The notes under the pieces are model-generated. The model saw nothing but the letters and a program-made list of their open reading frames with translations, did not search any database and had not been told where the DNA came from. From Hyphococcus sp. (lineage in GTDB: Bacteria; Pseudomonadota; Alphaproteobacteria; Caulobacterales; Parvularculaceae), in NCBI GenBank assembly GCA_013002535.1, contig JABDJK010000098.1:1-51332 (forward strand): a stretch of 51,332 bases of DNA, in the 5' to 3' direction. Both the position numbers and the translations under genes were made by a program. The stretch's first letter is position 1. The number at the start of each line of letters is the position of its first letter. Shown here in pieces: positions 1 to 51,332 of the stretch.

Positions 1-237
1 CACACCGAGCTAATCCTAGCGGCCGAGGAAGTGCTCTCCGCCCATGAGCGCGGCGAGACAAAATCCGTTTCCGCAGAGACGAAAGAGAAATTGGTGCTGC
101 TCCATGAAGTTGAACAGGAGATCGGCAAGACCGGATTGCTGGCGTTGCGGCCCCATCTCAAATTCAACCGCCATGAATTCTGGGAGCTTTATATGCTCGA
201 AAAAGAAGCCGGGTTCGCGCACCCGCGCGCGCATTAA
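1..237 (+). CDS. C-terminal part of an unidentified protein (5' end outside window)
   Basis: The reading frame is open from the first base and ends at TAA 235-237, giving at least 78 residues. The visible part is charged and probably helical, with the stretch KEKLVLLHEVEQEIGKTG followed by RPHLKFNRHEFWELY and ending in HPRAH. There is an internal ATG-like start around 31, but the frame continues upstream without a stop, so this is more likely the tail of a longer gene. I do not recognise the family. No terminator is evident before the converging fhs gene. Confidence 0.5.
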   Translation, partial: HTELILAAEEVLSAHERGETKSVSAETKEKLVLLHEVEQEIGKTGLLALRPHLKFNRHEFWELYMLEKEAGFAHPRAH

Positions 238-368
238 AACCGCCGCGTCACAACAGAGTCGCAATTCATTTTTTGAGCGCCCAACAGGTTTCCATCGCAA
301 TCATTATGATGTCAGTTTCGCTGATCAAATTGCTATTTTTTTTTAAATCAGCAACGCAAAGATTATCA

Positions 369-2069
369 CTACGCCAACCCGACGATCTCGCCGTTTTCAT
401 CAAGCCCAATATCGAGCGCGGCTGGCCTCCTCGGGAGACCCGGCATGGTCATGATATCGCCGCATACCGCGACGATGAATCCGGCGCCAGCCGCCAAACG
501 AGCCTCGCGCACTTCAAGCGTATGCCCGCTTACAGCGCCGCCTTTAGTTGGGTCCGTTGAAAAGCTGTATTGCGTCTTTGCGATGCAAACCGGCAAATTT
601 CCATAACCGAGCTTTTCAAATTCTTTGAGGCTGCGCGCTGCCGCGCCGCTATAGTCGACGCGGTCCGCGCGGTAGATTTCTTTGGCGACGGTTTCGATTT
701 TGCCAGTTAGCGGCGTATCGTCTTCATAAAGTAATTTTACGTCAGGCGCGCCCTCATCGAGCTGCTCTTTGACAGCAGCCGCAAGATCAGTTGCCCCATC
801 GCCGCCCGCTTCCCAGTGTTTGGCAATCGCACAGCGAACGTCCTGTTCTTTGCAAACGCGTTCGAGAACCGCAATTTCATCATCGGTATCTTTGACAAAG
901 TGATTGATCGCGACAACCGGAGTCAGGCCGTATTTCTTGAGGTTTTCAATGTGGCGAACAATGTTTACGCAACCTTTCTCAACAGCGTCGGTGTTGGGCG
1001 TGCCTAGTTCGTCTTTAGAAACGCCGCCTTGCATTTTCAACGCGCGAATGGTTGCAACGAGAACGACAGCGTCAGGCCGCAATCCGGAGTGACGGCACTT
1101 AATATCAAGAAACTTTTCAGCTCCAAGATCAGCGCCAAAGCCCGCCTCGGTCACCACAACGTCGGCGAGGCGTAACGCAGTCTGCGTCGCCATTACCGAA
1201 TTGCACCCATGGGCGATATTCGCAAACGGACCACCATGGATGAAAGCGGGGTTGTGCTCGATAGACTGAACGAGATTTGGTTGAAGCGCGTCTTTGAGAA
1301 GAACTGCCATGGCGCCGTCAGCGCCAATGTCGCGCGCCGTCACCGGCGTTTTGTCATATCGGCGAGCGACAATGATATCGCCCAGACGGCGCTGCAGATC
1401 TTTCAGGTCCGTCGCCAAACAAAGAATCGCCATAATCTCGGACGCAACGGTAATATCAAAGCCGGTCTCACGCGGCACGCCATGGGCGGGCCCGCCCATG
1501 CCAACGGTTATGTTGCGCAACGCGCGATCGTTCATATCAACGACGCGGCGCCAGGTTACACGGCGCGGATCAATATTTTCTTCGTTGCCCCATTGCAAAT
1601 GATTATCGACCATGGCCGCGAGCAACGAGTGCGCGGACGTGATTGCGTGGAAGTCGCCATTGAAATGGAGATTGATGTCTTCCATGGGAATGACTTGCGC
1701 GCGGCCGCCGCCAGCGGCGCCGCCTTTCATGCCGAAACACGGACCAAGTGATGGCTCGCGCAAACACACCATAGACTTAACGCCGATCTTGTTCAGGCCA
1801 TCGTTCAATCCAACCGATGTTGTCGTCTTACCCTCACCCGCCGTTGTCGGCGTGATCGCCGTAACGAGAATCAATTTTCCTTTTGGCCGGTCGCTTATTG
1901 ATTTGATGTAGTCGAGCGATACTTTCGCTTTGTAGTGCCCGTAGGGAACAAGCGCATCCGCCGGCACGTTGAGGCGTTCTTCAGCCAGCGGCAAAATCGG
2001 TTTCATAGACGCCGCGCGCGCAATTTCTATGTCTGGCGAGCCCGGCGGCGGCAATTCCTGATCGCTCAT
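369..2069 (-). CDS. fhs: Formate--tetrahydrofolate ligase
   Basis: ATP-dependent enzyme that joins formate to tetrahydrofolate to give 10-formyl-THF, in the cytoplasm. The 566-residue product has the usual family length. The ATP-binding loop is visible at about residues 73-83 ([12 protein letters not shown]), followed by the conserved glycine-rich MKGGAAGGG segment and the block [21 protein letters not shown]. The ATG at 2069 is preceded by GAAAGGA at a normal distance. It lies on the same strand as the formate dehydrogenase operon, separated from the MFS gene by about 210 bases, and folD is a few kb away. The context indicates that formate-derived one-carbon units feed the folate pool. Function is near certain from sequence identity to the family. 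Confidence 0.97.
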
Positions 2070-2283
2070 GGAATTTTCCTTTCAATTCCCCTTCGGCCTC
2101 AGTTCTGACTACCAGCGAAAAACGCCCTGAAATGCAGACCGATATTTCTTGATTTTGATTCTCGAAATTTTATCGAAATTCGCAGATTTGTCAGCGCATA
2201 CAGAGAATTATTTGTCAATCTAATCAAGGAATTGAGTGCTGCATCGCAGCAATTTGCACGACTGAAAGCCTTCGTAGCAGTAG

Positions 2284-3525
2284 CTAGTCGCTGACGTTTT
2301 CGTCGTCGCTTCTCGGATCGATCTCAAGCACAGCAGGCGTCGTTTTCGGGATGACGACATAGTCTTCTTGCTGATCCGCCGGCAGGGACTCACTGATGGC
2401 AAGTCGCACCAGTCCAAACAAGAATAAAAGAATGTGGATCGAACATGTGTACATGAACAATCCCGCTGGTCCGCTATACGACATCGCAAGCGGCGCCAAT
2501 ATCGGACCGGCGATAGAACCTGCTCCATAGACCAGCAAGAGCCCTGCGCTGACGATAACAAACTCATGGGATTCTGCATGGTCATTAGCGTGCGCCGCGC
2601 TGAGCCCGAATATCGACATACTGAAAGCGCCGAAGAATGCTGCGCTAATCAACATCGCGTCAGTCGATGTGCCGCCCAGTAAACCGAGGACGGCGCCGCT
2701 TGCGGCCGCGGCGAACGCCGTAGCGATCAATACTCGTCGCCGATCAAAGCGATCAGAGAGCATCCCAATCGGCCATTGCGCGAGGGCGCCGGCGATGATG
2801 GCAACGCTCATAAACGTCGCAATCATGGCGGTGCCAAACCCTAGCTGCACAACATAAACAGGCGCGATCGCCCAGAAGGCGCCGTTGGATAGCCCGACTG
2901 TCAGCGCGCCTGCGACAGCGAATGGCGAAACCGCAATCAGTTTTCGGAGATTGAGCTTGGCTTGCGTCAACGGTTCCGGCGTCGTCGATTTCGTCATTGC
3001 GATCGGCACAATCGACAAACAAATCAGGATGGCGACAAGCGAGAACAGCGAAAAGCCTGATGGATCAGCCGCTGTCAGCAAAAACTGCCCGATGGTCATC
3101 GCCGACAAATCAACGATGCGATAAACGGATAATACCTGGCCGCGGTTTTCATTGTTGGTGCGTTCATTGATCCAGCTCTCGATGATCATGTAGAGGCCAG
3201 CGAACGCAAAACCGGTGACGACGCGAAGCGCCACCCAGACAACGACCTCGATTGAGAGTGCATAAGCGAGCGCGGCGGACGCGGCGAGCGCTGAAAGCGC
3301 CGCAAAGGCGCGGATGTGCCCTGCGCGTGCAACCATTGCCGGGGCCATGACGCACCCGGCGACAAAGCCCGCGTAATAGCCGGACGAAATGAGGCCAATG
3401 ATCGGAAGCGAGAACCCTTCAATATTGGCCCGAACAGAAACAAGCGTACCCTGAAGACCGCCGCCGGCGAGCAAAATGCCGGCAGAGATCAGCAACGCCG
3501 CCAAAGACAACAACATCCGCTGCAT
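2284..3525 (-). CDS. MFS transporter, YcaD-like
   Basis: A polytopic inner-membrane protein of about 413 residues with roughly twelve hydrophobic segments. The loop after the third or fourth segment reads IESWINERTNNENRGQVLS, close to the signature of the YcaD-type MFS group, and the mid-loop has PIGMLSDRFDRRRVL, the classical MFS A-like motif. ATG 3525 has AGGTG about 7 bases upstream. A GTG three codons earlier is also possible. The gene begins about 32 bases after fdhD ends, so it is probably the last gene of the formate dehydrogenase operon. Substrate is unknown. Formate or another one-carbon compound is only a contextual guess, and the family is not a known formate channel. Confidence 0.85.
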   Translation of the reverse strand: MQRMLLSLAALLISAGILLAGGGLQGTLVSVRANIEGFSLPIIGLISSGYYAGFVAGCVMAPAMVARAGHIRAFAALSALAASAALAYALSIEVVVWVALRVVTGFAFAGLYMIIESWINERTNNENRGQVLSVYRIVDLSAMTIGQFLLTAADPSGFSLFSLVAILICLSIVPIAMTKSTTPEPLTQAKLNLRKLIAVSPFAVAGALTVGLSNGAFWAIAPVYVVQLGFGTAMIATFMSVAIIAGALAQWPIGMLSDRFDRRRVLIATAFAAAASGAVLGLLGGTSTDAMLISAAFFGAFSMSIFGLSAAHANDHAESHEFVIVSAGLLLVYGAGSIAGPILAPLAMSYSGPAGLFMYTCSIHILLFLFGLVRLAISESLPADQQEDYVVIPKTTPAVLEIDPRSDDENVSD

Positions 3526-3557
3526 AGTCCGCACCTGAAGTAAAAGTGGTTTTGCAG

Positions 3558-4346
3558 TTACCCAGTAATATCAACGACGCCATCGGGGCCGCGCGCGTAG
3601 AGCGCCATATTGGCTTCCGCCGCTTTCCGCAAGGCGAAATCTGTCGGCGCCGAAATTGTCGCAAGGGCGGTGACGCCAAGCGCCGCTGACTTTTGCACCA
3701 GCTCATAAGAACACCGGGACGACAAGACGACAAATCCACCTTTCATATCGGCGCCGGCGAGCGCCATCGCGCCGAGCAGTTTATCGAGCGCATTGTGCCG
3801 GCCGACATCCTCGCGGGCGAGTTGAATGTCGCCGTAAAGATTCGCCCACGCCGCGGCGTGTACAGTACGCGTGCGATTATTAATCGGTTGATGATCGCCA
3901 AGCGACGCGAATGCCGCTGCAACCGCTTCGTGCTTGAGGGATATTTTTTCCGCGGTGACTCTCGGCAAAGGGTCGAACAATTCATCGGCGTTTTCGAGGC
4001 CGCAAAGCCCGCAACCGACATTGCCCGGCAGGGTCCGCCGGCGCTGGCGAACATCGAGACGTTTAAGACGCGCATCCTCAATCTTTAACCTGAGATCGGC
4101 GCCTCGATCAGACCAATTAATATCGAGCGCTTTAATCTCATCAACGCTATCGACGATTTTCTCCGTCAGCGAAAATCCAACAGCGAAGTCTGTAATGTCC
4201 TGCGGCGTCGCCAACATCACTGCATAGTTGCGTCGGTTATAGACTATGGCGACAGGCGTTTCTTCTGGGATGGCCCACTTTCCATCGGTGACGGAATGCT
4301 CGACATCCGTTGGCGGCGGCGCGCCGGTTTCATTTACCGGAAACAC
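3558..4346 (-). CDS. fdhD: Formate dehydrogenase accessory sulfurtransferase FdhD
   Basis: FdhD passes sulfur from a cysteine desulfurase to the molybdenum cofactor and is required for formate dehydrogenase activity. The 262-residue protein carries the essential CxxC as GCGLCG, the central segment RTRTVHAAAW, and DVGRHNALDKLLG, all hallmarks of the family. The start is GTG at 4344-4346, overlapping the TAG stop of fdsA by one base (TAGTG), which indicates translational coupling to its client enzyme. It corresponds to fdsC in the fdsGBACD operons of other Proteobacteria. No fdsD-like small gene follows. The next gene is the MFS transporter. Confidence 0.95.
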   Translation of the reverse strand: MFPVNETGAPPPTDVEHSVTDGKWAIPEETPVAIVYNRRNYAVMLATPQDITDFAVGFSLTEKIVDSVDEIKALDINWSDRGADLRLKIEDARLKRLDVRQRRRTLPGNVGCGLCGLENADELFDPLPRVTAEKISLKHEAVAAAFASLGDHQPINNRTRTVHAAAWANLYGDIQLAREDVGRHNALDKLLGAMALAGADMKGGFVVLSSRCSYELVQKSAALGVTALATISAPTDFALRKAAEANMALYARGPDGVVDITG

Positions 4347-7186
4347 TACTCCGCCGGAACAGTTTCGATCCTGCGCATCCCCGGCGTCTCCTCCTCATAG
4401 GCGTTTTGCCAATCAGATTTATGGTTCGCAGGCGCCACTTCCACTGCGGTCACTTTATACTCGGGGCATTGCGTCGCCCAGTCAGACAATTCGGTGGTTA
4501 CGACATTGGCGCCAGTCTCGGGGTGGTGGAATGTCGTATAAACGACACCCGGCTGCATGCGTTCGGAAATTTTCGCACGCACCGCCGTCTCGCCCTTGCG
4601 CGAGCGGATCGATACCCATTGCCCTTCGCGGATGCCACGGGTTTCTGCGTCGCTTGGGTGGATTTCAAGAACGTCTTCTTCCCACCAGTCGACATTATCT
4701 GTGCGCCGTGTCTGCGCGCCGACATTATATTGCGAGAGAATACGCCCCGTCGTCAGAATCAATGGGAATTTTCGATTGGTTTTCTCCTCCGTCGGCACAT
4801 ATTCGGTCATAACAAAGAGACCCTTGCCGCGGACAAATTCATCCACATGCATAATCGGCGTCCCGTCCGGCGCATCGTCATTGCACGGCCATTGCACCGA
4901 GCCTTTTTCATCAAGCGATTTAAACGAGACATTTCTAAAAGACGGCGTCAGCGCCGCGATCTCATCCATAATGTCCGATGCTGATTCATGCCCCATTTCG
5001 TAGCCAAGCGCGCGCGCCAAATCTTGCGTGACTTCCCACTCTTCCTTGCCGGTCTGCGACTTCATCACCGGTCGCACGCGATTGATCCGCCGTTCGGCAT
5101 TGATGAATGTTCCGTCTTTTTCAAGGAATGAGGTTCCGGGTAAAAAAACGTGGGCGAAGCGCGCGGTTTCATTCAGGAATAGGTCTTGTATGATCAAAAT
5201 ATCGAGCGCCTTCATCGCTGCTTCGACATGATGGGTATTGGGGTCAGACTGGGCGACGTCTTCGCCCTGAATATACATGCCTTTGAAAGTTCCGGCGCAG
5301 GCTTCGTCAAACATGTTCGGGATGCGGTAGCCCGGCTCTGCGTCCATCTCGACATTCCAGGCTTTCTCAAACAGTCCGCGCGCATCATCATCGCCGACCG
5401 GACGATAGTCAGAAAGTTCGTGCGGGAACGATCCCATATCGCACGAGCCCTGAACATTGTTTTGTCCACGCAGCGGATTCACGCCGACCCCGCGCCGACC
5501 GATGTTCCCGGTCGCCATGGCGAGGTTCGCCATGCCCATGACCATGGTCGAGCCTTGTGAGTGTTCGGTAACGCCAAGACCATAATAGATCGCGGAATTC
5601 CCGCCGGTTGCGTAAAGGCGTGCGGCGGCGCGAATTTCTTCCGCCGGAACACCACTGATTTTGGCCACTGCTTCCGGAGAATTTTCCTCGCCCTTGATAA
5701 AGTCGAACCATTCCTTGAAGGACCGCAGATCGCATCGATCTTTGACGAATGCTTCGTCGAGCAGACCTTCGGTCGCAGCGACATGGGCGAAGGCATTGAT
5801 CAGCGCAACGTTAGTGCCGGGCAATAATGGCAGATGATGCTCCGCTTCGATATGCGGCGTGCGCACGAGATCAATCGCGCGCGGGTCGGCGACGATCAAT
5901 TTAGCGCCCTGCCGCAAGCGGCGTTTCATCTGTGACGCGAACACCGGATGCGCATCTGTTGGGTTGGCGCCAATAACCACAATGACATCGGCTTTTTCGA
6001 CACTGTCGAAATCCTGCGTGCCTGCAGAGGTGCCGTAGGTCTGTTTCAGGCCATAGCCAGTCGGCGAGTGACAAACCCGGGCGCAAGTATCGATATTGTT
6101 GTTTGCGAATGCTGTGCGAACAAGTTTTTGAACGAGCCACACCTCCTCCGCCGTACAGCGCGACGACGTTATCGCGCCGACTGACTTGCGGCCATATTTC
6201 TTTTGCGTCGCCGTCAAACGATCCGCCGCAAACTCGATCGCTTCTTTCCAGGAAACTACTTTCCAAGGATCGGTGATCTTTTCGCGGATCATCGGATCGG
6301 TGATACGCTCCTTGTGCGTCGCATAGCCGAATGCAAATCGACCTTTGACGCAGGAATGACCGTGATTGGCTTTTCCATCTTTATGCGGTGTCATGCGGAC
6401 GACTTGATCACCCTTGATCTCCGCTTTGAATGAGCAGCCAACGCCGCAATAAGCGCAGGTCGTTAGCACCGTGCGATCCGGCACGCCGTGTTCGATGACC
6501 CCTTTCTCCTGCAACGTGTCCGTTGGACAGGCTTGGACACAGGCGCCGCAGGAGACACATTCAGAATCGAAAAAGTCCTCGCCCATGGACGCGGCAACGC
6601 GGCTTTCAAAGCCCCTACCCTCAATCGTCAGCGCAAGCGTCCCTTGCACTTCGTCACAGGCGCGCACGCAGCGCGAACAAACGATGCACTTTTCGGGATT
6701 GTAGGTGAAGTAAGGATTGCTCTCGTCTTTAGCTAGATCGAAATGATTGTCGCCCTCATAACCATAGCGCACTTCGCGCAAGCCAACAGCACCGGCCATA
6801 TCCTGTAATTCGCAATCGCCATTATCGGCGCAAGTGAGGCAATCGAGCGGATGGTCGGAAATATAAAGTTCCATCACACCCCGGCGCAGTTTCGCCAAAC
6901 GATCATTTTGCGTCGTGATTTTCATGCCGTCTTCCACCGGCGTCGTGCAGGAGGCAGGCGCGCCGCGACGGCCTTCAATCTCGACCAAACATAATCGGCA
7001 GGAGCCGAACGCCTTGACGGAATCCGTTGCACAAAGTTTTGGGACAGACAGCCCGAGCTCGTTCGCAGCACGCATTACTGACGTGCCTTCGGGAACGGTT
7101 ACGGTGAATCCGTCGATCTCCGCCGTGACGGTTTTCTCGGCTTCGATTTTCGGTGTTCCAAAATCTTTTTCACGTAATAAGGCCAT
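4346..7186 (-). CDS. fdsA: NAD-dependent formate dehydrogenase, molybdenum catalytic subunit
   Basis: Catalytic alpha subunit (946 aa) of a soluble FdsABG-type dehydrogenase oxidising formate to CO2. Ligands visible in order are a 2Fe-2S site (C52, C63, C66, C80), a His-Cys3 4Fe-4S site (H112, C116, C119, C125), two ferredoxin-type 4Fe-4S clusters (C167/170/173/177 and C210/213/216/220), and a proximal 4Fe-4S site (C244, C247, C251, C279). The molybdenum ligand is a normal cysteine, C372 in ARVCHSPT, not selenocysteine. The rest is the bis-MGD binding fold with a C-terminal molydopterin dinucleotide-binding domain. ATG 7186 follows fdsB by 19 bases. Electrons pass through these clusters to the FMN of FdsB and then to NAD. 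Confidence 0.97.
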   Translation of the reverse strand: MALLREKDFGTPKIEAEKTVTAEIDGFTVTVPEGTSVMRAANELGLSVPKLCATDSVKAFGSCRLCLVEIEGRRGAPASCTTPVEDGMKITTQNDRLAKLRRGVMELYISDHPLDCLTCADNGDCELQDMAGAVGLREVRYGYEGDNHFDLAKDESNPYFTYNPEKCIVCSRCVRACDEVQGTLALTIEGRGFESRVAASMGEDFFDSECVSCGACVQACPTDTLQEKGVIEHGVPDRTVLTTCAYCGVGCSFKAEIKGDQVVRMTPHKDGKANHGHSCVKGRFAFGYATHKERITDPMIREKITDPWKVVSWKEAIEFAADRLTATQKKYGRKSVGAITSSRCTAEEVWLVQKLVRTAFANNNIDTCARVCHSPTGYGLKQTYGTSAGTQDFDSVEKADVIVVIGANPTDAHPVFASQMKRRLRQGAKLIVADPRAIDLVRTPHIEAEHHLPLLPGTNVALINAFAHVAATEGLLDEAFVKDRCDLRSFKEWFDFIKGEENSPEAVAKISGVPAEEIRAAARLYATGGNSAIYYGLGVTEHSQGSTMVMGMANLAMATGNIGRRGVGVNPLRGQNNVQGSCDMGSFPHELSDYRPVGDDDARGLFEKAWNVEMDAEPGYRIPNMFDEACAGTFKGMYIQGEDVAQSDPNTHHVEAAMKALDILIIQDLFLNETARFAHVFLPGTSFLEKDGTFINAERRINRVRPVMKSQTGKEEWEVTQDLARALGYEMGHESASDIMDEIAALTPSFRNVSFKSLDEKGSVQWPCNDDAPDGTPIMHVDEFVRGKGLFVMTEYVPTEEKTNRKFPLILTTGRILSQYNVGAQTRRTDNVDWWEEDVLEIHPSDAETRGIREGQWVSIRSRKGETAVRAKISERMQPGVVYTTFHHPETGANVVTTELSDWATQCPEYKVTAVEVAPANHKSDWQNAYEEETPGMRRIETVPAE

Positions 7187-7205
7187 AATACCCTCGCATC
7201 AGCGT

Positions 7206-8741
7206 TTACCCGCCGAAATCCTCCGGGAAATGCCGGACGGCGCTTCTGACAGGCATGGGGGTTAGCCCGCCCATGGCGCAGAGCGATCCGTCGACCATAA
7301 GATCGCATAAATCTTCCAGAATTGCCAAATTTTCAGTTCGATTTTCACCGTTAATGATCTTGTCGATTGTTTCCTTGCCGCGAACCGCGCCAATCCTGCA
7401 TGGCGTACACTTGCCGCAACTTTCAATCTCGCAAAATTCCATGGCGAAACGCGCCTGCTTCGCCATATCGACGCTGTCGTTGAACACAACGATGCCGCCA
7501 TGACCAAGCATGGCGCCGGCCTCGGCCAACGCTTCGTAATCCATCGCAATGTCAAATTGCGACGCGGGCACATAGGCGCCAAGCGGCCCACCCGCCTGCA
7601 CTGTGCGCACCGGTTTGCCGCTGCGTGTTCCGCCGCCGAAGTCTTCGATCAGCTCACGGAGCGTAACGCCAAAAGCCTTTTCGACGAGGCCGCCCCGCGC
7701 AATATCGCCCGCCAACTGAAAGGCTTGCGTACCGCGCGACCTGCCCATACCGAAATCTTTGTAGTGCGCCGCCCCCTTTGCAATAATCTCGGGCACGGCG
7801 GCGAGCGTTAGGACGTTGTTGACGATGGTCGGCTTGCCGAAGAGCCCGCTGATCGCCGGGATCGGCGGTTTCACCTTCACCTGCCCGCGCTTGCCCTCAA
7901 GGCTTTCGAGCATCGAGGACTCCTCGCCGCAAATGTAAGCGCCCGCGCCCATGCGTAAATGTAGCTTGAACCGCGGCGATCCATCATCGTTTCTGCCGGA
8001 GAGCCCCGCTTCTTCCCACAGCGTTATCGCTTTGCGAAGCGTTGCTGCGGCGTGCGGATATTCTGAGCGCAAATAAATATACCCTTCGCTGGCGCCGACT
8101 GCGAGAGCGGCGATCACCATGCCTTCGATAAGACAGAAAGGATCGCCCTCTATCAGAATGCGATCGGCGAAGGTGCCGCTGTCGCCTTCATCAGCGTTAC
8201 AGCAAATATATTTCTGGTCGGCGGTTTGCGCCGCCGCCGTCTTCCATTTTATACCGGTCGGAAACCCTGCGCCGCCGCGCCCGCGCAGGCCGGATTCTGT
8301 GACTTCCGCGACAATGTCAGCACGGTCCATTTTGAGCGCCTTGCCTAATCCGGCAATACCGCCATGCGCTTCATAATCTTTAAGGCTTAACGGATCGATG
8401 ACGCCGCAACGCGCGAACGTCAGTCGTTCCTGTTTAGCGAAATACGGAATTTCTTTCGCGGCCCCGTGGCCAAGTTTGTGCTCTCCGCCCTTATGGAACG
8501 ACGCGTTAAACAAAGATGCAACATCACCGGGCTCGACCGGCCCATAAGCGACGCGGCCCTTCGACGTTTCAACTTCAATCAATGGCTCCAGCCAAAGCAT
8601 GCCGCGCGTACCAGTGCGCACGAGATCAATTTCAATATTGCGTTTTGCTGCTTCGGCAGCAATGGCAGCGGCGACATCATCAGCGCCGACGGAGAGCGCC
8701 GCAGCATCGCAAGGCGCGAATATTTTCACGCGGTCCGCCAC
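7206..8741 (-). CDS. fdsB: NAD-dependent formate dehydrogenase, FMN/NADH-binding subunit
   Basis: Beta subunit (511 aa from the start chosen) that takes electrons from FdsA and reduces NAD. It is NuoF-like, with NADH-binding GLRGRGGAGFPTG, FMN-binding CNADEGDSGTFADR, and the 4Fe-4S site ESCGKCTPCRIG near the C-terminus. A thioredoxin-like segment precedes the NuoF core. The frame is open upstream to 8840, but that part lies inside fdsG. I place the start at GTG 8739-8741, which overlaps the fdsG TAG stop by one base (TAGTG) and gives the expected N-terminus MADRVKIFAPCD. Position second in fdsG-fdsB-fdsA-fdhD matches known operons. Confidence 0.96.
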   Translation of the reverse strand: MADRVKIFAPCDAAALSVGADDVAAAIAAEAAKRNIEIDLVRTGTRGMLWLEPLIEVETSKGRVAYGPVEPGDVASLFNASFHKGGEHKLGHGAAKEIPYFAKQERLTFARCGVIDPLSLKDYEAHGGIAGLGKALKMDRADIVAEVTESGLRGRGGAGFPTGIKWKTAAAQTADQKYICCNADEGDSGTFADRILIEGDPFCLIEGMVIAALAVGASEGYIYLRSEYPHAAATLRKAITLWEEAGLSGRNDDGSPRFKLHLRMGAGAYICGEESSMLESLEGKRGQVKVKPPIPAISGLFGKPTIVNNVLTLAAVPEIIAKGAAHYKDFGMGRSRGTQAFQLAGDIARGGLVEKAFGVTLRELIEDFGGGTRSGKPVRTVQAGGPLGAYVPASQFDIAMDYEALAEAGAMLGHGGIVVFNDSVDMAKQARFAMEFCEIESCGKCTPCRIGAVRGKETIDKIINGENRTENLAILEDLCDLMVDGSLCAMGGLTPMPVRSAVRHFPEDFGG

Positions 8742-9199
8742 TATGCGTCGCCCAATCGCGCAACAATTTCTTTCAGTTTTTCCGGCGTCACCCGCGCGTG
8801 CAATTCGGCATCGACCATCGCCGCAGGACCGAGTGCACAATTGCCTAGGCAGTACACCGTCGTCACCGCAACATCGTCATTTCCGTTGAACATCTCTTCG
8901 ACCTTTGGGGCGAGCTCTTCCGATCCCACCGCCTGACAGGCTTCCGCACGGCAAAGGCGAACAATGTGTTTCGCCGGGGCCTTGCGATGGTAATCATGAT
9001 AAAAACTTGCGACGCCATGGATTTCTGCGCGCGAGATATTGAGCGCGTCCGCAACCGTGCGCAGCGCCGCGTCGCTTAAGTACCCGTCAGCAGCCTGCAC
9101 ACCATGCAACACTTCCAACAAGGCGTCCGGCTTATTTTTGTGCGCTGCGCAAATTTCCCGCGCGCCCGGATGATCAAGCTTGTCAATTAGTTTCGTCAT
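8741..9199 (-). CDS. fdsG: NAD-dependent formate dehydrogenase, 2Fe-2S gamma subunit
   Basis: NuoE-like subunit (152 aa) holding a thioredoxin-fold 2Fe-2S cluster. Ligand cysteines are seen in RLCRAEACQ and in VYCLGNCALGP. The N-terminal helical half contains GVQAADGYL and the conserved EIHGVASFYHDY. It is the first gene of the formate dehydrogenase operon. The ATG at 9199 is preceded by GAAGAGCGAGCA on the minus strand, a modest ribosome site. The stop overlaps the GTG of fdsB. About 136 bases separate it from the Ldh-family gene upstream, which must contain the operon promoter. No fdsR-type regulator gene is adjacent. Confidence 0.95.
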   Translation of the reverse strand: MTKLIDKLDHPGAREICAAHKNKPDALLEVLHGVQAADGYLSDAALRTVADALNISRAEIHGVASFYHDYHRKAPAKHIVRLCRAEACQAVGSEELAPKVEEMFNGNDDVAVTTVYCLGNCALGPAAMVDAELHARVTPEKLKEIVARLGDA

Positions 9200-9292
9200 T
9201 GCTCGCTCTTCATATCACACCGCGTTCATATGCGGAATCGAATTGCCGACCCAAGCTATTAAAAATATTGCTGAATTCGCATCAAATATTCG

Positions 9293-9304
9293 CCCTATAT
9301 AGGG
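9293..9304. promoter_or_regulatory. Perfect 12-bp palindrome upstream of fdsG
   Basis: CCCTATATAGGG is an exact dyad in the 136-base gap between the Ldh-family gene and fdsG, about 95 bases before the fdsG start. It could be a regulator operator for the formate dehydrogenase operon or part of the transcription end of the upstream gene. It lacks a T-run, so an intrinsic terminator is unlikely. The assignment rests on symmetry and position only. Confidence 0.3.
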
Positions 9305-9335
9305 AATGGCGCAATTGTTTTCGCAGCTGCAATAT

Positions 9336-10343
9336 CTAAAGCGATTTAATCTCGTCCAAAATTTTTGAGGAAACCAGGACACCATCTTTTGTGGCCATAG
9401 GCCGGTTGTTATACCGCCGGTCGCCCGGCAACCGAACCTCGTTTTGCGCCAAGATTTTTTTAAATAATTTTTCACCGTGATCGGCCCAAAGGTCGGGTGT
9501 GCCGATCAAATTCGGATCCATCGCTAAAATAAGCTCGCCGCCGCATGTCGGCCCGCCGTCACTATTGTCTTTTGCCGCAGTTTCAAAACTGAGCGTTTCG
9601 CCAATTAATGGGCCCGCTAACAATTCGACCATCATCGCGATTAATGATCCCTTATAACCGCCAAAGGCAAGCATCGCGCCCCTTAACACTTCGTTTGGGT
9701 CATTCGACGGATTGCCGTCCATATCCACGCCGACGCCATCGGCCAGTTTTTTTCCTTCGCGCGCCGCCAACATGACTTCACCGCGCGCCATCACAGACGA
9801 CGCCTGATCGAAAACAACCGGCGGCTCGTTGTTGCGCGGCCAACCAAAAGCGATTGGATTGGTGCCGTAGAGGGCTTGCTTGCCGCCCGCTGGCAACACC
9901 ACCGGAATATACGAGGTGCACGCAAACGCGCACAGACCAGCCTCTGCCAGCGTTTCAATTTCCCACCATAGCGCAGAAAAATGATAGACGTTGACGAGCC
10001 CGGCCGCTGCAATGCCATTCATTTTTGCCGCCTCGATAATATGAGGCCGGCTTTCGGTGAGCGCCAACGGCGCAAACCCCCCATTCCCGTCAACATGAAT
10101 GATTGCGGGCGCTTTCTTTCCTATCAAGGGGCGCGCATCGCCCTTGACCTTGCCGCTGTCCAGCGCGGCGACATAACCGGCAAGCCGCATGAGCCCGTGA
10201 GAGTGACACCCGTCGCGCTCTGCGTCGGTGATCACACTCGCTACAGCGCCGGCGTTTTCTTCATCGCAACCGTGGCGCCGCAAACAGTCGAGGACTAATG
10301 AATGAATTTCGTCAAGGCTTAGTCGGGCGTCGTTCATACCCAT
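9336..10343 (-). CDS. Ldh family (malate/L-lactate dehydrogenase-like) oxidoreductase
   Basis: NAD(P)H-dependent oxidoreductase of the type-2 malate/L-sulfolactate/piperideine-2-carboxylate reductase family, cytoplasmic, about 335 residues. Family marks include the N-terminal CDEENAGAVASVITDAERDGCHSHG cap region, seen as ERDGCHSHGLMRL, GNGGFAPLAL, and the cofactor loop ALYGTNPIAFGWP. The open frame runs up to 10493 and into folD, so the start must be downstream. I take ATG 10343 (MGMNDARLS), with 10337 as alternative. Neither has a clear ribosome site. It is divergent from folD across about 135 bases. The substrate cannot be told from sequence. Confidence 0.85.
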   Translation of the reverse strand: MGMNDARLSLDEIHSLVLDCLRRHGCDEENAGAVASVITDAERDGCHSHGLMRLAGYVAALDSGKVKGDARPLIGKKAPAIIHVDGNGGFAPLALTESRPHIIEAAKMNGIAAAGLVNVYHFSALWWEIETLAEAGLCAFACTSYIPVVLPAGGKQALYGTNPIAFGWPRNNEPPVVFDQASSVMARGEVMLAAREGKKLADGVGVDMDGNPSNDPNEVLRGAMLAFGGYKGSLIAMMVELLAGPLIGETLSFETAAKDNSDGGPTCGGELILAMDPNLIGTPDLWADHGEKLFKKILAQNEVRLPGDRRYNNRPMATKDGVLVSSKILDEIKSL

Positions 10344-10478
10344 CAGTTTACGGTATTCGTTCTTAAAGAAAAATCTATTTTTCCAGATAGCGACAGCTTT
10401 CGTGACAGTCCGCGCACTGCCTATTGAAATATCGCTGGAAGCATGGAAATAGGGGTCATCAAGTAGAAAGTCCTGGAT

Positions 10479-11378
10479 ATGAATGACGCACAAATCATTG
10501 ACGGCAAGGCCATCGCGGCGGACTTGACTGACAAGCTGGCGGTACGCACCAAAGTCTTCGTTGCGAAAACCGGCAACGCCCCCTGCCTCGCCGTGGTGCT
10601 GGTTGGCGATGATCCGGCGAGCGCGGTTTACGTTCGCAACAAAGGCAAGACCGCAGAAAAAGTCGGGTTCAAGTCAATTCAAAAGATTCTGCCCGCCGAT
10701 ACGCCTGAAGACAAACTGATCAAGATCATCAACGATTTCAACAATGACGACGGCATCAACGGTATTCTGGTGCAGCTTCCCCTCCCCGATCACATCGATG
10801 AAGGAAAGATAATTGATCTCATCGCGCCCGAAAAGGACGTGGACGGATTTCATCCCATCAATGTCGGGCGGTTGGGCGCCGGCGACTTCGTCAACGCCCT
10901 CATTCCATGCACACCCGCAGGTTCAGTTATTCTCGCGAAGTCGGCGCTCGGTGACAATCTATCCGGTATGAACGCTGTTATCATCGGGCGCTCCAACATT
11001 GTCGGCAAACCGGTGGCTCAATTGCTCCTGAAAGAAAACTGCACCGTCACCATCGCGCACAGCCGCACGAAGGATTTGCCAGACGTTGTACGCAGCGCGG
11101 ACATCGTTGTGGCCGCGGTTGGTCGCCCCGAAATGATCAAAGGCGACTGGATCAAATCCGGCGCGACCGTCATTGACGTCGGCATAAACCGCGTCGATGC
11201 GCCTGAGAAAGGCGACGGCAAAACCAAACTTGTCGGCGATGTAAATTTTGGCGAAGCAAGCCAGGTCGCGGGCGCCATCACGCCCGTCCCCGGCGGCGTG
11301 GGCCCCATGACTATTGCGCTTCTAATGGAAAACACATTTACTGCGGCGTGCAGGCAACATGGCTTATCGATCGCTTAA
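10479..11378 (+). CDS. folD: Bifunctional methylene-THF dehydrogenase/methenyl-THF cyclohydrolase
   Basis: FolD interconverts 5,10-methylene-THF, 5,10-methenyl-THF and 10-formyl-THF, the step that links the product of fhs to methylene-THF. At 299 residues it has normal length. Diagnostic segments are the substrate site [14 protein letters not shown] (the catalytic lysine lies in this stretch), VQLPLPDHI, the NADP-binding [14 protein letters not shown], and the C-terminal [21 protein letters not shown] 10479 is preceded by AGAAAG at about ten bases. The gene is divergent from the Ldh-family gene. Its 3' end overlaps the convergent aldehyde dehydrogenase gene by 15 bases, leaving no room for a separate terminator. 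Confidence 0.97.
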
Positions 11379-12827
11379 TTTTATCGCCACGTTTTTCGTC
11401 TGAACGTAATTCATCAAGGCTTCTCGGCCTTTTTCACGACCATAACCGGATTTGCCGTAACCGCCGAAGGGTGTCTCAACGCCACCACCATACCATTCGT
11501 TGACGAAAATCTGCCCGGCGCGCATTTCGCGAGCTACTTTGGTCGCGCGGTCAAGATCTCTGGTAAATACTCCGCCAACAAGGCCATATGAAGTCGCGTT
11601 GGAAAGTCGGATCGCTTCGTCGTCATCGATAAAATTTATGACCGATATAACTGGACCAAAGACTTCCTCATTTGCAATTTCCATATCCTGCGTAACGCTA
11701 GTCATGATCGTGGGCTCCAGGAAATAGCCCGGTTGATTCATTTTGCGCCCGCCGGTTGCAGCTTTTGCGCCTTCACGTTCGGCGGCCGCGCAAATTTTCT
11801 CGGCCCGGTCACATTGTTTTTCTGAAACCATAGCGCCCATATTCGGACCGAATTCAGTTCGCTCAATGCCCGGTCCGACTGAAAGGTTTTGCGCAACGTC
11901 AACGAGTCGTTCGACAACTTCATCATTGACAGACTGATGCACAATCGCGCGTGACATCGCCGAACAAACCTGACCTGCATTGAAGAAGATGCCCATGCGT
12001 ACATTTTTGATAAAATTATCGATGTCGGCATCGTCGTGAACAATTGCCGCCGATTTGCCGCCAAGTTCCAAAACGCAAGGGACAACATTCTTCGCCGCCG
12101 CTGATGCAATAGCGACGCCCGTCGGCACAGAGCCGGTAAACACAATTTGATTGACATCCGAATGGGAAGAAAGCGCTGCGCCGGCCACAGTTCCCTCCCC
12201 GCAAAGAATATTCAAAGCGCCCGGTGGAAGACCGGCATATTCCGCGGCCTTGCAAAAATAATACAACGAAAGCGGATCGATTTCCGGTGTTTTGACAACG
12301 CAGGTATTTGCAGTTGCGAGCGCCGCAGCGATGCCGCGCGCCGTCATTTCAAGCGGAAAATTCCACGGAATAATCTGTCCGGAAACGCCGTAAGGCTCGT
12401 AAGTGGTGAAATCAAAATAACCGGCGCCTAATGGAATTGAACGCCCTTCGAGCGTCTCTGCCTGATTGCCGTAATATTCAAAATAGCGGGCGGCGCCCTC
12501 GATCTCTTTTCGGGCCTCCCATAGCGGCTTGCCAGATTCCAGCGTCAGAACCGGCGCAATCTCATGGACATGGTCGAGCAAATAATCGCCGATCTTTCTG
12601 ACAATGCGTCCACGTTCCACGGGTCGCATATCGAAAAGCACGTTGCTCTCGTGGCACGCCCGCGCCGCGGCGACCGCCGTATCAACATCGCGCGCGTCCG
12701 CCAAAGCTTGTTCGGCCAACTTCTCGCCCGTGCCTGGATTATCAACATCCAACCGGCCAGCGCCGCCATCGACAAATTCGCCATTGATGTAATTTTGCCA
12801 AAAGGCTTTGATTTCAGTTGTCATCAT
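11364..12827 (-). CDS. NAD(P)-dependent aldehyde dehydrogenase
   Basis: Cytoplasmic ALDH-superfamily enzyme of 487 residues. The oxyanion asparagine region [10 protein letters not shown], the cofactor site [17 protein letters not shown], the general-base motif LELGGKSA, and the catalytic cysteine in [13 protein letters not shown] are all intact, as is [11 protein letters not shown] choose ATG 12827 because GGAG lies 7 bases upstream. A TTG ten codons earlier has no such site. The sequence resembles the betaine-aldehyde/gamma-aminobutyraldehyde side of the family, but the substrate is not determinable. The 3' end overlaps folD tail to tail. The location beside one-carbon genes might hint at an aldehyde from methylated amines, which is inference only. 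Confidence 0.93.
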
Positions 12828-12875
12828 TGCGGGCTCCGTTGCTACAATGAATGACAAACGCCGTGAAAAATCAAA

Positions 12876-12952
12876 TGGTAGCGGGGGGCAGATTTGAACT
12901 GCCGACCTCCGGGTTATGAATCCGGCGCTCTCACCAACTGAGCTACCCCGCC
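12876..12952 (-). tRNA. tRNA-Met (CAT), probably elongator
   Basis: Full 77-nt cloverleaf with encoded CCA. The acceptor stem is GGCGGGG against CCCCGCT, giving a G1:U72 wobble. The D-arm contains AGCTCAGTTGGT, the anticodon loop is TTCATAA (anticodon CAT), and the T-arm stem GGCAG/CTGCC is perfect around TTCAAAT. Anticodon stem pair 31-39 is A:C, a mismatch. The lack of a C1:A72 mismatch and of three G:C pairs below the loop argues against initiator. A lysidine-modified tRNA-Ile also has a CAT gene anticodon and cannot be excluded by eye, though the acceptor matches elongator Met of alphaproteobacteria better. Confidence 0.93.
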
Positions 12953-13007
12953 AAATCGGCGTACCGAGCGCCGCTCTATAGCGGGGGCCCGCCCGCCCTG
13001 CAAGCCG

Positions 13008-14114
13008 TTATTCGCGCGCCAATTCAACGACCTTTTCCGCAATGGCGAGGCAGGTCGTTAGGCCCGGCGATTCGATGCCGTAGAGCCCGATATATGAAGC
13101 AACACCGTGGGATTCGGGCCCGGAGAAAACGAAGTCCCCCTCCTCGCCCAGCCCCGCGGTCTTGGGCCGGATGCCGGCATAACCCGGAACCAGTTTTTCG
13201 CGATCGAGCGATGGCCAAAACGTTTTTGCCTCCTCAGCAAAGCGTGAACGGGCGGAAGGATCGACTGTATAATCAACGTTGTCATCGATGAAGTTGATGT
13301 CCGGCCCGAGCTTCGCCTGGCCGCCGAGATCGCGCGTGTAATGTACGCCCTGGCTATCGGCGCGGGGCAAGGGATAGATCAAGCGCTCAAAAGGCGCGGC
13401 GCCGGAATAGGTAAAATATTGGCCCCGGGCGAATTTCAATTGCGGGATAGTTGCGCCCGGTATTCCCTCGACCGAACGCGCGACGCGATCGGACCAGAGC
13501 CCCCCGCAATTAACGACTAGCGAAGTCGTTAGCGTCATCGGCTCAACGCCGCCGAAAGTAAGCTCAATGTCGTCCCTGCTAACCACACCGCCAGTCATCG
13601 GCGTCGACAGGGCGAGCGAGGCGCCGGCGTCTTCAGCATCACCAAGAAGCGCCAGCATAAGTCCATGACTGTCAACGATGCCCGATGACGGCGATAAAAT
13701 TGCGGCGTTGCACTCAACCGCCGGCTCCATCGCCTTTGCGGTTTCGGCGTCCACGATTTCGAGATCATCGACGCCATTCAATTCTGCGTTGGCTTTTAGC
13801 GCATCGAGACGAGCCACGTCGACTTGGTTCGTCGCAACCAATAACTTGCCGCAGCGCTTGTGATTAACGTTGTGCGATCGGCAATAATCATAAAGAAGGT
13901 CTCGCCCGCGAACCGCTATGGATGCGCGCACGCCGCCGGGTTTGTATTGAATACCCGCATGTATGACTTCGGAATTGCGCGAGGAAGTCTCTTCACCGAT
14001 GGTATCGTTTTTCTCGACAATAATGACATCGCGACCGGCAAGCGCTAGCGCTCGCGCTACCGCCAGACCAACTACGCCGGCGCCGATGACAACGACATCA
14101 ACGCGCTCAGTCAT
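13008..14114 (-). CDS. FAD-dependent oxidoreductase, L-2-hydroxyglutarate dehydrogenase-like
   Basis: DAO-superfamily flavoprotein of 368 residues. The N-terminal dinucleotide fold is VVVIGAGVVGLAVARALA with the acidic end at VEKND. The segment SSRNSEVIHAGIQYKPGG is the hallmark of the L2HGDH/LhgO group, and the C-terminal end has YAGIRPKTAG and GIESPGLT. The expected reaction is oxidation of L-2-hydroxyglutarate or a related 2-hydroxy acid to the 2-oxo acid, with electrons going to quinone or oxygen. It is last of a close-packed minus-strand set with YkgJ (7-base gap), GNAT and mnmA. Exact substrate is inferred from family only. Confidence 0.88.
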   Translation of the reverse strand: MTERVDVVVIGAGVVGLAVARALALAGRDVIIVEKNDTIGEETSSRNSEVIHAGIQYKPGGVRASIAVRGRDLLYDYCRSHNVNHKRCGKLLVATNQVDVARLDALKANAELNGVDDLEIVDAETAKAMEPAVECNAAILSPSSGIVDSHGLMLALLGDAEDAGASLALSTPMTGGVVSRDDIELTFGGVEPMTLTTSLVVNCGGLWSDRVARSVEGIPGATIPQLKFARGQYFTYSGAAPFERLIYPLPRADSQGVHYTRDLGGQAKLGPDINFIDDNVDYTVDPSARSRFAEEAKTFWPSLDREKLVPGYAGIRPKTAGLGEEGDFVFSGPESHGVASYIGLYGIESPGLTTCLAIAEKVVELARE

Positions 14115-14121
14115 GCCTGGA

Positions 14122-14490
14122 TTAGTCCGTCGTCGCGATCCATTCCGGGTCGTCCTGGACTTCGCGCTCCCACATCAAGAATTCGTAGTAGCCGCAGCGG
14201 GTTTGCGTTGGAAACTCACGGCAGATTTGCGGACGACCCTCATAAATTGTGCAATTGCGCGTTTCCTGATCGAGGAACATGCAAGCCGTCACAAAATGTT
14301 CGTCGTCGCGATGGCGAAGGACGCGCGGATTTTCCTTGTCGCCCTTTTTGGTAAATTTCTTTTTGGCTTCAGCCGGCGTGACGCCATGGTGTTTTGCGAG
14401 GCGCGCGATATCCGCCTTGGTTGTCGGGATATGGGTGTAAGTGCAGCAATAAGCAGCGCACTTCAAACAATCGTACTTCTTCTTCGCCAT
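14122..14490 (-). CDS. YkgJ family cysteine-cluster protein (UPF0153)
   Basis: A 122-residue cytoplasmic protein with an eight-cysteine-type metal site. Visible cysteines are in CLKCAAYCC near the N-terminus, CMFLDQETRNCTIYEGRPQIC in the middle (positions split as CMFLD and CTIYEGRPQIC), and a further cysteine in TRCGYYEFL. This arrangement is typical of YkgJ proteins, which are thought to bind zinc or an Fe-S centre. Biochemical role is not established. It sits between a GNAT gene (19-base gap) and the FAD oxidoreductase (7-base gap), so it is likely co-transcribed from upstream of mnmA. Confidence 0.9.
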   Translation of the reverse strand: MAKKKYDCLKCAAYCCTYTHIPTTKADIARLAKHHGVTPAEAKKKFTKKGDKENPRVLRHRDDEHFVTACMFLDQETRNCTIYEGRPQICREFPTQTRCGYYEFLMWEREVQDDPEWIATTD

Positions 14491-14509
14491 TTCGACTCTC
14501 TAACAAGAT

Positions 14510-14947
14510 TCAACCGCGTCGGTACTGAACGAAGTCGGTCACAGTTGCAAGCGTGTCATACAATCGTCGCGCTTGTTCATTATAACTCTCAGTGTGCCAG
14601 TAGACCCGCCCGCAGCCGCGCTTGTCTGCCTCGGCATAAACGGCCTCGATGAGCGCCCGACCAATACCGCTGCCGCGAACTGATTTGTCCACATAGAGGT
14701 CTTCCAGATAGCAATAATCGCTGACCGACCAGGTTGAGGCGTGGGGCAGCCCATGAACAAAGCCAACAATGTCGCCGTTCTGTTCAGCCACGAAGGCAAA
14801 ATGCGGTGAGCCGGTTAGAAGCCGTCTGAATATTTTGGCGGTGACGGCGTCGTTCAGTTCGGTCTTGTAATAGGCGAGATACCCCGCCCATAGACTTCGC
14901 CAATCGGCTTCGTCGCCTACTGTTAATCGCCTTACAGATACGCTCAC
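14510..14947 (-). CDS. GNAT family N-acetyltransferase
   Basis: Acetyl-CoA-dependent acetyltransferase of about 145 residues. The acetyl-CoA pyrophosphate loop is [14 protein letters not shown] and is preceded by the strand YLEDLYVD. The C-terminal strand [15 protein letters not shown] is typical of the family. The open frame extends further upstream within mnmA, but GTG 14945-14947 overlaps the mnmA TGA stop as GTGA and gives [16 protein letters not shown], a normal GNAT beginning. Substrate unknown. Co-transcription with mnmA is likely. Confidence 0.88.
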
Positions 14948-16110
14948 GCCGGATCCATTGCACGCGTGCTCGCGATCCACCCACCACCGAGGACGCGGTC
15001 GTTTGCGTCGTCGGGCGAGTAGAAAACACAAGCCTGTCCCGGCGCGACGCCCTCTTCCGGGTCATCAAGCTCAACCGCCCAACCGTCATCCCAGACGAGC
15101 GACGCCGATTTCGGCGGGCGGGTCGATCGGACCTTGACCGCGAGCTTCTCGCCGCGGCGCGCGGCGTCCTCGCCCTTGCCGTCGCCAATCCAGGTAACGT
15201 CGTTCAGCATTATTCTCCGTATAAGGAGCGCATCACGCGGACCGACAACAACTTGCCGCGTCGTTGCATCAACACGTACGACGTAAAGCGGCTCGCCGGT
15301 CGCAACGCCAAGGCCGCGCCGTTGTCCGACCGTATAATGGATGATACCTGGATGACGGCCCATCACCGTTCCGTCAACATGAACGATCTCGCCAGGCTCC
15401 GCCGCGCCGGGGCGCAATCGCTCAACGACGGAAGCGTATTTTCCTTCCGGCACGAAACAAATGTCCTGGCTGTCCGGTTTGTCAGCGACGACCAATCCTA
15501 ACTCGCCAGCAATGCGGCGGACTTCTTCTTTCGGCATGTCGCCCAAGGGAAAGCGCAAATAGTCAAGTTGATCACGTGTCGTCGCGAACAGGAAGTAGCT
15601 TTGGTCTTTCGCAGCGTCATAGGCGCGCCGCAGTTCGGGCCCATTTGGCCCTTCGACACGGCGAATATAATGTCCCGTCGCCATGCAGGCGCCGCCGAGA
15701 TCGCGCGCCGTCTCTAGCAAATCTTTGAATTTCACTTCCTGATTGCACCTGACACACGGAATCGGCGTCGCGCCTGCGAGATAGGTGTCGGCGAAATCGT
15801 TCATCACCGCATCGGTGAAGCGGCTCTCATAGTCCAGAACATAATGCGGGAAATCCATGGCCTCGGCCACGCGGCGGGCATCGGCAATATCTTGCCCCGC
15901 GCAACAGGCGCCTTTTTTCTGGATTGCAACGCCGTGATCATAGAGTTGCAGTGTCAAGCCGACGACATCATAACCCGCGAGTTTGCACAGTGCCGCTGTC
16001 ACGGAAGAATCAACGCCGCCGGACATGGCCACAATCACCCGCGCACCAGCCGGCGCGCCGAGATCAATTTTCGGCGCGTCAATCGCAATTATGTCCATTA
16101 CGGTGCTCAT
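14944..16110 (-). CDS. mnmA: tRNA-specific 2-thiouridylase MnmA
   Basis: ATP-dependent enzyme that puts sulfur on U34 of tRNAs for Lys, Glu and Gln. The 388-residue product shows the PP-loop MSGGVDSSV, catalytic cysteine segments PCVRCNQ and [11 protein letters not shown], the tRNA-binding GHYIR and DQSYFLF motifs, and the C-terminal barrel with [11 protein letters not shown] 16110. It heads a probable four-gene operon with GNAT, YkgJ and the FAD oxidoreductase. A gene-poor stretch of 433 bases lies upstream and should hold the promoter. Confidence 0.97.
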
Positions 16111-16543
16111 CAGGCCCGGAACATAAGGGCCGTACGAACGCGGCGCCAGTCTTTGTTGAATGCCAATCCTGCAAAGTTGCTCAAGAGGCTTCTTTGCACC
16201 CTAGCGCTTTCCCTTTGCCCGCATGGATTTCCGCAGACTCTGGTCTGGCTCTCGGAAGGAGAATGGCGAAGATTCTGGGATGCCGGAGCAGGTTTTTTGG
16301 GCGGCTTTCTCATCAATTCATTTTTCTGATTTGTGGTCGGATTGGCTTTTGCACCCGATTTCGATGCGCTAGCGCAAACAGTACAATCCTTTCCCTGTCA
16401 CCATTGGAGAGAAGTAGGCGCTAGGATGGCAATCTAAATGTCTCATGACGCCCACTATAAGGCGCCCCGGACGCATGAGGATAACTTTTCACCGTTAGCG
16501 GGTTTTATGAAAGAATACCCTCCTGGAGATGAATCCCTTTTGG
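16111..16543. other. 433-base stretch without a supported gene
   Basis: This lies upstream of mnmA and downstream of the TPR-sulfotransferase. Short frames exist on both strands (for example 16110-16316 minus), but none has a convincing ribosome site or family resemblance. I found no clear hairpin with a T-run, no sigma-54 site and no CtrA box. The minus-strand mnmA promoter must lie here. Otherwise I see nothing recognisable. Confidence 0.5.
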
Positions 16544-18355
16544 TTAATTCAACGGCCATCGCCGCTCTAACGGCGCGCCAGTTTTGAGATCAACATTTGC
16601 TTCGCGAAGACCATCGACAAGCGGCGCAATGAAGTCGCCGAGGAGCGCAGCAATATCTGACTGCGACTTGCGCAAGGGTTCGCGCACTTGCGTCGCACTG
16701 AATGTCGCGACCGGACCGTCATTTTGATGAAAGGAAAGACACCGCTCGTCCCAATCAAGCCCGCAATGTTGAAGCAATCGGCGCGCCTCTGACTCAAAAT
16801 CGACAATCAAGCTTTCGTATTGAAACAAAGAGCCTTTCGGAATTTCCGCTGCGCTCCACAGAGCATAAACGCCATAATAATGCGCGATGTCAGACATCGA
16901 GACGGCATAGGGCCACGCCTTGGCGAAGTCATTCCGGTAAATGGAAAACCCCGTTTTTACCGGATTACGCCGCGTATGAATGATCGGCGCAGATGGGAAC
17001 AGCGTTTTGATTAAAGCACTGGACCGAAAATTGAGCGGCTGTTTGTCCACAATAAATTTCGCCGCACGCATATGGCGCAGTTCACCCAAATATTGGCCGC
17101 GCCATTTTCGTAAACGGTCCTGCGGATAATCCGCGAAAGACGCGCCGCGATTTTGAAGCGCCCATTGCGTAATATCGTGTTGCGCCTCAGCAATTCCGTT
17201 TAACTCGCCTGCGCCCTCGACTTCGGGGTGCGCTGCGAGAATGCTCTGCAATAGAGTCGTGCCGGACCGCGGCATCCCGATGATAAATATTGGCTTTGGT
17301 TCATCGCTTTCCTCGACGAATGGCGCCGGCTGCAGGGAGCAGAAGGTAGTCATCAAATTGAATTCAGCTTCTGCGTGCGACCGATCATATTGCCGGCCCT
17401 CATTCGCCAAATTCTTCCGCGTGATGGCATTCGCTTCTTCGAAAGACGCCATCGCCTCTGGATAATTCTCGGCAGCAAACAAAATATCGCCCAGCGCGAA
17501 GTTCAATGAGGCGCGATGCTCGCCCGGCAATCGCGCGTCATTCTTTAGCCGCTCGATTGATGCTTTTATTTCGTCGTCAACTTTCCCTTTTCGTAGCGTG
17601 ACGAACTGACAATAAGCCGGTGCAAAATATCGATCTGCATCGATTGCAGCGCGACTTGATCTTGCCGCTTCCTCAAGATCACCCATGATCATTTGAAGCC
17701 GTCCTTGCGTATAGAACGACTGCGCTGTCGGCGACGCCATTTCGTGGGCTTTATCGAGCGCTCGCAACCCTTCTTCATAATTGAAGGCGCCGAGGCAAAG
17801 CCTGGCATAGGTTACCCATGCGGCCGCATCCTTCGGCGCGTTCTCAACGACTTTCAAATAGGCCGCACAGGCGGCGTCAAATTCGCCACTTTCAAATTGC
17901 GCATTCGCCAGCGATTTCAGCGCATCCGCATCTTCCGGTTTGACGCCCAATCGTTTGCGCGCCATTGCAGCCATGGACGACCACTGACGCAAATTTTGTG
18001 CAGCGATAGCGCCAACGGAAAATGCATTTTTATGGTCCGGCGCCGTTTCAAGCGCGGCCTCGCAAGCGCGCAAGGCTTCGTCAAAATTGCCAAGCGCCGC
18101 CATTGCGCCGGCATATCCGGCCAACGCATCAGCATTTTCAGGATCGAGCTCAAAGCCGCGCCGATAGGCTTGCGCGGACGCCTGAAAATTCTGGCGATTG
18201 CTTTCCGCCGCCCCGAGCGACGCCCAATTGGCGGAAACCGCCGGCGCAGCTTTCACAACCTCTCGCCATGCGAGCGCGGCGGCTTGCATATCGCCTTTTT
18301 TCTGGGCTTTGCTTGCGCGTTTTTTAAAGGCGCGAGTGTCACGTCTGTCGGTCAA
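16544..18355 (-). CDS. TPR-repeat sulfotransferase family protein
   Basis: A 603-residue two-domain protein. Residues about 20-330 are tetratricopeptide repeats, with units such as WASLGAAESNRQNFQASAQA and ALAGYAGAMAALGNFDEALR. The C-terminal part from about 355 is a sulfotransferase domain with the 5'-PSB loop FIIGMPRSGTTLLQ (P-loop 360-367) and a 3'-phosphate region around HTRRNPVKTGFSIYRNDF. It probably transfers sulfate from PAPS to an unknown acceptor. No signal peptide is visible. It starts 83 bases after flgL on the same strand, so it may be read through from the flgK promoter. A link to filament or surface decoration is speculative. Such fusions are frequent in Hyphomonadaceae-like genomes. 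Confidence 0.9.
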   Translation of the reverse strand: MTDRRDTRAFKKRASKAQKKGDMQAAALAWREVVKAAPAVSANWASLGAAESNRQNFQASAQAYRRGFELDPENADALAGYAGAMAALGNFDEALRACEAALETAPDHKNAFSVGAIAAQNLRQWSSMAAMARKRLGVKPEDADALKSLANAQFESGEFDAACAAYLKVVENAPKDAAAWVTYARLCLGAFNYEEGLRALDKAHEMASPTAQSFYTQGRLQMIMGDLEEAARSSRAAIDADRYFAPAYCQFVTLRKGKVDDEIKASIERLKNDARLPGEHRASLNFALGDILFAAENYPEAMASFEEANAITRKNLANEGRQYDRSHAEAEFNLMTTFCSLQPAPFVEESDEPKPIFIIGMPRSGTTLLQSILAAHPEVEGAGELNGIAEAQHDITQWALQNRGASFADYPQDRLRKWRGQYLGELRHMRAAKFIVDKQPLNFRSSALIKTLFPSAPIIHTRRNPVKTGFSIYRNDFAKAWPYAVSMSDIAHYYGVYALWSAAEIPKGSLFQYESLIVDFESEARRLLQHCGLDWDERCLSFHQNDGPVATFSATQVREPLRKSQSDIAALLGDFIAPLVDGLREANVDLKTGAPLERRWPLN

Positions 18356-18438
18356 TCAGAGTCCATAGAATTGCAAAACACGAAAGAGGTTTCACGAAAT
18401 ACTATGAACCGGACCGCGTTGCCTAGACAAACGGATGA

Positions 18439-19353
18439 TTAGATAAAGTTCAACAGCGACAATTCAGTGGCGCGCGCGAGCGCCTGGGCCGACGCCTGTA
18501 TCGCTATCTGATCCTGATTGAGGCGCGAAAGCGCCTCTGCGATATCAGCATCTTCAATCTCCGCGGAAACTATTTCCGCGAGGTCACGGCGCGCAACATT
18601 GCGATTGACCGCGTCCGCAGCTTGTCCTTGCGCGACGGCGCTGAAGCCAAGAGTTTGATACAGCTCGTCAGCGATCTCGGTAAACGCTGCATTCTTGTCG
18701 ATGATGAACGCCCGCTGGGCATCGGTCAGGTTTCCAATAAACGGACCGAGTGCGGCTTCTGCATTGGCAAGCTCCTGTAATTCGCCAAACAGCCGCCGCG
18801 CGATTTCGCTGGCGACCGGGCCGCCATCGATATTAACGCCCTCTTCCACGGCGAGGCTTGCCCGTGCGCCCTCGTTAAAGACATCGTCGAGATCAGCCGC
18901 GGATCCGATATCGCCGAGCGATGAAAGGCCGACCGGCCGAACTGTACCATCGACGCCGCCAAACAAATAAACACCGCCGAGTTCAACGTTCAGGGCTGAA
19001 ATGATCCGTTGCGCCGCGGTTTCCAGTTCCGGCAACAAGAGTTCCGCACTGCCCGTCGCAAGAGTCCGGACAAAACCGGCGCGCGAGTCCTCGACCGCCG
19101 CCGCAACCGTCTCGATACTTGCGCCGATCAATTCATGGCGCGAAAGAGCAACTTCGCTGGCGTTCTCATAGGCGTTCGCACGTGTGAAGACGCCTTCCGC
19201 GGAAATCAAGCGCAACGCATCGGCGCCGTATTCTCCATAGGTCTGGAATTCTTTACCGCTCGACAATTGCAGCTGGTGCGTCTCAGCGGAGCCTTGCGCG
19301 CGCTGAAATCCCTGAAGAAGCAAAGCCTGCATACCTAATTCGGAAACGGCCAT
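18439..19353 (-). CDS. flgL: Flagellar hook-filament junction protein FlgL (HAP3)
   Basis: Second junction protein between hook and filament, exported by the flagellar type III system. It has 304 residues with flagellin-like ends. The N-terminus has GMQALLLQGFQRAQGSAETHQLQLSSGKEF and the C-terminal helix has LSRLNQDQIAIQASAQALARATELSLLNFI, both coiled-coil D0/D1-type regions. Each is quoted here in part: QLQLSSGKEF and LNQDQIAIQASAQAL. It follows flgK by 12 bases on the same strand, as in most flagellar systems. Expression is expected from the sigma-54 promoter at 20889-20904. Confidence 0.92.
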   Translation of the reverse strand: MAVSELGMQALLLQGFQRAQGSAETHQLQLSSGKEFQTYGEYGADALRLISAEGVFTRANAYENASEVALSRHELIGASIETVAAAVEDSRAGFVRTLATGSAELLLPELETAAQRIISALNVELGGVYLFGGVDGTVRPVGLSSLGDIGSAADLDDVFNEGARASLAVEEGVNIDGGPVASEIARRLFGELQELANAEAALGPFIGNLTDAQRAFIIDKNAAFTEIADELYQTLGFSAVAQGQAADAVNRNVARRDLAEIVSAEIEDADIAEALSRLNQDQIAIQASAQALARATELSLLNFI

Positions 19354-19365
19354 CGTAATAATTCC

Positions 19366-20721
19366 CTAGAGAATGTTGAGCAGCGATTGATAAAGCTCAT
19401 CGACCGCCGCGATCACCCGCGCATTGGCGCTGTAGGACCGCTGAAACAAGATGAGGTTAGAGAGTTCTTCGTCGAGATTGACGCCGCCTTCATTGAGGAG
19501 CCGCAATTCAACTTCTGAGGCAAAGGCCTCCGCCGTCGTGCTGCGTTCCTCAGCGACGCGCGATGCGGCGCCGATTTGCGTGACGGCAGAGATAACATTT
19601 TGCGCTTCCGGTGTAGCGCCGAGGGCTGCGAGTGCGCCGGCGCCGGATCCGTCATTAGCGCCGCCAGCCGCGCCGCCCGTAGGGCGCGCGATCGCGAGTT
19701 GTGCCGGGTCGCCGGCAATGACGGCATTCACGGTGAAAGCGTCGTCGGTCTCGATGATCAGCGGCGTTGTCGCTGGTGCGGTCGCGCCGACTGAAGCGTT
19801 GCCAGCGTAAACAGTATTGATTTGTCCAGCGATGTCGCGCGCCGCCGTATCAACAATCGTGCGCAAGGCCGGGAGTTCGGTGTTGCGCAGGGCGAGCAAG
19901 CCGCCGATCTCTCCGCCGGTCAGGCTGGCGTTGATGTCTGCTGCGATTGGCGCGGTCGCGCCGCTAGCCGGATCAACCGATGACAAGCCAATCGTCGACG
20001 CAGCGCCGCCGGTTAAATTCAATGCGCGGAAACCGCCGGAATTCGCCAGCAATTGGCCGTCGCCGGTCGTTACCGTGACGCGACCATCGTCAGCGCGGGA
20101 TACGTTGATGTCGATCAGTGTTGAAAGTTCTTTGAGACGCGCATCGATCTCGTCGCCTGCGCCATTGGAGTCCGGGGCGATCTGATTGAGATTGTAAATA
20201 TCTTCCAGAAGCGTGTTGGCGCGGTCGGCTTGCGCCTGCAAGCGCGCATCGGCGGCGACAGATTCGTCATCGATAGCGTTGATGGTGCGCGAAAAAGCGC
20301 CGAACGCCGCGTCGAGCGCATCAATTGCGACGGCTTTCGCAGCGATGGAATTCGGTGTGGCGCTGAGCGCAGTGAAAGCCGCAAACGCTTCATCCAGCTT
20401 GTGGGCGAAAGAAATGTTATCGCCGGGCGCACCCAATGACGCTTCCACCCGCGACAGGGCTTCGGCGACCACTGAAGTCGAACTGGCGTCAGATGCGCCG
20501 GCAAACCCTGCGTTTTGTAAAAATCGATTAACCCCTGCCCGCTCGATTTCAACGCCAACGCCAGAGAACTGGTTCGGGATGGCGTCAGTAAAGAACCGTA
20601 CTTCGCGACGCTTGAAGTCCGCCGTATTGACGTTGGCGATATTTTCCGACGTCGCCGCGATGGCTTCCTGGTTTGCGAGCAATCCTGAAACCGCCGTATT
20701 GAGTGCAACAGTCAAACTCAT
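19366..20721 (-). CDS. flgK: Flagellar hook-associated protein FlgK (HAP1)
   Basis: First hook-filament junction protein, 451 residues. The N-terminus has the rod/hook-family motif SENIANVNTADFKRRE after ALNTAVSGLLANQEA, and the C-terminus has NLILFQRSYSANARVI followed by the final helix VDELYQSLLNIL. These ends form the coiled-coil packing domains common to FlgE and FlgK. ATG 20721 is preceded by GGGAG at 8 bases and overlaps the stop of a 43-codon ORF as ATGA. It is shorter than enteric FlgK because the central variable domain is small. Confidence 0.95.
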   Translation of the reverse strand: MSLTVALNTAVSGLLANQEAIAATSENIANVNTADFKRREVRFFTDAIPNQFSGVGVEIERAGVNRFLQNAGFAGASDASSTSVVAEALSRVEASLGAPGDNISFAHKLDEAFAAFTALSATPNSIAAKAVAIDALDAAFGAFSRTINAIDDESVAADARLQAQADRANTLLEDIYNLNQIAPDSNGAGDEIDARLKELSTLIDINVSRADDGRVTVTTGDGQLLANSGGFRALNLTGGAASTIGLSSVDPASGATAPIAADINASLTGGEIGGLLALRNTELPALRTIVDTAARDIAGQINTVYAGNASVGATAPATTPLIIETDDAFTVNAVIAGDPAQLAIARPTGGAAGGANDGSGAGALAALGATPEAQNVISAVTQIGAASRVAEERSTTAEAFASEVELRLLNEGGVNLDEELSNLILFQRSYSANARVIAAVDELYQSLLNIL

Positions 20722-20849
20722 GAGCGCGCACTCCCGCCATAGATTTCGCCCGGCAGAATTTGCCGCAGCGGTAAATCTTTCCGGTCAAATTTTACCGGCA
20801 TCAGGGCGCTGTTTTCTACGAACGCCTTATTCCATGCGGGGGACGCCAT
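20718..20849 (-). CDS. Small 43-aa ORF leading the flgKL operon
   Basis: ATG 20847-20849 to TGA 20718-20720 encodes a basic peptide of 43 residues, beginning MASPAWNKAFVENSAL and ending LRQILPGEIYGGSARS. It has a plausible ribosome site (AAAGGA, 11 bases upstream), begins about 29 bases after the start point predicted from the sigma-54 element at 20889-20904, and its TGA overlaps the flgK ATG (ATGA). Those three facts together suggest a translated gene or a leader peptide coupled to flgK. I do not recognise any family. It has no membrane segment or signal peptide. Confidence 0.6.
   Translation of the reverse strand: MASPAWNKAFVENSALMPVKFDRKDLPLRQILPGEIYGGSARS
20781..20798. promoter_or_regulatory. 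Imperfect palindrome inside the small ORF
   Basis: CCGGTCAAATTTTACCGG is a nearly perfect dyad (one internal mismatch). It lies about 80-97 bases downstream of the start point predicted for the leftward sigma-54 promoter. Its arms resemble the GC-rich ends and A/T core of the other candidate FlbD sites at 20969 and 24449. Caulobacter ftr enhancers can lie near 100 bases from the promoter, upstream or downstream. It may equally be a chance result of coding sequence. Confidence 0.35.
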
Positions 20850-20888
20850 TTTACGTGCGGTCCTTTCAGTGAAACTCGACCCTATTAT

Positions 20889-20904
20889 TGCAACCGGTAA
20901 GCCA
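20889..20904 (-). promoter_or_regulatory. Sigma-54 promoter for small ORF-flgK-flgL
   Basis: On the minus strand the sequence is TGGCTTACCGGTTGCA, which keeps the invariant GG and GC at the correct 10-base spacing (consensus TGGCACG-N4-TTGCA). The predicted start point near 20878 leaves a 29-base leader before the small ORF. Late flagellar genes of Caulobacter-type bacteria are sigma-54 and FlbD dependent, and flbD lies in this window. Confidence 0.8.
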
Positions 20905-20968
20905 GATGAATTTCGGCGTTGCCATGATCGGCAGTCTTTGCGCCAACCGGCAGAATATGCAGGCGATA

Positions 20969-20981
20969 ATTGCCGGGCAAT
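20969..20981. promoter_or_regulatory. Candidate FlbD enhancer between divergent sigma-54 promoters
   Basis: ATTGCCGGGCAAT is an exact 13-base palindrome. Its centre is about 97 bases from the predicted leftward start point and about 89 from the rightward one, which is the distance expected for an enhancer serving both promoters. The half-site ATTGCCGGG recurs just upstream of fliF at 24455-24463. FlbD binding is inferred. Confidence 0.5.
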
Positions 20982-21037
20982 CCACCGTTTACGGATTATT
21001 ATCCATGACAGGCCGCATGTTGCATGGGAATCAGAAC

Positions 21038-21053
21038 TGGCAAGCCCCTTGCG
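21038..21053 (+). promoter_or_regulatory. Sigma-54 promoter for fliK-flgD-flgE
   Basis: TGGCAAGCCCCTTGCG matches the sigma-54 consensus closely, with GG and GC separated by 10 bases. The start point would be near 21064, about 32 bases before the fliK ATG at 21096. It is back to back with the flgK promoter. Confidence 0.85.
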
Positions 21054-21095
21054 ATAAGTAACGCGCGCGAAAATTCGTAAGGGCAAACACGCACA

Positions 21096-21995
21096 ATGAG
21101 TGACGTCGGATTATTGATCGAAGCGACCATGCAGGACGCCGTCGCGGGCTTGAAAAAACCGGTGATTACGCGCGAAGATGCTGCGCACGCTTTTTCATTT
21201 GCATCCGCTGTCACCGCCCTTGAAGGCCGAGCCGCGCAATCGCTGGAGACCCACGGCGCGGCGCCGCAGAACGCGAGCGTCGGTAAACAGACGGGCGGCC
21301 AGCAATCCGAGACGACAAGCACAAAGACAACGACGCCGGCCCAGCAATCCGCTGCCTCCACATCGGACCCCGCCTCCTCTAAATCAGCGCTGGCTCAGCA
21401 ATCGACCTCACCTCAGGCAAATCCAACGCAAGCAACCACGCTAGCCGCGCCAATCGCGCAATCGCCAGCACAAGCGAGCGCAGCTATTGCCGCGACCGCC
21501 ACTGGCGCAGCCGCAGTTCAGACCGCCCACGCCGCGAAAGCCGATGCCGCGCTACGCCCGACGATAGACGTGCGCGCCCCGTTTACGTCGAAGCTTGCAC
21601 GCCCCGAAGCCCTCGCCAAAGCGCCGCCTTCCGTGCAGGACTTCGCCAAATTTATCGCCCGGCGCCTTGATAGCGGCGCGTCGGTTTTTGAATTGCGCCT
21701 TGACCCGCCCTCCCTCGGCCGTGTCGAAGCGCAGATGAAGGTTGCTGATGACGGTGAAACCAAACTCTCGCTCAAATTCGATAATCAAACAGCGCTCGAC
21801 ATGTTTTCGCGCGATGAAACGGATCTGCGTCAGAGTCTTGCCGATGCCGGCTTCGCCCTCGGCCGTGATCGGCTGGAACTTATTTTGAAAGAAGACGCTG
21901 CGCCGTCGTTCGAGACTGGCGACGACGCCGCGCTCACCCCAGAAAATTATGCTCGCTTTGGTTATTCCCAAGGCGTCATCGATTTGACCATTTAG
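21096..21995 (+). CDS. fliK: Flagellar hook-length control protein FliK
   Basis: Secreted ruler protein that measures the hook and switches export specificity through FlhB. The 299-residue product has a low-complexity Ala/Gln/Ser/Thr-rich middle (about 60-180), as usual for FliK, and a conserved C-terminal Flg_hook domain with LRLDPPSLGRVEAQMKV and LRQSLADAGFALGRDRLELIL. It is the first gene after the rightward sigma-54 promoter and is followed by flgD after 9 bases. This fliK-flgD-flgE order groups hook-length control, cap and hook subunit in one transcript. Confidence 0.93.
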   Translation: MSDVGLLIEATMQDAVAGLKKPVITREDAAHAFSFASAVTALEGRAAQSLETHGAAPQNASVGKQTGGQQSETTSTKTTTPAQQSAASTSDPASSKSALAQQSTSPQANPTQATTLAAPIAQSPAQASAAIAATATGAAAVQTAHAAKADAALRPTIDVRAPFTSKLARPEALAKAPPSVQDFAKFIARRLDSGASVFELRLDPPSLGRVEAQMKVADDGETKLSLKFDNQTALDMFSRDETDLRQSLADAGFALGRDRLELILKEDAAPSFETGDDAALTPENYARFGYSQGVIDLTI

Positions 21996-22004
21996 GAAAC
22001 CGAT

Positions 22005-22664
22005 ATGGACGTAACTTCCATCGCCGCTCAACAATCATCCGGCCCGTCAACGCAAAGCTTCTCGCGGCTAACGCAGGACTTTGACACGTTCCTGACATTG
22101 CTGACGACCCAATTGCGCAATCAGGATCCGCTGGAGCCGCTCGATACCGAAAAATTCACCGAGCAACTCGTACAGTTCGCCGGGGTTGAGCAATCAATTC
22201 AGACAAACCAGCATCTCGAAGCATTATTGGCGCTGCAGACTGCGTCATCGAATGAAACGGCACTCGCCATGGTCGGCCGCATCGCCAACGTTGAAACCGA
22301 TGTCGCGACGCTAACCAATGAAAGTGCGCGCTGGACTTATGAATTGCCGGCAAACGCCGCAGCATCAAATGTCTATGTTGTCGATGCGCGCGGCGCCGTA
22401 GTCGCGGTCCTGAATGGCGCGGCGACGCCAGGTCAGCATAACGTCATCTGGGACGGCAAAATGAATAATGGCGGGCGGGCGCCGGAAGGCGCCTATCGCC
22501 TTGTCATTGACGCCATTGACGCTGATGGCGCGCCGGTTTCCACATCAATCACATCGAGCGGCCGCGTTGACGCCGTCGCTTTTGATGACGGCGCGCCGAA
22601 AATCGAAATTGCCGGACAGCGCTTTGATCTCGACTTGGTCAAACGCATTGATGCCGCACTCTAA
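22005..22664 (+). CDS. flgD: Flagellar hook cap / hook assembly protein FlgD
   Basis: Scaffold at the tip of the growing hook, 219 residues. The N-terminal export/assembly region has FDTFLTLLTTQLRNQDPLEP and the segment KFTEQLVQFAGVEQSI, the two most conserved blocks of the family. The C-terminal half is the FlgD Ig-like/tudor region with NVIWDGKMNNGGRAPEGAYR. It is spaced 9 bases from fliK and 21 from flgE. Sequences TTGCCGGCAA and ATTGCCGG occur within its coding part, but no sigma-54 site follows them. Confidence 0.95.
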   Translation: MDVTSIAAQQSSGPSTQSFSRLTQDFDTFLTLLTTQLRNQDPLEPLDTEKFTEQLVQFAGVEQSIQTNQHLEALLALQTASSNETALAMVGRIANVETDVATLTNESARWTYELPANAAASNVYVVDARGAVVAVLNGAATPGQHNVIWDGKMNNGGRAPEGAYRLVIDAIDADGAPVSTSITSSGRVDAVAFDDGAPKIEIAGQRFDLDLVKRIDAAL

Positions 22665-22685
22665 TTTACGCAAAGGACACAAACG

Positions 22686-23891
22686 ATGACATTTTCCGGT
22701 ATGTTCGCCATCGGCCTCTCGGGCGTCAACGCATATGCGACGAGCCTGGAAACCGTTTCCAACAACATTGCGAACTCGCAGACAACGGGGTTCAAACGCG
22801 CCCAGACGGATTTTTCGACGCTAGTTTCCGGTGAGAAACCTGACGGCGGCATCGAGGCGGGAGGCGTAAAAGCAAGCGCACGCATTCTCGCCAGCGAACA
22901 GGGCGCCATCTCTCGAACCAACTCTTCAACAGATCTTGCGATCGCCGGTGACGGATTTTTCGTTGTATCAAAAGACGCGAACACCAGCGCCGCAACTTCG
23001 GAAATGCTGTTTACCCGCTCCGGCGGTTTTTCGCTGCAGGCAAACGGCGATCTTATGAATGAAGCTGGGTTTTTGCTGCGCGGTGCGTCTGTCGGAGCTG
23101 ATGGCGCAGCGGCGCTTGGCGGCATAGAAAGCCTGCAAACGATTTCGATTGACCCAAACCAGACACTTGCCGCGGCAACGGAGAACATGATCCTCGCCGG
23201 CCGCTTGAATCAGGACGCGCCAATCGGCGCAAGCCTCACACAGCAATTCTCGCTTTTCGACGCCAACGGCGTCTCGCGCGATCTAGCGGTCACATTCACG
23301 AAAACTGGCGCCCTCACTTGGGCGGCTAACGCTGTTTTCGCTGATACTTTCGGCGCGACGGCGGCGAATGGCAATGTCGTCTTCAATAGCGCCGGGCAAT
23401 TCGATGCTGCTGCATCGTCGTTTCCGTCAGCCCTGACCAACGGTTCGCAAAATGTCGCGATCAACTTCTCGGGCCTCACCCAGGCAACAGGCGCATCAAC
23501 TATCACTAACGCACAAACCGATGGCGCCGCACCCGGAGAATTGACCGGCGTGGAAGTTTCCGAAAACGGTCGCGTTACAGCGCTCTTCTCAAATGGTCTT
23601 CGCCGCGACGTCTTTCAGGTAGCGCTAGCGAACTTTATCAACCCCGAAGGATTAGAAGATGGACCGGCGTCAACTTTTCTCGCCAGTCCGTTAGCAGGCA
23701 ACATTCAAATTGATGTTCCCCAAACGGGACGCGCCGGCGCCATAGAATCCAGCGCGTTAGAAATCTCCACCGTCGACATAGGCCTTGAATTTACAACGTT
23801 AATTGAGACCCAGCGCGCCTATTCAGCAAACACACGCATCATTACAGCGGCCGATGATATGTGGCGCACTTTGACCCAAACAGCGTCGTAA
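22686..23891 (+). CDS. flgE: Flagellar hook protein FlgE
   Basis: Structural subunit of the hook, 401 residues, exported by the flagellar type III system. The N-terminal rod/hook motif is SNNIANSQTTGFKRAQTDFS and the C-terminal end has FTTLIETQRAYSANTRIITA, both typical of axial proteins. The central part is the FlgE D1/D2 region (for example GDGFFVVSKD). The ATG follows CAAAGGACACAAACG, a good ribosome site. It is last of the fliK-flgD-flgE set, and 162 bases separate it from sciP. Confidence 0.95.
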   Translation: MTFSGMFAIGLSGVNAYATSLETVSNNIANSQTTGFKRAQTDFSTLVSGEKPDGGIEAGGVKASARILASEQGAISRTNSSTDLAIAGDGFFVVSKDANTSAATSEMLFTRSGGFSLQANGDLMNEAGFLLRGASVGADGAAALGGIESLQTISIDPNQTLAAATENMILAGRLNQDAPIGASLTQQFSLFDANGVSRDLAVTFTKTGALTWAANAVFADTFGATAANGNVVFNSAGQFDAAASSFPSALTNGSQNVAINFSGLTQATGASTITNAQTDGAAPGELTGVEVSENGRVTALFSNGLRRDVFQVALANFINPEGLEDGPASTFLASPLAGNIQIDVPQTGRAGAIESSALEISTVDIGLEFTTLIETQRAYSANTRIITAADDMWRTLTQTAS

Positions 23892-23978
23892 ACGAATTAT
23901 TGTTCAGTATTGATACAATTTTCAGAGCAATATTTTTCACCAATAATCAACCACTTAGAGAAGCTTTTACCATGCGGT

Positions 23979-23993
23979 TTAGCCGTTTTTTAA
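23979..23993 (+). promoter_or_regulatory. Candidate CtrA box upstream of sciP
   Basis: TTAG-N7-TTAA differs from the CtrA consensus TTAA-N7-TTAA at one base. It lies about 60 bases before the sciP start. In Caulobacter, sciP is expressed under CtrA control and SciP then restrains CtrA-activated promoters, so a box here would close that loop. Assignment is by consensus only. Confidence 0.4.
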
Positions 23994-24053
23994 AAGCACG
24001 GGGCCTATCCTGCGAAATAACAACCGTTGCGTATCAAGGGGAATAGAGCGCTC

Positions 24054-24344
24054 ATGACTGTCGTAGGAGAACAAACCTCGGCGCCCGTAAAAAAGGACCC
24101 GTATGTTATCGGGCCTGACGGCACGCCGTTGACACTTAAAGATTTACCGCCGCCATCTACCAAACGATGGGTTATTCGTCGAAAGGCCGAAGTTGTTGCT
24201 GCTGTACGCGGTGAACTGCTGACGCTTGAGGAAGCATGTGATCGCTATACGTTGACGGTGGAAGAGTTTCTTTCCTGGCAAAAAGCGATTGACCAGTTTG
24301 GCCTGCCAGGGCTTCGCGCAACTCGCGTGCAGCAATATCGCTAA
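24054..24344 (+). CDS. sciP: CtrA inhibitor SciP (DUF1153)
   Basis: Small helix-turn-helix-like protein (96 aa) that, in Caulobacter, contacts CtrA at its target promoters and blocks RNA polymerase recruitment after S phase. The sequence has the full DUF1153 core: DGTPLTLKDLPPPSTKRWV, RRKAEVVAAVRGELLTLEEA, YTLTVEEFLSWQKAID and the end GLRATRVQQYR. I choose ATG 24054 with AAGGGG upstream. A TTG at 24027 adds nine residues but looks unlikely. Location between flgE and fliF is the same as in Caulobacter. A strong terminator follows, so it is a single transcription unit or the end of the flgE transcript. Confidence 0.95.
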   Translation: MTVVGEQTSAPVKKDPYVIGPDGTPLTLKDLPPPSTKRWVIRRKAEVVAAVRGELLTLEEACDRYTLTVEEFLSWQKAIDQFGLPGLRATRVQQYR

Positions 24345-24356
24345 CCCCTCCTTAAC
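24341..24356 (+). promoter_or_regulatory. Weak CtrA-like box after sciP
   Basis: CTAA-N7-TTAAC overlaps the sciP stop and precedes the terminator at 24379. It differs from consensus at one position. It is 150-170 bases upstream of fliF, and the terminator lies between, so control of fliF from here would need a start point beyond the hairpin. Low certainty. Confidence 0.2.
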
Positions 24357-24378
24357 TTAATCTTTGGTTTTCGAAGAG

Positions 24379-24406
24379 CCCGCGCCTGGTTAGCGCGGGT
24401 TTTTTT
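24379..24406 (+). terminator. Rho-independent terminator after sciP
   Basis: A perfect 7-bp stem (CCCGCGC / GCGCGGG) with a 7-base loop CTGGTTA is followed directly by seven T. It begins 34 bases after the sciP stop and would end sciP transcription before fliF. Confidence 0.9.
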
Positions 24407-24448
24407 CGTCCGAATGCAGAAACGAAACGCTTTCTTTACGACAAAGGG

Positions 24449-24461
24449 GGCAAAAATTGCC
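24449..24461. promoter_or_regulatory. Candidate FlbD operator at the fliF promoter
   Basis: GGCAAAAATTGCC is an A/T-centred dyad with arms GGCAA/TTGCC. The extended right arm ATTGCCGGG is shared with the palindrome at 20969-20981. It sits about 48 bases before the fliF GTG. In Caulobacter FlbD represses the class II fliF promoter through an ftr site near the start point, so a repressor role is likely here. Not proven. Confidence 0.45.
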
Positions 24462-24508
24462 GGGTGAGGACCGCATGTCGCGGCGGTTCAGGGATATGGC
24501 AGTCGGGC

Positions 24509-26119
24509 GTGAACGAATTATATAATCTCATTCGAAGTTTTGGCGTCGCTAGATTGGCGGCTGTTATTGGCGTTACTTTTGGCGTCGCCGCTGCAATGGC
24601 GTTTATCATTGCACGCATTGGCGCGCCGTCCATGAGCGTCCTCTACGCCGACGTTAGTTACGCAGACGCTCAACCTGTTATCGACCAGCTTGAGCAGAAC
24701 GGCGTCAAACACACGCTGAAAGATGGCGGCGCGCGTGTCACCATTCTCGTCCCCCGCGACGAAATTGGACGCCTGCGCACTAACCTTGCGGCCGAGGGGC
24801 TCTCTATCAATGAGGGCGTCGGTTATGAGATCTTTGATAACAACTCGACGCTTGGCGCGACGTCATTTCAACAAAACATTAACAGATTGCGCGCCCTCGA
24901 AGGCGAATTGGCGCGAACCTTAACGACAATCAACGGCGTTCGCTCGGCCCGTGTTCATCTTGTTATGCCGGAACGCGAACTCTTCGCCCGCGACAAACAA
25001 ACGGCAAGCGCCTCCATTGTCGTCGATGCGCCGGGCGGTCTTGATAATCGCGCCGTTGCCGCCATCGTCAATCTAGCCGCTTCCGCTGTGCCTTCGCTCG
25101 ATCCGACACGGGTCACTGTACTCGACTCACGTGGAAAACTTCTGGCGTCCGGCGCCGACAAAGACTCTGACGCGGCAATCGCTGGCTCCATCGAAGAACG
25201 AAAAGCCGCCGCACAAGCAAAAATTCGCCGCGAAGTTGAAAACATGATCGGGCGCATCGTTGGCGCCGACAATGTTCGCGTTGAAGTCGCGGCTGACATG
25301 GATTTCAGCCGCATCACTGAAAGCTCCGAAATCGTTGACCCGGATAGCCAGACAGTCCTGTCATCAACAACAGTTGAAGAAACATCAAGCAGCGCTGATC
25401 CGGCAAGCGGCCAGGGCGTGTCTATCGCCAATGGCCTGCCCGGCGGACAAGGCTTTGCTGCGGACGGCGGAACCGCGACGTCCTCTTCTCAACGCACCGA
25501 AGAAACAACAAATTACGAGATTTCGAAAACCGTGCGCAACGCCGTGCGTGAAGAAGGCATCGTTATCAAACGCCTCTCCGTTGCCGTTGCCGTAAACGGC
25601 GTCACTGCAACCGGCGCCGACGGCGCACTCTCCTATTCACCACGCAACGCCGAAGAAATCGCGCGCATTGATACGCTAGTAAAATCCGCCATCGGCTTCA
25701 ATGCCGCGCGCGGCGACCAGGTCAATGTCGTTGATATCCAATTTAGCCCGCTGCCTGCCGCCATTGAAGCGCCGGCGCCAGCTGCTGCGCCGCTATTTGC
25801 AAACACCGACATCATGCGAATGGTGGAAGTCGGCGCGCTAACGCTGATCGTATTGGCGCTTGGATATTTTGTTTTGCGCCCAATGTTGGCGCCCGGCGCC
25901 GCGACGGAAACCGCCGCCATCGCCGCCGCCCCGTCAAATACCGTTGAAGCGCCCGCCCTTACCGACGCCACAGAGAGCGCATTGGAAACGCGCATCGATC
26001 TCAGCCAGGTCGAAGGGCAGGTCAAAGCCTCGTCCATCAATAAAGTCTCCGAAATCGTCAAAGCTCACACCGATGAGTCCGCCAATATCCTGCGCGGCTG
26101 GATGCGGGAGGCGTCGTAA
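24509..26119 (+). CDS. fliF: Flagellar MS-ring protein FliF
   Basis: Forms the MS-ring in the inner membrane and the base of the rod export gate. From GTG 24509 it has 536 residues, beginning MNELYNLIRSFGVARLAAVIG and running into the first membrane helix. The ring-building motif ALEGELARTLTTINGVRSARVHLV is seen in part as GELARTLTTINGVRSARVHL, and a second membrane segment lies near residues 440-460 (VGALTLIVLALGYFVLRPML). The C-terminal tail for FliG binding is intact. An in-frame GTG at 24464 would add 15 residues but would overlap the candidate operator. The stop overlaps the fliG ATG (TAATG). Confidence 0.94.
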   Translation: MNELYNLIRSFGVARLAAVIGVTFGVAAAMAFIIARIGAPSMSVLYADVSYADAQPVIDQLEQNGVKHTLKDGGARVTILVPRDEIGRLRTNLAAEGLSINEGVGYEIFDNNSTLGATSFQQNINRLRALEGELARTLTTINGVRSARVHLVMPERELFARDKQTASASIVVDAPGGLDNRAVAAIVNLAASAVPSLDPTRVTVLDSRGKLLASGADKDSDAAIAGSIEERKAAAQAKIRREVENMIGRIVGADNVRVEVAADMDFSRITESSEIVDPDSQTVLSSTTVEETSSSADPASGQGVSIANGLPGGQGFAADGGTATSSSQRTEETTNYEISKTVRNAVREEGIVIKRLSVAVAVNGVTATGADGALSYSPRNAEEIARIDTLVKSAIGFNAARGDQVNVVDIQFSPLPAAIEAPAPAAAPLFANTDIMRMVEVGALTLIVLALGYFVLRPMLAPGAATETAAIAAAPSNTVEAPALTDATESALETRIDLSQVEGQVKASSINKVSEIVKAHTDESANILRGWMREAS

Positions 26120-27135
26120 TGGCGAAGACGATTTCGAACGCAACAGAATTAAACGGCGCAGAACGCGCGGCCGTCGTTATGCTCGCTTTGGGCGATGAAA
26201 GCGGCAAGCTCCTCTGGGAATCATTCGACGAGGACGAATTGCGCGAAATTACGCTGGCGATTTCTAATCTCGGCTCGGTTACCTCGGAGGTCGTTGAAAG
26301 CCTGCTCTATGATTTCGTCAATAATCTATCGTCGACAGGGTCGATCACCGGATCGATGGATTCAGCGCGGCGGTTTCTAAATAATATTCTGCCAGAAGAA
26401 AAAGTCGCCAACATCCTAGAAGACATTCGCGGCCCTGCTGGCAAAACCATGTGGGAAAAACTGGCGAATGTGAATGAGCGAACACTTGCAGGTTATTTAC
26501 GCAATGAACACCCGCAAACGGTCGCTGTTATCTTGTCGCAGATCAAACCCGAACATGCAGCGCGGGTCATCGCAGTTTTCCCGGAGCAACTCGCCGAAGA
26601 AGTGATGAACCGGATGCTCGGCCTTGGCCCTGTACAGAAGGACGTGCTCGACCAGATCGAAAAGACCCTGCGCACAGAATTTATGACCGCGCTTTCTAGG
26701 CAACCGGCAAAAGACGCCCATGAGGCGATGGCGGAGATTTTTAATAATTTTGATCGCGCCACGGAACGTCGTTTTATGGAAACGCTGGAAATGAAGAACC
26801 CGGCGGCGGCGGAAAAAATAAAGGCGCTGATGTTTGTTTTTGAAGATCTGATCCGCCTCGATGCAACAGACATTCAGGTCCTGATCCGCAACCTCGATAA
26901 ATCAGTTCTCGCGACGGCGCTGAAAGGCGCCAACGAGAATATGCAAAACCTTTTCTACTCAAATATGTCTGAACGCGCCTCGACCATCCTGCGCGATGAT
27001 ATCGACATTATGGGCCCGGTCCGCGTTCGCGAAGTTGACGCTGCGCAGCAGAAAATCGTCGAGATAGCAAAACGCCTCGCCGACGAAGGTGAGATTTATC
27101 TTTCCTCGACCGACGACGATGAGGTGATCTTCTGA
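26119..27135 (+). CDS. fliG: Flagellar motor switch protein FliG
   Basis: Rotor protein of 338 residues that interacts with the stator and carries torque. The middle domain has the EHPQ motif in NEHPQTVAVILSQIKPEHAA, and the C-terminal torque helix is recognisable in NMSERASTILRDDIDIMGPV and REVDAAQQKIVEIAKRL. ATG overlaps the fliF stop by one base, and its own TGA overlaps the next ATG (TGATG). Such coupling keeps ring and switch proteins in step. Confidence 0.96.
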   Translation: MAKTISNATELNGAERAAVVMLALGDESGKLLWESFDEDELREITLAISNLGSVTSEVVESLLYDFVNNLSSTGSITGSMDSARRFLNNILPEEKVANILEDIRGPAGKTMWEKLANVNERTLAGYLRNEHPQTVAVILSQIKPEHAARVIAVFPEQLAEEVMNRMLGLGPVQKDVLDQIEKTLRTEFMTALSRQPAKDAHEAMAEIFNNFDRATERRFMETLEMKNPAAAEKIKALMFVFEDLIRLDATDIQVLIRNLDKSVLATALKGANENMQNLFYSNMSERASTILRDDIDIMGPVRVREVDAAQQKIVEIAKRLADEGEIYLSSTDDDEVIF

Positions 27136-27812
27136 TGGCCGCCGTCGCAAAACCATTTCAGTTTAGTGCCTTTGACGATGTCACAGATAGCGCCGCCGAC
27201 GCGCCCGGGTCCGAGCCACTTGCGCCGGCGGACGAACCTGCGGCGCATGCCGATCTGAACATTTTGCGCGCCGAGGCCGAACGCGCCGCGCTCAACACCA
27301 TCCTGGCGCGCGAAGCGGCGAAGCAAACGGCTCTTCTCACTCAAATTGCGGATATGCTGAACCGCGGCGCAGCCAGCGAACGCGACGCTATTGAAGCGCG
27401 TATAAGTTCATTTCGAAACCTATTTCACGCCGCGACTGAGAAAATCTGTCTTGGCGTCGCCTTGCAAAAGAAAACAGCGGCGGCAAGCGATCTCATCGAT
27501 CGATATCTTGAAAGCCAACATGACGGTGAGCGCGCGACACTTTATGTTACCGAAAAAGCGGCGGCGCAAATGATCACGTTCCTGCAAAAAGGCCTCGAAG
27601 AACGCGGCGCTGGAAATCTCATCGAAATCAAGACCGATGCTACGCTAACCCAAGGCGAAGCACGTATCCGATGGCGCGACGGCGCCATGGTTCGCGATCA
27701 CGCCAGTTTATTGCGATCGATTGAAGACTTATTCGGCGGACCCAAGACCGCATCCCTTAACGCTGCCGACGCACCTGACAGGAAGCCACACGAAAAGGAT
27801 GGCAAAAAATGA
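27135..27812 (+). CDS. fliH: FliH/FlbE-like flagellar export protein
   Basis: A 225-residue acidic/alanine-rich protein in the position of FlbE (FliH-like) in the Caulobacter fliF operon. The segment of about 50-90 (AEAERAALNTILAREAAKQT, then IADMLNRGAASERDAIEARI) is a probable coiled coil, and the C-terminal half (LYVTEKAAAQMITFLQKGLE, LIEIKTDATLTQGEARIRW) is a FliH/V-ATPase E-like fold. FliH proteins control the export ATPase FliI. Sequence conservation is weak, so the name relies partly on context. Both ends overlap neighbours (TGATG and ATGA). Confidence 0.8.
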   Translation: MAAVAKPFQFSAFDDVTDSAADAPGSEPLAPADEPAAHADLNILRAEAERAALNTILAREAAKQTALLTQIADMLNRGAASERDAIEARISSFRNLFHAATEKICLGVALQKKTAAASDLIDRYLESQHDGERATLYVTEKAAAQMITFLQKGLEERGAGNLIEIKTDATLTQGEARIRWRDGAMVRDHASLLRSIEDLFGGPKTASLNAADAPDRKPHEKDGKK

Positions 27813-28132
27813 GTTCCCTACCCGAAAAAGCCGTTAGTCCTGATCTTCCCGACCTCGGCGATATTGATACGCCGGCCGCGAATGGCGCCGGCGGCAAACG
27901 CCGAATTGAAAATGTGCCGGTGAAGATTTCCGCCGTGCTCGGCAAAACCAAATTCGATATTGCCGCATTGCGCGACCTCGATGGCGGCGCCGTTATCGAA
28001 CTTGACCGCAAGGTCGGCGACCCCATCGATCTCTACGTCAACGACCGCCTTATCGGGCGCGGCGAGCTTGTCATGATTGACGGCGCCCTTGGGGTCACAC
28101 TCACAGAACTTGTCAAAGACCACGACCTTTAA
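27809..28132 (+). CDS. fliN: Flagellar motor switch protein FliN
   Basis: C-ring component of 107 residues. The SpoA domain covers about residues 33-105, with VPVKISAVLGKTKFDIAALR, GAVIELDRKVGDPIDLYVND and IGRGELVMIDGALGVTLTEL. The N-terminus of about 30 residues is a short acidic linker. The ATG overlaps the fliH stop (ATGA), and flbD follows after 25 bases. Confidence 0.95.
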   Translation: MSSLPEKAVSPDLPDLGDIDTPAANGAGGKRRIENVPVKISAVLGKTKFDIAALRDLDGGAVIELDRKVGDPIDLYVNDRLIGRGELVMIDGALGVTLTELVKDHDL

Positions 28133-28157
28133 TTTCTAACCCTCGAGGAGGCGAGCC

Positions 28158-29495
28158 ATGCGGCTCCTGATCATCGGCGAACATTCCAGTGAACTTTCAA
28201 CCGCGGCGAAGATCGCCATGGATCGCGGCGCGCGCGTCTCATTCGCGCCTGACAACGAGGCCGGACTTTCCGCGCTCCGCAAAGGGCACGGCGCCGACCT
28301 TGTCATGATCGACGTTCGCCGCGATGTCGAAGCTTTCATCAAGGCCGCTGATGCAGAGCGCATAGCCGTTCCTGTCGTCGCATGTGGCGTAAAATCTGAC
28401 GCTGACGCCGCCGTCGCCGCCATTCGCGCTGGCGCGAAAGAATATGTGCCGCTGCCCCCGGACGCTGAATTAATTGCAGCGATTCTCGAGGCGGTCGTGG
28501 AAGAATCCTCTGATATGATCGTCGTTGATCCAGCGATGAAAAAAGTCGTGACCCTCGCCAATCAGGTTGCGGCGTCCGAAGCGTCTATCCTGATCACCGG
28601 CGAAAGCGGCGTCGGCAAGGAAGTCGTTGCAAAATACGTTCATGCGAAATCAAAGCGTGCTGAAAAACCGTTTATCTCCATCAACTGTGCGGCGATCCCT
28701 GATAATCTTCTTGAGTCCGAATTGTTCGGTCACGAGAAAGGCGCCTTCACTGGCGCAGTCGCCCGGCGCATTGGCAAGTTTGAAGAAGCCGACGGCGGCA
28801 CGCTCCTTCTCGATGAGATTTCGGAAATGGATATCCGGTTGCAGGCGAAGCTTCTGCGGGTATTGCAGGAGCGCGTCGTTGATCGCGTCGGCGGCGGCAA
28901 ACCGATCAAGGTCGATATTCGCATCATCGCGACTTCGAACCGCGATCTCGCCGACGAAGTTCGCAAGAAAACCTTCCGCGAAGATTTGTTCTTCCGACTG
29001 AATGTCGTCAATCTGGATGTGCCGCCGCTGCGCAAGCGTCCGGCGGATATTATCGGCCTCGCCAATCACTTCATCCAGAAATATGCAGAACTAAACAGCG
29101 TGCCGCATCGGCCGCTTTCAGAAGCCGCCCAGCGCGCCGCCGCCGCGGCGCAATGGCCCGGCAATGTGCGCGAGTTAGAGAACACGATGCACCGCGCGGT
29201 ATTGCTTTCCGAGGGAGATGAGATCGGCGTTGACGCCATCCGCATTCCCGATGGTTCCGCGCCCGTCTCAACGAGCGGTGGAGATGGCGGCGCACCGGAA
29301 GCGCTCGTCGGGCAAACGGTGGCGCAAGTTGAGCAGGCGCTAATCCTGCAGACGCTTGACCATTGCCTCGGCAACCGCACTCATGCCGCGAATATCCTCG
29401 GTATTTCCATTCGTACCCTACGCAACAAACTAAAGCAGTACACAGAAGACGGCGTTCCCGTGCCGGCGCCCGGCGCCGAACGGCAGGCGGGATAG
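28158..29495 (+). CDS. flbD: Sigma-54-dependent flagellar regulator FlbD
   Basis: NtrC-family activator of class III/IV flagellar genes and repressor of fliF in Caulobacter, 445 residues. An N-terminal receiver-like domain (1-115) keeps D52 but shows GE at residues 7-8 instead of the acidic pair and lacks the usual lysine (GAKEYVPLP), so control by phosphorylation is doubtful. The AAA+ domain has Walker A GESGVGKE (148-155), GAFTGA (195-200) for sigma-54 contact, and Walker B GGTLLLDE. The C-terminal Fis-type helix-turn-helix is ANILGISIRTLRNKLKQY. A ribosome site (GAGGAGGCGAGCC) precedes the ATG. Likely partner FliX is not in this window. Confidence 0.94.
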   Translation: MRLLIIGEHSSELSTAAKIAMDRGARVSFAPDNEAGLSALRKGHGADLVMIDVRRDVEAFIKAADAERIAVPVVACGVKSDADAAVAAIRAGAKEYVPLPPDAELIAAILEAVVEESSDMIVVDPAMKKVVTLANQVAASEASILITGESGVGKEVVAKYVHAKSKRAEKPFISINCAAIPDNLLESELFGHEKGAFTGAVARRIGKFEEADGGTLLLDEISEMDIRLQAKLLRVLQERVVDRVGGGKPIKVDIRIIATSNRDLADEVRKKTFREDLFFRLNVVNLDVPPLRKRPADIIGLANHFIQKYAELNSVPHRPLSEAAQRAAAAAQWPGNVRELENTMHRAVLLSEGDEIGVDAIRIPDGSAPVSTSGGDGGAPEALVGQTVAQVEQALILQTLDHCLGNRTHAANILGISIRTLRNKLKQYTEDGVPVPAPGAERQAG

Positions 29496-29505
29496 CAAGG
29501 CATAA

Positions 29506-31596
29506 ATGGCCGACGCAGCCCTCAACCCAGCCAAAATCTTCTCCCGCGAGACGCTGAAAAGCGTCTGGCGAACAGATGTTATTTTCGCTGTCGGAATCAT
29601 CGCGATCCTTGCGCTTCTCATTCTCCCGACGCCGCGCTGGCTTCTCGATATCTTGCTCGCTGCATCGATCACCTTCTCAGTGACTATCCTGATGACGGCG
29701 CTATTCACGCGCAAGGCGCTGGAGTTCTCAACCTTCCCGGCGATTTTGCTGATTGCGACGATGCTCCGACTAGGTCTCAACATCGCATCGACGCGATTGA
29801 TCCTGTCGAAAGGTCATGAAGGGCCCGACGCGGCTGGAAACGTCATCGAGGCCTTTGGCGGTTTCGTCATGCAGGGCAATTACGTCATCGGCATGATTGT
29901 TTTCGCGATCCTGGTGCTCGTCAATTTCGTCGTTATCACCCGCGGTTCAGGCCGTATCGCCGAAGTCGCAGCGCGATTTTCTCTGGACGCCATGCCGGGG
30001 AAACAAATGGCCATCGACGCCGATCTTTCCGCCGGCATCATCACTGAAGATGAAGCGCGCGAGCGCCGCAAAAACCTCGAAGAAGAATCGAACTTCTTCG
30101 GAGCCATGGACGGCGCCTCGAAATTTGTGCGCGGGGACGCCATCGCCGGCCTCCTTATAACCATGATCAATATCATCGGCGGTGTTATCATCGGCGTTGC
30201 ACAGATGAACATGTCCATTGGCGACGCCGGCGCATCCTATACGCTGCTCACCATCGGTGACGGTCTTGTTTCACAAATTCCGGCGCTGATTGTATCGATC
30301 TCCGCCGGTCTTATCGTTTCAAAAGCCGGCGTTGACGGCGCCGCCGACAAGGCGCTCGCCGCGCAGTTCGGCGAATACCCCAAGGCGCTTGCGATCGTCA
30401 CCGGGGTGCTCGTCATCATGGCGGTAATGCCTGGCCTGCCGTTCATTCCGTTCATGCTCCTCGCCATCGGCGTTGGCGGCGCGGCCTGGCGTATCCAGAA
30501 AACCAAAAACCAGACCGCAACTGACGCCGTCGCCGCGGAAGAAAAAATTAAAGCGGCGCCGGAAGACGCGCCGGGCCGCATGCTCGCGATGGATGATTTG
30601 CGCATTGAGCTCGGATACGGGCTCCTGCCGCTCATCAATACGGACAAAGGCCCGCGCCTTACTGATCAGGTGAAGGCCGTGCGCCGCGCCATTGCGCAAG
30701 AATTGGGTTTCGTCACGCCGCCGGTTCGCATTCTCGACAACATGCAGCTTGAACCGAACACGTATGTTATCAGGCTGAAAGAATTGGAAGTCGCCCGCGG
30801 CGAGTTAAAGCCCAGCAATTTCCTGATTATGGACCCGTCCGGCGGCGCGATCACATTACTCGGCGAGCCGACAAAAGACCCCGCCTTCGGCCTCGACGCC
30901 ATGTGGGTGGATGAGAGCCAGCGCGAGGAAGCCTCCCTCAAAGGCATGACAGTCGTTGACGCTGCGACTGTTCTGACAACCCACCTGACCGAGATCGTCA
31001 AGACGGAAGCGCCGGAACTTCTCTCCTACGCCGAAACCAAAAAACTGATCGATGCCCTGCCCGACAAACATCGCAACCTCATTAGCGATCTGATCCCATC
31101 AGTCGCAACGGTGACGACGGTGCAACGCGTTTTGCAGGCGCTTCTTGGTGAGAAAGTCTCGATCCGCGATCTGCCTACCATTCTGGAGGCCATCGCAGAA
31201 GCCGCGCCGCAATCGACGACGACAAGCTTTCTTGTCGAACATGTCCGAGCGCGGCTCTCTCGGCAGATCTGCGGCGCCTTGCGCGGCCCCGACGGCGCAA
31301 CGCCGATTGTTACGCTTTCGTCAGACTGGGAGACGGATTTCTCCGACGCGGTCATCGGCGAGAACGAGGCGCGCCAGCTCGCCATGTCGCCATCGAAGCT
31401 GCAGGAATTTGTCTCCGTCGCCCTTGAAAAACTGGAAAATGCGGCGCGCGACGGCTATTCCGCGGCCATCGTCACCAGCGCCGCGATCCGGCCTTTCGTC
31501 CGGTCGGTGGTGGAGCGGGTCCGTCCGCAGACACAAGTCCTTTCCCAAAACGAAATTCACCCCCATACTAGGCTGAAGAATTTAGGGTCGATTTAA
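29506..31596 (+). CDS. flhA: Flagellar type III export gate protein FlhA
   Basis: Large export-gate component of 696 residues. The N-terminal half (about 20-320) has some eight membrane helices, and the conserved cytoplasmic loop between them reads VVITRGSGRIAEVAARFSLD, AMPGKQMAIDADLSAG and SNFFGAMDGASKFVRGDAIA. The C-terminal half is the soluble ring that binds export chaperones, with YVIRLKELEVARGELKPSNF. ATG 29506 follows flbD by 10 bases with AAGG before it. In Caulobacter flhA also follows flbD closely. Confidence 0.97.
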   Translation: MADAALNPAKIFSRETLKSVWRTDVIFAVGIIAILALLILPTPRWLLDILLAASITFSVTILMTALFTRKALEFSTFPAILLIATMLRLGLNIASTRLILSKGHEGPDAAGNVIEAFGGFVMQGNYVIGMIVFAILVLVNFVVITRGSGRIAEVAARFSLDAMPGKQMAIDADLSAGIITEDEARERRKNLEEESNFFGAMDGASKFVRGDAIAGLLITMINIIGGVIIGVAQMNMSIGDAGASYTLLTIGDGLVSQIPALIVSISAGLIVSKAGVDGAADKALAAQFGEYPKALAIVTGVLVIMAVMPGLPFIPFMLLAIGVGGAAWRIQKTKNQTATDAVAAEEKIKAAPEDAPGRMLAMDDLRIELGYGLLPLINTDKGPRLTDQVKAVRRAIAQELGFVTPPVRILDNMQLEPNTYVIRLKELEVARGELKPSNFLIMDPSGGAITLLGEPTKDPAFGLDAMWVDESQREEASLKGMTVVDAATVLTTHLTEIVKTEAPELLSYAETKKLIDALPDKHRNLISDLIPSVATVTTVQRVLQALLGEKVSIRDLPTILEAIAEAAPQSTTTSFLVEHVRARLSRQICGALRGPDGATPIVTLSSDWETDFSDAVIGENEARQLAMSPSKLQEFVSVALEKLENAARDGYSAAIVTSAAIRPFVRSVVERVRPQTQVLSQNEIHPHTRLKNLGSI

Positions 31597-31663
31597 GCGC
31601 AATTATGGTGAATTCTGTCTGTGATCGATGTAATAACTGACAAGCAAATGTCGCAGCCGCATT

Positions 31664-31715
31664 ACCTCCCCTTAAAAAAGGAGAGGTCGAAATCTTCGAT
31701 TTCGGCTGGGGATCA
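31664..31715 (+). repeat. Dispersed palindromic repeat, copy A
   Basis: Starts ACCTCCCCTTAAAA and ends GGGGATCA, with a short hairpin core (CGAAATCTTCGATTTCG). An inverted relative lies at 32978-33030 on the other side of flhF. A second pyrimidine-rich palindrome (CTCTCCTT...GGGGAGGG) follows at about 31754-31797. These look like intergenic interspersed elements of the type found in many alphaproteobacteria. Confidence 0.7.
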
Positions 31716-31858
31716 GATGCCGTTTCAACGATCGCAAAGTTTTTCACATCTTGATCCCCCCTAACCCTCTCCTTTTCATGGGGAGGGAATTTGACCGCAC
31801 TTGTGATAGGTTCTTCACAAGATAGTGGGTGCTGAGTACGTAGGAGTCGCATGCTGTG

Positions 31859-32953
31859 ATGAAATTCATCGCTTCCACCCTGGAAGCGGCAAAACGAAAA
31901 GCCGAACGCGCCCTCGGGACCCAGGCGACTGTCGTCTCCGTCCGTGAACTGCCGAGCGGCGATGTTGAAATCACCGCGTCGGACAAGCCCGCGCCCTCCG
32001 CGCCGGAACCAGCGCCAAAAGCGCAATATGCGGGCGCGGCGAAAGATGCTGTTGATGAAGGCCCATTCAAGACTGGCGCAGGCGCGCGGTTGAATGAATC
32101 CATCGAACATCATTTTTCTGAAGATGCACTCGCAAAATTATCATCGAGCCTGACCGGCTCGAAGGCTTCCAACAAAATTGACATGAGCGATGACCGCGTG
32201 CGCGCCCTTGCCGAAATGCTGGCGCCCCACGGCGTCGGTGAGGCGCTTCTTGCCGCGCTCATCAATGGCGCGAAGTCATCTAAGATCGACGAAGACCTCT
32301 ACCGATTGGAAACGGCGTTCCGCGAAACGTTTTCATTTGCGCCAATTGCGCTGACGCCGGCGACGCCGATCATGCTGGTCGGACCGACAGGCGCCGGGAA
32401 AACATCGACTGCGGCAAAACTTGCGCTTGGCGCCCGCGACGCCGGCGCACCGCCTGTGATGATGACCGCCGATGTCGGCCGCGCCGGCGCCATCGAGCAA
32501 ATCCAATCCTATTCAGAGGCGTTAGGCGCTGATTACTACATCATTGAATCGCCGGCGGACGTTCAGCAGATTGTCAAAAACCGCCGGTTCGCAGGCGCCC
32601 TCATTTTTGATACGCCCGGCGTCAGCCCTTATGACGGCGGCGACATCGCCGCCATCCAGAGCTATCGCGAAGCGGCAGGCGCAGAGCCGATTTTGGTGCT
32701 GCCCGCAGGCGGCGACGCCGATGAATATGTCGACTGGGCGAACGCCTTTCGCGAAATCGGCGTTACCCGCTGCATACTGACGAAATTCGACGCCACGAAA
32801 CGCGTCGGCGCGGGTCTTCGCGCAGCATTCGAAGGAGAATTGGCCCTCGCCCATTTCTCCGAAACAGCGTTTGTGTCAGAAGGCATCCTCTCCGCAACAC
32901 CGGAGTTTCTGGCGCGCCGGATGATTGCGTCAAGGCCGGGGAAAGTTGGATAG
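31859..32953 (+). CDS. flhF: Flagellar biosynthesis GTPase FlhF
   Basis: SRP-type GTPase that sets the site and number of polar flagella in many bacteria, 364 residues. The N-terminal MKFIASTLEAAKRKAERALG is typical. The G-domain has G1 GPTGAGKT (175-182), G2-like TADVGRAGA (203-211), G3 DTPG (251-254, usual DTAG in the family) and G4 TKFD (308-311). An Ala/Pro-rich linker lies at about 40-75. GTG 31856 and ATG 31859 are both possible after AGGAG at 31842-31846. No FlhG partner follows. The gene stands apart from flhA by 262 bases and is framed by inverted repeat copies. Confidence 0.9.
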   Translation: MKFIASTLEAAKRKAERALGTQATVVSVRELPSGDVEITASDKPAPSAPEPAPKAQYAGAAKDAVDEGPFKTGAGARLNESIEHHFSEDALAKLSSSLTGSKASNKIDMSDDRVRALAEMLAPHGVGEALLAALINGAKSSKIDEDLYRLETAFRETFSFAPIALTPATPIMLVGPTGAGKTSTAAKLALGARDAGAPPVMMTADVGRAGAIEQIQSYSEALGADYYIIESPADVQQIVKNRRFAGALIFDTPGVSPYDGGDIAAIQSYREAAGAEPILVLPAGGDADEYVDWANAFREIGVTRCILTKFDATKRVGAGLRAAFEGELALAHFSETAFVSEGILSATPEFLARRMIASRPGKVG

Positions 32954-32955
32954 GA

Positions 32956-32976
32956 ATTGCAAAAGAAATTTGCAAT
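32956..32976 (+). terminator. Possible weak terminator after flhF
   Basis: ATTGCAAA and TTTGCAAT form an exact 8-bp stem with a 5-base loop, beginning three bases after the flhF stop. The stem is A/T-rich, and no T-run of four or more follows, so termination is only possible. Confidence 0.3.
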
Positions 32977-32977
32977 T

Positions 32978-33030
32978 TGATCCCCACCCGAAAACGCTTT
33001 GCGTTTTAGACCCCCCTTTTAAGGGGAGGT
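32978..33030 (-). repeat. Dispersed palindromic repeat, copy B (inverted)
   Basis: Read on the minus strand it runs from ACCTCCCCTTAAAAGG to TGGGGATCA, with the core hairpin AAAACGCAAAGCGTTTT. It matches copy A at 31664-31715 at both ends and in length (53 versus 52 bases), but the core hairpin differs in sequence while keeping its pairing. Confidence 0.7.
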
Positions 33031-33084
33031 ATCTGTCCCCCTTGCAAAGGGAGACCGCTGCAACAGCAACGAGGAGAATTAAAG

Positions 33085-33132
33085 ATGGCTGATTTGTCCA
33101 AATCCCCATCCCTTGTCCGTCTTATGCTATAA
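33085..33132 (+). CDS. Possible 15-codon mini-ORF with strong ribosome site
   Basis: ATG 33085 to TAA 33130-33132 encodes MADLSKSPSLVRLML. The sequence GAGGAGAATTAAAG in front is a good Shine-Dalgarno match at 8 bases. It sits next to repeat copy B and overlaps the promoter of the next gene, so it may be a leader peptide, the residue of a truncated gene, or chance. Confidence 0.25.
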   Translation: MADLSKSPSLVRLML

Positions 33133-33133
33133 T
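33125..33133 (+). promoter_or_regulatory. Extended -10 promoter of the DUF1579-like gene
   Basis: TGCTATAAT is a perfect extended -10 box. The expected start point near 33140 leaves a very short leader with GGAGG just before the ATG at 33154. No good -35 is seen at 17 bases, which fits an extended -10 promoter. Confidence 0.6.
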
Positions 33134-33153
33134 AGCCAAAACCGGAGGTTTTG

Positions 33154-33639
33154 ATGAAGTTTCTTGGCCTTATAGTCGCGCTTGTTTTCCTGCCGCTCGC
33201 TAGCGCAACGGCTGAAGAGAAATCCATTCTCGAAAAATTTGAGGGGACATGGGCTTCTGAAGGCGATGCGTTCGGCTCACCCGCGGAAAGCACCATGGTC
33301 TGGTCGCGTGCGCTCAACGATAAATTCTATCGCCTTGATTACCGCATCGAGATGCGTCCGGCGTCGGGCGAGCCGCAAACGTTTGAAGGCCTTGCCATCT
33401 ATCGCGCCGATGATGATGGTTACTACGCCTATTGGGCGGATACGTCCGGTGATTTTCTCCCTGTCACCGCAATACGTGACGGCGACGCTCTGGTCGCACA
33501 CTGGGGTGAAACCGGCGCCAAACAGGGCCGCACGCGATACGAATTGATCGACGGTGACAAGATCGAAATCACGGACTGGATCTTAACGCCGGAGGGGTGG
33601 CGCCGGTTTAACAACAATGTGTTTGCGCGCGCCGACTAA
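33154..33639 (+). CDS. Secreted DUF1579-like beta-barrel protein
   Basis: A 161-residue protein with a cleavable signal peptide (MKFLGLIVALVFLPLASATA, cleavage near residue 20) and a mature part beginning EEKSILEKFEGTWASEG. The strands FYRLDYRIEM, GLAIYRADDDGYYAYWAD, ALVAHWGETG and the end WRRFNNNVFAR resemble small lipocalin-like/DUF1579 domains that carry out unknown binding. The ATG has GGAGG directly upstream. It is transcribed from its own extended -10 promoter. Function unknown. Confidence 0.7.
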   Translation: MKFLGLIVALVFLPLASATAEEKSILEKFEGTWASEGDAFGSPAESTMVWSRALNDKFYRLDYRIEMRPASGEPQTFEGLAIYRADDDGYYAYWADTSGDFLPVTAIRDGDALVAHWGETGAKQGRTRYELIDGDKIEITDWILTPEGWRRFNNNVFARAD

Positions 33640-33652
33640 AAATATTGTGCCG

Positions 33653-34216
33653 TTAGTTGCTTGGCGGGCGACGACCGCCGCCGCGTTGATGACGCTCTCC
33701 TTGATTGCGCGAAGGTCGCCATTGCTGCCTTTGCCGCACTTGAAAACTCTTTACCAGCTCCGCGCGCGTCACGACGCCATCCTTATCTTTATCAGCGATA
33801 CTAAACTCGCGCTCCAGCGCGCTCCGAAACTCATAGGCGCCAATGGAGCCATTTGCATTCGTATCGACGGCAATATGCGTGAACGCCGTTTCTTTCGTAC
33901 CGATGGCTTTCTCTACCCACTGCGAAAAATCAATGGGCCGCAATTCATCCGCCCCTGCGGCTTCCGCGATGACACGCCATTCAGCGTCCGCGCCCGCGAG
34001 CAATTCCGAGCGGGTCAGCAATCGGTCCCGATCGGCGTCGAATTCGATCAATATCATACTGGTAGGTTGCACGATGTGAGTTTGGCTGGAAATCGTTTCC
34101 CCATCTTGCCGCGCTTCAGCGGGGGCCCGCGGCGAAGCGCAGGCGGATAGCGCGGCCATCGAAAGCGCCATTAAAAATATCTTGAAATTTGTTTTATCTG
34201 GTATCATCAGCGCCAT
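33653..34216 (-). CDS. EF-hand lipoprotein
   Basis: A 187-residue exported protein. The signal peptide ends in the lipobox LSAC (AALSACASP), so the mature form should be lipid-anchored. Three EF-hand-type calcium loops are readable: DADRDRLLTRSEL, DTNANGSIGAYEF and DKDKDGVVTRAEL. The C-terminus is basic and Gly/Arg-rich. It probably binds calcium in the periplasm, in structural or sensing roles that are not known. ATG 34216 is preceded by GAGAG. ATG 34207 is an alternative. It converges on the DUF1579-like gene with a 13-base gap. Confidence 0.8.
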   Translation of the reverse strand: MALMIPDKTNFKIFLMALSMAALSACASPRAPAEARQDGETISSQTHIVQPTSMILIEFDADRDRLLTRSELLAGADAEWRVIAEAAGADELRPIDFSQWVEKAIGTKETAFTHIAVDTNANGSIGAYEFRSALEREFSIADKDKDGVVTRAELVKSFQVRQRQQWRPSRNQGERHQRGGGRRPPSN

Positions 34217-34322
34217 TCTCTCTTTTGAAAGGGTTCTTGGCTAAACTTAGCAAAAACAGGTGGTGCTACTCAGAGCCTACTCGTTACATATACGAGGCGC
34301 CCTTCGGAACCTGTCGCGCTAA

Positions 34323-35027
34323 TTACCATAAAATTTCCTTGCCTGCATAATCAAAGAACTTGCCGGTGTCTTTCGGCGTAAGGTATTGCAGGACGCTAAT
34401 CATGCTGCGCGCTGCGCCTTCGCTCGTGTCGGTGTAACGGCCTTTGGCGTATTTTTTTGTGAGCGCCGTTTCAATCGTTCCCGGATGAAGCGCAACAATC
34501 ACCGATTGTCGATGAGACCGCGCAAACTCAATCGATGCACATCGCACAATCTGATTCAGCGCCGCTTTCGACGAGCGATAACTCATCCAGCCGCCGAGGC
34601 GATTATCGCCTATGGAGCCGACCCGGGCGGACAATGTCGCAAATACTGACCGCTGATCTTTAGAGAGTAAGGGCGCAAAATGCTTCAATACCAACGCTGG
34701 CCCGATCGTATTTGTTGCGAAAGCGGCCTGCATGACTTCAGGTGATAATGCGTCGAACGACTTCTCCGGCCCCTCGCCCGCCGGCTCAAGCGTTCCAGCC
34801 GCATTGAAGATCAAATCGAAACTTTGACCGTCAGACGCAAATTGTTCAGCTGCCGCTATGATCGATTTTTCATCAGTCACATCAAACCCGTCACCACTGC
34901 GAGAAAGTGCGTTTACGGCGTCGCCCGGCATCAAGTCACACAGCGCGGCTACAAACGCGTTGCCGATACCGCCTGACGCGCCAATCACAAGCGCATTTTG
35001 CGGCGCGCCAGCGTTAGAGATTTTCAT
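34323..35027 (-). CDS. SDR family NAD(P)-dependent oxidoreductase
   Basis: Short-chain dehydrogenase of 234 residues, cytoplasmic. The cofactor site is VIGASGGIGNAF, the structural NAAG is at FNAAGTL, and the catalytic Ser-Tyr-Lys triad is formed by the serine in ATLSARVGS with YRSSK. The PG motif after the active site is LHPGTIETAL. It resembles the CsgA-type short SDRs. Substrate is unknown. It lies head to tail with the small membrane protein at 35085 (57-base gap), possibly in one transcript. Confidence 0.9.
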   Translation of the reverse strand: MKISNAGAPQNALVIGASGGIGNAFVAALCDLMPGDAVNALSRSGDGFDVTDEKSIIAAAEQFASDGQSFDLIFNAAGTLEPAGEGPEKSFDALSPEVMQAAFATNTIGPALVLKHFAPLLSKDQRSVFATLSARVGSIGDNRLGGWMSYRSSKAALNQIVRCASIEFARSHRQSVIVALHPGTIETALTKKYAKGRYTDTSEGAARSMISVLQYLTPKDTGKFFDYAGKEILW

Positions 35028-35084
35028 ATTATGCTCAAAATTTTTGCGCCAAAAGGGGTTTTGCCGTTATCGCAACTCGCCCGC

Positions 35085-35384
35085 CTACGGCGCGCCCCAT
35101 AGGTCGTCGTATCGGGCCGTTCCATCTTCGTCGCGTTTAAATTTGTCGCGATGCGACTGGCGTTTTGAATTTCTAAATGTAAAGCCAGTATATACGGCGC
35201 CGAGAGCAACAAGTATGTGTAAAACGACCAGTTGCCCGTAAAACGCCCAAAAGCCAAAGCCAACACAAAAAATCGTTGTCCACATCAGGCTAAGATAGGA
35301 CATCAGCTGAAATTTTTGTGCTTTCGGCAACTCAGCCAACGGGTTTTGATTCGGGTCCATCACCACGTCATATGCGTTCGTCAT
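35085..35384 (-). CDS. Small membrane protein with two hydrophobic segments
   Basis: A 99-residue protein with a start at ATG 35384, chosen because AGGAGG lies 7 bases upstream. Hydrophobic segments cover MSYLSLMWTTIFCVGFGFWA and LVVLHILVALGAVYTGF, and the C-terminal tail is charged (RNSKRQSHRDKFKRDEDG). I do not recognise a named family. It may be co-transcribed with the SDR gene. Confidence 0.65.
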   Translation of the reverse strand: MTNAYDVVMDPNQNPLAELPKAQKFQLMSYLSLMWTTIFCVGFGFWAFYGQLVVLHILVALGAVYTGFTFRNSKRQSHRDKFKRDEDGTARYDDLWGAP

Positions 35385-35562
35385 TAATTGCCTCCTGTTT
35401 TTCATATTTAGATACGCAAAGACAGCGGACGCAGATCACACTTTAAATTTTGTGCATTCATGGGTTGAAGCAGCGATTGGCGCATTTGCGCCTGAAAACT
35501 GGTGATCTGACGCTGAATGAATGCCGTAATTAGCATGGACAAAGCGAAAGGAATTTTAAATA

Positions 35563-35772
35563 ATGATGTCAGGTCTTACTTTGTTTTTGATACCTGTAGG
35601 ATTGCTCGCGACGGTAGCGTTTCTAACAATCGGTCTGTTTTCGATGGCGCGCGGCGGCGGCTTCTCGAGAGACCAATCTAACAAAATGATGCGTTTGCGT
35701 GTTGCGGCGCAAGCAGTGACCATTGCGGTTTTAATGGCGTTCTCACTGCTGGCGGTTGGCGCAAACACATAG
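35563..35772 (+). CDS. HIG1-domain / twin transmembrane small protein
   Basis: A 69-residue protein with two membrane segments separated by a short basic loop: LTLFLIPVGLLATVAFLTIG, then the linker RDQSNKMMRLRVAAQAV, then TIAVLMAFSLLAVGA. The linker N-K-M-M-R-x-R-V is typical of HIG_1_N proteins in alphaproteobacteria, a group related to mitochondrial factors that associate with cytochrome oxidase. AAAGGA precedes the ATG. It stands alone between divergent and convergent neighbours. Confidence 0.75.
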   Translation: MMSGLTLFLIPVGLLATVAFLTIGLFSMARGGGFSRDQSNKMMRLRVAAQAVTIAVLMAFSLLAVGANT

Positions 35773-35846
35773 AATCGACGTATGTTGTTTAATTCAAATC
35801 GCTGTTAAATACGGTGACGTGAACTGGACACGAAGAGTTCGCAAAT

Positions 35847-37229
35847 CTATTCGCGCTCCCATCCGAATGCGTCGATCATCACATTGTAAATCAGGTTTTG
35901 TTCCATGACGCCGCGAACTCTGCCCGCGCCCGGTCCTGTGGCATAGAGCGCCACGTCCTCGCCGGCGTGGGTTTCTGATGTCCACTGCCCGTTGCCTGTC
36001 GGCACCAGAGCCTGCTGTGGCGCGGTCGGATCAGTGCTCGGCGCGCCGCGCGGGCCTTCAACGGCGCCAGGCCCATTATAATAGCCAAGCGTCGTATAGG
36101 GGTGACCGTCATTCGCCAGGATAGGTTCGCCGCTCGGCTCGCCCGACGCGTCATTCCCGATGGCGAGGCCCAAAATCGGGTTGCCTCGGGTCGGATAGCC
36201 GGCAATCGTGAAAACGTGGCTGTGGTCAGCGGTGACGAGGATCATGGTTTCATTTGCATCTACCGCGCCGACCGCCGCTTCGACAGCATCGGCGAAGGCT
36301 TTGCCTTCAGCAAGCGCCAGCGCCGCTCGTCCTTGGTGATGGCCGTGATCGATCCGGCCGCCCTCGACCAACAGATAATATCCGTTCTCGGAATTTTTTT
36401 CGAGGCGGTTCAATGCTGCAAGGGTCATTTCCGCAAGCGATGGCTCCGACGACGCCGCATCTTTTTCCAGCTCATAGGTCATGTGACTGCGGGAAAAGAG
36501 ACCGAGCAACGGCGCATCTGAGGAAGCCGCATCCATTTCGTCTTTGGTAAGCGCCAGCGTTCCACCGGTTTCGGATTGCCAGGCAGTAAGCGCCTCGTCG
36601 GTAAATTTCGACTTGCCGCCGCCGAGCGCAACGTCGAAGGTGTAGCCGAGCAGTTGCGTCGCAATTGCTTCACAGCCATTGGCGATCGCCTCTTCCGATA
36701 ACTCGCTTTGCGCCTCCCAATTGCGTTCCGGCGTCTGGGCATAGACGGAAGCCGGCGTCGCATGGGTGATGCGCGCAGTTGAGACAATACCCACCGCCTT
36801 GCCGCGCGCGACGGCGGCATTGCCGAATGTGTCCAATTCATTCGCCTTGGCTTCGGCGCAATTTGCGCGGCGCGCGTCAGGCCCCACATTCATAACGCCG
36901 GCGCGGGTTTTCAGCCCTGTATGCATTGCTGAGGCTGTACCGGCAGAATCTGGCACCTGCTGGTTGGTGTTGTAGGTTTTTACGAGCGCAACATTCTCAA
37001 ACGCTTCAAACGGTAGAATATATTCCTCACCAGGCATTCCCTCCAACTGGCCGGCGTAAATTCGCATCGTCGTCACTGTGGAAACGCCCATTCCGTCGCC
37101 AATAAAGAGGATGACGTTTCTGGCGTGCTTTGCGTTTGCCTCATCGTTCATCGATGAAGTCGCACAGGCCGATATCGCCGTACAGGCGAGCCCAAGCATC
37201 AACGTTCTGATAGAATTAGCACCAGGCAT
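35847..37229 (-). CDS. Alkaline phosphatase, lipoprotein form
   Basis: PhoA-family metalloenzyme of 460 residues that releases phosphate from monoesters outside the cytoplasm. The N-terminus ends in a lipobox ISAC (near residue 22), so it is likely membrane anchored. Active-site parts are the metal site FIGDGMG, the nucleophile serine in VPDSAGTASAM, the histidine-rich GRIDHGHHQGRA and the metal ligand TADHSHVF. ATG 37229 has GGTGGGG upstream and is preferred to the GTG six bases earlier. It is transcribed toward the HIG1 gene. I see no clear Pho box. Confidence 0.93.
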   Translation of the reverse strand: MPGANSIRTLMLGLACTAISACATSSMNDEANAKHARNVILFIGDGMGVSTVTTMRIYAGQLEGMPGEEYILPFEAFENVALVKTYNTNQQVPDSAGTASAMHTGLKTRAGVMNVGPDARRANCAEAKANELDTFGNAAVARGKAVGIVSTARITHATPASVYAQTPERNWEAQSELSEEAIANGCEAIATQLLGYTFDVALGGGKSKFTDEALTAWQSETGGTLALTKDEMDAASSDAPLLGLFSRSHMTYELEKDAASSEPSLAEMTLAALNRLEKNSENGYYLLVEGGRIDHGHHQGRAALALAEGKAFADAVEAAVGAVDANETMILVTADHSHVFTIAGYPTRGNPILGLAIGNDASGEPSGEPILANDGHPYTTLGYYNGPGAVEGPRGAPSTDPTAPQQALVPTGNGQWTSETHAGEDVALYATGPGAGRVRGVMEQNLIYNVMIDAFGWERE

Positions 37230-37323
37230 CTGCACCCCACCGTTTTCAACTGCGATTGCCGCGCGACGCTATTTTGAAACCGGGCCCCATGCAAGGGCGG
37301 CGATGGGCAGAGTTTCAACAGGC

Positions 37324-39444
37324 CTAAAACCGACCGCTGACCGTAAAACGCGCGTTAAACGGCTCACCGGCAGAGATGTTGTCGTTGGAGTGTGCATCGG
37401 GGAAATAGTTCTCATCCAGGATGTTTTCGAGATTAACCTGCGCGCGCAAGCAATCGCTCAATTCGTAATAGACCGCCGCATCTACGCGCACATAGCTCGG
37501 CGCCTCGACGGCGTTATCTTCACGCACGAAATAGCTGTCTTGATAGATGGCGCCAACGCCTACGCCGAAACGGTCGGTGATATGGACATTATTCCAGATC
37601 GAAAACATATGCTCCGGCGTTTGCCGGGTTCTGTTGCCGCTATTGCCGCTGCCGTCGACGCGCTGAATCTTGCCGTCGAGATAGCTGTAGCCTGTCGTGA
37701 CATGCCAGCGATCCGTCAGATTACCAGTCAGTTGCAATTCAAACCCCTGGGTCTGCGACCCTTCGATAACGCTCAACACCGACGGATCAGCCGGATCGAC
37801 CGAGGTGAAGCTCTCGCGATCAAGATCAAAAAGCGCAGCGGTTACGCTGAGGTCGGGGCGGATATCCCACTTTAGACCGACTTCCATATTCTGGAAGAAT
37901 TGCGGGCGCGTCCCCTCTGATGTGAGGTCAAGGGTCAGGAACTGATCGCCCGAGCGCGGCAGGAATGTCTCGCTGAAGGAGAAATAGGCCGAGAAATTAT
38001 CAGCCGGTTTCAAAATCGCGCCGAGCCGCGGGGTGAACTCTTCATCAGTGCGCGAGAACTCACTCGCATTAAAGATATCGCTGACTTCTATATCAAAGCG
38101 GTCATAACGCACTCCGGCGACAAGCTTCAACCAATCCGTAACGTCGATCTGATCCTGAATATAGACCGACACGAACTCAACATTTGACGCCCGATTACGC
38201 GATGGCGATGTGAATGAAAATTCCGGTATGACAAGCGGATCCGTAAACGGAATAAAAAGCTGATCATCCATATTTGTCGCAAAGACATTATCGATGCGCG
38301 CATTCGCAGTCTTCTGATCGCCATATTCGGCGCCGAAAAGCACTGTATGCCCGAAACGACCAATATCGAATTCGCCAACAATATTACTCTGCAATATGAA
38401 ATTCTCGCGCGCCGTCGTATCGCGATATCCGTCTAGCTCGACCTCAGGGAATGCGCCGCCTGTGACGACGACTTCTTCGCTTGGGAAGAGGTTTTGATAG
38501 GCCTTGTCATAATCCGCGTATTGAGCAGTGAGATTGCCGCGCAACGCGTCTGTAATTTCATGATCCAGCCGCGCGCGAACAATATGAGCTTGCAGCGTTG
38601 TAAAGTTTTCGTTTGGCGAGCCAAAAAACGTATTATCAAAACCCTCCAATGGCACATCCGGACCGCCATCCACATTTTGCGACGGCACGCCGCGATCCAC
38701 CACGCGGTCATCATCGATATATTCGTATGAGAGAAGAATTTCCGTCTCGGGGCCGGCTTTGAACGCGACAGTCGGATTGATCGCGATTCGTGTCCCGTCG
38801 AAGAAGTCGCGGTGATTGTCTAATTCTTCGTAGAATGCGTTGATGCGGAGCCCGGCCCCCTCGCTCATGGCATAATTGACGTCACCGGAGAAATTGAAAG
38901 CGCCGAATGTATCGGCGCTCGCGGAAAAGCCTGTAAACTGTTCGCCAAGCGCTGGGCGTTTAGTGACACGATTGACAACCCCGCCGCCGCCGCCGCGACC
39001 AAACAAGAGCGCGTTTGATCCGCGCAAAATTTCGATGCGCTCCAAATTATAAAACGGCCGAAAATATTGAACATCGTCCCGCATGCCATCGAGAAAAAAA
39101 TCTGCGGTAGTCTGGTTGCCGCGAATAATGATTGCATCGCGATGGCCCTCGCCCTGGCTAATGGAAAGACCGGGCGTGTAGCGCAGGACGTCGCCAAAAT
39201 TTGTAAACGCCTGATCCGCGATCTGTTGATCGTCAACAATCGATAAGCTTTGCGGAATATCAATGATCGGCGTTGGCGTCTTCACCGCATTCAATTTGTC
39301 GAGGGAAAGAAAACGTCCCTCAACAATAATGACGTCATCGACGCCTGCCGCAATAACCGCCGCGTTATCAGCCACTGCCAAGCTATAAAAAAACGCATGG
39401 CCAAATGACAATATGGCGGCGGCCTTTGAAACGAGACTAGGCAA
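37324..39444 (-). CDS. TonB-dependent siderophore receptor
   Basis: Outer-membrane receptor of about 706 residues that takes up ferric siderophores with energy from TonB. The signal peptide is at the N-terminus, and a TonB-box-like segment (DDVIIVEGR) follows. The plug domain has TPTPIIDIPQSLSIV, IIIRGNQTTADFFLDGMRDD and ERIEILRGSNALLFGRGGGG. The barrel ends in the usual aromatic residue (ARFTVSGRF). The start is TTG 39444 with AGGGG 7 bases before. A Fur-type box overlaps the promoter region at 39460-39474. It lies close to the siderophore (FhuA/FpvA-like) group, but the ligand is unknown. Confidence 0.93.
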   Translation of the reverse strand: MPSLVSKAAAILSFGHAFFYSLAVADNAAVIAAGVDDVIIVEGRFLSLDKLNAVKTPTPIIDIPQSLSIVDDQQIADQAFTNFGDVLRYTPGLSISQGEGHRDAIIIRGNQTTADFFLDGMRDDVQYFRPFYNLERIEILRGSNALLFGRGGGGGVVNRVTKRPALGEQFTGFSASADTFGAFNFSGDVNYAMSEGAGLRINAFYEELDNHRDFFDGTRIAINPTVAFKAGPETEILLSYEYIDDDRVVDRGVPSQNVDGGPDVPLEGFDNTFFGSPNENFTTLQAHIVRARLDHEITDALRGNLTAQYADYDKAYQNLFPSEEVVVTGGAFPEVELDGYRDTTARENFILQSNIVGEFDIGRFGHTVLFGAEYGDQKTANARIDNVFATNMDDQLFIPFTDPLVIPEFSFTSPSRNRASNVEFVSVYIQDQIDVTDWLKLVAGVRYDRFDIEVSDIFNASEFSRTDEEFTPRLGAILKPADNFSAYFSFSETFLPRSGDQFLTLDLTSEGTRPQFFQNMEVGLKWDIRPDLSVTAALFDLDRESFTSVDPADPSVLSVIEGSQTQGFELQLTGNLTDRWHVTTGYSYLDGKIQRVDGSGNSGNRTRQTPEHMFSIWNNVHITDRFGVGVGAIYQDSYFVREDNAVEAPSYVRVDAAVYYELSDCLRAQVNLENILDENYFPDAHSNDNISAGEPFNARFTVSGRF

Positions 39445-39459
39445 ACTAGAGCCCCTACT

Positions 39460-39474
39460 TGCAAATCATTCTCA
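39460..39474 (-). promoter_or_regulatory. Fur-type box upstream of the TonB receptor
   Basis: On the minus strand TGAGAATGATTTGCA fits the 7-1-7 Fur pattern TGATAAT-N-ATTATCA at most positions and is flanked by a further TT/AA pair (TTG...CAA). It ends about 15 bases before the TTG start. Iron repression is expected. Confidence 0.6.
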
Positions 39475-39579
39475 ATAGCGCCTACACCGCATGAAATTGA
39501 AAATCAATCGCAAAAATGGAGTTTTCCAGTTTTGGACACATTGGTCGCATCCTGGCCCCCTGCGAAGAAATCACCATAG

Positions 39580-39606
39580 AAAAACGGGGCTCCAAAGGAG
39601 CCCCGT
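39580..39606 (-). terminator. Rho-independent terminator of nlpD
   Basis: An exact 10-bp stem (ACGGGGCTCC / GGAGCCCCGT) with a 3-base loop is followed on the minus strand by five T. It lies about 90 bases past the nlpD stop and should end the leftward surE/nlpD transcription. Confidence 0.85.
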
Positions 39607-39692
39607 CAATTTGGGGTACGCTACTTTTTTATTTGAACTTTTTTACTATCCCCTCGCGGGCGCTTCGTTGAGCAAACGCGAAACTTTGAATG

Positions 39693-40883
39693 CTATTGCG
39701 GGCCGAGCAACTTCGCCGGATCGACGGATTTCAAGTTCTTGCGAATTTCAAAGTGGAGTTGCGGTGACGACACCGTGCCCGACTGTCCGACTTTCGCGAT
39801 CACCTGACCCTGGCGAACCATCTCGCCTTTTTTGACGAGCATCGCTTCATTGTGGGCGTAGGCGGTGACGTATCCATTGTTGTGTTTGACCAGCAAAAGA
39901 TTGCCGAACCCATCGAGATCCGATCCGCGATAGACGACCTCGCCATTCGCGGCGGCGCGCACCGGCGTACCCGCCGGCGCAGCGATGTTCACGCCGTCAT
40001 TTCGTCGGCCGAGGTCATTCAAACCGAAGTTTCCAATGACGGCGCCTTTGACTGGCCAGGCAAAATCGCGCGGGCTGGTTGGCGGCGTGTAGGAAACGGT
40101 TTTCGTTAATTCAGCAACATTTTCAGGTTCCGAGCGGCGCTCAATTGGGGTCGGAAGACCGGGCGCTTCGGCAGTATACTGACCGCTGTCAGCGGCGATT
40201 GCGCCGCGCGGTAAGATAAGCTGCTGGCCAATGGAAAGCTCATAAGGCTGGCGTAGTGAATTCGCTGATGCGATTGCACTAATCGGCGATTTCGACGCCC
40301 GCGAGATTGAATAAAGGGTATCGCCTTTGCGCACGGTATAAGAGCGCGCGCCGCTATATGCATAAGGGTTCGCTTTTGCCGGCGTCGCGACAGTCGTACC
40401 GTAAGGAAGGCGCAACTTCTGACCAACAGCGAGCGTGTACGGGGCTTTCAGATTATTGATGCGAATGATTTTTTTGGGCTCAACGCCATAACGCCGGCCA
40501 ATCGCGTAAACCGTATCACCGCGCGCAACTGTTGCTGTGGTGACGCGTGATTGTGCAACCGCAGCCCTTGCCGGCTCGCCGGTTTCGGTCAAATGCACTG
40601 CAGAAACCTTTTGCAAATTTGCTGGCTCAATCGCGCCGGTTTGCGCCGCCGGATAGGCTTTGGCGAAACGGCGGTTCTGCGCATCCTGCGCTAGCGTTGT
40701 TTTGCTCGCTTGCGCGCGCTGTCGCTTTTGTTCCGCGATGTAAACATCGTGCGGCGAGTTATAAATATTCGCCGTATGGGTCGGGCTTGTACCGTAAACA
40801 ATTGGCGCTTGATTGTGCGACCCGCATGCGGCAAGCGCAATTACTGACAAAGATAGGCACGTCGTCCGGACCACAAGATTCAT
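39693..40883 (-). CDS. NlpD-like LysM/M23 lipoprotein (likely amidase activator)
   Basis: A 396-residue lipoprotein (lipobox LAAC, Cys20) with two LysM domains (about 117-160 and 181-226) for peptidoglycan binding and a C-terminal LytM/M23 domain (about 275-390). Two of the zinc ligands of active LytM enzymes are replaced: the usual HxxxD reads NDGVN (N295 and N299), while H344 and LHFE (H377) remain. Such degenerate proteins activate cell-wall amidases at division rather than cut peptidoglycan themselves. ATG 40883 has GGAGGGGG upstream. A perfect CtrA box is 57 bases before the start. Confidence 0.9.
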   Translation of the reverse strand: MNLVVRTTCLSLSVIALAACGSHNQAPIVYGTSPTHTANIYNSPHDVYIAEQKRQRAQASKTTLAQDAQNRRFAKAYPAAQTGAIEPANLQKVSAVHLTETGEPARAAVAQSRVTTATVARGDTVYAIGRRYGVEPKKIIRINNLKAPYTLAVGQKLRLPYGTTVATPAKANPYAYSGARSYTVRKGDTLYSISRASKSPISAIASANSLRQPYELSIGQQLILPRGAIAADSGQYTAEAPGLPTPIERRSEPENVAELTKTVSYTPPTSPRDFAWPVKGAVIGNFGLNDLGRRNDGVNIAAPAGTPVRAAANGEVVYRGSDLDGFGNLLLVKHNNGYVTAYAHNEAMLVKKGEMVRQGQVIAKVGQSGTVSSPQLHFEIRKNLKSVDPAKLLGPQ

Positions 40884-40939
40884 CGCCCCCTCCAAGGGTG
40901 TAAGCGTTGTCGATTCGCTCGGACGTTGAGTCTCTTTGG

Positions 40940-40955
40940 TTAATGAAGTGTTAAC
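40940..40955 (-). promoter_or_regulatory. Perfect CtrA box upstream of nlpD
   Basis: On the minus strand the sequence is TTAACACTTCATTAACC, an exact TTAA-N7-TTAAC(C). It lies 57 bases before the nlpD start, in the 84-base gap after surE. A hairpin AACGCT-AA-AGCGTT is next to it. SciP, the CtrA antagonist, is encoded in the same window. Confidence 0.65.
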
Positions 40956-40967
40956 GCTAAAGCGTTG

Positions 40968-41729
40968 TTAATCTTTGAAGTCGACGGCGCTCAGCGATTT
41001 GTAGGCGCCGTCGTGGGTGAGCGCCAGATGCAACGGCGTGATCGAAATCTTGCCCGCGTAGATCGCGCGCAAGTCCGTACCCTCGGGAGGATCGGAAAGC
41101 TCGCCGGTGTATCCGTACCAGTAATATTTTCCGCCGCGTAAATCCTGGCGCTCTTCTGCGTAGAGTTGATAGGCGTTGCGATGGCCCTGCGTCGTCACTT
41201 CAACGCCGGCGACCTGGTCGGGCTCCCGGTCCGGAAAATTGACATTGACGACCACATCGTCGGGCCAGCCCGCATCAATCAGCCGCCGGACAATCCGGGC
41301 GCCGTGAGCCTCCGTCGTTTGCCAGCGCGCTTTAGCGCGGTCCATGCGCGCAAGAGAAAGCGCGACTGACGGAATGTTCATGGACATGCCCTGAAACGCA
41401 GCCGCGATGGTGCCGGACACGGTCACGTCTTCAGCGAGATTTTGGCCATTGTTGACGCCGGAGAGGATCAAATTCGGTTTCGCATCTTTCATGATCTTCG
41501 TCACCGCCATCAAAACCGCATCCGACGGCGTTCCCGATACGGAAAATCGTTTTTCGTCATGTTGGCGCAAGCGTATCGGATGCGCGAGGGTCAACGCCCG
41601 CGCCGCGCCGGATTGCTCTTCCTGCGGCGCGACCACCCAGACATCGTCAGAAAGCTCGCGTGCAATTTTCTCAAGGCTTTCAAGTCCCCGCGCGTGAATG
41701 CCGTCGTCGTTTGAACAGAGTATGCGCAT
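40968..41729 (-). CDS. surE: 5'/3'-nucleotidase SurE
   Basis: Survival protein of 253 residues, a metal-dependent phosphatase acting on nucleoside monophosphates. The N-terminal metal site is [14 protein letters not shown], followed by [16 protein letters not shown] and the [19 protein letters not shown] block, all typical of the family. ATG 41729. In related genomes surE is followed by pcm (protein isoaspartyl methyltransferase). Here it is followed directly by nlpD. A dispersed repeat lies upstream, between surE and serS. Confidence 0.96.
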
Positions 41730-41743
41730 TATTAGTCCTTTTG

Positions 41744-41857
41744 GTCATCCCGTGCGCAATGCAGCGTAGAACGCTGTTTTGCAGACACGCGATCGGATAA
41801 AATTTCTAGCGATCCCGGACCAGCGCAGCGTCACGCTCGTGCTGCAGCCGAGATGAC
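41744..41857. repeat. Intergenic repeat with GTCATC/GATGAC ends
   Basis: The 114-base gap between serS and surE begins GTCATCCCG and ends CGAGATGAC. It contains related segments GCAGCGTAGAACGCTG and GCAGCGTCACGCT. This arrangement is characteristic of dispersed alphaproteobacterial palindromic elements. No gene is present. Confidence 0.6.
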
Positions 41858-41858
41858 G

Positions 41859-43142
41859 TCAATCAACCGCCGTCTCAATTTTCTCGACGCCGCCCATATA
41901 GGGATTGAGCGCGTCCGGGACGGCGATTGATCCGTCTTCGTTCTGATAGTTCTCCATGATCGCGACGAGCGTGCGTCCGACCGCAAGGCCGGAGCCGTTT
42001 AATGTGTGCACGAACGTCGTCTGCTTTTCGCCCTTGGCGCGGCAGCGCGTGTTCATCCGCCGCGCCTGAAAGTCGCCGCAGTTAGAGCATGACGAAATCT
42101 CGCGATATTGCGCCTGACCCGGCAGCCAGACCTCGATATCGTAGGTCTTGCGCGCCGAGAATCCCATATCGCCGGTCGAGAGCACCATGGTGCGATAGGC
42201 AAGGTCGAGTTTCTGCAAAACCGTCTCGGCGCATTCGGTCATGCGCTCATGTTCAGCGTTTGACTGATCCGGCGCGGTGATAGAAACCAGTTCGACTTTC
42301 GAGAACTGGTGCAACCGGATCATGCCGCGCGTGTCGCGGCCCGCCGCCCCGGCTTCCGACCGAAAACACGGCGTCCAAGCCGTAAAGCGCAAAGGCAGTT
42401 CTTCTTCGGCCAGAATATCTTCGCGCACGATGTTGGTGAGGGAGACTTCCGCGGTCGGGATAAGCCAGTGATCGCCGGTCGATTTGAAAAGATCCTCCGC
42501 AAACTTCGGCAATTGCCCAGTGCCGTAGAGCGCGTCATCGCGCACCAATAACGGCGGTTGGCATTCGGTATAGCCGAACTCGCCCGTGTGTGTATCAAGC
42601 ATGAAGTTCGCGATGGCGCGTTCAAGTCGCGCGAGACCGCCTTTCAGCAAAACAAATCTTGAGCCCGACATGCGCGCGGCAGCTTCGAAATCCATCTGCC
42701 CTAGCGCCTCGCCAAGATCGAAATGTTCTTTGGCGCTGTTCAGCTTGCGGGGCTCGCCCCACTTTCGGACTTCTTCGTTGGCGGCTTCGTCCTCACCCTG
42801 GGGCACGTCATCGGCCGGCAGGTTCGGCAGGCCAGAGAGAATGTCTCTGATCTGATCGAGCTTTTTCTTTTGCTCAGCTTCCGCCGTCGGCATCTGGGTT
42901 TTGATCTGGTCGACTTCGGCCTTGAGGCGATTGAATTCGTCTTCATCGCCCTTGGCTTTCGCCGCGCCGATGGCTTTCGAAGCAGCATTGCGCCGCGACT
43001 GCATGTCGTTCAGGACAGCAGTGTATTTGCGCGCCTCTTCGTCAAGGCCCAGAATTTCGCCGGCTTTTGGCGGCACGCCGCGTCGCGCAAGGCCAGCGTC
43101 GAATTTTTCGCCGTGGTCACGTATGAATTTAATGTCAAACAT
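41859..43142 (-). CDS. serS: Seryl-tRNA synthetase
   Basis: Class II aminoacyl-tRNA synthetase of 427 residues that charges tRNA-Ser. The N-terminal tRNA-binding coiled coil covers about 30-105 (for example [20 protein letters not shown]). Motif 2 is [20 protein letters not shown], and motif 3 is [23 protein letters not shown] 43142. It follows tatC across a repeat-containing gap of about 170 bases. Confidence 0.97.
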
Positions 43143-43224
43143 GGGGGCGGTTTAGCGGGGATCAGGATGCGGGTCCAGAGACAGCGTCATCCCGGATGCG
43201 AGCTAGAATTAAAGCAATATCCGC

Positions 43225-43307
43225 TCATCCCGACGAGGGTCGGAATTGCTGTCAACAAGTCTGCGAATGAATTTTTGGGAGACCCCGGCCTGCGCCGGGG
43301 CGAGCGG
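43225..43307 (+). repeat. Dispersed repeat, type with GAGCGG end, copy 1
   Basis: Begins TCATCCCGACGAGGGTCGG and ends CCTGCGCCGGGGCGAGCGG, with two hairpins (the second is CCCCGGC/GCCGGGG). A related element with the same start and end lies at 51035-51120. It lies downstream of tatC. No T-run follows on the minus strand, so it is not a simple terminator. A further segment CGTCATCCCGGATGCGAG starts at 43185. Confidence 0.65.
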
Positions 43308-43312
43308 AAAAA

Positions 43313-44149
43313 TCATTCGACCGCGTCTTCCGCTTCAGCTTTCCCCTCCGCCTTGCGCTGGGCGAAGCCGACGGCGAAGACGGAAATCTCGTAAAGCGCG
43401 ATGATCGCGCCGCCTAGCACCAGCTGTGAGATCGGGTCTGGCGGCGTCAGGAACGCGGCGACAACGAAGATGCCGACGATGGCGTATTTGCGGTTCCGCT
43501 TGAGGAAGTCCTGGGTGACGAGCCCGGCGCGCGCCAGCAGCGTCAAAAACACCGGCAACTGAAACGCGAAACCAAACGCCATGATAAGCGTTGTAATCAG
43601 CGACAGATAATCGCCGACGCGGGTCAGGAGCTCAATCTTGACGCGGCCCGCTGCCGCCTCCTGCTCCATGCCGACGGCGAACTGCATCACGAACGGCATC
43701 AGGATGTAATAGACAAGCGACGCGCCGAGCAGAAACAAGACCGGCATGGCGAGAAGAAAGGGCGCCGCCGCTGCGCGCTCGCGCCGATAGAGCCCCGGCG
43801 CCACAAATTGATAGATTTGATAAGCGACGATCGGGAACGCCAGCGCGATTCCGCCGAGTGCGGCGAGTTTCACCCGGGTGAAGAAAAATTCGAGCGGCGC
43901 AAAGTAAAGCGTGGGTTCGTCCGTCACTTGCCCGACCGCGTCTTTAAACGGCACCACCAAAAATTCGTATAGCGTCACAGAAAATGCAAAACAGATTGCA
44001 AAACCGATGGCAATGGCGACCATGCAAATGATGAGACGCTGGCGCAGCTCAACAAGATGATCGAGCAGCGGCGCAGACGACGCGTCGATTTCATCTTCTT
44101 CGTTTACGATATCTGGTTTCGCGACGCTGGTCATCGTTGGTTCCGTCAC
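43313..44149 (-). CDS. tatC: Twin-arginine translocase subunit TatC
   Basis: Inner-membrane receptor for twin-arginine signal peptides, 278 residues with six membrane segments. Family blocks are LLDHLVELRQRLIICMVAI, LYFAPLEFFFTRVKLAALGG, and QIYQFVAPGLYRRERAAAAP. The conserved glutamates near the N-terminus are present. The start is GTG 44147-44149, overlapping the TGA of tatB (GTGA). ATG 44135 is an alternative. A C-terminal tail is rich in Ala and Glu. Confidence 0.96.
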   Translation of the reverse strand: MTEPTMTSVAKPDIVNEEDEIDASSAPLLDHLVELRQRLIICMVAIAIGFAICFAFSVTLYEFLVVPFKDAVGQVTDEPTLYFAPLEFFFTRVKLAALGGIALAFPIVAYQIYQFVAPGLYRRERAAAAPFLLAMPVLFLLGASLVYYILMPFVMQFAVGMEQEAAAGRVKIELLTRVGDYLSLITTLIMAFGFAFQLPVFLTLLARAGLVTQDFLKRNRKYAIVGIFVVAAFLTPPDPISQLVLGGAIIALYEISVFAVGFAQRKAEGKAEAEDAVE

Positions 44150-44553
44150 GTCGCCGTAGTTTTCGCGGTGTCGGCCGGCGCTTCATCCTGAGCGTCATCC
44201 GCAGACGCATCCGGTTTCTTCGGCGCATCCTTTTGGGCGGTTTTCAATTCCCCGGATTCTTTGTTCAGCGCTTCATTGACCGGTTTCAAATTCTCATCGA
44301 GATCGCGTTTTGTTTGCGCGAATACATTTTCTTTTTTTAGGGTTTCGATTTCCTCACGCAGTTCCTGCATTTCGGTTTCCCGCGCCATCTGGTCAAACGC
44401 AGCCGTGAATTCACCGGCGAGCTTGCGGGCTTTGGCAACGAACTGCCCGGCGGAACGCATCAGTTTCGGCAAATCCTGTGGGCCGACGACAATCAGCGCG
44501 ACAATTGCGATCAGGATCAGTTCGGGAATGCCGAGTTGCGGTACAATGGTCAT
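44146..44553 (-). CDS. tatB: Sec-independent translocase subunit TatB
   Basis: Single-pass membrane protein of 135 residues. The N-terminal helix is PQLGIPELILIAIVALIVVG, followed by the amphipathic QDLPKLMRSAGQFVAKARKL. The C-terminal part is charged and probably disordered. It forms the substrate receptor with TatC and precedes it with overlapping stop and start codons. Confidence 0.94.
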   Translation of the reverse strand: MTIVPQLGIPELILIAIVALIVVGPQDLPKLMRSAGQFVAKARKLAGEFTAAFDQMARETEMQELREEIETLKKENVFAQTKRDLDENLKPVNEALNKESGELKTAQKDAPKKPDASADDAQDEAPADTAKTTAT

Positions 44554-44595
44554 GGGGTCAGCCGCCTCAATCGGCGCCGGTAAATCGTCGCGGCG

Positions 44596-44817
44596 TTAGT
44601 CGGCGCTTTTCGCTTCATCTTTAGCGGGCGTGACGTCCATCGCCTGCTCGGAGCGTTCTTCAAGAGATTTGTCATCGTCTTCCTGAAGGCCTTTGCGGAA
44701 CGACTTAATGCCTTTTGCGAAATCGCCCATCAGCGATGAGATCTTGCCGCCGCCGCCAAACAACAAAAGCGCGATGACGAGAATGATGATAATCTGCCAA
44801 GGTCCGATTGCTCCCAT
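44596..44817 (-). CDS. tatA: Twin-arginine translocase pore subunit TatA
   Basis: A 73-residue pore-forming component of the Tat system. Membrane helix [20 protein letters not shown], then the FG hinge region and amphipathic [17 protein letters not shown]. The rest is a short acidic tail. It is the first of the tatA-tatB-tatC set, 120 bases downstream of scpB. Confidence 0.95.
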
Positions 44818-44937
44818 GGGGCGCCTCTAGGGTTACACGCGACGCGAAGCTTCGCGCCGAAATTTCTGTTGACCATAATGTAGTGTGCGGGCGTTGCGAT
44901 AGCAAATACGCGTTGCCTTCAATTTTACGCGTATTCG

Positions 44938-45783
44938 TTACGCGTCGGCAGGTTCCGCCTCGTCTTCTTCAAGAAAATCCTGCGCAAATTCAGCCTCGTC
45001 GTCGCCATCGCCGAATTCGTCATCTTCCTCATCGGCGGGCGTCGGCACGGAAAATCCGGGCGGAAGGCGCGCATCGAGGAGGCCAGCGGCTTTGAGGTCC
45101 GCAAGACCTGGCAAATCCTGAACCGATTCAAGGGAGAAATGCCCGAGAAATTCTTCTGTCGTGCCGTAGAGCGTCGGCCGTCCCGGAACGTCCTTGCGCT
45201 TGCCGCGCATTTTGACCCAACCGATCTCCAGCAACTGGTCGAGCGAGCCTTTGGAGACCTGAACGCCGCGCACATCCTCAATGTCCGCGCGGGTGCATGG
45301 TTGGTGATAAGCAATGATCGCCAGCGTCTCCAGCGCGGCGCGCGAGAGGCGTCGCTGGGTCACCTGTTCCTTCTCCAGAATATGAGCGACATCGGGCGCG
45401 GTCAGGAAACGATATTTGTCTTCGACTTTAACGAGCGTCACGCCGCGGCCCTCATAGTCCGCCGTGAGCCGTTCGATGAGAACCGGAATATCGGCGCCGG
45501 CCGGCAGGCGATCAGCGAGCGAGCGTTCGTCAAGCGGTTCAACCGCCGCGAACAAAAGCGCCTCGGCCATACGCGTGTGCTCGGCGAGCTCTTCCTCGCT
45601 CCAGTCAATTTTTGGCGCTTCGGCGTTTTTCTTTTTGCGCTTTTTCTTTTTCTTCGGCTCGTCTACCGGCGCGGCTTGCGCGTCTTCTTCAGATCCCGTC
45701 ATTTCGTCTGCAAGTGCTTCCTGTCGTTCGCGGGCGTCGAGCCCCTGAAAATCACGTCCGGCGTCTTCATCCAGATCAATCAT
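44938..45783 (-). CDS. scpB: Segregation and condensation protein B
   Basis: Winged-helix partner of ScpA and SMC in chromosome condensation, about 281 residues. The conserved core begins at MAEALLFAAVEPLDERSLAD, and the second winged helix has AIIAYHQPCTRADIEDVRGV and TLYGTTEEFLGHFSL. The N-terminus has a Lys-rich segment (KKKKKRKKKN) that is not part of the fold, and the C-terminus is acidic. ATG 45783 lies inside the scpA end (overlap 8 bases). ATG 45801 would add six residues. Confidence 0.93.
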   Translation of the reverse strand: MIDLDEDAGRDFQGLDARERQEALADEMTGSEEDAQAAPVDEPKKKKKRKKKNAEAPKIDWSEEELAEHTRMAEALLFAAVEPLDERSLADRLPAGADIPVLIERLTADYEGRGVTLVKVEDKYRFLTAPDVAHILEKEQVTQRRLSRAALETLAIIAYHQPCTRADIEDVRGVQVSKGSLDQLLEIGWVKMRGKRKDVPGRPTLYGTTEEFLGHFSLESVQDLPGLADLKAAGLLDARLPPGFSVPTPADEEDDEFGDGDDEAEFAQDFLEEDEAEPADA

Positions 45784-46651
45784 TGTTTTCGCTTTTCTCA
45801 TCAGGCGTCAGCGACTTTACATAAATCGGTTCAAAAGCGCCGAGCTGGCGCAGATCCATGCGCCCATCTTTGGCAAATTCAAGCGCTGCGTTAAGTGCGC
45901 TCGCAACGATAGACGTCGCCGGCGCATCAACATCGTGCACATTTGTTAGTTGCGTCAGTTCGGTCCACTCCGGAATGGATCCGAGCATGCGTTCAAGGCG
46001 CAGACGCGCCATCTCAATCGAATACACTTTTGGCGGATCGATGTGATAATCGCGATCGACGCTGGCGATGCGTTGCGTTGTATAGGCGCGCAGGAGATCG
46101 TAAAAATCCGCCTGCCACTCGGGCGTGCGGGTGACGCGAACGCCTTCCGGCATGCCGCGCGGAAAAACATTGATGCCAAGCCGCGGCAGATGTTGCAGCT
46201 TTTGGACAACATCACGCATAGCTTCTAGCCGCTGAAGTTGGAACGCTAGCCGCGCCGCCATTTCATCGGCCGTCGGCTCGTCAGAATCATCATCATGGGC
46301 CGGTAAAAGCAGTTTGGATTTCAGATACGCCAGCCACGCCGCCATGACGAGATAATCAGCGGCAAGTTCGAGATTGCGCTTTTTCACTTCCTCGACAAAG
46401 GCCAGATATTGATCGACCAAGGCGACCATGGAGATCTTGCGAATGTCGACTTTCTGCGAGCGCGCTAAATCGAGCAGTACGTCGAGCGGGCCCTCATAGC
46501 CGTCCAGATTGACGACGAGGTTTTCAATATTGGGGTCGACAGTCGCATCAACGCGAACGGGTGCGTCAAACGCCTCGCCGTTATCGTCATCCACCATCAT
46601 GATCGCTTCACCATCCGCCATATCAACACTTCTACCGGCGATTCTTGGCAT
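45776..46651 (-). CDS. scpA: Segregation and condensation protein A
   Basis: Kleisin of the bacterial condensin, 291 residues. N-terminal SMC-binding helix region is VNLDGYEGPLDVLLDLARSQ, followed by KVDIRKISMVALVDQYLAFV and LVMAAWLAYLKSKLLLP. The C-terminal winged helix has FAKDGRMDLRQLGAFEPIYV. An acidic leader of about 30 residues precedes the core, so the true start could be the ATG at 46621. It overlaps scpB and is 47 bases downstream of nagZ. Confidence 0.94.
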   Translation of the reverse strand: MPRIAGRSVDMADGEAIMMVDDDNGEAFDAPVRVDATVDPNIENLVVNLDGYEGPLDVLLDLARSQKVDIRKISMVALVDQYLAFVEEVKKRNLELAADYLVMAAWLAYLKSKLLLPAHDDDSDEPTADEMAARLAFQLQRLEAMRDVVQKLQHLPRLGINVFPRGMPEGVRVTRTPEWQADFYDLLRAYTTQRIASVDRDYHIDPPKVYSIEMARLRLERMLGSIPEWTELTQLTNVHDVDAPATSIVASALNAALEFAKDGRMDLRQLGAFEPIYVKSLTPDEKSENND

Positions 46652-46698
46652 CGCCTACGGTCTTTGGTCGCCTCTTTTTCACGAACATCAAAATGCCG

Positions 46699-47718
46699 CT
46701 ACGCTATGACTGGTTTTAACAGACCGCGCAGTTTTTCATAGGCGTCTGCGGTGTCTGTGCGGTCTATATTTTTTAGGCCGACCAGCGCCCGCGCGGCGCG
46801 TTTTTCGGCGACGTCCGTCATCGCCGAGGCGCCCTTCAGCGCGGCCTTTTTGTCATCCATGGAAAAGTTGCAGCAAAGGGCTATATCGCATCCCGCCGAA
46901 AGGCTGTCTCTGACGCGCGATTCAATATCGCCGGATAGCGCGTTCATTTTGAGATCGTCGGTCATCAATAGGCCGCCGAAACCAATCTCGCCTCGAATGA
47001 TGTCGTTGATAACGATGGGCGACAGCGTTGCTGGACGTTCTGCGTCCAGCGCCTCGTAAACAACGTGCGCGGTCATGCCCATAGCGATGTCGTTCATTGC
47101 CTTGAACGGCGCATAATCGATATCCGACAAAGCGTCCGCGCCAACGCAAACATTCGGCAGGTCATGGTGACTGTCACAAAGGGCGCGTCCATGGCCGGGC
47201 ATATGCTTGATCACCGGCAGCGCACCGCCCTCAATGAGGCCATCCGCCGCCGCGCGCGCCAGTTCGACAATGATGTCCTGGTGCTTGGCGTAGGCGCGGT
47301 CGCCAATGACATTCTGATCGGCGTCCGGCTGCGGCACATCCAGCATCGGGATACAATTGACGTTGACGCCGCAATCAGAAACGATACGGCCCAAAAGATA
47401 GCCATTCAGTCGTGAAGCCTTACGTGCCTTGCCGGGGTCCAGCCGGTACAATTCGCCAAAGGCGGCCGGCGCCGGATGAGCCGGAAACGCCGGCGGTTTC
47501 ATCCGCGCAACGCGCCCGCCCTCCTGATCGATTAGGATTGGCGCGTTTTCGCGGCCAACGCATTCTCGCAGTTCCTCGCAATGGGCGCGCAATTCATCAA
47601 CGCTCTCGCAATGACGCGCGAAAACAATAAACCCCCACGGATCAACATCGCGAAAGTATGCACGTTCTTCGTCGTTGAGCCGCGGCCCCTCGCAGTCAAA
47701 AATTGCCGCTAAGGCCAT
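46699..47718 (-). CDS. nagZ: Beta-N-acetylhexosaminidase NagZ
   Basis: Glycoside hydrolase family 3 enzyme of 339 residues that removes GlcNAc from recycled muropeptides in the cytoplasm. The signature is IKHMPGHGRALCDSHHDLP, with the catalytic His/Asp pair, and the nucleophile is in LLMTDDLKMNALSG. Other blocks are IDQEGGRVARMKPP and FAEGINVNCIPMLDV-like VNVNCIPMLDVPQPDADQN. The open frame runs to 48108, but that part lies inside the SPOR gene. ATG 47718 (MALAAIFDCEGPRL) is the natural start. Confidence 0.95.
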   Translation of the reverse strand: MALAAIFDCEGPRLNDEERAYFRDVDPWGFIVFARHCESVDELRAHCEELRECVGRENAPILIDQEGGRVARMKPPAFPAHPAPAAFGELYRLDPGKARKASRLNGYLLGRIVSDCGVNVNCIPMLDVPQPDADQNVIGDRAYAKHQDIIVELARAAADGLIEGGALPVIKHMPGHGRALCDSHHDLPNVCVGADALSDIDYAPFKAMNDIAMGMTAHVVYEALDAERPATLSPIVINDIIRGEIGFGGLLMTDDLKMNALSGDIESRVRDSLSAGCDIALCCNFSMDDKKAALKGASAMTDVAEKRAARALVGLKNIDRTDTADAYEKLRGLLKPVIA

Positions 47719-47740
47719 GATTCTAACTTTTCGTCCGTCG

Positions 47741-48568
47741 TCAGAGCGATTTTGCCAGACAATCCTTGCCGCGCGCTTTGAATTCGCCGCACCAGGATTT
47801 CGCCGCATCCGAAGACGCGAACGGCCCGACCCGTAAGCGGTGATATACACCGGCTGCGCCTTTGTCGGCGACTTCGATGTGGAATGATTTATCGTCCAGC
47901 AATTCACCGACATCTGATTGCAGCCGCGCCCATTGAGAACGCGCCTCTGCATCGGAACCGAAGGCGCCCACCTGAACCACATGAGAGCCAGACAATGCAA
48001 CGTCGCCACTACGCACGGTCGCCCGCGGCGGCGTTGCGCTCGCGGGCGTTGGCGTTGTCGCCGGCGTCGCTTTCGGTTCATCGGCCTCTTCGCCCAGAAC
48101 TTCGGCATCCTGCGCTTCTAACTGAGCGAGCGACTCTTCAACCTCGTCGGTCATCGCGTCGGCGGCATCGGCCGCCTCCGCAGTGATGATATCGTCGATC
48201 GTGCCTTGCGTTGAAACATTATCGCCGGGCGTGCGTATGACGGGTTCTTCCGGACCTTCGGCAAGGACCGTTACCGGGTCCTCGTCGTCACCGTCGAAGA
48301 CATCATAAACTTCGCGATCTTCGATCTCGTCATCGACTTCCGCCGTCTCAATCTTGATGGGATCGGGATCCGCAGCGACGTAGGGCGTCTCAGAACCGTT
48401 CTTTTTGCCTTTGTCATAAGCGACATATGTCACTGCGAGGAATGCGCCGAACATAAGAACGCCGATGGCTAGAACCGCGAGCCCCGAAAGCCCGCCCTCA
48501 TCATCATCGTCTTCGAATTCGTCGTATTCGTTGTACTCTTCTTCGTAATTCTCTTTATCGTCAGTCAT
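47741..48568 (-). CDS. SPOR domain-containing membrane protein
   Basis: A 275-residue bitopic protein. A very acidic N-terminus (MTDDKENYEEEYNEYDEFED) is followed by one membrane segment (GLAVLAIGVLMFGAFLAVTY), a long acidic/Pro-Ala linker and a C-terminal SPOR domain (about 200-275) with HVVQVGAFGSDAEARSQWAR and YHRLRVGPFASSDAAKSWC. SPOR domains bind denuded glycan at division sites. ATG 48568 is chosen because AAGGGC precedes it. The frame extends upstream without support. It lies between dgt and nagZ, where argS would be expected in relatives. Confidence 0.92.
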   Translation of the reverse strand: MTDDKENYEEEYNEYDEFEDDDDEGGLSGLAVLAIGVLMFGAFLAVTYVAYDKGKKNGSETPYVAADPDPIKIETAEVDDEIEDREVYDVFDGDDEDPVTVLAEGPEEPVIRTPGDNVSTQGTIDDIITAEAADAADAMTDEVEESLAQLEAQDAEVLGEEADEPKATPATTPTPASATPPRATVRSGDVALSGSHVVQVGAFGSDAEARSQWARLQSDVGELLDDKSFHIEVADKGAAGVYHRLRVGPFASSDAAKSWCGEFKARGKDCLAKSL

Positions 48569-48681
48569 GCCCTTAGTCGCTCCTACTGCGCGCCAAAATC
48601 GCTGGCGCCCGCCGCACGCGCCCATCAAACCGAATCGTTTCCACCGACCATTTTACCATCGACCAATTGGCGATGGCGCCC

Positions 48682-49875
48682 TTAGTCTTGGATTTCAACG
48701 CCAAAAATGCGGCGATATTCGCGCATGGCGTAACGGTCCGTCATTCCGGCGATATAGTCGCAAACCGCGCGGGCGCGGCGAGCTTCGTCCGCTCCCTCAT
48801 ATCGGGCGCGCCATTCCGGCGGCAAGGTCTCCGGTTCAGAAAAGAACAAATCAAACAGAGATTTAACAATTCTTTTTGCCTGGCTACGTGCGCGGTTGAC
48901 CTTGAAATGACGGTACATGTTCTGGTGCAGAAATCCGCGCAACCCCTTCACATCCTCGGCCATCGCTGGCGAAAACCCGACCAGCGCCCGCCCCGCCCGG
49001 CGGACACCGTCGGCATCCTGTGGAGAAATAGTTTCAAGGCGTTTTTTAGTTTCAGCCAGCACATCGCGGACCATCGCGCCGATTAAATCGGAGACAGCCT
49101 CAGCGATCAAAATCTCCGGTGCAGCGCCCGGATAGCGCTCTTCAGCAATTCGTAACGCCTTGCCAACCAACGGTACGTCATGGGCCTCTTCAAAGGTGAA
49201 CAACCCGGCGCGAAGGCCATCGTCAACATCGTGGTTGTTATAGGCAATGTCGTCTGCGATAGCCGCGGCCTGCGCCTCAATCCCCGGGAATGTGTCGAGC
49301 CAAAGATCATGCGCTTCGGCGTATTCGACGATCGCCGCCGGCAACGGTTCTTTCTTTTTCGCAAGTGAGCCGGTCAGAGGACCGTTATGTTTGACAACGC
49401 CTTCGAGCGTCTCCCAAGTGAGATTAAGCCCATCGAATTTGGCGTGGCGGCGTTCCAGCTTTGTCAGGATGCGCAGCGTTTGTGCGTTGTGATCGAACCC
49501 GTCGAACGGCGCCATACATTCCTGCAGGACGTCCTCGCCCGTATGACCGAATGGCGGATGGCCAAGATCATGAGCGAGCGCCAGGCACTCCGCGAGGTCC
49601 TCGTCCAGTTGCAGCGACCGCGCCAGCGTGCGCGCGATTTGCGCCACTTCCAACGAATGGGTCAGGCGCGTGCGATAATGATCGCCCTCATGAGAAATAA
49701 ACACTTGTGTCTTGTGTTTCAGGCGCCGGAACGCCACTGCGTGAATGACCCGGTCGCGATCGCGCTGAAACGGCGTTCGCTCATCTGATTCTGGTTCATC
49801 GTGCAGGCGCCCGCGCGTTGCCTCGGCCCTGGCGGCATAAGGCGCAAGCGGCGCGGGAAAAGAAAGCGGTGACAC
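48682..49875 (-). CDS. dgt: dGTPase-like HD-domain triphosphohydrolase
   Basis: Deoxyguanosinetriphosphate triphosphohydrolase-like protein, 397 residues, family II of bacterial dNTPases. HD-domain residues are seen in YRTRLTHSLEVAQIARTLAR and CLALAHDLGHPPFGHTGED, with a later ADDIAYNNHDVDD block. The start is GTG 49873-49875, overlapping the TAG of the upstream gene by one base (TAGTG). It likely balances dNTP pools. Confidence 0.93.
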   Translation of the reverse strand: MSPLSFPAPLAPYAARAEATRGRLHDEPESDERTPFQRDRDRVIHAVAFRRLKHKTQVFISHEGDHYRTRLTHSLEVAQIARTLARSLQLDEDLAECLALAHDLGHPPFGHTGEDVLQECMAPFDGFDHNAQTLRILTKLERRHAKFDGLNLTWETLEGVVKHNGPLTGSLAKKKEPLPAAIVEYAEAHDLWLDTFPGIEAQAAAIADDIAYNNHDVDDGLRAGLFTFEEAHDVPLVGKALRIAEERYPGAAPEILIAEAVSDLIGAMVRDVLAETKKRLETISPQDADGVRRAGRALVGFSPAMAEDVKGLRGFLHQNMYRHFKVNRARSQAKRIVKSLFDLFFSEPETLPPEWRARYEGADEARRARAVCDYIAGMTDRYAMREYRRIFGVEIQD

Positions 49876-50150
49876 TATTCAAGCTCGATTTCGTTCATGG
49901 CCGCGGCGTCTTCATAGCAGCCAAGGCAAATTAACTTGATGTTGCCAGCGCCAAGCACGTCAAATTCGGCTTGCGAAAGACTGTTGCACTCATTGCAAAC
50001 CGCGTCCCACACGCCGTCTTCAGATCGCGACCACCAGAAGCCCGTGGGCTCGCCGGTTCTCATCGCCTCGACAATATGCACACAGACAAAAGTCTGCGGC
50101 TGTCGGCCATGGGTGCCGCAAGTGACGAGAGGTACGGGTGCTTCAGCCAT
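49875..50150 (-). CDS. Small zinc-ribbon-like protein
   Basis: A 91-residue protein with cysteine/histidine sets C11-x2-H14, C23-x-H25, C52-x2-C55 (CNEC) and C75-x2-C78 (CLGC), suggesting one or two metal sites. No named family recognised. ATG 50150 overlaps the stop of the upstream gene by 8 bases, and its own TAG overlaps the dgt GTG. It is thus tightly coupled to both neighbours and may work with them. A TTG at 50165 is possible but less likely. Confidence 0.75.
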   Translation of the reverse strand: MAEAPVPLVTCGTHGRQPQTFVCVHIVEAMRTGEPTGFWWSRSEDGVWDAVCNECNSLSQAEFDVLGAGNIKLICLGCYEDAAAMNEIELE

Positions 50151-50967
50151 TAAATTCGAGATCAACTTCGGCGCAGTTATACCCGCCCTGGCTCATCAAG
50201 AAAGCACAAGTTTTGTCGCTTTCCCCAGTGACCAAGACGCGGAACGGCCGGTCGAGCTCAATATAGCGTAGGAATTTTGCGCCGCCGCCCAATGGCAGGC
50301 CACGCCCTAGCAAGATCGCCGCCTGCTGGGCCACATCAAATACGTGGGTTGAATTCACATGATCGCCTGACCCGCCAATATAAGGATGGTTCGGCTGGAA
50401 CCCCGTTTCTTTCGTCACCAGCGCATCAACATATTTTACGCCATCCGTTTCGCCTACCGGACTGATGAAACACTCGGGCCGCGTCGAGACGCCGACATCG
50501 CCCGGCGCGGCGAATTCAAAAATCTCGGGCGCCGGCAGTTTCAAAATTTCGGCCTTTGCTTTTGCGCGCCAACCCTCGAAATCGCGAGTTTTGAAGACAA
50601 CGCCCTCGCCGGAGACTTCGTAAACCAGCTCATTCGCCGCATCGTAAAACTTGCAGGCATAGCCGATATCTTTTGGGCCGCCCTGGTTGGCGACGCCGCG
50701 GACGGGATGTTTCGCGCCCGCGCTCATATTGAATGTTTTCCAGCGGAACGAGGTCAGCGCTGTCCATTTTTCGCCGTCCATGCGACCGGAAAAAGCGGAA
50801 ACGCCGGTAAGGCAATAATAGTTTGTCGATTGAACCGCGATGCAATGAGCAGGATGCAGCGTCAGCCATTCCCATTTCCGCGCGTCGTCAGAACAGCGGA
50901 ACGCGATGTCGTCGTCAACCGCTTTCACAAAATCAAAACAGAAATCGCCAAGGTCTTGATTGGTCAT
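50143..50967 (-). CDS. Conserved-looking protein of unknown function
   Basis: A 274-residue soluble protein beginning MTNQDLGDFCFDFVKAVDDD. The C-terminal half has HPYIGGSGDHVNSTHVFDVA, a His-containing segment slightly reminiscent of hotdog-fold enzymes (AfsA/dehydratase type), but I cannot support a family. It has no signal peptide or membrane segment. It heads the block with the zinc-ribbon gene and dgt, overlapping the next start by 8 bases. The ATG is preceded only by a weak ribosome site. Confidence 0.65.
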   Translation of the reverse strand: MTNQDLGDFCFDFVKAVDDDIAFRCSDDARKWEWLTLHPAHCIAVQSTNYYCLTGVSAFSGRMDGEKWTALTSFRWKTFNMSAGAKHPVRGVANQGGPKDIGYACKFYDAANELVYEVSGEGVVFKTRDFEGWRAKAKAEILKLPAPEIFEFAAPGDVGVSTRPECFISPVGETDGVKYVDALVTKETGFQPNHPYIGGSGDHVNSTHVFDVAQQAAILLGRGLPLGGGAKFLRYIELDRPFRVLVTGESDKTCAFLMSQGGYNCAEVDLEFNG

Positions 50968-51034
50968 GATCGGGTTATGTCATCTTGCGACGGGATTGGG
51001 CAATCGGCAAATGCAGATTGCAAATCCTCCCCCC

Positions 51035-51120
51035 TCTTCCCGGCGAAGGCCGGGATTCAGAGACAGGTAAAGCCTCGCATTTTTTACTTCCCGGATTGCC
51101 GCCTGCGCCGGAACGAGCGG
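51035..51120 (+). repeat. Dispersed repeat, type with GAGCGG end, copy 2
   Basis: Starts TCTTCCCGGCGAAGGCCGG and ends GCCTGCGCCGGAACGAGCGG. It matches 43225-43307 in start, end, length and orientation. The middle is divergent, with a T-run in both copies. Confidence 0.65.
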
Positions 51121-51181
51121 GGTGCAAATATAATCCAAACTTTATCCCAAGGCGCCTTTTTCGGCAATCGGGTACTGCTTT

Positions 51182-51236
51182 GACTATCCTTCGAGGCTCG
51201 CCCTATCGGGCTCGCGTCTCAGGATGAGGATTGGTT
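51182..51236. repeat. Dispersed repeat of the CTTCGAG...CTCAGGATGAGG type
   Basis: CTATCCTTCGAGGCTCGCCC and CTCAGGATGAGGAT bracket a short GC-rich centre. This inverted arrangement is a common intergenic element in alphaproteobacterial genomes. Only one copy is visible here. Confidence 0.5.
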
Positions 51237-51332
51237 GCGTTCGATCGAATCCAACACTTAATAAATGCTTGCGCCGGTCTTGAACAAACATTCGCATGTT
51301 AGCGATTTGAACCGACAGTACATATTTACCAT

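Follow-up and report, generated by a model that had tools for sequence, protein, structure and literature searches.

In the 51,332-nucleotide contig of a Hyphococcus species (Parvularculaceae) analysed here, referred to below as the window, the flagellar gene flgK is preceded by an open reading frame of 43 codons whose stop codon overlaps the flgK start. Read from the DNA of the window and its relatives, this frame is probably a translated leader, that is, an upstream open reading frame (uORF) that feeds flgK by translational coupling and carries the enhancer for the activator FlbD embedded within it. The frame, its start and its stop are conserved among relatives, palindromes of enhancer type lie inside it, and close pairs of sequences show no constraint on its amino acids. 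For much of the order it seems, on balance, credible that the FlbD enhancer of flgK would lie inside a translated uORF (nearly leaderless in Brevundimonas) that is read in one fixed codon phase and delivers ribosomes to flgK, with the peptide as a by-product.

In the proposed mechanism, RNA polymerase would start at a -24/-12 element about 29 nt 5' of the leader ORF, and the FlbD enhancer, made of two or three ftr-like palindromes, would lie downstream of the start site, in the transcribed leader. An enhancer in that position would force a leader of about 115–160 nt. The leader ORF would occupy the enhancer stretch, and ribosomes would load near the 5' end of the mRNA, follow the polymerase through the palindromic RNA, keep this RNA open, terminate at the TGA that overlaps with the start codon of flgK and begin again on flgK itself (termination-reinitiation coupling), with a possible benefit against polarity or RNA structure. 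Selection would then favour translation in one frame and a stop at the start of flgK over any particular peptide.

Anatomy of the leader and its promoter

The features on which the description relies are as follows.

20718..20849, minus strand: leader ORF, 43 codons plus TGA; the minus strand is open and the plus strand is interrupted by stops
20861..20866, minus strand: AAAGGA, Shine-Dalgarno-like, 11 nt 5' of the leader ATG
20890..20904, minus strand: sigma-54 -24/-12 element TGGCTTACCGGTTGC of the flgK operon, 0 mismatches to TGGC-N7-TTGC
21038..21052, plus strand: sigma-54 element of the divergent fliK-flgD-flgE operon, 0 mismatches to TGGC-N7-TTGC
19366..20721, minus strand: flgK (TIGR02492, 213.6 bits, cutoff 170.75)
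18439..19353, minus strand: flgL-like gene, next in the operon (Flagellin_C above its cutoff, flgL models below theirs)
28158..29495, plus strand: flbD, the sigma-54 activator expected on ftr sites (NF050807, 763.3 bits, cutoff 750)

The initial annotation had listed a sigma-54 element, a 29-base leader, AAAGGA, an ATG, 43 codons and a TGA fused with the flgK ATG, and its coordinates are right; the strand, which it left unstated, is the minus strand. The leader ATG occupies 20849-20847 and is followed by 43 sense codons and the TGA at 20720-20718, with which the flgK ATG at 20721-20719 overlaps to form ATGA. This TGA is partly supplied gratis by the second codon of flgK (AGN), and what is informative is that the frame stays open, that its ATG is fixed and that length changes preserve it.

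The exact TGGC-N7-TTGC pattern occurs twice in the window, at the flgK promoter and at the divergent fliK promoter. With one mismatch allowed it occurs 68 times, against a shuffle mean of 71.28, and since it is then no commoner than in shuffles, the sigma-54 element of flgK is credited by its place and not by the pattern alone. Counted from the -24/-12 spacing, the flgK mRNA would start near 20878, about 29 nt 5' of the leader ATG. Lying on the same mRNA as flgK, with an mRNA start predicted from the sigma-54 element, and having its own ATG and an end at the flgK start, the frame has the make-up of a putative uORF. The AAAGGA is found at identical spacing in three relatives (L016, L018 and L019) and is absent from some others, and a Shine-Dalgarno-like element is missing at some uORF starts.

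The surroundings are flagellar: fliK, flgD and flgE run divergently from flgK, while fliF, fliG, flbD and flhA are found further along the window. Genes for FliX and RpoN are located elsewhere in the genome, which therefore holds FlbD, FliX and RpoN together.

Conservation of the frame in the family of the window

With FlgK as the query, 20 of the 62 genomes searched in the window's family, its own included, gave matches at E<=1e-20. Seventeen loci were counted, namely the window and 16 relatives (50-73% identity) with flgK of the orthologous type and a readable flgK start; fragments without that start (L049, L050, L052), the second piece of the L048 gene (L053) and the other-type flgK of G021 (L051) were left out. 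A leader frame of 38-45 aa that stops at the flgK start was present in all 17 loci. The initial annotation had considered that the frame might be absent from or disrupted in relatives, and no frame-disrupting change was seen in the 16. The stop is the TGA of ATGA (GTGA in L019) in 16/17; in L014, where flgK begins ATGGGC, TAA replaces TGA as the leader stop, within TAATG. All loci but L047 and L048 (15/17) have a sigma-54 match between -165 and -186 relative to flgK. The RQ-x-LP core of the peptide falls at identical codons from the chosen ATG, without gaps, in 15 of 17, and the frames of L045 and L048 start elsewhere relative to this core. Extra in-frame ATGs occur 5' of the chosen one in L014, L016 and L022.

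Whether such frames arise by chance was assessed in two ways. In the coding test, an in-frame conservative-substitution score was compared with that of permuted alignment columns, per-column conservation being kept, using codons 2-33 of 15 sequences (L045 and L048, which give no gapless alignment, were excluded). These 480 codons (15 x 32) contain no stop, against a permutation mean of 15.8, and 0/2000 permutations equalled this result; in codons 2-17, outside the palindromes, the absence of stops has a P value of 0.002. Moreover, an ATG frame ending <=8 nt from the flgK start was present in 9/9 sigma-54 leaders of the window's own genus and 6/6 from the rest of the family, where shuffle means were 1.60 and 0.92, respectively, and 0/300 dinucleotide shuffles reached the observed values. 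The frame has been maintained in the evolution of this family.

Enhancer-like palindromes under the frame

The palindromes under the leader frame and between the divergent promoters, which we take to resemble the Caulobacter ftr (FlbD) enhancers, are listed below with their scores against an ftr-like consensus of 14 informative positions that was drawn from these very sequences.

20750..20766, no strand assigned: ftr-like palindrome B, 13/14, tied for best in the 51 kb with 4025-4041
20768..20784, no strand assigned: weaker ftr-like palindrome between A and B, 11/14
20782..20798, no strand assigned: ftr-like palindrome A, 11/14, its centre 32 bp (about 3 helical turns) from that of B
20929..20976, no strand assigned: ftr-like cluster between the divergent promoters (20929-20943, 20947-20963 and 20960-20976)

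A score of 13 was reached by 1/2000 shuffled leaders. The pair of palindromes 32 bp apart scores 12-13 in five relatives (L015, L017, L019, L020 and L043), and a counterpart of 20768..20784 at equal spacing (score 10-13) is among the top three sites in 10/16 relatives. Ftr-like palindromes are found between the sigma-54 promoter and the gene, and FlbD is predicted to bind them. RQ-x-LP is the best-conserved motif of the frame because the palindrome encodes RQ-x-LP in one codon phase. The other palindrome scoring 13, at 4025-4041, is inside the frame at 3558-4346, distant from the flagellar genes, and is possibly a chance occurrence.

Mullin and Newton reportedly found in 1993 that the downstream elements ftr2 and ftr3 are required for expression of flaN and flbG in Caulobacter, where flaN is presumably flgK and flbG the hook operon. 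The locus studied here is similar in having divergent sigma-54 promoters for flgK and the hook-region genes, enhancer-like palindromes 3' of the flgK promoter, and FlbD and FliX in the genome.

Phase locking and distribution beyond the family

Leaders from further clades were arranged in groups assigned by the author, near-identical leaders were collapsed, and L047, L048 and L181, having no sigma-54 match, were not counted. Among unique sigma-54 leaders, the leader ORF was present in 10/11 of the Caulobacter group, 27/29 of the Brevundimonas group and 9/22 of the other Caulobacteraceae, a group that also holds L042 (g28) and three leaders with the Caulobacter label g18 (L024, L025 and L029), the latter placed here because their leaders are similar. 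The groups labelled f5, f4 and f2 gave 5/7, 4/13 (P 0.107) and 0/2, respectively. With shuffle means of 0.17 to 3.58 per group, the ORF occurs more often than shuffling would give in f5 and the window's family as well as in the Caulobacter, Brevundimonas and other-Caulobacteraceae groups; leaders within one genus are related, so the shuffle P values overstate independence. When the Caulobacter group is defined by genus label, which adds L024, L025 and L029, the ORF is present in 11/14 and the common phase described below in 10/14.

Outside the groups, 34 loci, mostly of other clades (L102, L111-L115, L117-L119 and L121-L145), included 12 with an ATG frame ending <=8 nt from the flgK start; L147-L153 were also left out of the groups. 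A scan of the named genomes with the window's FlgK returned no match. As a control, 20 leaders of other-type flgK genes (L054-L073, picked by the author) were inspected: 0/20 has a leader ORF, 17/20 have no sigma-54-like match, and L059, L061 and L062 have a loose one. As the ORF is absent from some leaders in several groups, parts of the order can do without it.

The codon phase was followed in leaders with a site scoring >=11, by using the site nearest flgK if there were several, with L048 and L104 among those set aside. One codon phase through the palindrome, in a frame ending <=8 nt from the flgK start, was shared by 15/16 leaders of the window's family, 10/11 of the Caulobacter group and 26/28 of the Brevundimonas group, while the remaining two phases together accounted for 1, 2 and 1, respectively. 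In f4 the common phase was found in 3/10, and the most frequent phase is another one among the other Caulobacteraceae (6/22) and in f5 (4/6). Between 27 and 54 nt separate the site from flgK in leaders of the window's family and of the Brevundimonas group, always in steps of three with two exceptions: in L163 the leader stop shifts with the site distance, and in L046 another site scores best. Depending on the leader, the stop is at -2, +1, +7, -6 or -3 of the flgK ATG.

The Brevundimonas group adds a second regularity. In 19/29 unique leaders an ATG stands 29 or 30 nt from the T of the -24 element, approximately at the start site, against a background of 17/1740 positions. For 19/19 of these start-site ATGs, the length from ATG to flgK is equal modulo 3 across six length classes, and 18/19 of the frames are open through to the flgK start, which suggests that the leader ORF of this group would be nearly leaderless. 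Beyond what the initial annotation had proposed, then, a predicted FlbD-type enhancer underlies the frame, and the arrangement reaches Caulobacter and Brevundimonas.

These data bear directly on the strongest of the rival explanations, an unlikely one, in which the stretch acts as DNA only, a sigma-54 leader with downstream ftr (FlbD) sites whose frame is an untranslated by-product of the palindromes. The strength of the palindromes within the frame suits it, and so does the reported case of flaN and flbG, if flaN is indeed flgK. Palindromes, however, leave unexplained the fixed ATG, the absence of stops in codons 2-17 outside the sites, the modulo-3 lengths of the 19 Brevundimonas-group frames, the TAA of L014 and the single codon phase, all of which are expected if the leader ORF is translated and coupled to flgK.

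Two irregular cases may be recorded here. In L109 (Brevundimonas diminuta) the frame from the start-site ATG soon runs into a stop, and a 40-codon frame to flgK opens at another in-frame ATG, 21 nt further on. In some leaders of the other Caulobacteraceae (L170, L172 and L146, the last titled Phenylobacterium), the enhancer is read by the leader frame in another phase (...VSLCRAEP, with the stop at -6), as though this frame had been re-invented.

Constraint on the peptide

The substitution score was applied in the window's family in nine region or group tests, in which the whole frame gave P 0.0215 (by genus 0.10 and 0.13), codons 2-17 gave P 0.0005 (by genus 0.019 and 0.108), the core P 0.0205, the palindrome A region P 0.97 and a 39-codon set P 0.13. 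The +1 frame outscores the ORF frame in the g2 set (0.382 vs 0.186) and in the 39-codon set (0.264 vs 0.128), and it scores best in the site A region (0.833). Within Caulobacteraceae, where the 17 Caulobacter-group leaders were reduced to 11 for the coding test, amino-acid scores of the whole-ORF sets are not significant (P 0.62, 0.19, 0.12 and 0.44), and stop avoidance is significant in the same sets (0.012, 0.0195, 0.018 and 0.0055).

Close pairs point in the same direction. In the same 23 pairs, of which 22 are from Caulobacteraceae and 1 from the window's family, and which share sequences and are not independent, dN/dS is 0.97 for the leader versus 0.13 for flgK, while synonymous sites have diverged less in the leader (0.086) than they have in flgK (0.236). 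In the sole pair from the window's family, L015/L017, non-synonymous change exceeds synonymous change per site. The close pairs give no clear sign of purifying selection on the peptide, for which the initial annotation had proposed a check, although in the window's family substitutions in the N-terminal part are conservative. The alignments give good support to the open frame and place apparent amino-acid constraint in the N-terminal part only; the frame is kept while the peptide drifts, with the N-terminus in the window's family as a possible exception.

Some of these values also favour the DNA-only explanation, since a leader dN/dS of about 1 with reduced synonymous divergence is expected under constraint at the DNA level, and since the site A region lacks amino-acid constraint and is best read in the +1 frame. 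As to the three readings in the initial annotation, the frame, present in the window and 16/16 relatives, is kept without clear peptide constraint in close pairs: this supports a leader or start-coupling device and leaves a junction factor unsupported.

A functional small protein encoded by the first gene of the operon, be it an export, junction or regulatory factor, is accordingly improbable. What speaks for it is the P value of codons 2-17, with the N-terminal consensus MxKxAxxL...LPxRQxLP in the window's family, and the case of L048 (G016:C33), the most diverged ortholog, which lacks a recognisable sigma-54 element or ftr site (score 8) and retains a 41-codon frame ending in ATGA, with LPMGHFLP; L048 is the best hint that the peptide itself may matter. 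Against these, the window's own peptide (MASPAWNKAF...) departs from that consensus, the close pairs evolve as described, and the conserved C-terminal motif spells out the palindrome as read in that phase. Searching Pfam and NCBIfam with the window peptide gave 0 families at E<=1, and no match to it was found among phages. The initial annotation had suggested tblastn in relatives: in the 62 family genomes, matches beyond the window itself are weak (E 0.3-0.84), and one of them, G031:C57:4029-4094 (E 0.343), is directly 5' of the orthologous flgK, no other such genome being found.

RNA structure and attenuation

A regulatory leader peptide, which would tune flgK to flagellar assembly through nascent-peptide pausing or an attenuator, is the least probable of the explanations. 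The position and size of the frame are compatible with it, and leader coding sequences are known in Caulobacter from ribosome profiling (PMC4117421). Against it, there are 0 terminator-like sites in 20600-21100, the Rfam search of the leader returned no family, and the leader alignment contains no shared run of one amino acid. The fold z-score of the window leader is -1.48, with no clear excess of structure. Across the 17 loci, the flgK start region is unpaired at a mean of 0.34, versus 0.33 in shuffled leaders, and only in L044 and L048 is the flgK start more hidden than in nearly all of their 40 shuffles. As the start is no more hidden than in shuffles, no RNA switch was found for coupling to open; the coupling proposed for the leader ORF would work by delivery of ribosomes to the flgK start.

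Relation to known systems

Leader coding sequences and coupled uORFs are known already; the flgK case would add one that is locked in phase to a sigma-54 enhancer within it. Ribosome profiling in Caulobacter described leader coding sequences, for example ahead of trpS and ileS, and leaderless mRNAs are reported to be common there (PMC4117421). The flgK leader resembles these leader coding sequences in being short, opening an mRNA and preceding a longer gene in the same direction, if it is translated as predicted; it differs in its predicted sigma-54 enhancer, a feature not described for leaders in the available text of that report (PMC4117421). In the main text flgK has 0 occurrences, and a leader ORF of flgK, on which no printed account was found in the literature search, may already be tabulated among the 94 new coding sequences of the supplement (PMC4117421). 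Another example is mgtQ of Salmonella, a short ORF that promotes translation of mgtB and, as here, lies upstream on the same mRNA as the gene that it would affect (PMC8092293). According to the available text, mgtQ relies on alternative stem-loops and on acidic residues that destabilise the ribosome (PMC8092293). In the flgK leader neither such structure nor a shared acidic pattern was seen.

The literature search also returned no description of a reading frame over the downstream elements of flaN and flbG in Caulobacter.

The wider interest of the locus depends on the place of Caulobacter in the field. Flagellar timing is studied in this bacterium as a model, and the flgK/flaN leader is regarded there as DNA holding a promoter and an enhancer. 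Should the leader be translated, mutations in the downstream ftr elements may have altered translation besides FlbD binding, and the leader would show clearly that a uORF can be conserved for being translated and not for its peptide, with an enhancer locked to one phase. About 120 bp would then serve both transcriptional timing and the translation of the first hook-filament junction protein, encoded by flgK. This reading of the leader ORF is testable in laboratory strains.

Further observations on the flagellar genes

The source genome carries a second flgK (G000:C79:23949-25400, L054), with 28% identity to that of the window and with neither a sigma-54 element nor a leader ORF, which points to another set of flagellar genes, of a different type. 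In the window, a protein with TPR and sulfotransferase (PF13469) domains is encoded at 16544-18355, directly 3' of flgL and on the same strand. A DUF1153 protein (PF06627, 137.6 bits), which we take to belong to the SciP family of CtrA inhibitors, is encoded at 24054-24344, between flgE and fliF. Just 5' of the fliF frame, at 24447-24463, stands the palindrome GGGGCAAAAATTGCCGG (12/14), which is reminiscent of the ftr site through which FlbD represses the fliF promoter of Caulobacter.
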